A DNA stretch of 36,249 nt from Lachnospiraceae bacterium (GTDB lineage Bacteria > Bacillota > Clostridia > Lachnospirales > Lachnospiraceae). Position numbers and translations under genes: made by a program. Where the stretch lies: contig JAILCK010000005.1 of assembly GCA_024680435.1 (NCBI GenBank), forward strand, positions 1 through 36,249. The letters run 5' to 3'. The notes under the pieces were generated by a model that did not search any database, had not been told where the DNA came from, and saw nothing but the letters and a program-made list of their open reading frames with translations. Below are positions 1-36,249 of the stretch, piece after piece. Every line of letters begins with the position of its first letter. Position 1 is the first letter of the stretch.

Positions 1-1247
1 GTCTTTTCGTTAAAGTTCTTTACAAATCCCAAACCGTAACGGTCTTTTTCAAGGCTTCTGATAGCTTTTTGGAAGGCTTCTTTGTAAGTCTTACCAATAC
101 TCATTACTTCTCCGACAGCTCTCATCTGAGTGCCGAGCTTATCTTCAACGCCTTTAAACTTTTCAAATGCCCAGCGAGCAAACTTAATTACAACGTAATC
201 TCCGTCGGGAACATATTTATCTAAGGTTCCGTACTTTCCACAAGGGATTTCGTCTAATGTTAAACCGCTTGCAAGCATTGCAGATACAAGCGCGATGGGG
301 AATCCGGTTGCTTTTGATGCAAGGGCTGAAGAACGGGAAGTTCTGGGATTAATTTCGATAACTACAATTCTTCCTGTCATAGGATCGTGACCAAACTGTA
401 CGTTTGTACCACCGATAACTCCTACTTCATCAACAATCTTGTATGCCTGTCTTTGCAATTCCTTTTGTACGTCTTCTGAAATTGTGAGCATGGGAGCAGA
501 ACAGAATGAGTCACCTGTATGCACTCCCAAAGGATCGATATTTTCAATAAAGCAAACGGTAATCATCTTACCTTTTGCGTCTCTTACTACTTCAAGCTCA
601 AGTTCTTCCCAGCCAAGGATTGATTCTTCAACCAATACCTGACCTACCAAAGATGCTTTAAGACCACGTTCGCAAACCGTCTTTAATTCTTCCTTGTTGT
701 ATACAAGGCCGCCGCCTGCGCCGCCCATTGTGTATGCAGGTCTTAAAACAACGGGATATCCAAGCTTGTCGGCTATTTTAAGGGCTTCATCAACAGAGTA
801 AGAAACCTCTGAGCGAGCCATTTCAATTCCAAGCTTGTTCATAGTGTTCTTAAATTCGATTCTGTCTTCGCCTCTTTCGATAGCGTCAACCTGAACACCG
901 ATTACCTTTACTCCGTACTTTTCAAGAATTCCTGCTGTTGAAAGCTCGGAACACAAGTTAAGTCCGGACTGTCCGCCCAAGTTAGGTAAGATTGCATCGG
1001 GTCTTTCTTTCTTTATAATCTTTTCAAGTCTGTCTACATTCAAGGGCTCGATGTAAGTAACATCGGCAATTCCCGGGTCTGTCATGATTGTAGCGGGATT
1101 TGAATTTACCAAAACTATCTGGTATCCAAGCTTTCTTAAAGCTTTACAAGCCTGTGTTCCCGAATAGTCAAACTCGCACGCCTGACCGATTATAATCGGA
1201 CCCGAACCTATGATAAGTACTTTCTTGATATCAGTTCTCTTTGCCAT
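1..1247 (-). CDS. carB: Carbamoyl-phosphate synthase large subunit, truncated by the window edge
   Basis: Reverse-strand translation from ATG at 1247 gives MAKRTDIKKVLIIGSGPIIIGQACEFDYSGTQACKALRKLGYQIVLVNSNPATIMTDPGIADVTYIEPLN..., and further in TMGGAGGGLVYNKEEL; typical CarB ATP-grasp motifs. Confidence 0.97.
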   Translation of the reverse strand, partial: MAKRTDIKKVLIIGSGPIIIGQACEFDYSGTQACKALRKLGYQIVLVNSNPATIMTDPGIADVTYIEPLNVDRLEKIIKKERPDAILPNLGGQSGLNLCSELSTAGILEKYGVKVIGVQVDAIERGEDRIEFKNTMNKLGIEMARSEVSYSVDEALKIADKLGYPVVLRPAYTMGGAGGGLVYNKEELKTVCERGLKASLVGQVLVEESILGWEELELEVVRDAKGKMITVCFIENIDPLGVHTGDSFCSAPMLTISEDVQKELQRQAYKIVDEVGVIGGTNVQFGHDPMTGRIVVIEINPRTSRSSALASKATGFPIALVSAMLASGLTLDEIPCGKYGTLDKYVPDGDYVVIKFARWAFEKFKGVEDKLGTQMRAVGEVMSIGKTYKEAFQKAIRSLEKDRYGLGFVKNFNEK

Positions 1248-1281
1248 TAAGTTTCTCCTCTTTCATATGTTTATACAGAAA

Positions 1282-1303
1282 AAACCTCTTAAAAAAGAGG
1301 TTT
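1282..1303 (-). terminator. Rho-independent terminator after rpe
   Basis: Stem AAACCTCTT/AAGAGGTTT followed on the minus strand by a T-run; overlaps the rpe stop codon. Confidence 0.7.
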
Positions 1304-1943
1304 ATTGTTCTAAAAAATATTTAATGTTACCGGTGATATCACCTTTAAATACAGCAGAACCGGCAACAATAACATTAGCTCCGGCTTCCAAAATGCTCTT
1401 GATATTTTCCCTTGTAACTCCGCCATCGATTTCAACGTCAACGGAAAGACCAAGCCTGTTTATTTCGCGACGAACGGCTTTAATCTTTTCATATGTGAAA
1501 TCCAAAAATTTCTGTCCGCCAAAACCGGGCTCGACAGTCATCACAAGCACCATATCAACTTTGGAAAGTAAAGGGAAAAGAACATTGACATCTGTATCGG
1601 GTTTAATAGATAACCCAGCCTTGCATCCCGCTTTGTGAATGGCATCGATTGTTGCCACAACGTCTTTGCAAGCTTCATAATGAACAGTAATAATATCAGC
1701 TCCGCACTCAGCGAACTCATCAATATAACGAATAGGATCGATAACCATCAAATGAACATCGAAAACGATGTCGGTGACTTTCCTAATCGTTTTGATAACA
1801 GGCATTCCCATGGAAATTGAAGGAACAAAATACCCATCCATCACATCAATGTGAAGGTACTGAGCACCGGCTTTGTCCGCTTCTTCAATTTGCTTTCCCA
1901 GAATGCTAAAATCTGCTGCCAGGATTGACGGAGATAAAATCAT
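1302..1943 (-). CDS. rpe: Ribulose-phosphate 3-epimerase
   Basis: 213 aa, MILSPSILAADFSILGKQI..., HIDVMDGYFVPSISMG, MTVEPGFGGQKF, EIDGGVTRENI, VAGSAVFKGD. Confidence 0.97.
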   Translation of the reverse strand: MILSPSILAADFSILGKQIEEADKAGAQYLHIDVMDGYFVPSISMGMPVIKTIRKVTDIVFDVHLMVIDPIRYIDEFAECGADIITVHYEACKDVVATIDAIHKAGCKAGLSIKPDTDVNVLFPLLSKVDMVLVMTVEPGFGGQKFLDFTYEKIKAVRREINRLGLSVDVEIDGGVTRENIKSILEAGANVIVAGSAVFKGDITGNIKYFLEQ

Positions 1944-2067
1944 CTTTTCACCTTTGTAACAGTTTGTTTTTCTGTATCGTAACTAGGTTAATGCACTTTG
2001 CGTCTATTTTCAAGAACAATTTTTTAAAATAGTTAACAAATTTTCCTTTCTGTCTTAGTGATTCTTA

Positions 2068-3309
2068 CTACATATGGCGCAAAAGATCCTCGTAAGTCTC
2101 TCTTTTGCGAATTACTTTATCTTCACCGGCCTTTGTAATAAGCACTTCGGCGGGTCTTGGACGAGAATTATAGTTAGAGCACATGCTGTATCCGTAGGCA
2201 CCTGTGTCAAGTAAGCAAACTATATCTTCTTCCTTAATATCCGGTACCGGCCTTTCTTTACAAAGAAGATCTCCGGATTCACAGATGTTACCGCAAATTG
2301 TGATTTCTTTTAAGTTTTCTCTCTTAACCACTTTTCCGTCTCTTATTATTTCAGCATCATGCCAAGAGTCATACATAGAGGGGCGCACAAGAACGTTCAT
2401 ACCGATATCAGTTCCTGCGTACTCTTTTCCCGCATTAGTCTTTGTGGCATATACTCTTCCAAGTAAAACTGAACCTTCCGCTACGCAGAATCTTCCGGGC
2501 TCAGACTTAAACAAAGGAGCATATCCATAGTCTTTTACAAATTCATCCAAAATAGGCTCAAGTCTTTTCTTAAAGTCTTCAATATCATATTCGGCCTCAT
2601 CATCAAGCTTATGATAAGGGATTCCGTATCCGCCGCCAAAATCGATAAATTCAAGATTCTTAAACCTCTTTGCGATTCTAAGTAAGTTTGAAACCGCTTC
2701 AAGATAGGGATCGGGCTTCATAAACAAAGAACCTATATGCTGATTGATTCCCGCAATTGTAAGGTTGTACTCTTTTGCAATTTCAAAAATCTCATCTATA
2801 TCTTCTTCTGAGATTCCAAACTTTGTTTTCTTTCCGCCTGTAACTACCTTTTCATGGTGTCCGGCACCTACGCCCGGGTTAATTCTTACGGCACATTTTC
2901 CGCCCTTGTTAAGCTTTCCGTACCTTCTTAACTGAGCAAGAGAATCAAGGCTTGTCATAATATTTCTATCTATTGCATATTTCATTTCTTCATCGGAAAC
3001 ATTGTTTGGTACGAAGAAAATTCTGTCATATTCAAAGCCTGCAGCCTCAAGCATCCTGATTTCTCCTTCGCTCATGGCATCGCAGTTAAGGCCTTCTTCA
3101 TGGGCAAGCTTAAGAATATGAATATTGGTGTTTGCTTTAACTGAATAGTTTGCCGTATAAGGATATTTTGTGATTACCTGTGACACCTTATGCATGCGGT
3201 CTCTTAAAATGTTTTCGTTATATACATAAAGAGGTGTTCCGTATTTTTTTGCAAGTTCTTCTGCGTTTGTATTTCCAAAGAAATTTACTTTTTCAACAAA
3301 TGAATTCAT
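2068..3309 (-). CDS. lysA: Diaminopimelate decarboxylase
   Basis: 413 aa PLP-dependent decarboxylase; YSVKANTN, HIGS, FGGGYGIPY, SEPGRFCVAEG, CESGDLL, GAYGYSMCSNYNSRPRPAEVL. Confidence 0.95.
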   Translation of the reverse strand: MNSFVEKVNFFGNTNAEELAKKYGTPLYVYNENILRDRMHKVSQVITKYPYTANYSVKANTNIHILKLAHEEGLNCDAMSEGEIRMLEAAGFEYDRIFFVPNNVSDEEMKYAIDRNIMTSLDSLAQLRRYGKLNKGGKCAVRINPGVGAGHHEKVVTGGKKTKFGISEEDIDEIFEIAKEYNLTIAGINQHIGSLFMKPDPYLEAVSNLLRIAKRFKNLEFIDFGGGYGIPYHKLDDEAEYDIEDFKKRLEPILDEFVKDYGYAPLFKSEPGRFCVAEGSVLLGRVYATKTNAGKEYAGTDIGMNVLVRPSMYDSWHDAEIIRDGKVVKRENLKEITICGNICESGDLLCKERPVPDIKEEDIVCLLDTGAYGYSMCSNYNSRPRPAEVLITKAGEDKVIRKRETYEDLLRHM

Positions 3310-3323
3310 CTATATCTCCTAAA

Positions 3324-4304
3324 TTATAATAAGTGAGCTCTCATATCTTCAGCGGACATATCGCTTAAGTAAGCGGGTGCAATGTCAAATACTGTCTTGC
3401 ATCCTGTGCTTCCTTCCTTATTTAAGCGTGCAATCGCTCTTGCATATGCCACAATTACGGATGCGGTAAACTCGGGATTTGAATCAAGCTTTAAGCTATA
3501 TTCGATAATAGCTTTGTTTTCACCTTCCCATCCGATGTTACCGCTTCTTATAACAAATCCGCCGTGAGGAATTCCCGCATGGTTTTTATCAAGCTCTTCC
3601 TGTGAAATAAAATGTACCGTTGTATCGTAGTCTGCAAAGTAGTTGGGCATTGTCTTAATTTCTTTTTCGATTCTTTCAAGGTCTGCGCCCTCTTCAGCCA
3701 CTACAAAGCATTCTCTTGTGTGCTTTTCTCTTGTGGTAAGTGTAGGGTTCTCACCGTTTCTTACTTTTTCAAGAGCTGCCTCTACAGGAATTGTGTACTG
3801 CTTTCCGTCTTTTACTCCGTCAATTCTTCTGATTGCATCTGAGTGGCCCTGGCTTACGCCCTTTCCCCAGAAGGTGTAGTCGCTTCCCTTTGGAAGCACG
3901 CAGTTAGCGTACAATCTGTTTAAAGAAAACATTCCGGGATCCCATCCTGCTGAAATTAAAGCAGTGTGACCGGTTTCTTTTGCCGCTTTATCTACATTGG
4001 CAAAATGCTCAGGGATGCGCGCATGTGTGTCAAAAGAATCGATTACGTTAAAGTATTTTGCATACTCGGGAGTCATCTTGGGAAGGTCTGTTGCGCTTCC
4101 TCCGCAGATAATCAAAACATCGATTTCATCTTTATGCTCTAAAATCTCATCAACATGTCTTACAGGTACACCCTGTGTCAAAATTGAAACTGTCTTAGGG
4201 TCTCTTCTTGTGTATACGCCCACAAGCTTTGCATCGGCGTTTGCCTTAACAGCACATTCAACGCCTCTTCCTAAATTACCGTAACCTAAAATTGCAATAT
4301 TCAT
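3324..4304 (-). CDS. ddh: meso-Diaminopimelate D-dehydrogenase
   Basis: 326 aa; GYGNLGRGVECAVKANADAKLVGVYTRRDP, SAGWDPGMFSLNRLYA, WGKGVSQGHSDAIRRIDGV; characteristic Ddh motifs. Confidence 0.95.
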   Translation of the reverse strand: MNIAILGYGNLGRGVECAVKANADAKLVGVYTRRDPKTVSILTQGVPVRHVDEILEHKDEIDVLIICGGSATDLPKMTPEYAKYFNVIDSFDTHARIPEHFANVDKAAKETGHTALISAGWDPGMFSLNRLYANCVLPKGSDYTFWGKGVSQGHSDAIRRIDGVKDGKQYTIPVEAALEKVRNGENPTLTTREKHTRECFVVAEEGADLERIEKEIKTMPNYFADYDTTVHFISQEELDKNHAGIPHGGFVIRSGNIGWEGENKAIIEYSLKLDSNPEFTASVIVAYARAIARLNKEGSTGCKTVFDIAPAYLSDMSAEDMRAHLL

Positions 4305-4306
4305 AA

Positions 4307-5005
4307 TTAATTCTCCTTACCCATTTGTATTAGTGTTATTTTATTTTTTAATGCCTCTTTCATGACAGCCACCAAATTTGCCTGTCCGGAATAAAGACAT
4401 GTATCACTTTCTTTTCCCTCTAAGCTTCCCGTAAGTACGTAGGAAGAATCGATTATCAAACGTAACTGACCTTTTTCGGGAGCAGTCTTATACATAATCG
4501 CCTTATCAAAGAATGAATTGTCCGTTAGCACCACGACCTTTTTCCCTTCTTTAATCAAAGCCTCTATTTCAGTCCTGTATTCTTCAAGCACACAGCCTTC
4601 AGCCATAATGTAAACTCTAAGTTCACAAGCTTTAAGCATTTCTTCGATTTTGTTGCATATGTGCTTTGTGCCTTTGATTGTCACATAGCCTTCTGTTTTG
4701 GCAGATGCTTTCGGCGCTTCTTTTATAACAATTCCGGCTTTTTTACTAAGCTCTTTTAAGACATTTTCCGTAAATACCTTTACATCCACAGCCTGAAACT
4801 TTGTGGCCTCTCCTTCGCAAAGGTACGCGGCTCCCTTTTCAACCAAACTGTTAAGGGCGCTGTACACATTTGATCTTGATATTCCGGTTTCTTTTGAAAC
4901 CTCATATCCCGTCATTTCGCCATGCTTTAAAAGTTCAACATATATGGAAGCTTCCTGCCCCGTAAGGCCAAAGGCCTTTATGTTTTCTTCGAATGTATTT
5001 CCCAT
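4307..5005 (-). CDS. TrmB-family HTH transcriptional regulator
   Basis: 232 aa; N-terminal HTH 'FGLTGQEASIYVELLKHGEMTGYEVSKETGISRSNVYSALNSLVEKGAAY' matches TrmB-type winged helix; directly upstream of ddh with 1-2 nt spacing. Confidence 0.85.
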   Translation of the reverse strand: MGNTFEENIKAFGLTGQEASIYVELLKHGEMTGYEVSKETGISRSNVYSALNSLVEKGAAYLCEGEATKFQAVDVKVFTENVLKELSKKAGIVIKEAPKASAKTEGYVTIKGTKHICNKIEEMLKACELRVYIMAEGCVLEEYRTEIEALIKEGKKVVVLTDNSFFDKAIMYKTAPEKGQLRLIIDSSYVLTGSLEGKESDTCLYSGQANLVAVMKEALKNKITLIQMGKEN

Positions 5006-5014
5006 CTTCTCTCC

Positions 5015-5037
5015 GTAGTGGTACTGTTTGGTACTAC
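5015..5037. promoter_or_regulatory. Dyad/direct-repeat candidate operator in trmB-like leader
   Basis: gtagtggtactgtttggtactac: GTAGT...ACTAC inverted ends plus two TGGTACT direct repeats exactly 10 bp apart. Confidence 0.55.
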
Positions 5038-5041
5038 TCGC

Positions 5042-5070
5042 ATATTAAACCATGCTTTCCGGTTTGTCAA
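5042..5070 (-). promoter_or_regulatory. Sigma-A-type promoter for the trmB-like/ddh/lysA operon
   Basis: Minus strand TTGACA-17 nt-TAATAT, immediately upstream of the dyad at 5015-5037. Confidence 0.75.
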
Positions 5071-5103
5071 CGCTAACTGTGTAAAAAAATTATAAAGAAA
5101 AAA

Positions 5104-5121
5104 CGTCGGCCTAAGCCGACG
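5104..5121 (-). terminator. Rho-independent terminator after the helD-like gene
   Basis: CGTCGGC-CTAA-GCCGACG stem; on the minus strand followed by TTTTTTCTTT. Confidence 0.85.
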
Positions 5122-5126
5122 CTATT

Positions 5127-8100
5127 CTATCTTGCACTTCTGAATATGTAATCTATGTATGGAGTTTCTTCAAATGATATGTAGGGCCCGTATGCGGGAA
5201 TCGTACAGAGTAAGGCATGCACCCCTTCGGGAATCATTATCTGATATCCTTTGTTTGACATTAAAAGGGCCGGTCGATTCTTTGGATTATGAGACATGTA
5301 CTTTGCCGAATTTGATACTTCCACCCAGTCAGAGTCGCTCTCGCCCCTAATACTTAATGTCTCCTTTTTAGTAAAGTCAAAGTATTCCCACCAGACATCT
5401 TTAGTTCCGTGGAACTGTCTTGGAAGCATCTGATTCTCTGTAAGTAAAAGATTATTGCTTTTATTATAGAAAGAAACCTCTCCGGTTTTCTTAACCACTT
5501 TGACAATAAGCTTATCAAGTATAATATCCACGCCTTCTCTTGATTCGCTTACTCTCCACTTTAGCCCTTCCTTTTTCTTTATTTCTTCAGGCAAAGCGCT
5601 TACTTTTCCAAGGGTTCCTTTGTAAAAAAGCACTCTAACGGTTTCATCAGAAACGGGTGTTATTTTAAGTATTCCGTAGCTTCCGGTGATTTCAACGCCT
5701 GATTTATCGGCCTTTATCCATTTAACAGAATTATCGATTCGCCCGTGACCTATGGGCTGTAAACTTGTTCCATCGGGCATCCTTCCAAATTCTGTAGCGC
5801 CAATCGGCTCTTTCTTTTCTTTTGGAAGAGAGTAGGCTAGCTCAGGCTTAAAGGTCTTTGGCTTTACTATTTCCACTCTTCTGTTTATAGGAGTATCAAG
5901 ATTGGGAGTCTTTGAAACAACAGTCGCCTTTTTCTTTGCTACAGTTTTTTCAACCTGCCCCTTTGAATTAACTATTATTCTTGCAGGCCCGTATTTATCT
6001 CTTAGTGCTCTTTCTCTGTCTCCTTCTTTTGCCTGCTCTTTGGCAATTTCTTCCTTTGTTTTAAACTCTTCTTCGTATACAAAGGGCTTAACGTGGAAGT
6101 CATCCTCTAAAAAGTTTATGGTTTTTCTATCTTCAGGAATCGGGTCTTTAATTAATCCTGTAAGCTCGCCCTTATAAAAAACAGAAAGCTCATGAAGCGC
6201 TCTTGTTGCAGCTACATATAAAAGCTTTGCATAGCCGTCTTCCTTTGGATAAGCCTTCATTGATGCGTCATATATTATTACAGCATCAAATTCAAGACCC
6301 TTAGAATACTCAATCGGAAGTATTATAGTGCCGTTAGAAAACTCGGCTTCTTTATCGTTAAAAAGCCTGGCACCTATTTTCTTTCCAATTGCCTTATATA
6401 CTTCTTCCGACTCCTTTAAGTCTTTACAAATAATGGCTATGGTTTCATATTCTTTTTCTTTAAATTCTAAAGCTTTCTTTTCTACAAGCTTATTTAAAGA
6501 ATCCGTGTCTAAAGCGCCTTCAACGTTTACTTCGTCCCCATGCCTTACAATGGGCTCAACTGGGTAAATTGGGAAACTTGCATGCCTAAGCACATCCGTT
6601 GCAAAATTTGATATTTCAACCGTGTTACGATAACTCTTTCTAAGTAATCCAAAGTAATCGTATTTATTTGGAAGCATTACCTTCTTTAATTCTTCCCAGT
6701 CGCTTAAACCGCAGGAAAAATTAATGTTCTGAGATACGTCTCCCATGATGGTGAAGGTGCACTTACTCATGCAATACTTAAGTGACCTGTAAACCATCAT
6801 TCCAAAATCCTGAGCTTCATCGATAACCACGTGACTTGCTTCCTGGATTACTTCGGTTTCTTTTATCCTTTTATATATGTAGGCTAAAGAAGCCAAATCG
6901 TATAAGTCGGGCTTGTCTTCTTCGTAGTTAAACACGCATCTTTCGGCCATCTTTTTATCTACGAATTCTTTGTACAAAGAAAACACCGATGTCTTCCAAA
7001 TGAATTTGTTAAAGTAGTTTGTGTAATACCTTGTAAGCTTCTTTTGTTCCTCAACGTTATAGGAGTAATACCTTCCGTACAGTTCGTTTTCAAGCTTAAC
7101 CATCAAAAGGTCGTTAAGACGCTCAAACTTTCTAAACATGGGCCATTCCGGGTATTCTTTAATAGCTTCTTTTATTTCTTCCCCTGTTAGTAAGGTTCTG
7201 TTAGTTCTTTCTATTACGATGTCATCTTTAGGAATGTGATTAAATTCAACTTCATCGCAGAATTTTCTAAGGTCCTTATACCATTTGGTGCCGCCCTTAA
7301 TCTCTATGCCCTTTTCACTTTTTTCAAACTTTCTGATTGAATACTTCTTATCGTCCCAATCTTCGTACAAAAGCCTTGTAAAGAGTTCTTCCATTGTCAT
7401 TTGGCGAACTCCGTATACATCAAGGTCAGGAAGAACACCTGTTATGTAATTAAGGAGCACCTTATTGCTTCCCACTATATAAAAGCTTTCGGGCTTAAAC
7501 TCAACATCGTAGTTATAAAGGATATAAGAAATCCTATGCATGGCAACAGTCGTTTTTCCGGAGCCAGCACTTCCTTGCACAAGTACGTTATGCCTGGGAT
7601 TTTTACGTATAACTTCGTTTTGTTCCTTTTGAATGGTGGCAATGATTTCGCTTAAAACGTTTCTTTTGCTTTTTGATAAATACTTTGTTAAAAGGTCATC
7701 GTTTGCAACAACATCTGAATCATAGAAATCTTTAATCTCTTCATTTTCGATTTCATAGGTTCTTTTTCTTTTTAAGTCGACTCTAAACTTCCCTTCCTTA
7801 GGAACCTTATAATCGCATATTCCAAGACTGTGATCGTAGTAGACAGAAGATATCGGAGCTCTCCAGTCTATAACCATCGGATTTGCGGGGTCCGTTGCGA
7901 TGACAGACTTTCCGATGTAGAAGGTTTCTCTCTTTGAAGCCGCGTCATCTTCGATATCGATTCTTCCAAAGAACGGTTTGCTTAAAGCCCTCTCAGCTCT
8001 TCTTAAGTCATTTCTTACTTCATTAAATCTGGCATCTGTGTTAAACCATTGCGCCAATCCTTCTTTGTCGTCAACATCATAGACTTCTCTTAAGGACTTT

Positions 8101-8240
8101 AAATCCTCTTGCAGTCCCGCTGCAGTCCTTTTTACCTGCTCGATTTTACTTTTTGCTGCTTCCTTTACTTCTTTTAACTTCCTGTTTTCATCTTCAGCGG
8201 TAATTCCGTAAAAATTACCTTTTATCACGCTTTCTCCCAT
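5127..8240 (-). CDS. HelD-like UvrD/Rep superfamily 1 helicase with additional C-terminal GH31-N-like (galactose-mutarotase-fold-like) domain
   Basis: 1037 aa; VQGSAGSGKTTVAMHRISYILYN Walker A, VIDEAQDFGMMVYRSLK, GLLRKSYRNTVEI, YSKGLEFDAVIIYDA, LLYVAATRALHELSV. C-terminal ~220 aa (SGVEITGSYGILKITPVSDETVRVLFYKG ... KLIVKVVKKTGEVSFYNKSNNLLLTE ... ALLMSNKGYQIMIPEG ... PYIDYIF) resemble the GH31 N-terminal beta-sandwich. Confidence 0.88.
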   Translation of the reverse strand: MGESVIKGNFYGITAEDENRKLKEVKEAAKSKIEQVKRTAAGLQEDLKSLREVYDVDDKEGLAQWFNTDARFNEVRNDLRRAERALSKPFFGRIDIEDDAASKRETFYIGKSVIATDPANPMVIDWRAPISSVYYDHSLGICDYKVPKEGKFRVDLKRKRTYEIENEEIKDFYDSDVVANDDLLTKYLSKSKRNVLSEIIATIQKEQNEVIRKNPRHNVLVQGSAGSGKTTVAMHRISYILYNYDVEFKPESFYIVGSNKVLLNYITGVLPDLDVYGVRQMTMEELFTRLLYEDWDDKKYSIRKFEKSEKGIEIKGGTKWYKDLRKFCDEVEFNHIPKDDIVIERTNRTLLTGEEIKEAIKEYPEWPMFRKFERLNDLLMVKLENELYGRYYSYNVEEQKKLTRYYTNYFNKFIWKTSVFSLYKEFVDKKMAERCVFNYEEDKPDLYDLASLAYIYKRIKETEVIQEASHVVIDEAQDFGMMVYRSLKYCMSKCTFTIMGDVSQNINFSCGLSDWEELKKVMLPNKYDYFGLLRKSYRNTVEISNFATDVLRHASFPIYPVEPIVRHGDEVNVEGALDTDSLNKLVEKKALEFKEKEYETIAIICKDLKESEEVYKAIGKKIGARLFNDKEAEFSNGTIILPIEYSKGLEFDAVIIYDASMKAYPKEDGYAKLLYVAATRALHELSVFYKGELTGLIKDPIPEDRKTINFLEDDFHVKPFVYEEEFKTKEEIAKEQAKEGDRERALRDKYGPARIIVNSKGQVEKTVAKKKATVVSKTPNLDTPINRRVEIVKPKTFKPELAYSLPKEKKEPIGATEFGRMPDGTSLQPIGHGRIDNSVKWIKADKSGVEITGSYGILKITPVSDETVRVLFYKGTLGKVSALPEEIKKKEGLKWRVSESREGVDIILDKLIVKVVKKTGEVSFYNKSNNLLLTENQMLPRQFHGTKDVWWEYFDFTKKETLSIRGESDSDWVEVSNSAKYMSHNPKNRPALLMSNKGYQIMIPEGVHALLCTIPAYGPYISFEETPYIDYIFRSAR

Positions 8241-8339
8241 GCTTCCCTCCTTGTTTGTTTCTATATAGTAGCAAACATATTAAAAAAAGAGTAGACTTGT
8301 TTTTAAAAAAGTGATACCATGCATAATGAAGTGTGCGTA

Positions 8340-8376
8340 AAAAAAGCAAGTGGTTTTAACCGCTTGCTTTTTTCTT
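8340..8376. terminator. Hairpin with flanking A/T runs, possible bidirectional terminator
   Basis: AAAAAAGCAAGTGG-TTTTAA-CCGCTTGCTTTTTT just downstream of the fRMsr-like gene. Confidence 0.75.
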
Positions 8377-8383
8377 TATCTTT

Positions 8384-8833
8384 TTATCTCATACTCGGTA
8401 AATATTCTTCGATAACCTTAACAGCTTCTTCAAGTTCTTCTTTTTCCGTTACAGAAAATCTTGCAAAAGAAACGCTGTCTATATCAAGCACTCCGAACAC
8501 CTCTCCATTTAAATGAATGGGAATGACTATTTCTGAATTTGATGCAGAGTCACATGCTATGTGAGTAGGAAACTTGTGTACATCATCCACAACCAAAGTT
8601 TCATCCTTTTCTACCGCCGTTCCGCACACGCCTTTTCCTACTTTTATTTCCGTGCAGGCTACCTTTCCCTGAAAAGAATTAAGCACAAGCTTTCCTTCTT
8701 TCATAAGGTAAAAACCGGCCCAATTTAATTTATCGTAATGTGAAAAAATTACTGCCGATACATTCGAAAGATTGGCACTTAAGTAAGGCACGTCTTCGAT
8801 AACGGCTTTTACCTCGCTAGCTAAAGAAACCAT
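8384..8833 (-). CDS. GAF-domain free methionine-(R)-sulfoxide reductase
   Basis: 149 aa; NWAGFYL, VACTEIKVGKGVCGTAVEK, HIACDSASNSEIVIPI; three conserved cysteines of the fRMsr family. Confidence 0.9.
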   Translation of the reverse strand: MVSLASEVKAVIEDVPYLSANLSNVSAVIFSHYDKLNWAGFYLMKEGKLVLNSFQGKVACTEIKVGKGVCGTAVEKDETLVVDDVHKFPTHIACDSASNSEIVIPIHLNGEVFGVLDIDSVSFARFSVTEKEELEEAVKVIEEYLPSMR

Positions 8834-8905
8834 AATCTACCTCTCAATTGTTTTTTGCTATAATATCATACTTTTTCTTTTAATAATATAGTTTTATAGC
8901 GCAGT

Positions 8906-8943
8906 AAAGGTGCCGATGCACTATTATTCGCATCGGCACCTTT
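8906..8943. terminator. Strong hairpin at 3' end of sugar ABC transporter operon
   Basis: AAAGGTGCCGATGC ... GCATCGGCACCTTT, 14-bp perfect stem; short T-tracts, so terminator function is probable rather than certain. Confidence 0.65.
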
Positions 8944-8979
8944 CATAGTATGAAGGAATTTATACTTGTATTCTAAAAA

Positions 8980-10185
8980 TCAATCCTTAGCTAAGAGCTT
9001 ACCGCCACGCTTTGAAACTACGTCAAAGATAACTGCTGCAAGTAATACTCCGCCCTTTACAACCTTCTGCATGTTCTGGTCTACGCCCATAAGTGACATA
9101 CCAAGGTTGATAACGCCCATGAGGACCGCACCAATGATGATGCCGGGAACCGTACCGATTCCGCCGTATGCGCTGGCACCACCGATGAAACATGATCCGA
9201 TAGCATCCATTTCATAGTTCTGGCCGTATGTAGGCTGAGCTGATGTAAGTCTTGCTATTGTGATCATTCCGGCAAGTGCTGCCAAGAATCCCATGTTTGT
9301 ATATGCCAAGAAATAAACCTTATTTGTGTTGATACCTGAAAGCTTTGTAGCCTTTTCGTTACCGCCCACTGCGTAGAAGGCACGTCCGATTGTGGTGTTT
9401 GATGTAATGTAGTGGTAAATCAAAACTACAGCTACCACCCAAATCAAAACTGTAGGAATACCTTTGTGGAAAGATAAAGCTACACCAAAAGCTGTAAGTA
9501 CAGCTGTGATGGCAAGAGATTTAAACCAGAAAGCAAAAGGCTTTTCTGTTTCATAACCCTTGCTGCTTCTTATAAGTCTTTGCCTTATCTGTGAGAATAA
9601 GAATAAAGCAGCTGCAACCAAAGTTACCAATAAGCATAAGCCGTTTGCTCCACCCACAGTGAAAATTGCGGGTACATAACAGTTAGCACCGCCACCAAAC
9701 AACTTAACGAATGTTTCCTGTTCTTTGATAGATACTGTCAAACCATCAAGCACTACGTTACTTAAGCCTCTGAATGCAAGCATTCCGGCAAGTGTTGTGA
9801 TGAAGGGAGGTATTCTTACGTAAGCAATCCAGAAAGCCTGGAAAGCACCGATTGCAATACCTATTGCAAACATTACTGCTATAGCTGCATACATGTTCCA
9901 GTGGTGATTCATCATAAGTACTGCACCTACAGCACCAACGAAACATACAACCGAACCAACGGAAAGGTCGATGTTACCACCTGTCAAAATACAGAGCAGC
10001 ATACCCGTTGCAAGCACGAAAACGTATGCGTTCTGTGAGATCAAACTACTGATGTTCATGGGTGCAAGGATTGATCCCTGCGTCATTGTTGTAAAAAAGA
10101 TAACGACCAAAACCAGAACAATTATCATGGCATACTTTTTTACAAAAGTAATTGTGTCGCCTCTTCTTGCTTGTGTCTTTTCCAT
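8980..10185 (-). CDS. mmsB: Monosaccharide ABC transporter permease (MmsB/GguB/XylH-like)
   Basis: 401 aa; GNIDLSVGSVVCFVGAV, IPPFITTLAGMLAFRGL, GGNEKATKLSGINT, FIGGASAYGGIGTVPGIIIGA; long form with insert typical of multiple-monosaccharide permeases. Confidence 0.9.
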   Translation of the reverse strand: MEKTQARRGDTITFVKKYAMIIVLVLVVIFFTTMTQGSILAPMNISSLISQNAYVFVLATGMLLCILTGGNIDLSVGSVVCFVGAVGAVLMMNHHWNMYAAIAVMFAIGIAIGAFQAFWIAYVRIPPFITTLAGMLAFRGLSNVVLDGLTVSIKEQETFVKLFGGGANCYVPAIFTVGGANGLCLLVTLVAAALFLFSQIRQRLIRSSKGYETEKPFAFWFKSLAITAVLTAFGVALSFHKGIPTVLIWVVAVVLIYHYITSNTTIGRAFYAVGGNEKATKLSGINTNKVYFLAYTNMGFLAALAGMITIARLTSAQPTYGQNYEMDAIGSCFIGGASAYGGIGTVPGIIIGAVLMGVINLGMSLMGVDQNMQKVVKGGVLLAAVIFDVVSKRGGKLLAKD

Positions 10186-10196
10186 TTCTGTCCTCC

Positions 10197-11723
10197 TTAA
10201 GCTGTCCTTACGATGTGGGACATGATTTTTTCCTGAGTCGCTTCTTTTCCGTCAAGTTCCGCAACGATTCTACCTTCATTCATGACATAAATTCTGTCAC
10301 ACATACCGAGTATTTCAGGCATTTCAGAAGAAATCATGATAACCGACTTTCCTTCAGCAACCAATTGATTCATGATGCAGTAAATTTCATATTTTGCACC
10401 TACATCGATACCTCTTGTGGGTTCATCAAGAATCAAAACATCAGGATCGGCAAACATCCATTTTGCCAAGAGAACTTTTTGCTGGTTACCACCGCTTAAG
10501 TTTCCTACATTTTGTTCAACGGTAGGGCACTTGGTGTTTAACTTTTCTTTGTATTCAACAGCAACACCGTATTCTCTGTCTTTATCGATAACACCCTTGT
10601 TGCTTACACCTTCGAGATTTGCAATTGTTGTGTTTATCTTAATAGGATTTGATAAAATTAATCCGTTTCCTTTTCTGTCTTCTGTAACATATGCAAGCTT
10701 ATGTTTGATTGCCTGCTGTGCGTTATGAAGATGTACGGGTTTTCCGTCGATAAGCAGTTCTCCGCTTATATTTGTGCCGTAGCTCTTTCCGAATAAGCTC
10801 ATGGCAAGCTCGGTTCTTCCTGCTCCCATAAGTCCGGAAATACCTACGATTTCACCTCTTCTTACGTTTATGCTTACATCGTCAACAACCTTTTTCTCGG
10901 TGTAAAGAGGATGATAAACCGTCCAGTTTCTAACTTCCATCTTAATATCACCGATGTTACTTTCTCTCTTGGGAAAACGGTCTTCGATTTCTCTACCAAC
11001 CATTCCCTTAATGATTCGGTTCTCTGATAAATCGTCTTTTTCTTTATCAAGAGTTTCTATGGTTGAACCGTCTCGCAAAACAGTAACTTTATCAGCCACG
11101 TAAGATACTTCGTTTAGCTTGTGAGAAATTAAGATTGAAGTCATTCCTTCGCTCTTAAACTTTAAAAGAAGATCGAGCAAAGCCTTTGTGTCTTCTTCGT
11201 TAAGAGACGCTGTAGGTTCATCCAAAATAAGAAGTTTTGCATTTTTTGCAAGTGCCTTGGCTATTTCTACAAGCTGCTGTTTACCTACACCTATATCCTT
11301 AATTAACGTCTGCGGATTTTCTTTAAGACCTACCATCTTAAGGTACTTAGCCGCAAGCTCATTTGTTTCATTCCAATCAATTTTGTATTTACTACCGCGT
11401 TCATTACCAAGAAACATGTTCTCGGCAATTGACATATAAGGAATCAACGCCAATTCCTGGTGAATTATAACGATTCCTTTGCTTTCGCTGTCTTTAATTA
11501 CATTAAAATGGCAAACCTCACCATTATAAACAATATCTCCTTCATACGTGCCGTACGGATAAATTCCGCTAAGCACATTCATAAGGGTAGACTTCCCTGC
11601 GCCATTTTCGCCGACAAGAGCGTGAATCTCACCCTCTTCTACCTGAAAATTTACATTATCGAGTGCTTTTACACCGGGAAAAGTTTTGGTTATATTCTTC
11701 ATTTCAAGTAATACGTTAGCCAA
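10197..11723 (-). CDS. mmsA: Monosaccharide ABC transporter ATP-binding protein (two ABC domains)
   Basis: 508 aa; [77 protein letters not shown]. Confidence 0.94.
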
Positions 11724-11795
11724 CTTAATCCCTCCCTATATCTTTCTTAAAAACAGCAGGCGGGGGATAACCCGCCTGCCAATAGTTTTTACTGA

Positions 11796-12860
11796 TTACT
11801 GAAGTTCGCTCTCTTTGTAATAACCTGAGTCAATAAGTAACTCTTTGTAGTTGTTAACGTCTGCAAATACAGGCTCGCAAAGGAATGAAGGAATGATACC
11901 TGTTCCGTTGTCGTATGTCTTTGTATCGTTAACGGGAGCTTCTGTTCCCTTCATGATAGCGTCAACCATTTCTACGGTCTTAGCTGCAAGAGTACGTGTA
12001 TCCTTAAAGATAGACATTGACTGCTTGCCCTTAATCATATTCTTAACGTTTGCGATATCACAGTCCTGACCTGTAATGATGGGCCAATTGTCGTGTGTAC
12101 CTTCGTAGTTAGCTTCGAGTGAGTTTGTAACACCCATAGCTGTTGAGTCGTTTGATGCCATAACTGCATCAAGCTGTGTTCCGTCAGAGTAGTTCTTTGC
12201 GATGATTGCATCGAATCTTGACTGAGCGTTTTCTGTTGACCAACCTGCTGTTGCAACAGTAGCGAAGTCTGTCTGACCTGACTTAACAACGAGCTGTCCG
12301 TTGTCGATGTACTTCTGAAGAACGTCCATTGCTCCACCAAAGAAGAAACGAGCGTTGTTGTCACCGGGGTCACCTGTGATAAGTTCGATATTGAAGGGGC
12401 CCTTGCCATCCTTAAGACCGAGCTGTTCTTCGATGTATTCGCCCTGCTTTGTTCCTACCATGTAGTTATCGAATGTAGCATAGTAAGAAACTGCATCAGA
12501 GTTCATAATCAAACGGTCGTATGCGATAACCTTAACGCCTTTTTCTTTAGCCTGAGCTAAAACGGTTCCGAGTGAATCACCTTCGATAGAAGCGATAACC
12601 AAAACCTTACATCCTGATGAGATCATGTTCTCAATCTGAGAAACCTGAGTAGCGATATCGTTTGAAGCGTACTGAAGGTCAACTGTGTAGCCGGCCTTTT
12701 CAAGCTGTTCCTTCATGTTAGCGCCATCCTGATTCCATCTCTGTAAATCTTTAGTAGGCATTGCAACACCAACTTTGTTGGCGCTTCCGCCGGCGCCGCA
12801 TCCGGTAAGCATAGCTGCTACCATAACGACTGCAAGGATTAAACTTAAAAGTTTTTTCAT
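11796..12860 (-). CDS. chvE: Sugar ABC transporter substrate-binding lipoprotein (ChvE-like)
   Basis: Start moved from the ORF-track 12911 to ATG at 12860, which has a GGGAGG RBS and lipoprotein signal MKKLLSLILAVVMVAAMLTGCGAG; body VGVAMPTKDLQRWNQDGANMKEQLEKAGYTVDLQYASNDIATQVSQIENMI. Confidence 0.9.
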   Translation of the reverse strand: MKKLLSLILAVVMVAAMLTGCGAGGSANKVGVAMPTKDLQRWNQDGANMKEQLEKAGYTVDLQYASNDIATQVSQIENMISSGCKVLVIASIEGDSLGTVLAQAKEKGVKVIAYDRLIMNSDAVSYYATFDNYMVGTKQGEYIEEQLGLKDGKGPFNIELITGDPGDNNARFFFGGAMDVLQKYIDNGQLVVKSGQTDFATVATAGWSTENAQSRFDAIIAKNYSDGTQLDAVMASNDSTAMGVTNSLEANYEGTHDNWPIITGQDCDIANVKNMIKGKQSMSIFKDTRTLAAKTVEMVDAIMKGTEAPVNDTKTYDNGTGIIPSFLCEPVFADVNNYKELLIDSGYYKESELQ

Positions 12861-12970
12861 TTTAATTCCTCCCAAAATATTTAGTTTTTTGATACACCTA
12901 AATGCTATCATAATTAACTGGTAATTAATTTTCGGCTCTCTTGATTATTTTTCCAAAAAAAATTGCTATA

Positions 12971-13010
12971 AAAAAAGAACCGTGTAATTTTTTGTCATCA
13001 CACGATTCTT
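12971..13010 (-). terminator. Terminator/attenuator between the XylF-like and ChvE-like genes
   Basis: Stem GAACCGTGT (12977-12985)/ACACGATTC (13000-13008, one G-U pair on the transcript) followed on the minus strand by a T-run. Confidence 0.75.
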
Positions 13011-13029
13011 TAAACAATTTTTTACTATC

Positions 13030-14079
13030 CTACTTTGGCATCTTCTCGGGAACGTTTAAATATACTTCTTCCTTTAAATGAAAACCGCTTCCTATAATAA
13101 CTTCATTCATATTGTCTTTTGTAACGGGAGTGGGCTTTAATCCGATATATGGAATAACATATTTTCCGTCACTTATGGATGTAACATCATCACCTTCCAA
13201 TGTTTCTCCGTTTGCAAGATCAATCGCACATTCAGCCGCTCTTTTTGCAAGCTTTTCAACAGGCTTATAAACCGTCATTGTCTGGGTGCCTTCCACTATT
13301 CTCTGGCAGGCTTCCAAGTCAGCATCCTGGCCTACAACTTCTATTTCTCCCGCCATTCTTTTTTCAGCCAAAGCTCTTATAACCTGTCCCGCAAGGTTAT
13401 CGTTTCCGCACATGATTGCGTCAATGTTAGAGACAACATCCGGATTATTGTAAATGTATTCTGCAGCAAACTCTGCTCTCCAACCGTCGCAATGCATGGA
13501 ATCAACAATGGTCATGTTCTTTCTGTTGCATACGGCTTCAAATCCTGTTTCCACCAAAGGAACGTTATTATCTAAAGGTGAGCCACCAAGCATAAGCACT
13601 CTTTTTCCATCAGGATTATTTTCAGCCAAGGCCTCGCCCATAAGATTTCCAACCATTTCATTATCAAAGGTAATGTATAAATCCGCGTTTGAATTGGTGA
13701 CTAATCTATCGTAGGCAATTATCTTTATTCCCGCATCCTTTGCTTTATCCACAACATCCTTCAAAGAATCGGAATCTATACACACAATTACGATTACATC
13801 CACACCTTTTTTAACAAAGTACTCTATTTGCTCTATCTGCTTATCCACATCACCGTTTGCATTTTGCACATTAACGGTAGCTCCTAATTCTTTTGCGGTA
13901 GAAACAAATACATCTCTGTCTCTTTGCCATCTTTCTATAACAAAAGAGTCAAAACTCATTCCTATTTCAATTTTATCTTTATCCTCAGCAGGCTTTAACT
14001 GCTCATTTCCTCTTTTTGACCCACACCCCATTAAAAGACACATTGAAAGGATAAATAAAAGTAACCTCCCTTTTTTCAC
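13030..14079 (-). CDS. XylF-like sugar-binding lipoprotein
   Basis: 349 aa, GTG start; lipobox LMGCG; VIERWQRDRDVFVSTAKELGATVNVQNANG, IIAYDRLVTNSNADLYITFDNEMVG, GGSPLDNN, VVGQDADLEACQRIVEGTQTMTVYKP closely resembles E. coli XylF. Confidence 0.9.
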   Translation of the reverse strand: MKKGRLLLFILSMCLLMGCGSKRGNEQLKPAEDKDKIEIGMSFDSFVIERWQRDRDVFVSTAKELGATVNVQNANGDVDKQIEQIEYFVKKGVDVIVIVCIDSDSLKDVVDKAKDAGIKIIAYDRLVTNSNADLYITFDNEMVGNLMGEALAENNPDGKRVLMLGGSPLDNNVPLVETGFEAVCNRKNMTIVDSMHCDGWRAEFAAEYIYNNPDVVSNIDAIMCGNDNLAGQVIRALAEKRMAGEIEVVGQDADLEACQRIVEGTQTMTVYKPVEKLAKRAAECAIDLANGETLEGDDVTSISDGKYVIPYIGLKPTPVTKDNMNEVIIGSGFHLKEEVYLNVPEKMPK

Positions 14080-15663
14080 TTACTTACCCTCCCTGTATTC
14101 TGTAGGTGTGACTCCTACGTTCTTTCTGAATGATTTGCTAAAGTAATTAGGATCTGAGTATCCGCACATTGTACATATTTCTTTCATTGAATACTGCGTG
14201 GAGTTTAAAAGGTCTTTGGCCTTTTCGATCCTAAGCTTAGTAAGATAATCGATAAAGTTTTCTTTTGTATTTTCTTTAAAAATCCTGCTTAAATAATATG
14301 AGCTGATATTTACCGCCATTGACACATCATCAAGAGTTATGCTCTTTGTGTAATTTGCTTCAATATATTCTTTTGCAGCCTTTATTACATCATTTGAGCT
14401 TTCGACTTTTTTGTTAAGCACATTTACACAGGAAAATTCTATTTTGTCTTTAAACCAGTCCCAAAGGCTTTCCATGTCCGTAAGCTTCATGATTTCCGGA
14501 AGGTATTCATGTCTGTCTTCAAACCTGTATGTCATGCCTCCGCTCTCATAAGCAATAGACTCAGCTCTTAAAGCAAATTCCAAAGCCTTTAATCTTGCAT
14601 CCATAAAGTCTCTTTGGCCCATCCAGTTAAAGTATTCTTTACCGGTGCTTAAAGCTGCATCCACTCTTCCTTTTTCGACTTCTTCAAAGAACTTTCTTTC
14701 AAGTTCAATAGGATAGTCGCCGGAATATCCGCATCCTATGGGAAGGTCGTCTGCGTGAGCAACGGAGTTTGTGGTAATGATTAAAGCATTTATTGCCTCT
14801 CTATAAGAGCTTTCCATATTTTCAAGTTTACTTACTCTTCCTATTCCGATTCTGAAAGCAATATCTGTCTTTTCATTTAATTTATGTACAAAATCTCTTG
14901 CCTTTGAAATAACGGATTCTCTTTGCGAATAGGTCATTTCTTCATCTTCAAAGGGCACCAAAACCGCGATTTTGTTACCCATAACGGAACCTACCATAGC
15001 ATCAAAGTAAAGCTTTAAATATTCTCTTATATCTTTGTATTCTCTTTGAATTCTGACACTGGAACCTACGGCGTTTGTCATATGATTTCCTTCTTTTTCA
15101 TCACCAAAGACAATGGCCATCATGTAGGCGTTTTCTGTTTTTATATCAAGCATTGCTTTATAGTTTTGAACGTCTTCTTCAAAATGCTCGTGAAATAAAA
15201 GGTCGTAAATAAATCCGTTTTCCAAAATAGGTACGACGGTTTCAAGCTTTTCTTTTACAAGCAAATCGTTTGAACGTCTTGTTTTTTCTTCAGAAACAAT
15301 AGCCATGGCTTTTTTAAGAGCAGCAATCATTTTATTCTTTTCCATGGGCTTTGTTAAATATTCAATGGCTCCAAGTTTGATTGCTTCCTGTGCATAGTCA
15401 AACTTATCGTAGGCAGACATAACGATAAAGATAACATTGTCGTTTGACTTTCTGATTTCACGCATGGCATCTATGCCGTTTATTCCGGGCATCTGAATAT
15501 CCATAATGGCAATGTCGGGTCTAAACTGCTCTGCAAGCTCGATTACATTTCGCCCGGTTTTTGCATATTCAATTCTGCATTCGTCCTGAAATTCTTTTTG
15601 TATTAAGAATTTCAAAGAATCGATTACGATTCCCTCGTCGTCTGCAAGCATTATCTTATACAT
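14080..15663 (-). CDS. Response regulator with AraC-type HTH output (YesN-like)
   Basis: REC domain MYKIMLADDEGIVIDSLK..., PDIAIMDIQMPGINGIDAM, YLTKPMEK; C-terminal AraC HTH ISSYYLSRIFKENTKENFIDYLTKLRIEKAKDLL...CGYSDPNYFSKSFRKNVGVTPTEYR. Start moved from the ORF-track 15729 to ATG 15663, which overlaps the kinase stop. Confidence 0.93.
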   Translation of the reverse strand: MYKIMLADDEGIVIDSLKFLIQKEFQDECRIEYAKTGRNVIELAEQFRPDIAIMDIQMPGINGIDAMREIRKSNDNVIFIVMSAYDKFDYAQEAIKLGAIEYLTKPMEKNKMIAALKKAMAIVSEEKTRRSNDLLVKEKLETVVPILENGFIYDLLFHEHFEEDVQNYKAMLDIKTENAYMMAIVFGDEKEGNHMTNAVGSSVRIQREYKDIREYLKLYFDAMVGSVMGNKIAVLVPFEDEEMTYSQRESVISKARDFVHKLNEKTDIAFRIGIGRVSKLENMESSYREAINALIITTNSVAHADDLPIGCGYSGDYPIELERKFFEEVEKGRVDAALSTGKEYFNWMGQRDFMDARLKALEFALRAESIAYESGGMTYRFEDRHEYLPEIMKLTDMESLWDWFKDKIEFSCVNVLNKKVESSNDVIKAAKEYIEANYTKSITLDDVSMAVNISSYYLSRIFKENTKENFIDYLTKLRIEKAKDLLNSTQYSMKEICTMCGYSDPNYFSKSFRKNVGVTPTEYREGK

Positions 15664-17140
15664 CGTCTGTCTCCTTGATATCAAGATATATTTTAAACTT
15701 TGAGCCTTTATTTTCGCCTTCGCTCTCAACGCTCATAACGTCTTCACTTCCCACAAACAGCTTAAGCCTTGCCATAACGTTATCCATTCCGATTCCGTTT
15801 GAAGATTTCTTTGAAGAGCTTATGGGTGTTCCGTTCATAAGGTGCTCTATGGTTTCTTGGTCCATACCTATTCCGTTATCTTCTATGCAAATGCATGCAA
15901 CGTCGTCAAGCCTGTAAACACTCATTTTAATCTTGCCTTCGCCCATCATGTCTCTGATTCCGTGGTTTACACAATTTTCAATAATGGGCTGCAAAATCAT
16001 GGCAGGCATGGGTACGTTTAAAAGTGAAGAATCTATTTCTTTTTCATAGTGAATTTCACCGGAAAAACGCACATTTAATATGTATATATAGTTGTCGACA
16101 AGCTCAAGTTCCTCTCCGATAGTAACGGTCTTTTCGCCCTTTTTTACATTGTATCTAAAAAACTCCGCCATTACCTGCACGTATTCATAGGTCCTGTCCG
16201 CTCCCTCCATCATTGCAAGCTGGGCACCCGCATTAAGAGTGTTAAAAAGAAAATGCGGGTTAATCTGAGCCTGAAGGTATTTTAACTGGGCATCTTTAAG
16301 GTGAGCTTCCATTTTAAGTTCTTTTTCTTTTAACTCTCTTTCCGTCTCGGCGCTTTTACGCATCTTTTCAATGTAATCCTGGATGCTTACCACCATTTTG
16401 TTAAATGCCTTGGTAACAACACCGATTTCATCTTCTGCTTCAACGGGCAAAGAAGCTATTTCGAAGTTTCCTTTTGCTACTTCATCCGCCACTCCTTTTA
16501 AGTTTCTTAAAGGCCTAATCAATTGCTCTGTAAGCTTTAAAATCAAAAGAGCATTTGCAAAAATAACTACGATCATTATAAGATTTCCGGCTGTTTCAAA
16601 TCGCCTGAAAGAAGTCACCAAGCCTCTGTAGTTTTCGGAGTTTTCCTTAAACTGTTCGTTATTCAAACTGTAAATATATGTATTTATATAGCCGTATAGT
16701 TTGGTGGCATCATCGTATCTTTCACGGTACTTTTCTACGTTTCTTCCACGCTTAGCTTCAATAGTCTGTTCTACTTCATTTAAATAAATGTAGGACATAT
16801 TTTTAATGGAGCGCTGCATTCTGTCCAAGGCTTTTTCCGACACGCTGCTGTCTAAGTCTTCCACCATCTCTTCGTATTCTTGCGCACTCTTATAATAGTC
16901 TTCCAAAGCATCGCTTGTTTTTGTGTTTAGAAATTCCGTCATGTTATCCTGCACAGCTTTAATGGATGCGGACAGTTCATTAAGCTCTAGGTTTGCTCTG
17001 TAAACCGTATCGATTTTATCCGCCATACTGTTAATTGAAAACAGTAAGACAATGTTAATCATAAATACAAGCAAGTTTACGGAGAGGGTGATTCCCATCA
17101 TTTTTACCTGAAGAGGAAGATTACGGAGTTTTGTCTTCAT
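15656..17140 (-). CDS. Sensor histidine kinase (YesM/LytS-like, His_kinase family)
   Basis: 494 aa; N-terminal TM, HAMP-like segment, LKYLQAQINPHFLFNTLNAGAQLA, IEDNGIGMD, GIGMDNVMARLKLFVG. Confidence 0.93.
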   Translation of the reverse strand: MKTKLRNLPLQVKMMGITLSVNLLVFMINIVLLFSINSMADKIDTVYRANLELNELSASIKAVQDNMTEFLNTKTSDALEDYYKSAQEYEEMVEDLDSSVSEKALDRMQRSIKNMSYIYLNEVEQTIEAKRGRNVEKYRERYDDATKLYGYINTYIYSLNNEQFKENSENYRGLVTSFRRFETAGNLIMIVVIFANALLILKLTEQLIRPLRNLKGVADEVAKGNFEIASLPVEAEDEIGVVTKAFNKMVVSIQDYIEKMRKSAETERELKEKELKMEAHLKDAQLKYLQAQINPHFLFNTLNAGAQLAMMEGADRTYEYVQVMAEFFRYNVKKGEKTVTIGEELELVDNYIYILNVRFSGEIHYEKEIDSSLLNVPMPAMILQPIIENCVNHGIRDMMGEGKIKMSVYRLDDVACICIEDNGIGMDQETIEHLMNGTPISSSKKSSNGIGMDNVMARLKLFVGSEDVMSVESEGENKGSKFKIYLDIKETDDV

Positions 17141-18176
17141 TTTCTTCCTCCTCTCTGTAGGTGGAAACGTTTGAGCTGTTTATAACCGAAACGTCCGCCA
17201 CAAAGTATTGGCTTGTATTCCCATATTCTAAGTATTCACTTAAGGCATCTATGCAATACTGTCCCATCTGCTTTGCATCAATAGAAATGGTTGCATAGAT
17301 TACGTTTCTTTCTATTCCTTTTAAAATAGCTTCAGAATCGTAATAACCCAAAATATTAACAAGACCTACATCGTTATATTCAACTACCGTCTGATAGACG
17401 CTCGTTGTATCGATTTCGTTAAGGCAAACAACTATATCGGGAAGGTCGTTTCTGTTTTCTATAAACATATTTCTTACAGATTCTTCAACAGAAAAGTTAC
17501 TCGACTCATCCACCAAAAACATGGACATTTCAATAGGTTTTACAATGACTTTTGATCCGCTTTCAATTGTCTCCTGCATTGCCGAAAACAAAATGTTTTG
17601 GCCAAGATCGTCTGCATTCGCATCCACCAACACCACAACTTTAATGCTCTCATCCGGAAATGGCTTTGAAGTGGCCCTTGAAAGCACAAGCTTTCCGTAC
17701 TCGCTTCCAAGCTCATAATTTGAAATACCCACAAAGCTTATTCTCTCGGATTTTCTGTTATCCGTATTTAAAGTAACTACAGGAATTCCCATTTCATATG
17801 CTTTATGAATGGCCTCAGTCATTTCATCGCTTTCGTTTGCTTCAACAATAATTCCGTCAACACCCGAAGCAATGGCTATTTCCATAAGCTCAGTTTCCGA
17901 ATACTCTTTTGAGAGGTTTTCGGAAATCATGTCTACATACGCATTTTTTTCTTTTCCCGCTTCAAAAGTTGACTTATATAAGGACTGCCAAAAAGACGAC
18001 TTCGAATCCGTCGAAATCATCGCATAGTATTTATCGTAATGCTCTTTTTGTTCTGTTTTTCTCAGGGTTTTACTGTACGAAATAAAGAAAAATATAAGTA
18101 AACCGGTAAGGCACACAAGCACCCCGGTTATCGCCCAGATGATTATAGAATTCAAGTAACCCCTTACTTTTTTCAT
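17121..18176 (-). CDS. Membrane-anchored periplasmic-binding-protein-like sugar sensor (XylFII-like)
   Basis: 351 aa; N-terminal TM helix IIIWAITGVLVCLTGLLIFFFIS rather than a lipobox, followed by type 1 PBP fold (GVDGIIVEANESDEMTEAIHKAYEMGIPVVTLNTDN...). Overlaps the kinase gene by 20 nt. Confidence 0.85.
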   Translation of the reverse strand: MKKVRGYLNSIIIWAITGVLVCLTGLLIFFFISYSKTLRKTEQKEHYDKYYAMISTDSKSSFWQSLYKSTFEAGKEKNAYVDMISENLSKEYSETELMEIAIASGVDGIIVEANESDEMTEAIHKAYEMGIPVVTLNTDNRKSERISFVGISNYELGSEYGKLVLSRATSKPFPDESIKVVVLVDANADDLGQNILFSAMQETIESGSKVIVKPIEMSMFLVDESSNFSVEESVRNMFIENRNDLPDIVVCLNEIDTTSVYQTVVEYNDVGLVNILGYYDSEAILKGIERNVIYATISIDAKQMGQYCIDALSEYLEYGNTSQYFVADVSVINSSNVSTYREEEENEDKTP

Positions 18177-18260
18177 CTATACCCCCGTTTTTACGGTATG
18201 ACACTATTATAAAAAGGTTCATAAATATGTGCAAGATTAGGTTTTGACCTGTAAGGCTCG

Positions 18261-18290
18261 TTGTGCTTATCTTACATACTATGCTATAAT
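18261..18290 (+). promoter_or_regulatory. Extended -10 promoter upstream of GtrII-like gene
   Basis: TTGTGC-18 nt-TATAAT with TG extension (atgcTATAAT), about 45 nt upstream of the ATG at 18336. Confidence 0.55.
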
Positions 18291-18335
18291 TCTTGCTGTA
18301 TTATGCATCCATGAAAGGATAATCGTAAGTTTATT

Positions 18336-19934
18336 ATGAAAGAAAAAAACACATCTTTTAACTTTTTTAAGAAACCATCCAAAAATACTTTTACAAATCT
18401 TTTGAAAGAAGCTTTTTCAAAAGACAAGTCCTTTTTATATGTACTAATAACATCTATCGCCACATGCTTTATTTGTTATTTTTATGAAATGATTCATGGT
18501 CTTGGCTGTCCCGATACTTTAGCCGAGGGAATCAGAACTTACAGAAATGCGGATTTTTCCACTTCTCAAGCTCGCTGGATGCTTAGATTTATAAATGAAT
18601 TTTTCGGTAAAAATGTTATTATTCCCACTGTAACGGTAGTTTCATACTGCCTAATGATCGGTATAAGTGCCTTTATTATATGTAAAATGATGAAGATTAA
18701 TAAAGCTTCTTACATTGTGTTAATCACAGCCACGATGGTAAGTTTCCCGATTATTCTTCATCAATTTGCTTATCTTTATATGGCTTTGGCATATTCCTTT
18801 TCCTTTTTGATGGTGGTATGTGCTTCTTTATTGATAAGAACCCATAAGGTTGTTCTTTTAATAGTAAGTGTTTTATTTCACCTTATGATGATGGGCTCCT
18901 ATCAATCCTACATAGGAGCTGCGACCGCTCTTGCAATAGTCATGTTTATTTTCGATTTAATCGATACGGATTCCATAAAGAAAGCCTTTATTAATTTAGG
19001 GCTTACTGCCACTTCACTTCTTCTAGGCGTCTTAATAAACATGCCATTTTCTCAGTTTATGATGAATCACTATCACACCGGTATGGATGAAAGAGTAAGC
19101 GGTTTTTCAATCGCTCCTATTTTTGAAAACTTAGGTTTTTCTCTTAAATATTCATATGTGTGGTTTTTCTCATACTTTAATAACGAGATTCTTTCAAGAA
19201 ACCGTTTTTACTTTATTTTCTTTCTTGTATTGATTATATTGGTTGTTTCAATGATAGTAAGGAAGATTAAGAATAAGCATTACGGTGTAGCTTCTTTAAT
19301 TCTTGTCGGTTTCTTGCTTCTTCCAATCGGAATGAATTTCTTGCTTGTCATAATGCCAAGTAACGGAATGAGAGATATTTTAAGGTATCAATATGTACTT
19401 ATCTTTCCTTTGCTTTTTATGTTACACGATAAGCTTGACGGTTATTTATATACCGACGTCCTTAAAGTTTTGTCACACGCAGCAATCATTTTTATCCTTA
19501 TAGCCAATGTAATTTCTGCAAACTCGACCGCACTTATGTACAAATATACTTATGAAGATGCCATTAATCAGGCTAACTTCATGATGAATGAGGTATATGA
19601 TTTAGAAGATTACGTTGCAAATGAAACGCCCATTATCCTTACTGGCCCCATTTCATACAGCGCCCTTCAGGATAAATACCCAAAGATTTTTAGATACGCG
19701 GAAGTTGAAGGAGGTCCCGTCTTCTGGAATGACTTTTACGGAATGAACATTTGTCGATATCAATTCTTCCAGGAATTTATAGGAATTGATCCACAGTACA
19801 TTACAAGAGAAGATTTCGCGGTTATAGATAGTAAGGAGTTTTTGGAAATGCCTGTATGGCCCATGGCCGGCTCAATTAAAATGATTGACGGAAAAGTGGT
19901 TATAAAAACATCCGACAACCCTCCCGAATATTAA
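18336..19934 (+). CDS. Multi-TM glucosyltransferase-domain protein (GtrII/Glucos_trans_II-like)
   Basis: 532 aa polytopic; YEMIHGLGCPDTLAEGIRTYRNADFSTSQARWMLRFIN and GSYQSYIGAATALAIV match the GtrII-like family pattern. Confidence 0.72.
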   Translation: MKEKNTSFNFFKKPSKNTFTNLLKEAFSKDKSFLYVLITSIATCFICYFYEMIHGLGCPDTLAEGIRTYRNADFSTSQARWMLRFINEFFGKNVIIPTVTVVSYCLMIGISAFIICKMMKINKASYIVLITATMVSFPIILHQFAYLYMALAYSFSFLMVVCASLLIRTHKVVLLIVSVLFHLMMMGSYQSYIGAATALAIVMFIFDLIDTDSIKKAFINLGLTATSLLLGVLINMPFSQFMMNHYHTGMDERVSGFSIAPIFENLGFSLKYSYVWFFSYFNNEILSRNRFYFIFFLVLIILVVSMIVRKIKNKHYGVASLILVGFLLLPIGMNFLLVIMPSNGMRDILRYQYVLIFPLLFMLHDKLDGYLYTDVLKVLSHAAIIFILIANVISANSTALMYKYTYEDAINQANFMMNEVYDLEDYVANETPIILTGPISYSALQDKYPKIFRYAEVEGGPVFWNDFYGMNICRYQFFQEFIGIDPQYITREDFAVIDSKEFLEMPVWPMAGSIKMIDGKVVIKTSDNPPEY

Positions 19935-19952
19935 AATAATGAATAAAAAAAT

Positions 19953-19985
19953 AAAGCCCCAAGGATTTAAATCCTTGAGGCTTTT
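19953..19985. terminator. Bidirectional terminator between convergent genes
   Basis: AAAGCC-CAAGGATTTAAATCCTTG-GGCTTTTT hairpin between 18336..19934(+) and 19994..20938(-). Confidence 0.85.
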
Positions 19986-19993
19986 TACTTACC

Positions 19994-20938
19994 TTATTTC
20001 TTTAAAAATTCTTTTACGTCAGCGTATACACCCTTGCCGTCAAGCTTATACTTTTCAACAAGTGCTGCCGCAGAACCGGATTCACCGAAGATATCCTGCA
20101 TACCAAGCTTCTTAACGGGTGTAGGAAGCTTCTCGCTTAAAACATCACATACGGCGCTTCCAAGGCCACCGATAACGGAATGTTCTTCAACGGTAACAAC
20201 CTTACCTGTCTTCTTAGCACTCTTTAAGATAATGTCTTCATCGAGAGGCTTGATGGTGCAGATGTTAATAACTTCTGCATCGATTCCGTCTGCTTTAAGC
20301 ATTTCTGCTGCTGTTAATGCTGAGTCTACGCAAATACCTGTAGCAACGATAGTAACATCTTTACCTTCTCTTACTACAGAGCCCTTACCGATTTCAAACT
20401 TGTAATCGGGACGGTCGTTTATAACCGGCACTGCAGCACGGCCGAAACGAATATATACAGGGCCTTCATATTCAATAGCTGCTCTTACGCAAGCCTTTGC
20501 TTCAATATCATCGGAAGGGCACATAACTACCATTCCGGGGATAGTTCTCATTAATGCCAAGTCTTCGTTACACTGGTGTGTTGCACCATCTTCACCAACG
20601 GTGATACCTGCGTGTGTGGCGCCGATTTTAACATTTAAATGAGGATATCCTACTGAGTTTCTAACCTGTTCATAAGCACGACCTGCAGCAAACATCGCAA
20701 ATGATGAAGCAAAAGGAATAAGTCCCGTTGTAGCAAGTCCTGCTGCTATACCGATCATGTTACATTCTGCGATACCACAGTCAATGTGTCTGTCGGGAAA
20801 TGCCTTCTTAAATACGCCTGTCTTTGTGGCAGCTGCAAGGTCCGCATCCAATACTACAAGATTGGGATATTCGGCACCAAGTTCTTTTAAAGCATTTCCG
20901 TAGCTTTCTCTGGTAGCGATTTTAACTACTTCTGACAT
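19994..20938 (-). CDS. Transketolase, C-terminal subunit (split form)
   Basis: 314 aa; LVVLDADLAAATKTGVFKKAFPDRHIDCGIAECNMIGIAAGLA, THAGITVGEDGATHQCNEDLALMRTIPGM. Confidence 0.94.
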   Translation of the reverse strand: MSEVVKIATRESYGNALKELGAEYPNLVVLDADLAAATKTGVFKKAFPDRHIDCGIAECNMIGIAAGLATTGLIPFASSFAMFAAGRAYEQVRNSVGYPHLNVKIGATHAGITVGEDGATHQCNEDLALMRTIPGMVVMCPSDDIEAKACVRAAIEYEGPVYIRFGRAAVPVINDRPDYKFEIGKGSVVREGKDVTIVATGICVDSALTAAEMLKADGIDAEVINICTIKPLDEDIILKSAKKTGKVVTVEEHSVIGGLGSAVCDVLSEKLPTPVKKLGMQDIFGESGSAAALVEKYKLDGKGVYADVKEFLKK

Positions 20939-21759
20939 AATGCTTCACCTACTTTCTCAAGATCTGCCATTGCGATTGCATATTCTTCATCGTTGGGAGC
21001 CTTACCGTGCCATCCGCAAGAATTTTCCATGAAGGAAACTCCTTTGCCCTTTGTGGAATGAGCAATGATAACTGTAGGCTGTCCCTTTGTTTCTCTTGCT
21101 TCTTTGAATGCTGCACGAATTTCGTCAAAATCGTGAGCGTTAATCTCGATTACATGGAAACGGAATGCCTTAAACTTATCTGCAAAAGGTTCTGCGGAAC
21201 AAACTTCTTCCAAAGTACCATCAATCTGAAGTCCGTTATAGTCAAGGATTACGCAAAGATTGTCAAGCTTTCTGTGACCTGCAAACATTGCTGCTTCCCA
21301 AACCTGTCCTTCTTCGGCTTCACCGTCACCTACGAGTGTGTAAACACGATTGCTCTTTCCCTGCATCTTTGCACCAAGAGCCATTCCGACTGCTGCGGAA
21401 ATACCCTGTCCCAAAGAACCTGATGACATATCAACACCGGGAATGTGTACACAGGGATGACCCTGAAGGTAAGAGCCAAGTTTTCTTAATGTCTTTAAAT
21501 CTTCAACCGGGAAAAATCCGCGATTAGCTAAAGCGGAATATAAACCGGGTGCTGTGTGACCCTTCGACAATACAAAGCGGTCGCGATCCTCTTTTTTAGG
21601 ATTCTTAGGATCGATGTTCATTTCTTCAAAATAAAGATACGTATAGATATCTGCCGCAGAAAGGGATCCGCCGGGATGTCCTGCTTTTGCGCTGTGAACT
21701 GCGGTAACAATACCTTTACGAACTTCATTTGCCATTTTTTGAAGCTCTAAGTTTGTCAT
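20926..21759 (-). CDS. Transketolase, N-terminal subunit (split form)
   Basis: 277 aa; HSAKAGHPGGSLSAADIYTYLYF, DRFVLSKGHTAPGLYSALA, LGQGISAAVGMALGAK, VGDGEAEEGQVWEAAMFA. Confidence 0.95.
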   Translation of the reverse strand: MTNLELQKMANEVRKGIVTAVHSAKAGHPGGSLSAADIYTYLYFEEMNIDPKNPKKEDRDRFVLSKGHTAPGLYSALANRGFFPVEDLKTLRKLGSYLQGHPCVHIPGVDMSSGSLGQGISAAVGMALGAKMQGKSNRVYTLVGDGEAEEGQVWEAAMFAGHRKLDNLCVILDYNGLQIDGTLEEVCSAEPFADKFKAFRFHVIEINAHDFDEIRAAFKEARETKGQPTVIIAHSTKGKGVSFMENSCGWHGKAPNDEEYAIAMADLEKVGEALCQK

Positions 21760-21855
21760 GTTTCCTCCATAATAGAATTTTCATAATTTCTTCTCTACCA
21801 TAGAATTTAGCATATAGTCGCAAATCCGTCCATTAAGTCTTTAGCTTTTTTATTA

Positions 21856-22554
21856 CTAATTATTGCTCTTTTGGCCGTAATAAGCGTTTGCTCCGTGCTT
21901 TCTGTAGTAGTGTTTGTCTTTTAATTCCTGAGGTGCTTCTTTGACGTCTTTATTGATAAGTTCAGTTCTGTAAGCCATTTTTGCAACTTCCTCAAGTACA
22001 ACAGCATTGTGAACGGCTTCAAAAGCATCTTTTCCCCAAGTGAAGGGGCCGTGGTTTTTACAAAGCACACAAGGAACTGCTTCGTAATCCTTATCCTTAA
22101 AGTAATCGATGATTATAAGTCCTGTGTTCTTTTCATAAGCTTCATCGATTTCTTCCTTTGAAAGATTTCTTACACAAGGAACCTGTCCGTAGATGTAATC
22201 TGCATGAGTGGTGCCGTAGCAAGGAATGTTTCTTCCCGCCTGCGCCCAGCTTGTAGCGTAGGAAGAATGGGTGTGAACAATTCCTCCGACCTTGTCAAAA
22301 GCCTTGTAAAGCTCTAAATGTGTGGGGGTATCTGACGAAGGATTTAAATCTCCCTCAACTTTTTCACCCTTTAAGTTCATTACAACCATATCCTTCGGGC
22401 GCATTTTTTCGTAATCAACACCGCTTGGCTTAATTACAAAAAGTCCCGATTCTCTGTCGATTTCACTTACGTTTCCCCATGTAAAGGTTACAAGTCCGTG
22501 CTTTGGAAGAAGCATATTCGCTTCATAAACTTTTTCTTTTAATTCTTCTAACAT
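21856..22554 (-). CDS. araD: L-ribulose-5-phosphate 4-epimerase
   Basis: 232 aa; [76 protein letters not shown]. Confidence 0.95.
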
Positions 22555-22562
22555 ACGCGCTC

Positions 22563-24170
22563 CTATTTAACTGAATTTACAGCTGCTCTTTCTACTTCGA
22601 TAGCCTTTTTATACTTTTCGATAAATGCATCAAATCCATCTATGTCAGCTTTGCTTGGCTCAATGGTTTCTTTTTCCATGCTGTTAAATACTTTATTTTC
22701 AAGGTAATCGGAAAGAGTTTCTTTTCCCTCTTTTTGAATCATGTAAGAAGCGAGCACTGCCATGCCCCAAGCTCCGCCTTCCCCTGCTGTCTTTGCTACG
22801 GAAACGGGAGCTGCCAAAGCTGCTGCCAGGATGCTCTGTCCTACGCCTTTTGTTTTAAACAATCCGCCGTGGCCTGTGATTGAATCAACCTTTACGCCTT
22901 CCTTTTTAAGCATGATATCGCATCCAAGCTTAAGTGTGGCAAGGGAAGAATAAAGGTGTGATCTCATAAAGTTTGCAAGATTCATCTTTGCGTTTTGCTC
23001 TCTTACAAACAAAGGTCTACCTTCTTCAAATTCTGTTACGCCTTCACCCGAGTAATAGTTAAAAGAAACCAGTCCGCCTGCATCTTTGTCTGATTCCATT
23101 GCCTTATTGTAAAGAACAGAGAAAAGCTTGTTCATATCAACGCTTACTCCGTAGCTTTCTAAGCTCTCTTTAAATAAGTTAACCCAAGCATTTAAGTCTG
23201 AAGTACAGTTGTTGCAGTGAACCATACCTACCAAGTCTCCGGAAGGAGTGGTGACAAGGTCGATTTCTCTATATACTTTTGAAAGGTTCTTTTCAAGAAC
23301 AACCATTGCAAATACGCTGGTTCCTGCGGAAACGTTACCTGTTTTTACCTTAACTGCATTTGTTGCAACCATACCTGTTCCGGCATCGCCTTCGGGAGGA
23401 GCTACGGGGATACCTGCTTCAAGGTCTCCTTCGGGATCTAAAAGCTTTGCTCCTTCATTTGTTAATGTTCCCGCATCTTCACCTGCTGTTAAAACCTTGG
23501 GGAAGATTTCTCTTAATGTATATGAAAGGCCTGCCTTCTTTAAAAGTGCGTCAAACTTTTGCACCATTGTGGCATCGTAATCTCTTGTAGCAGGGTCGAT
23601 AGGAAACATTCCCGAAGCTTCGCCAACACCCATTACTTTCTTTCCTGTAAGAAGATAATGAATGTATCCTGCAAGAGTTGTCTGAAACGAAATCTTTGAA
23701 ATGTGCTCTTCTTTATTTAAAATTGCCTGATAAAGGTGAGCTATGCTCCATCTTTGAGGAATGTTATAAGAAAACTCTTCTGTAAGGACATCTGCCGCAT
23801 CCTTTGTGATGGTGTTTCTCCAGGTTCTGAAAGGTGTAAGCAAATTATCATCCTTATCAAACACAAGGTATCCATGCATCATTCCGCTTATGCCGATTGC
23901 GCCAAGCTTCTTTAAAGTTACACCGTATTCATCTTTTACATTCTTCTTTAAGTCCTTGTAGCAAGACTGAAATCCATCTTTGATCTCTGAAAGAGGATAT
24001 GTCCAGATTCCATTTTCAAGGTGGTTCTCCCATTCATGTCCTCCCTGTGCAATGGGTGTGTTTTTATCATCCACAAGCACTGCCTTAATTCTTGTTGAGC
24101 CAAACTCGATTCCAAGAACCGCCTTTCCTGATTCAATTACCTTTTTAATTTCTTCTTTTGAGTAACCCAT
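22563..24170 (-). CDS. FGGY-family pentulose kinase (likely L-ribulokinase by context)
   Basis: 535 aa; [69 protein letters not shown]; adjacent to araD and AraR-like gene. Substrate is inferred. Confidence 0.85.
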
Positions 24171-24179
24171 AAAACCTCC

Positions 24180-25256
24180 TTATTCCTTAAGTGCTTTGAC
24201 ACTGTCTCGTTCTACAACGGTAGTTATCAATTCTTCGGATACATCCTTTTTGGGATCTTCCATTAGTTTAAACAAGCTGTTTGCCGCCTTCTTTCCAAGG
24301 CTTTCCATGGGGTGTCTTAGTGAAGTGATTTTCACATCCCCGTATTCTGCAAGGTCTGAATTATCCATGCTGATGATTGAAATATCATCCGGCACTTTTA
24401 TTCCCTGCTTTGAAAGAAAACTTATATATTCAAGCGCCACTCTGTCGTTATAGCAAAAAACGGCGCTACAGCCCTTAAGTCTGTTTATTAAATGCTCCGA
24501 TAAAACAGAAATATCATTTTCATCTTTTGTGTCATACCAGACTATGTTATCAGATGTGTTCTTTATTCCCGCATCAAGCAAAGCCTTTGAATATCCCGAA
24601 AATCTTAAATGGCCCTGGCCGTCATCCATTTTTAAAATGGCGCCTATTTTTTTATGGCCCTTTGCCAAAAGATATCTTGTGGCCATGTATCCCATTCTTG
24701 AATCGTCCAAAGAAACATGGGGGATATCAATTCCTTTATAATAAGTATTTATAAAAATAACGGGAATTCCTTTTTCTTTAAGCATTTCATAACAGTCCAG
24801 GTTTGGATTTGGAAGGGCGCTTTTTACAGGCTCCATAATGATGCCCGCCACATCTTCCTTTTCTATTAAGTCGCTAAGCACTTCTCTTTCTTTATCAAAC
24901 TTATTATTGGTAAAAGAAAGCTGCATGGAATAGCCTTTGTCTGCTAAAGCAGATTCAATTCCCATAATTATTCTTGGAAAAATATAGTTTTCAACATAGG
25001 TGGTGATAACAGCCACTCTTTTTGATGCACTCGATTTTTTTACGTGCACATAGGTGCCGCTTCCGCGAATGCTTGTAAGAATTCCTTCTTCTTCCAGATT
25101 TTTAAAAGCCCGTCTTACCGTATCACGGCTAACTCCGAACTTCTTTGTGAGAGCATTTTCGGAGGGCGCTTTCGAACCGTCCTTTAATGCACCTTCCTTT
25201 ATCTTATTTTTTATATACTCCGTTATGATGGCGTATTTGGGTACAAATGAATCCAT
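24180..25256 (-). CDS. araR: AraR-like transcriptional regulator (GntR HTH + LacI/PBP-type effector domain)
   Basis: 358 aa; N-terminal GntR HTH (SENALTKKFGVSRDTVRRAFKNLEEEGILTSIRGSGTYV) fused to LacI-type sensor (GYMATRYLLAKGHKKIGAI...); heads an ara operon. Confidence 0.9.
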   Translation of the reverse strand: MDSFVPKYAIITEYIKNKIKEGALKDGSKAPSENALTKKFGVSRDTVRRAFKNLEEEGILTSIRGSGTYVHVKKSSASKRVAVITTYVENYIFPRIIMGIESALADKGYSMQLSFTNNKFDKEREVLSDLIEKEDVAGIIMEPVKSALPNPNLDCYEMLKEKGIPVIFINTYYKGIDIPHVSLDDSRMGYMATRYLLAKGHKKIGAILKMDDGQGHLRFSGYSKALLDAGIKNTSDNIVWYDTKDENDISVLSEHLINRLKGCSAVFCYNDRVALEYISFLSKQGIKVPDDISIISMDNSDLAEYGDVKITSLRHPMESLGKKAANSLFKLMEDPKKDVSEELITTVVERDSVKALKE

Positions 25257-25318
25257 AGTTGTATGTACTCCGAGTAAATTTAAGATAAGTTGTCGGTATT
25301 TTCTTCCTGTCTTCTTTC

Positions 25319-25347
25319 ACCTTAACCCCTTGAAAACCTCATGTCAA
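25319..25347 (-). promoter_or_regulatory. Candidate promoter of the araR operon
   Basis: Minus strand TTGACA-17 nt-TAAGGT; the -10 is weak. Confidence 0.5.
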
Positions 25348-25372
25348 TGCAAAACACCTACAACTTCTCCAT

Positions 25373-25392
25373 AAGTTGTATGCATACAACTT
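25373..25392. promoter_or_regulatory. AraR operator-like palindrome
   Basis: AAGTTGTATGCATACAACTT, perfect 20-bp palindrome resembling the B. subtilis AraR box (TTGTNNGTACAA-type), next to the araR-like gene. Confidence 0.8.
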
Positions 25393-25410
25393 TAGCAAAT
25401 TAACGCAAAG

Positions 25411-25438
25411 TTGCATAATCCGGAAAATGTGATAAAAT
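25411..25438 (+). promoter_or_regulatory. Candidate promoter of the TraX-like gene
   Basis: TTGCAT-16 nt-TAAAAT, about 46 nt upstream of the ATG at 25485. Confidence 0.5.
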
Positions 25439-25484
25439 CAATAAAATGTAACTTGTTAACAAATTTTATTATGAGGGAGACAAA

Positions 25485-26537
25485 ATGACAGAAACAATGA
25501 ACTTAGAAGCTACGCCCCAAAAAGGGTTATCAAGCTTCGCACTTAAGTGGATTGCAATAATCACTATGCTTATTGACCATACCACTGCAGTTATTTGGGA
25601 ACGACACTTAATGAGACTCACAAATCCCATTGAGCAGGGCACAGCCGGTCTTATCGATTTATTCTTCAGAGGAATCGGCCGTATCGCGTTCCCCTTATTT
25701 ATTTTCTTACTTGTGCAAGGTTTTATGCACACAAGAAGCAGATCAAAATATGTTTTTAGACTTGCTTTATTTGCAATTATCTCAGACATTCCTTTTGACT
25801 TTGCAATCTGTGGACAATCGTTCTTTGATATTAAAACAATGAGCTTAATTGATAACAGCTCTTGTTGGTATTATCAGAACGTATTCTTTACATTAACTCT
25901 TGGCTTTTTGTTTATGTGGTTTGCAGACTTCATTTACAAAAAGGAAATCGCACCCATCCTTGGGTATGTTGGAATAGGCTTAAGCGTAGTATTATGCGGA
26001 TACTGGTTTGGCTCATATATATCAAACTATATCTCAAGTCTCATCATGGGCTTTAATGGTGCTTTCGAACAGTATGGCGTCGGCTCTTCAGTAAGCAATC
26101 CTTTCTTAGAAAGCCATGGTCCTTTTATTGCAGTCGCTTCGGTTGTTGCCTTGATTACATTGATTGTACTCTTAGTAAGCCACAGGAAAAAATCTTTCCT
26201 TGATCTTTCAAGATTCAGCCTTACCTTTGCAGGCTTGCTGGTACTTATGATTTTGGCGGATTTCTTACATACCGACTATGCAAGCGGCGGTGTACTTGCA
26301 ATTGCTGTAGCTTACGCATTCAGAAATAACTATAAAAAGAGCATTACATTCTGCGTATTGGCGCTTACGATTTTTTCTTCTTTCCTTGAAGCTATTGCAT
26401 TTATTGATATTATCTTTGTATCAAAGTACAACGGACAAAAGGGTAAGAGCGGTATGAAGTATTTCTTCTACATTTTCTATCCCGCACACTTACTTATCCT
26501 TCACTTGATAGCAAAGTTTGTATTCAATTTAGGTTAA
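25485..26537 (+). CDS. TraX-family membrane protein
   Basis: 350 aa polytopic; LKWIAIITMLIDHTTAVI, GRIAFPLFIFLLVQGFMHTRSRSKYVFRLALFAIISDIPFDFA, C-terminal YFFYIFYPAHLLILHLI; TraX family hallmarks. Confidence 0.88.
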   Translation: MTETMNLEATPQKGLSSFALKWIAIITMLIDHTTAVIWERHLMRLTNPIEQGTAGLIDLFFRGIGRIAFPLFIFLLVQGFMHTRSRSKYVFRLALFAIISDIPFDFAICGQSFFDIKTMSLIDNSSCWYYQNVFFTLTLGFLFMWFADFIYKKEIAPILGYVGIGLSVVLCGYWFGSYISNYISSLIMGFNGAFEQYGVGSSVSNPFLESHGPFIAVASVVALITLIVLLVSHRKKSFLDLSRFSLTFAGLLVLMILADFLHTDYASGGVLAIAVAYAFRNNYKKSITFCVLALTIFSSFLEAIAFIDIIFVSKYNGQKGKSGMKYFFYIFYPAHLLILHLIAKFVFNLG

Positions 26538-26541
26538 TTAA

Positions 26542-26577
26542 AAGCCGGTCCCAAGATTCTTGAGACCGGCTTCTTTT
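26542..26577. terminator. Bidirectional terminator between convergent genes
   Basis: AAGCCGGTCcCAAGATTCTTGaGACCGGCTTCTTTTT. Confidence 0.85.
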
Positions 26578-29393
26578 TATTCTACTGACTTAAGTGATTC
26601 TGCCATCTTTATTCTTTCAAGCTTAAAGAAGAACACTAAATCCACCAAAAGCGCAAATACTATCGTTAATGCTACTCCGTATAGGTAGCTTATAGGAAGT
26701 ATTTTGGTATCGAATGTAACCACCTCTACGTTAATGTTAAACATTACGTATCTGTGAAGACCGTATCCCATGAAAAGCCCCGCAAATATTCCAAAGAATG
26801 TTAGTATCAGGTTTTCTCTGAATACATATACAGCAGTTTCCAAAGGATAAAAGCCAAGCACCTTCAAGGTGGCAATTTCTCTAAGCCTTTCCGTAATATT
26901 TATATTCGTAAGATTGTACATTACAATAAAAGCTAAGGCTGCCGCGCAAAAGATTACCAAAAGCACCACTTCGTTTAAGCTATCCATCATGTTGTCTATG
27001 CGTACACTCATTTCATCGGTAAGAGTTACGCTTGCAACACTGTCTATCTTTCCGATGCGTGCTCCCACTTCGTAATCATCTTCAAAGCTCTTTACAAAGG
27101 CTGTGTTAAAATCAGGACTTTCTTTTCTTTGATCTTTATAGGTTTCTTCTGAAATATATGCCCAGTTATATACGTAGTTTTTCATAATGCCCGTAACTTT
27201 AACTTTTATTTCATTTAAGTCAGGGTCTCGTAATATGATTGCATCTCCCGTTTTTACTCCGAGCATCTTTGCCATCTTTGAATTAATGATACATTCATCT
27301 TTATTTGGAAGAGAAATCTCTTTGTCATTTTCATCTAAGAAATTAATAAAATCTTTTCCTGTTTTTCCTTCTTCTTCCTCGCAAAAGACAACCATGGTTG
27401 CAGACTTTTGCTGATTGTTAAAGGCAACATCAACCGTCTTAGTCTCTGCGTAGATATATTCTCCATTTTTCTCTATGGCTTCTTTAAATTCATCTCTGTC
27501 GGATAAAGAAACATCTTCTTTAAAAGTTACAGTGATATCGTACTTTTGAATGTTTTCAAACTGGCAATCACAGACATCCGCAATTGAATCTTTTATTCCA
27601 AAGCCTGTAATCAAAAGGCCGTAACAGCCACCCACACCAAGAACCATCATCCAAAGGCGCTTTTGGTATCTAAACACGTTTCTTACGGACACCTTAGCGG
27701 TAAAGCTTAATCTCTTCCATAGGAATGTGATTTTTTCAAATATGACTCTCTTTCCGTTCTTTGGAGGCTTGGGCCTTATTAAGTCCGCAGCGTTTGCGCG
27801 TAACTCCTTGTTTAAAGAAACATAAGTTGCTCCCATAGAGCAAAGAATTGCCACTATCAAAGAAATTACGGCTAAGGGAATGTTTATTAAAAATACAATG
27901 TCTTTCATTGTATACATTATTCCGTAAGCATTCCAAATGACGTAGGGAAATAGCTTTGAGCCGGCAAAGAAACCGCCCACGGCTCCCACTATTGCAGCGC
28001 TTCCCGCATAGAATAAATACTTACCCATTATGTCAGCTTCGCTGTATCCAAGAGCCTTCATTGTACCTATTTCGGTACGCTTTTCTTCAACCATTCTGTT
28101 CATGGTGGTCATGCATACTAAAGCTGCCACCAAAAAGAAAAATACCGGGAATACATTTCCTATTCCTTCAACAATGTCAGAATCGTTTTCAAAGCAGGCA
28201 TATCCTATGTTTGTACCTCTGCTAAGCACGTAAGTATCAGGCTCTTTTAAGTCATTAAGCTCATCCTTAGCATCCTTTAATTCTTCTTCGTGCCCGCTTA
28301 TTTCTTCCTTGGCTTCTTTAATTTCCTCTTTGGCATCCTCTATTTCTTTTTTAGCTTCTTCAATCTCTTTTTCTCCGTCTTTTAACGCTTCTTCACTTTC
28401 TTTAAGTGTATTAAGACGGCTTTCATACATTGCAGGGGGTAAGAATGCCTTTAATTCTTCAAGCTGCTTTTTAGCACTGTCTATCTGCTTCTTTGAAGCC
28501 TCTAAATCCTTCTCACCCTCAGATATTTCATCTTCAGCTTCATTAATTTTATCTTCGTTTTCGGCGATTTCTTTTTTAGCATCGGATATCTTATCTTCCG
28601 CTTCTTTAATCTTATCTTCGCCTTCTTTTTTTAACTCTCTATACTTATCCATAGCGAGTTCTTTAAGCTTATCTTTAAGGACTTCGCTTTCTTTATCTAT
28701 TTCATCATTGTAAGCATCGGAATAAAGCTTTTCCTTTGAAGCCTTGGTTGTTAAATATATTTCCGTATAATAATCGCTTTCAATCTCGCTTGGAAGCACA
28801 TACACAAATCCCGCAAGCTTACCGCTTCCAAGAGTGGTGTTACCTCTTTCAAAATTTACATACAAAGAAGACTTACATAGACCCACTATTGTAAGTTCTT
28901 TTTCTTTAAAAGCATCAAGGGTTTCTTCTTTGTTTGAGTTAGAAATTTTGATTTTTTCGCCTATTTGCCCGCTTGAATACCATCTTGAATCTGCAAGGCA
29001 TTCATTTTCTTTTTCGGGCATGCGACCGTCTAAAAGAATGATTTTATTTATATCTCTTGATATGGCATGAAATTTAGCCGCACAACTGCTGTTGTCTTCT
29101 TTTTCAACAAGCACATCATAACTGTAGGTGCCTTCCGCCGCTTCCACAAATCCACTCTTTTTTAAAGCTTCCACATCTTTGTCATAAAGCCCCAAAGTGG
29201 AAATTAGGCGAAAATCAAATAAAGAGTTCTCGTTAAAGTACTCTTCACCCGTTAAAAGCATGGCTTCCTTTGTGACCTTAAGGCCCGAAAAGAAACCAAC
29301 TCCCAAAGCTACGATTGCCAAAATAGCCAGGTATCTTCCAAAGCTTTGCTTTATTTCTCTTATTGAGTTTTTAAAAAGAGAGCGTCTTACCAT
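26577..29393 (-). CDS. FtsX/MacB-type ABC transporter permease with long extracytoplasmic coiled coil
   Basis: 938 aa; N-terminal SIREIKQSFGRYLAILAIVALGVGFFSGL, two FtsX modules (MVEEKRTEIGTMKALGYSEADI; ITERLREIATLKVLGFYPLE), Glu/Lys-rich heptad region in between. Confidence 0.92.
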   Translation of the reverse strand: MVRRSLFKNSIREIKQSFGRYLAILAIVALGVGFFSGLKVTKEAMLLTGEEYFNENSLFDFRLISTLGLYDKDVEALKKSGFVEAAEGTYSYDVLVEKEDNSSCAAKFHAISRDINKIILLDGRMPEKENECLADSRWYSSGQIGEKIKISNSNKEETLDAFKEKELTIVGLCKSSLYVNFERGNTTLGSGKLAGFVYVLPSEIESDYYTEIYLTTKASKEKLYSDAYNDEIDKESEVLKDKLKELAMDKYRELKKEGEDKIKEAEDKISDAKKEIAENEDKINEAEDEISEGEKDLEASKKQIDSAKKQLEELKAFLPPAMYESRLNTLKESEEALKDGEKEIEEAKKEIEDAKEEIKEAKEEISGHEEELKDAKDELNDLKEPDTYVLSRGTNIGYACFENDSDIVEGIGNVFPVFFFLVAALVCMTTMNRMVEEKRTEIGTMKALGYSEADIMGKYLFYAGSAAIVGAVGGFFAGSKLFPYVIWNAYGIMYTMKDIVFLINIPLAVISLIVAILCSMGATYVSLNKELRANAADLIRPKPPKNGKRVIFEKITFLWKRLSFTAKVSVRNVFRYQKRLWMMVLGVGGCYGLLITGFGIKDSIADVCDCQFENIQKYDITVTFKEDVSLSDRDEFKEAIEKNGEYIYAETKTVDVAFNNQQKSATMVVFCEEEEGKTGKDFINFLDENDKEISLPNKDECIINSKMAKMLGVKTGDAIILRDPDLNEIKVKVTGIMKNYVYNWAYISEETYKDQRKESPDFNTAFVKSFEDDYEVGARIGKIDSVASVTLTDEMSVRIDNMMDSLNEVVLLVIFCAAALAFIVMYNLTNINITERLREIATLKVLGFYPLETAVYVFRENLILTFFGIFAGLFMGYGLHRYVMFNINVEVVTFDTKILPISYLYGVALTIVFALLVDLVFFFKLERIKMAESLKSVE

Positions 29394-30097
29394 GTTATGT
29401 CCTCAACCGCTATCTTTTTATCGTTTTCTTTAACAGAATCAATTTTTCCGCTTTTAACCGTAATAACTCTGTCAGCCATCTGAGTGATTGCCTGGTTGTG
29501 GGTTATGACGATTACCGTTTTCTTTGTATTTTTGCAGGTATCTTCCAAAAGCTTTAGAATTGCCTTACCTGTGTTGTAATCAAGGGCACCTGTTGGCTCG
29601 TCGCAAAGAAGCATCTTTGGATTTTTGGCCAAGGCTCTGGCAATGGCCACTCTTTGCTGTTCGCCCCCTGATAACTGGGCGGGGAAATTGTTCATTCTTT
29701 CTTTAAGACCAACACTATCTAAAACCTCTTCCGCAGGAAGGGGCTTTACGCAAATCTGAGAAGCAAGCTCCACGTTTTCAAGCGCCGTTAAGTTTTGAAC
29801 CAGATTATAAAACTGGAACACAAAACCTACATCGTATCTTCTATACTCTGTAAGCCTTCTTTTTGAAAAAGAAGAAACCTCTTCGTCATCTACATATACT
29901 TTTCCGGATGTGAGAGTGTCCATTCCTCCAAGGATATTTAAAATGGTGGTCTTTCCTGCGCCGGAAGCGCCCACCACCACTACAAATTCTCCTTCCTTGA
30001 TAGTGAAATTGACTCCATCCAAAGCAAGGGTATCCACTTCTCCTGTATGATAAACTTTTCTTACGTCTTCAAATATAACAAAAGATTCCATGCTCAC
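29387..30097 (-). CDS. ABC transporter ATP-binding protein (LolD/MacB-like)
   Basis: 236 aa; [75 protein letters not shown]; overlaps permease gene by 7 nt. Confidence 0.95.
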
Positions 30098-30113
30098 CTT
30101 TCACCTTTCAACT

Positions 30114-30145
30114 TATAGTACCGATACTATATTAACACGGTGTTA
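30114..30145. promoter_or_regulatory. Tandem dyads upstream of ABC exporter operon (candidate repressor operators)
   Basis: TATAGTA-CCGA-TACTATA (30114-30131) followed by TAACACGGTGTTA (30133-30145). Confidence 0.55.
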
Positions 30146-30168
30146 GGTTTGCATAGAATCTTAAATTC

Positions 30169-30882
30169 TTAAAAATCTTCTTTTGTCGCTTCATATAGGG
30201 CTATGCTCGCCGCTATAGGAAGGTTTAAAGAATCTATTCTGTTTGAATGAGATATGATTACGCTTGTGCCCTCATTAAGGAATGAATCGGGAAGGCCCGT
30301 TGCTTCATTTCCGAATATAAGGGAATAAGGCTTTTTTACTTTAAGCTCTGATAACTTCTTTTTAGCCTTTAACATAAATGGATACATTTCTCTGTTTCCG
30401 TATTGCTCTTTGTATTCTTCAAATGAAGAAAATACGCTGATGTTTAAGTGAAACAGTGCACCCATTGATGCTCTTACGGTCTTGGGATCAAAGTGGTCTA
30501 CAGCAGGAGTGATTATAACTAAATCTGTGATTCCAAATCCTGCCGCACTTCTCATGATAGTTCCCATGTTTCCCGCATTTGAAGGATTGTGAAGCACCAC
30601 ATGATTTGCGCCTTTACTAACAGGGCGGTCAAACTTCTTAAACTCGCCTATGCAAAAGCAGTTTTCTTTTTGAGACAAGATGTTAAAGGGCTTGTCAGAA
30701 AACTCCATGGGAATCTTTAACTCTTTACAAAGGGATGAAAGCTTGTCAAAGGACTCTCCTCTTTGCATCTGGGAGTGAATATATACTTTTGTTGCGTATT
30801 CAGGAGAAAACTTTAAAAGTTCAAAGGTAAGTGTTATGCCAAGGGCATAAGACACTTCGTCTTCTCTTCTATACCTCTTCAT
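30169..30882 (-). CDS. SPOUT-family (TrmH/SpoU) RNA 2'-O-methyltransferase
   Basis: 237 aa; VVLHNPSNAGNMGTIMRSAAGFGI, SLIFGNEATGLPDSFLNEG, IISHSNRIDSLNLPIAASIALYEA. Confidence 0.9.
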   Translation of the reverse strand: MKRYRREDEVSYALGITLTFELLKFSPEYATKVYIHSQMQRGESFDKLSSLCKELKIPMEFSDKPFNILSQKENCFCIGEFKKFDRPVSKGANHVVLHNPSNAGNMGTIMRSAAGFGITDLVIITPAVDHFDPKTVRASMGALFHLNISVFSSFEEYKEQYGNREMYPFMLKAKKKLSELKVKKPYSLIFGNEATGLPDSFLNEGTSVIISHSNRIDSLNLPIAASIALYEATKEDF

Positions 30883-31663
30883 TCTTTTCTTCCTCTAAAG
30901 CTACAGCTTCAACTTCTTTTTCCTTGTGTGTCATTGCCCAGACAAAAATACCAAGGCCGATAATTAATGAGAAAATGCCGTAAAACTGAGAAGTTGAAAG
31001 GCTTCCAACGCTTCCTCTCTCATCGTTTCTAAGCATTTCCACAAAGAAACGTCCTATGCTGTAAAAGATTACATAGCAAGCAAGAACCGTTCCTCTTTTC
31101 TTTGTGTTTTTGGCAATCCACAAAAGAAGGAACATATTTATAAGGTTACCCACAGATGAAATGAGCTGTGTGGGGATAAGCTTTACTCCGTTTGGTGCAA
31201 AATCCGAATGTGAAAAAGCTATGCCGATAGGCGAATCGGTAGGTCTTCCGTAGCAGCATCCCGCCATAAAGCAACCTAGGCGCCCAAAGGCCTGTGCCAA
31301 TGCAACGGAAGGAACCACAAGCTCTAAATAATCCAAAGCATTAGCTTTCTTTATAAGACAATAGATGACTATCGCAAGGCTTCCGCCTGTTATACCGCCA
31401 AATACCACAAATCCGCTTGATGAAAGGCAAGCCCATGGGTCTTGTAAAAATGCCCTCCATTCCACTATGCAAAACATTATCTTTGCAGATAAAAATCCAA
31501 AGATTGCCGCGCAAAATACTATTCCGTAGCAAATATCTTCACTCATGTTTCTTTTCTTAGCTCTAACTGTAGACATCCAAAGAGCCATAAGCAAACCGAT
31601 TGCGATACATGCTCCGTATCCGTGAATTGTAAACTTACCTATAGTCAACCAATCGTTCCACAT
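30869..31663 (-). CDS. lgt: Prolipoprotein diacylglyceryl transferase
   Basis: 264 aa polytopic; FTIHGYGACIAIGLL, FGGITGG, AQAFGRLGCFMAGCCYGRPTDSPIGI, YSIGRFFVEMLRNDERGS. Confidence 0.92.
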   Translation of the reverse strand: MWNDWLTIGKFTIHGYGACIAIGLLMALWMSTVRAKKRNMSEDICYGIVFCAAIFGFLSAKIMFCIVEWRAFLQDPWACLSSSGFVVFGGITGGSLAIVIYCLIKKANALDYLELVVPSVALAQAFGRLGCFMAGCCYGRPTDSPIGIAFSHSDFAPNGVKLIPTQLISSVGNLINMFLLLWIAKNTKKRGTVLACYVIFYSIGRFFVEMLRNDERGSVGSLSTSQFYGIFSLIIGLGIFVWAMTHKEKEVEAVALEEEKNEEV

Positions 31664-31723
31664 CTCAATAACACCTCCACTTTTAGTAAAGTTTTAACTT
31701 TGGCTCGTCGCCATACAAAAAAA

Positions 31724-31744
31724 GCTCCGGCAATTCGCCGGAGC
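31724..31744 (-). terminator. Rho-independent terminator after acpP
   Basis: GCTCCGGC-AATTC-GCCGGAGC with minus-strand T7 tail. Confidence 0.88.
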
Positions 31745-31756
31745 CATTAATTTGCC

Positions 31757-31987
31757 TTACTGATCTGTATACTTCTTAATGTAGTCCATTACGTCCCCTA
31801 CAGTCTGAATTCCTTCCAACTCTTCAGGGTTAAGTTCGATATTGTATTCCTCTTCAAATGCCATAACCAATTCAAGCAAGTCTAAAGAATCAACTCCCAA
31901 ATCATCCTTGAAAGATGTTTCTTCTGTAATTACTGCATCATCAATATTAAGCTGCTCGTTGATAATCTCAATAATTCTGTCTAACAT
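31757..31987 (-). CDS. acpP: Acyl carrier protein
   Basis: 76 aa; FKDDLGVDSLDLLELVMAFEEEYNIELNPEELEGIQTVGDVMDYI; DSLD phosphopantetheine site. Confidence 0.96.
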   Translation of the reverse strand: MLDRIIEIINEQLNIDDAVITEETSFKDDLGVDSLDLLELVMAFEEEYNIELNPEELEGIQTVGDVMDYIKKYTDQ

Positions 31988-32052
31988 TTGTTTCTCCTTT
32001 TAGTTCTCTTTCTCTTTGTTTAAGCCAAGTATAGGTGCTCTTTATTTGTTTG

Positions 32053-32790
32053 TCAATAACCATATATATCATATATGGCATCAGTATATACTCCCTGTTG
32101 TTTGTAAATAATTAACGGTTTTAAAACTTCCATCCTTGAGCGTCCGCCTCTTACGGCTTCAATTAAAACCATGTTTGGCTCTTTATCTACAAAGGGGTAT
32201 ATAAGTTGCATCCTTTTAGGCTCCAGCTTGTACTTTTGAAGGGTTGCAAATATTTCTGCAAGCCTAAAGGGTCTATGTACCAAGAAAAAGCTTCCGCCGC
32301 TTTTAAGCATGCTTGCGGCATTTTTAGCTACATCATCAAAGGTACACTTTATTTCATGCCTTGCTATGGCAAGCGAATCATCGGGGTTTGTGAGCCCGTG
32401 TTTTCCTATCATATAGGGGGGATTACAGGTAACTGCGTCAAAAGAACCCTTTTTAAAGTATTTATCCGCTTCTTTTACATCCCCTATAACCACATCTATT
32501 TTATCTTGAAGATCGTTTAATAGCACACTTCTTTTTGCCATATCGGCTGAATCTTCCTGGATTTCAAGTGCACTTATGTGGCTTGCATCCGTTTTAGCCG
32601 AAAGCAAAATCGGAATAATTCCTGTGCCTGTACAAAGGTCCAACACTTTGGCTTCTTTTTTTACATGCACAAAACCTGAAAGCAAAACCGCATCCATCCC
32701 AAAGCAAAATCTTTTTGGGTCTTGAATGATTTTTAAATTGTTTCGCTCCAAATCATCGATTCGCTCGTTTTCTTTAAGCTTTATATCCAA
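32053..32790 (-). CDS. tRNA1(Val) (adenine37-N6)-methyltransferase-like (YabB/TrmN6)
   Basis: 245 aa; VLDLCTGTGIIPILLSAK, DAVTCNPPYM (NPPY motif), location next to ricT-like as in yabB. Confidence 0.88.
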   Translation of the reverse strand: MDIKLKENERIDDLERNNLKIIQDPKRFCFGMDAVLLSGFVHVKKEAKVLDLCTGTGIIPILLSAKTDASHISALEIQEDSADMAKRSVLLNDLQDKIDVVIGDVKEADKYFKKGSFDAVTCNPPYMIGKHGLTNPDDSLAIARHEIKCTFDDVAKNAASMLKSGGSFFLVHRPFRLAEIFATLQKYKLEPKRMQLIYPFVDKEPNMVLIEAVRGGRSRMEVLKPLIIYKQQGVYTDAIYDIYGY

Positions 32791-32793
32791 TAC

Positions 32794-33672
32794 TTAATTC
32801 TCCAAGCCTTCAAGCTCTCTCTTTTCTTCTTCGGTAAGTTCGAGCTTCTTGTTCTTACGCTTCTTAAAGGTAAGTTCTTCGGGCTTATATTCTTTAAGTT
32901 CCTTTTCATCGTCTTCTTCAACGATTACTTTAACAATCTGTCTTAACACGTTTACGGAATGAACCTGACCTTTTCTTCCCTCGGCGTTGATTGTAACTTC
33001 ATCGCCTACATTTGGAAGGTTACGGTTTAATTCTTCATATGTCTCTTCCTCGTTCTTTAAGCAACACATAAGACGGCCGCATACACCTGAAATCTTTGTG
33101 GCATTTAAAGAAAGGTTTTGCTCTTTAGCCATTTTAATGGAAACAGGCTGGAAATCCGCCATATAGGTGTTACAGCAAAGAGGGCGTCCGCAGATACCGA
33201 TGCCTCCTCTTAACTTTGCTTCGTCTCTTACACCTACCTGTCTCATTTCGATACGTGTGTGGAAGACTGCTGCCAAATCCTTTACAAGCTCTCTAAAGTC
33301 CACACGTCCGTCACTAAAATAGTAAAAAAGAATCTTATTGTTATCAAAGGTATATTCTGCGTTTATAAGCTTCATGGGAAGATTGCGCTTTTCAATCTTT
33401 TCTTTACAAATGGGCAATGCTTCCTGTTCTTTCCTTCTGTTTGTAGCTTCTCTTTCATCGTCTGCTTTTGTGGCAACTCTGATAACGCCTTTTAAAGGGG
33501 GGATGATCTTTTCATCTTCCACTTCACAAACGCCAAGCACAACAGTACCGTATTCCATACCACGAGCTGTTTCTACAATAACGTGGTCATCTCTTTTAAT
33601 TTCTAAGTCTCCGGGAGCAAAGTAATATACCTTACCGGCTTCTCGGAAACGAACACCTACAACTTTCGTCAT
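32794..33672 (-). CDS. ricT: PSP1-domain protein (RicT/YaaT family)
   Basis: 292 aa; KVVGVRFREAGKVYYF, GIGICGRPLCCNTYMADFQPVSIKMAKEQNLSLNATKISGVCGRLMCCLKNE, with CxxxxCC/CGRLMCC motifs. Confidence 0.92.
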   Translation of the reverse strand: MTKVVGVRFREAGKVYYFAPGDLEIKRDDHVIVETARGMEYGTVVLGVCEVEDEKIIPPLKGVIRVATKADDEREATNRRKEQEALPICKEKIEKRNLPMKLINAEYTFDNNKILFYYFSDGRVDFRELVKDLAAVFHTRIEMRQVGVRDEAKLRGGIGICGRPLCCNTYMADFQPVSIKMAKEQNLSLNATKISGVCGRLMCCLKNEEETYEELNRNLPNVGDEVTINAEGRKGQVHSVNVLRQIVKVIVEEDDEKELKEYKPEELTFKKRKNKKLELTEEEKRELEGLEN

Positions 33673-34664
33673 CTATTCTTCTCCTGTATATTAAGCAACA
33701 GTAGTTCCATCGTAAGATCAAAGTTAACATTTGAATCTAAACGTTTTCTTGCTATTTCCAATTGATTTATGACATCTTCAATGTCTTCATAAGACATTGC
33801 TTCCGACACCTTTTTAATATACTGTAACTCTTCCGTAAAAATCAAGTTATTTGAGTTCTTGCAAGCTTTATATAAAAGCACATCTCTAAACCATACAAGC
33901 ATAATATCAAGGTAATCTGAAATTTGCGTTTTCTTTTCGCTCATTTCTTTTACAGCCCCGGATATTTTCCAAGACTCCATGTCTTTTATATGCTTTAAAA
34001 GGTTTATGACGCTGTCTCTTAAGGCATCAAACTCTTCGTTTTCCGAAAGCATTGCGGCTTTCCCAAGATTTCCTCTGGCAAAAGCTACACAAATATCGGC
34101 CTTATAATCGGGAACCTTCTTTTCTCTCATGAGGTACCCTTTAATAATATCATCGCTGACAGGCCTCATGTTAAGAGTGATTGCACGGCTTATTATTGTA
34201 GAAAGAAGCTCTTGCGTATTTGTGGTTAAAAGCATGATAACCGCATACTCGGGAGGCTCTTCAAAGGTCTTTAATAAAGCATTTTGAGCCTGCTGATTCA
34301 TTTTTTCAGCTTCGTTTACAATATATATTTTCTTTTTACCCGCATAGGGCTTTATATTAATATCTGAATTTATCTGAGTACGTATGTCATCTACGCTTAT
34401 CACATTCGGCTTTTCATGAGTGACGTATATAATATCGGGATTATTGTCTTCAAGAGCCTGCCTGCAACTATGGCACTTTCCGCAAGGAATTTCACCCTCA
34501 GACTCACAAAGCAAAGCTGCAGCAAAAATTCGGGCAATAAATTCTTTACCCGAATATTTTTCTCCGCTTATTATGTAAGCGTGAGATACCTTGTCAAGTT
34601 CAATGGCCCGTTTAAGGTGGTCTTTAATATGTTCCTGGCCGTAAATGTCGTTAAAGCTTAGCAT
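33669..34664 (-). CDS. holB: DNA polymerase III delta' subunit
   Basis: 331 aa; DIYGQEHIKDHLKRAIELDKVSHAYIISGEKYSGKEFIARIFAAALLC, zinc-binding CGKCHSCRQ, KTFEEPPEYAVIMLLTTN. Confidence 0.92.
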   Translation of the reverse strand: MLSFNDIYGQEHIKDHLKRAIELDKVSHAYIISGEKYSGKEFIARIFAAALLCESEGEIPCGKCHSCRQALEDNNPDIIYVTHEKPNVISVDDIRTQINSDINIKPYAGKKKIYIVNEAEKMNQQAQNALLKTFEEPPEYAVIMLLTTNTQELLSTIISRAITLNMRPVSDDIIKGYLMREKKVPDYKADICVAFARGNLGKAAMLSENEEFDALRDSVINLLKHIKDMESWKISGAVKEMSEKKTQISDYLDIMLVWFRDVLLYKACKNSNNLIFTEELQYIKKVSEAMSYEDIEDVINQLEIARKRLDSNVNFDLTMELLLLNIQEKNR

Positions 34665-34677
34665 ATTACCCCTGTCT

Positions 34678-35118
34678 TTAGGTAAAGATATCTAAAATCA
34701 AACCTCTTATATCCCCGATTTTTTGAAGGATGGAAATATTATCCTTTTGTTCTTTCATTAATTCTTGGGCAAGCTCGTCTAAGTTTTCATCTATCAGACG
34801 AATGATACCGTATACTCTGTGCCGTCCCTTTCTGTCTAAGAAATTCTCTCTTGAAAAGGCATGGGAGCGAGACACTATCTCATTCATAAAATCTTTAATG
34901 AGGCTTCTGTATCTACGCATATCCTTTATGTCTTTTTTCTTTGATATGCGCTCGCCCTGCATGGTAATTTCTTCCATTAAAGAAGTTAAGCGTGCCTGCA
35001 AATCTTCTTCGGAAATCTTGCTCATGAGCATAAACTTAAACTCTTCGCTTGATTTCTGAACATTTGTCACATTCTGAATTTGCCCTGATTGAGTTATCTG
35101 ATTGATCTTAACGTCCAT
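34678..35118 (-). CDS. YaaR-family (DUF327) protein
   Basis: 146 aa; FKFMLMSKISEEDLQARLTSLMEEITMQGERISKKKDIKDMRRYRSLIKDFMNEIVSRSHAF; next to holB as in B. subtilis yaaR. Confidence 0.85.
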   Translation of the reverse strand: MDVKINQITQSGQIQNVTNVQKSSEEFKFMLMSKISEEDLQARLTSLMEEITMQGERISKKKDIKDMRRYRSLIKDFMNEIVSRSHAFSRENFLDRKGRHRVYGIIRLIDENLDELAQELMKEQKDNISILQKIGDIRGLILDIFT

Positions 35119-35121
35119 ACG

Positions 35122-35709
35122 CTACTCCATATTTTCGTGTATGTAATCCTCAATTTCTTGTAAACAAACATTTAACTCGTTATTGTAAAAGCGTCTTTTA
35201 ATCTTGGCGCTTTGAATCTTTTCTTCACTAAAATCCGCAGAGTCTGCTAAAAACCTTCTGCACATTTCTTCATACTTAGGCTTATCCTGTTTCTTTTCGC
35301 GATTTAAAGCCCTTTGAAGCCTCACTCCGTCATCAAGCTCCACAAGTACAGGTATTATCCTATTGTTTCCGTAGTATTCACAGATTTTAACGTAAGACTC
35401 AAGGGTACCTATGGTAATGTAATTATCCCTATCGTTTATCTGACCGTCATCTACTGTAAAGTATCTCCAGGGACCGTGAATAGTGTTATAGCACCTATCT
35501 TCTATTACCTTGCCTTCATCTTTAAGCTTGTTAAAGCCCGCTTCATCGGTAAAGAAATATTCCTGCCCGTCCTTTTCGCCTTCTCTTATAGGACGTGTGG
35601 TATAAGAAACTATCGTCTTAAAGTTAAACGCGTTCTTTCTTATAAGCTCTTTAAAGATTGTATCCTTTCCCGTTGAGCTTTTCCCCATAATATAAACTAT
35701 CTTACCCAA
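35122..35709 (-). CDS. Divergent guanylate-kinase-like P-loop protein
   Basis: 195 aa; MGKIVYIMGKSSTGKDTIFKELI, TIVSYTTRPIREGEKDGQEYFFTDEAGF are Gmk-like, but the YGxxYGT segment is not recognisable. Confidence 0.8.
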   Translation of the reverse strand: MGKIVYIMGKSSTGKDTIFKELIRKNAFNFKTIVSYTTRPIREGEKDGQEYFFTDEAGFNKLKDEGKVIEDRCYNTIHGPWRYFTVDDGQINDRDNYITIGTLESYVKICEYYGNNRIIPVLVELDDGVRLQRALNREKKQDKPKYEEMCRRFLADSADFSEEKIQSAKIKRRFYNNELNVCLQEIEDYIHENME

Positions 35710-35712
35710 TAC

Positions 35713-36219
35713 TTATGCCCTTACCTTTACTCTTATTAGTTTAGGAAGTTTGTGGAGCCTTAAAGATTCCACCGTTGAAATATATTTATCTGCTGCGGTC
35801 ACCACCCAGGCTTCCCTGCACTTAGGCATGTGCCTTAAGGTAAGGGGCCACATATGAGAAGAAATGATATTCTTTTCTTTTTCCGTAAGAGTAAATTCTT
35901 TAGATGCATTCTTTAAAGCAATCCCCGGATGCTTAAAACCGTGAAGATTCTTAAGTCCGCAGTGCTCGGGCGCATGCCAGTCATAAAGAAAGAAATCGTG
36001 CAAAAGCGCGCCTCGTGTAAGCTCTTTTTCATTACACTTTACGTTAAATCTTCTATTAAGCCACATGCTTAAAAATGCCACCTTTAAGCAATGCTTTCTT
36101 ACCGTTACATCGGAATGTTGAATATTGTTTTCGCTTTCAATAAAATTTTTAGAGTTTAAAATGTCTTCCGCATACGCTTTCATGTCGCGAGAAATTTCTT
36201 TTTTGTTGATCCTTGTCAT
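35713..36219 (-). CDS. HD-domain hydrolase-like protein
   Basis: 168 aa; VRKHCLKVAFLSMWL, GALLHDFFLYDWH (HD), HGFKHPGIAL, ISSHMWPLT, TAADKYIS. Confidence 0.82.
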   Translation of the reverse strand: MTRINKKEISRDMKAYAEDILNSKNFIESENNIQHSDVTVRKHCLKVAFLSMWLNRRFNVKCNEKELTRGALLHDFFLYDWHAPEHCGLKNLHGFKHPGIALKNASKEFTLTEKEKNIISSHMWPLTLRHMPKCREAWVVTAADKYISTVESLRLHKLPKLIRVKVRA

Positions 36220-36249
36220 TACTAACCTCTATCTTAAAACTATCTTTTA

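Follow-up and report, generated by a model that had tools for sequence, protein, structure and literature searches.

What a GH31-type sandwich would be doing at the end of a HelD-type protein is the question raised by one gene in the stretch of DNA analyzed here, the first 36,249 nt of contig JAILCK010000005.1 (GCA_024680435.1, Lachnospiraceae bacterium), hereafter the window. HelD proteins recycle stalled RNA polymerase and afford protection against rifampicin, and their classes are defined by their arms. An earlier note, made from the sequence alone, had read the 1037-aa ORF as a full HelD/UvrD-type helicase followed by a sandwich resembling the N-terminal domain of GH31 glycosidases. The segment then singled out, 5127-5810, corresponds to aa 811-1037 plus the stop codon; the folded sandwich is narrower, at aa ∼839-1035. 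The features assigned to the gene are collected in Table 1.

Table 1. Features of the helD-type gene in the window and the evidence for each
Feature	Position	Strand	Evidence
helD-type gene, 1037 aa: HelD motor, linker and GH31 N-domain-like module	5127..8240	(-)	ORF; NCBIfam HelD_BACSU 4.2e-106; PDB HelD
Secondary-channel-arm-like helical hairpin, aa 15-87, acidic tip D55, D57, D58, E60	7980..8198	(-)	AF2 model, conservation
Walker A GSAGSGKTT, aa 223-231	7548..7574	(-)	Motor-residue invariance
Clamp-arm region, aa ∼283-467 (borders approximate)	6840..7394	(-)	6wvk_H alignment and domain borders of PMC7749167
2A head domain, aa ∼541-705, usual HelD C-terminal end	6126..6620	(-)	6wvk_H alignment; unfused HelD ends
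Linker, aa 706-816: variable, mostly disordered, helix at 729-750	5793..6125	(-)	pLDDT, gap lengths in relatives
FGxxPxxxxLxPxGHG peptide, aa 817-833	5742..5792	(-)	Residue conservation
GH31 N-domain-like beta-sandwich module, aa 839-1037, no barrel	5130..5726	(-)	Profile, hhalign, AF2, Foldseek
Intrinsic terminator-like hairpin directly after the helD stop codon	5102..5123	(-)	9-bp stem, T-rich tail

Residues 1-705 constitute a HelD-type motor. This region matched the NCBIfam model HelD_BACSU at 355.7 bits and, in the PDB, B. subtilis HelD (6wvk_H, 3.4e-68) and also M. smegmatis HelD (6yxu_H), which bears out the helicase described in the earlier note. When the full-length AF2 model was searched with Foldseek, 6wvk_H was again returned first (E = 6.7e-31), followed by other HelD, GH31, and UvrD/PcrA structures. 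Outside the Walker A motif, motor residues were located at DEAQD 474-478, R538, and R680. Residues G226, G228, K229, T230, D474, E475, D478, R538, and R680 were invariant in 60/60 fused proteins, and the motor residues were also invariant in 12/12 unfused HelDs. The N-terminal arm was modeled by AF2 as two long helices (15-53 and 59-87) with a tip whose acidity is conserved, E60 being present in 59/60 fused proteins and Asp or Glu at position 58 in 57/60. In B. subtilis HelD, the secondary-channel arm has been shown to act through its acidic tip (PMC12802891). A clamp-arm insert of ∼185 aa is present at the homologous place in domain 1A and aligns to 6wvk_H only in part. The score of the window HelD does not reach the equivalog cut-off of the model (NF041464, 419 bits), and a close unfused Lachnospiraceae HelD likewise fell below it at 357.9 bits. 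The cut-off was therefore apparently set for B. subtilis-like orthologues, and the label “Class I-like” is used here. By its anatomy the window protein belongs with the Class I-like HelDs; its motor residues are intact, and the motor presumably still recycles RNA polymerase.

The 2A head forms the C-terminal end of B. subtilis HelD, which stops at aa 774 (PMC7749167); in Lachnospiraceae, most unfused HelDs stop 0-11 aa after the core. In the window HelD, ∼330 residues follow the 2A head. The C-terminal segment thus lies beyond the point at which these proteins end and does not correspond to an already described HelD domain, an outcome that the earlier note had allowed for. The first part of the extension is a linker for which pLDDT was ∼30 over aa 746-814 in the full-length AF2 model. 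Across relatives, the gap between core and module ranges from 63 to 184 aa and the linker sequence varies freely; the module is predicted to sit on a long, flexible, disordered tether. The peptide that directly precedes the sandwich is conserved, with F818 present in 0.89-0.93, P822 in 0.93-0.96, G831 in 0.87, and H832 in 0.89 of sequences, and was not found in GH31.

The sandwich itself was hard to recognize from one sequence: a single-sequence search gave no Pfam or NCBIfam match, and in the PDB no more than E = 0.081, to BoGH31A, which is below significance. Matches of a lysyl-tRNA-synthetase type were rejected as short chance alignments. When a profile of 15 family members was used (hmmsearch), the PDB matches obtained were BoGH31A (2.6e-5) and the Xac1773 alpha-xylosidase (0.0013), and four further matches, with E values up to 0.18, were likewise GH31. 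Several relatives reached Pfam PF13802 below its cut-off, the best with 24.4 bits (E = 4e-5) against a gathering score of 27. Alignment of 24 modules with seven local GH31 N-domains by hhalign gave 99.6% and E = 7.1e-24. The module alone was modeled by AF2 as an almost entirely beta structure (mean pLDDT 90.7, pTM 0.90), and all 42 Foldseek matches to the PDB at E < 1e-3 were GH31, the best being 5zn6 (5.6e-11, TMq 0.71). Profile and fold comparisons thus returned GH31 N-domains, which excludes the absence of a fold match as grounds for abandoning the proposed identity. No homology to mutarotases proper (aldose 1-epimerase) was found, only to GH31 N-domains. When the module was searched against relatives by BLAST, the weak matches proved for the most part to be genuine GH31 enzymes that possess a barrel, a C-terminal domain, and DUF5110. 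The (beta/alpha)8 barrel with its catalytic aspartates is missing from the fusion, as the ORF ends earlier in every complete fused protein. The module is, by descent, a GH31 N-terminal domain without its barrel, a computationally established identity, and the window protein is not a GH31 enzyme.

The ends of the fused proteins carry a trace of this descent. The junction between N-domain and barrel in GH31 reads (M/L)D(F/Y)YFxxGxxxxxIxxYRxLTGK. Early-branching members of the fused family end YFLxG...AYRxLCGK, to be compared with the GH31 hinge YYFxxG...YRxLTGK just ahead of the barrel; one fused tail, for example, reads QMDFYFLAGSTPEALFDAYARLCGK and stops, where GH31 reads QMDFYFIAGENFDTVIDGYRTLTGKAAMLPKW... 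and continues. The early-branching C-termini ...MDFYFLLGDETECLSAYRFLCGR, ...MDFYFLAGSTPEALFDAYARLCGK, and ...LDYYFILGKTTEDVINSYRKLCGDQIV are each followed by the stop codon, and all stop inside the hinge. Given that these tails keep a hinge remnant, the domain appears to have been excised from a GH31-type gene, with the cut falling at the boundary of the barrel. In the genus of the window the hinge helix has been lost too, and the protein ends IDYIFRSAR. The suggestion that the protein stops exactly where a barrel would begin is accordingly correct for the early-branching relatives and not for the window protein, in which the final ∼20 hinge residues are also gone. The pattern is that expected of excision of an N-domain and subsequent erosion of an unused hinge.

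In a tree of 98 HelD cores, built by a quick method, the 60 fused proteins fell on one side of a single branch (SH-aLRT 98), nested among unfused proteins, such that one change is needed; three of these proteins were labeled fused by hand, as the module is in a different frame or on a different contig in two of them (L158 and L178) and lies beyond the contig end in the third (L179). The modules formed one group against 12 GH31 N-domains (100/100), and no loss of the module was seen inside the fused clade of the 98-core tree. The fusion was gained once, in an ancestor within Lachnospiraceae.

The fusion was found in 33/397 sampled Lachnospiraceae genomes, representing 26/334 genera; in one of the 33 (G023) only the module is visible, at the end of a contig. 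Such recurrence means that the fusion is neither a chance event nor an assembly error. In the genus of the window, the module was present on every HelD whose C-terminus was not cut by a contig end. A contig scan returned 33 loci, nearly all in records named Lachnospiraceae and including cultured [Clostridium] polysaccharolyticum DSM 1801. In a class-wide sample of 391 genomes, the window's own was the only fusion matched and none was found in other families; the remaining matches, all from those families, were GH31-like frames, mostly 798-839 aa long. The earlier note had left it to a survey of HelD homologues whether the module recurs; it proved to have arisen once and to be widespread within Lachnospiraceae, and it was not seen in other families of Clostridia. 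Setting aside copies that are broken or cut by a contig end, no module standing free or on another protein was found in the Lachnospiraceae-wide sample. The free-standing candidates were rejected as a frameshift beside a HelD core (G190), as contig ends (G089 and G023), and, for a 506-aa frame in G202, as a GH31-like frame with hinge and barrel start. Within this distribution, one genus (g67; L170, L171, and L221) includes two genomes with very divergent modules, and its member G398 also encodes a second, unfused HelD (732-aa frame), a natural comparison of both forms.

Module dN/dS was 0.02-0.15 in 13/15 close pairs (Nei-Gojobori), near the values of the HelD core, with a few of the 13 rough owing to high dS; the two other pairs were uninformative, one having a dS of 0.01 (and a meaningless ratio of 1.2) and one not being computable. 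The module is under purifying selection and has been kept across at least 26 genera. Residues G920, E935, R941, S995, and Y999 are near-invariant. The GH31-conserved columns that are retained belong largely to the fold core (G856, K917, E935, E960, S995, G998, Y999, G1018, Y1020, D1030, and F1033). The YGLGQ...LRG...Q.N.K...P positions of GH31 are mostly lost, a stretch of ∼35 aa of the GH31 N-domain is deleted, and many residues that would lie around the lost barrel have not been kept. Newly conserved in the module family are R941, W951, Y953, F954, S983, and C1012, together with F818, P822, G831, and H832 ahead of the sandwich. These patterns are consistent with a scaffold that has been kept and a working surface that is new. 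The loss of GH31 loop residues together with the new conserved set leans toward protein binding, although conservation cannot separate protein binding from ligand binding.

No neighboring gene recurs in a fixed place across genera, the neighborhood being conserved in close relatives only. Downstream of helD in the window, a TrmB-type regulator, a diaminopimelate dehydrogenase-like gene (ddh), and a diaminopimelate decarboxylase-like gene (lysA) lie in a row (2068-5005, minus strand), a trio found next to helD in only a few other genomes, all close relatives. An operon partnership was rejected on the grounds of this limited occurrence and of the terminator-like hairpin that separates the trio from helD, which looks like its own transcription unit. 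Elsewhere in the window (8980-18176, minus strand), genes of a sugar-type ABC importer lie beside those for three Peripla_BP_4 proteins and for both parts of a two-component system, a histidine kinase with HAMP and a response regulator with AraC output, an arrangement that suggests a substrate-binding protein feeding the sensor kinase.

The RNA polymerase delta subunit (HARE-HTH) was not found in 57/59 HelD-bearing Lachnospiraceae genomes, fused or unfused. Since delta is missing both with and without the fusion, the idea that the module specifically replaces delta was rejected. In these genomes HelD seems to work without delta.

These observations are, in our judgment, probably explained by a Class I-like HelD and a GH31 N-domain that were joined once and retained together. 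In this explanation, a GH31 N-terminal beta-sandwich was joined once to the HelD C-terminus, cut at the hinge between N-domain and barrel, and may now serve as a non-catalytic docking module whose flexible tether extends past the 2A head, at the downstream side of RNA polymerase. The module may bind a partner, either a polymerase surface or another transcription or replication protein, and such binding would place or hold the recycler. In its complex with RNA polymerase, HelD occupies the downstream face and inserts its arms into the channels (PMC7749167), so that a tethered module could make contact with HelD itself, with the surface of the polymerase, or with proteins bound to DNA nearby. 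Strong selection across at least 26 genera suggests a borrowed fold with a new use in transcription. Docking is the favored reading of the sandwich, by somewhat better than an even chance. The neighborhood unconserved beyond close relatives, the apparently separate transcription unit, the absence of a confident placement in the AF2 model, and the NCBIfam score below cut-off are counted against the explanation as a whole. Behind docking we would rank, in order, an internal cap, a sugar or sugar-phosphate sensor, and a passive passenger.

The module might instead be a regulatory cap that folds back on the motor or arms and restrains ATPase activity or channel entry until polymerase is met. Its invariable occurrence on a HelD protein in the Lachnospiraceae-wide sample, broken and contig-cut copies aside, and a tether that could extend as far as the motor are consistent with such a cap. 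In the full-length AF2 model the module was not confidently positioned against the core (pTM 0.46, weak evidence drawn from 27 related sequences), and we regard this arrangement as unlikely.

Slightly more doubtful is a role in which a soluble sugar, sugar phosphate, or glycan would be bound by the module and polymerase recycling would come to depend on carbohydrate state. Such a role would fit a module derived from a sugar-enzyme domain in genomes that also carry genuine GH31 enzymes, and in one GH31 enzyme an N-domain tyrosine joins the +1 subsite of the neighboring protomer (PMC9061262). Against sugar binding stand the loss of many GH31-conserved loop residues and the ∼35-aa deletion. Moreover, isolated GH31 N-domains are not known to bind sugar. 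The stronger form, in which a retired sugar-enzyme domain senses a carbohydrate or sugar-phosphate signal and thereby gates the recycling motor, is to be given still less credence; if true, it would tie the clearance of transcription complexes directly to fiber or sugar metabolism in gut Lachnospiraceae.

That the module is a passive passenger, acting as a spacer or for stability and simply retained since an accidental fusion, is improbable. In most pairs the module has diverged more rapidly than the HelD core and the linker is unconstrained, as might be expected of a passenger, but dN/dS values well below 1, the near-invariant residues, and the absence of loss within the fused clade argue against it. 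Generic beta-sandwich likeness, that is, analogy instead of descent, would fit the sub-significant single-sequence matches but is scarcely credible given that GH31 is the sole family indicated by profile, fold, and hinge fossil, with the register maintained as far as the LTGK hinge. Sandwiches other than GH31 did not match better by profile or by fold.

The locus offers a clean case in which the non-catalytic domain of an enzyme has been taken over by transcription machinery, with the cut visible as a fossil at the barrel hinge and the GH31 N-domain fixed on HelD in one lineage of gut and rumen bacteria. The C-terminal ∼230 residues offer a direct handle on how HelD is targeted or regulated, and the delta-less genomes raise the question of what assists HelD. 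The portions of the HelD literature covered (the class survey PMC8655204, the review PMC10719064, and others, with subscription papers and preprints outside the scope) mention no C-terminal accessory domain, and within the same scope nothing relevant was found that pairs HelD with GH31 or Gal_mutarotas_2 with a helicase. HelD itself is of a known kind; the architecture of HelD plus GH31 N-domain is unusual and well supported.

The closest known system is Class I B. subtilis HelD (6WVK, 6ZCA; NF041464), with which the window protein shares the SF1 motor 1A/2A, the acidic-tipped N-terminal secondary-channel arm, and a clamp-arm region between the 1A halves. It differs in that its clamp-arm region is ∼60 aa shorter, its score lies below the NCBIfam equivalog cut-off, and a linker and GH31 N-type sandwich are added after the 2A head, where the B. 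subtilis protein ends at aa 774. With the GH31 N-domain (PF13802 Gal_mutarotas_2; BoGH31A 5JOU, MeXyl31 5ZN6) the module shares fold and core residues, and early-branching relatives also keep the hinge as far as YRxLTGK. Unlike GH31 enzymes, it lacks the barrel, the ∼35-aa stretch, and most of the GLGQ/LRG loop residues, has the conserved FGxxP...GHG peptide in front, and scores under the Pfam gathering cut-off. The RpoE delta subunit, the partner of HelD in B. subtilis, is likewise an extra element working with HelD, although its HARE-HTH fold is unrelated to that of the module.
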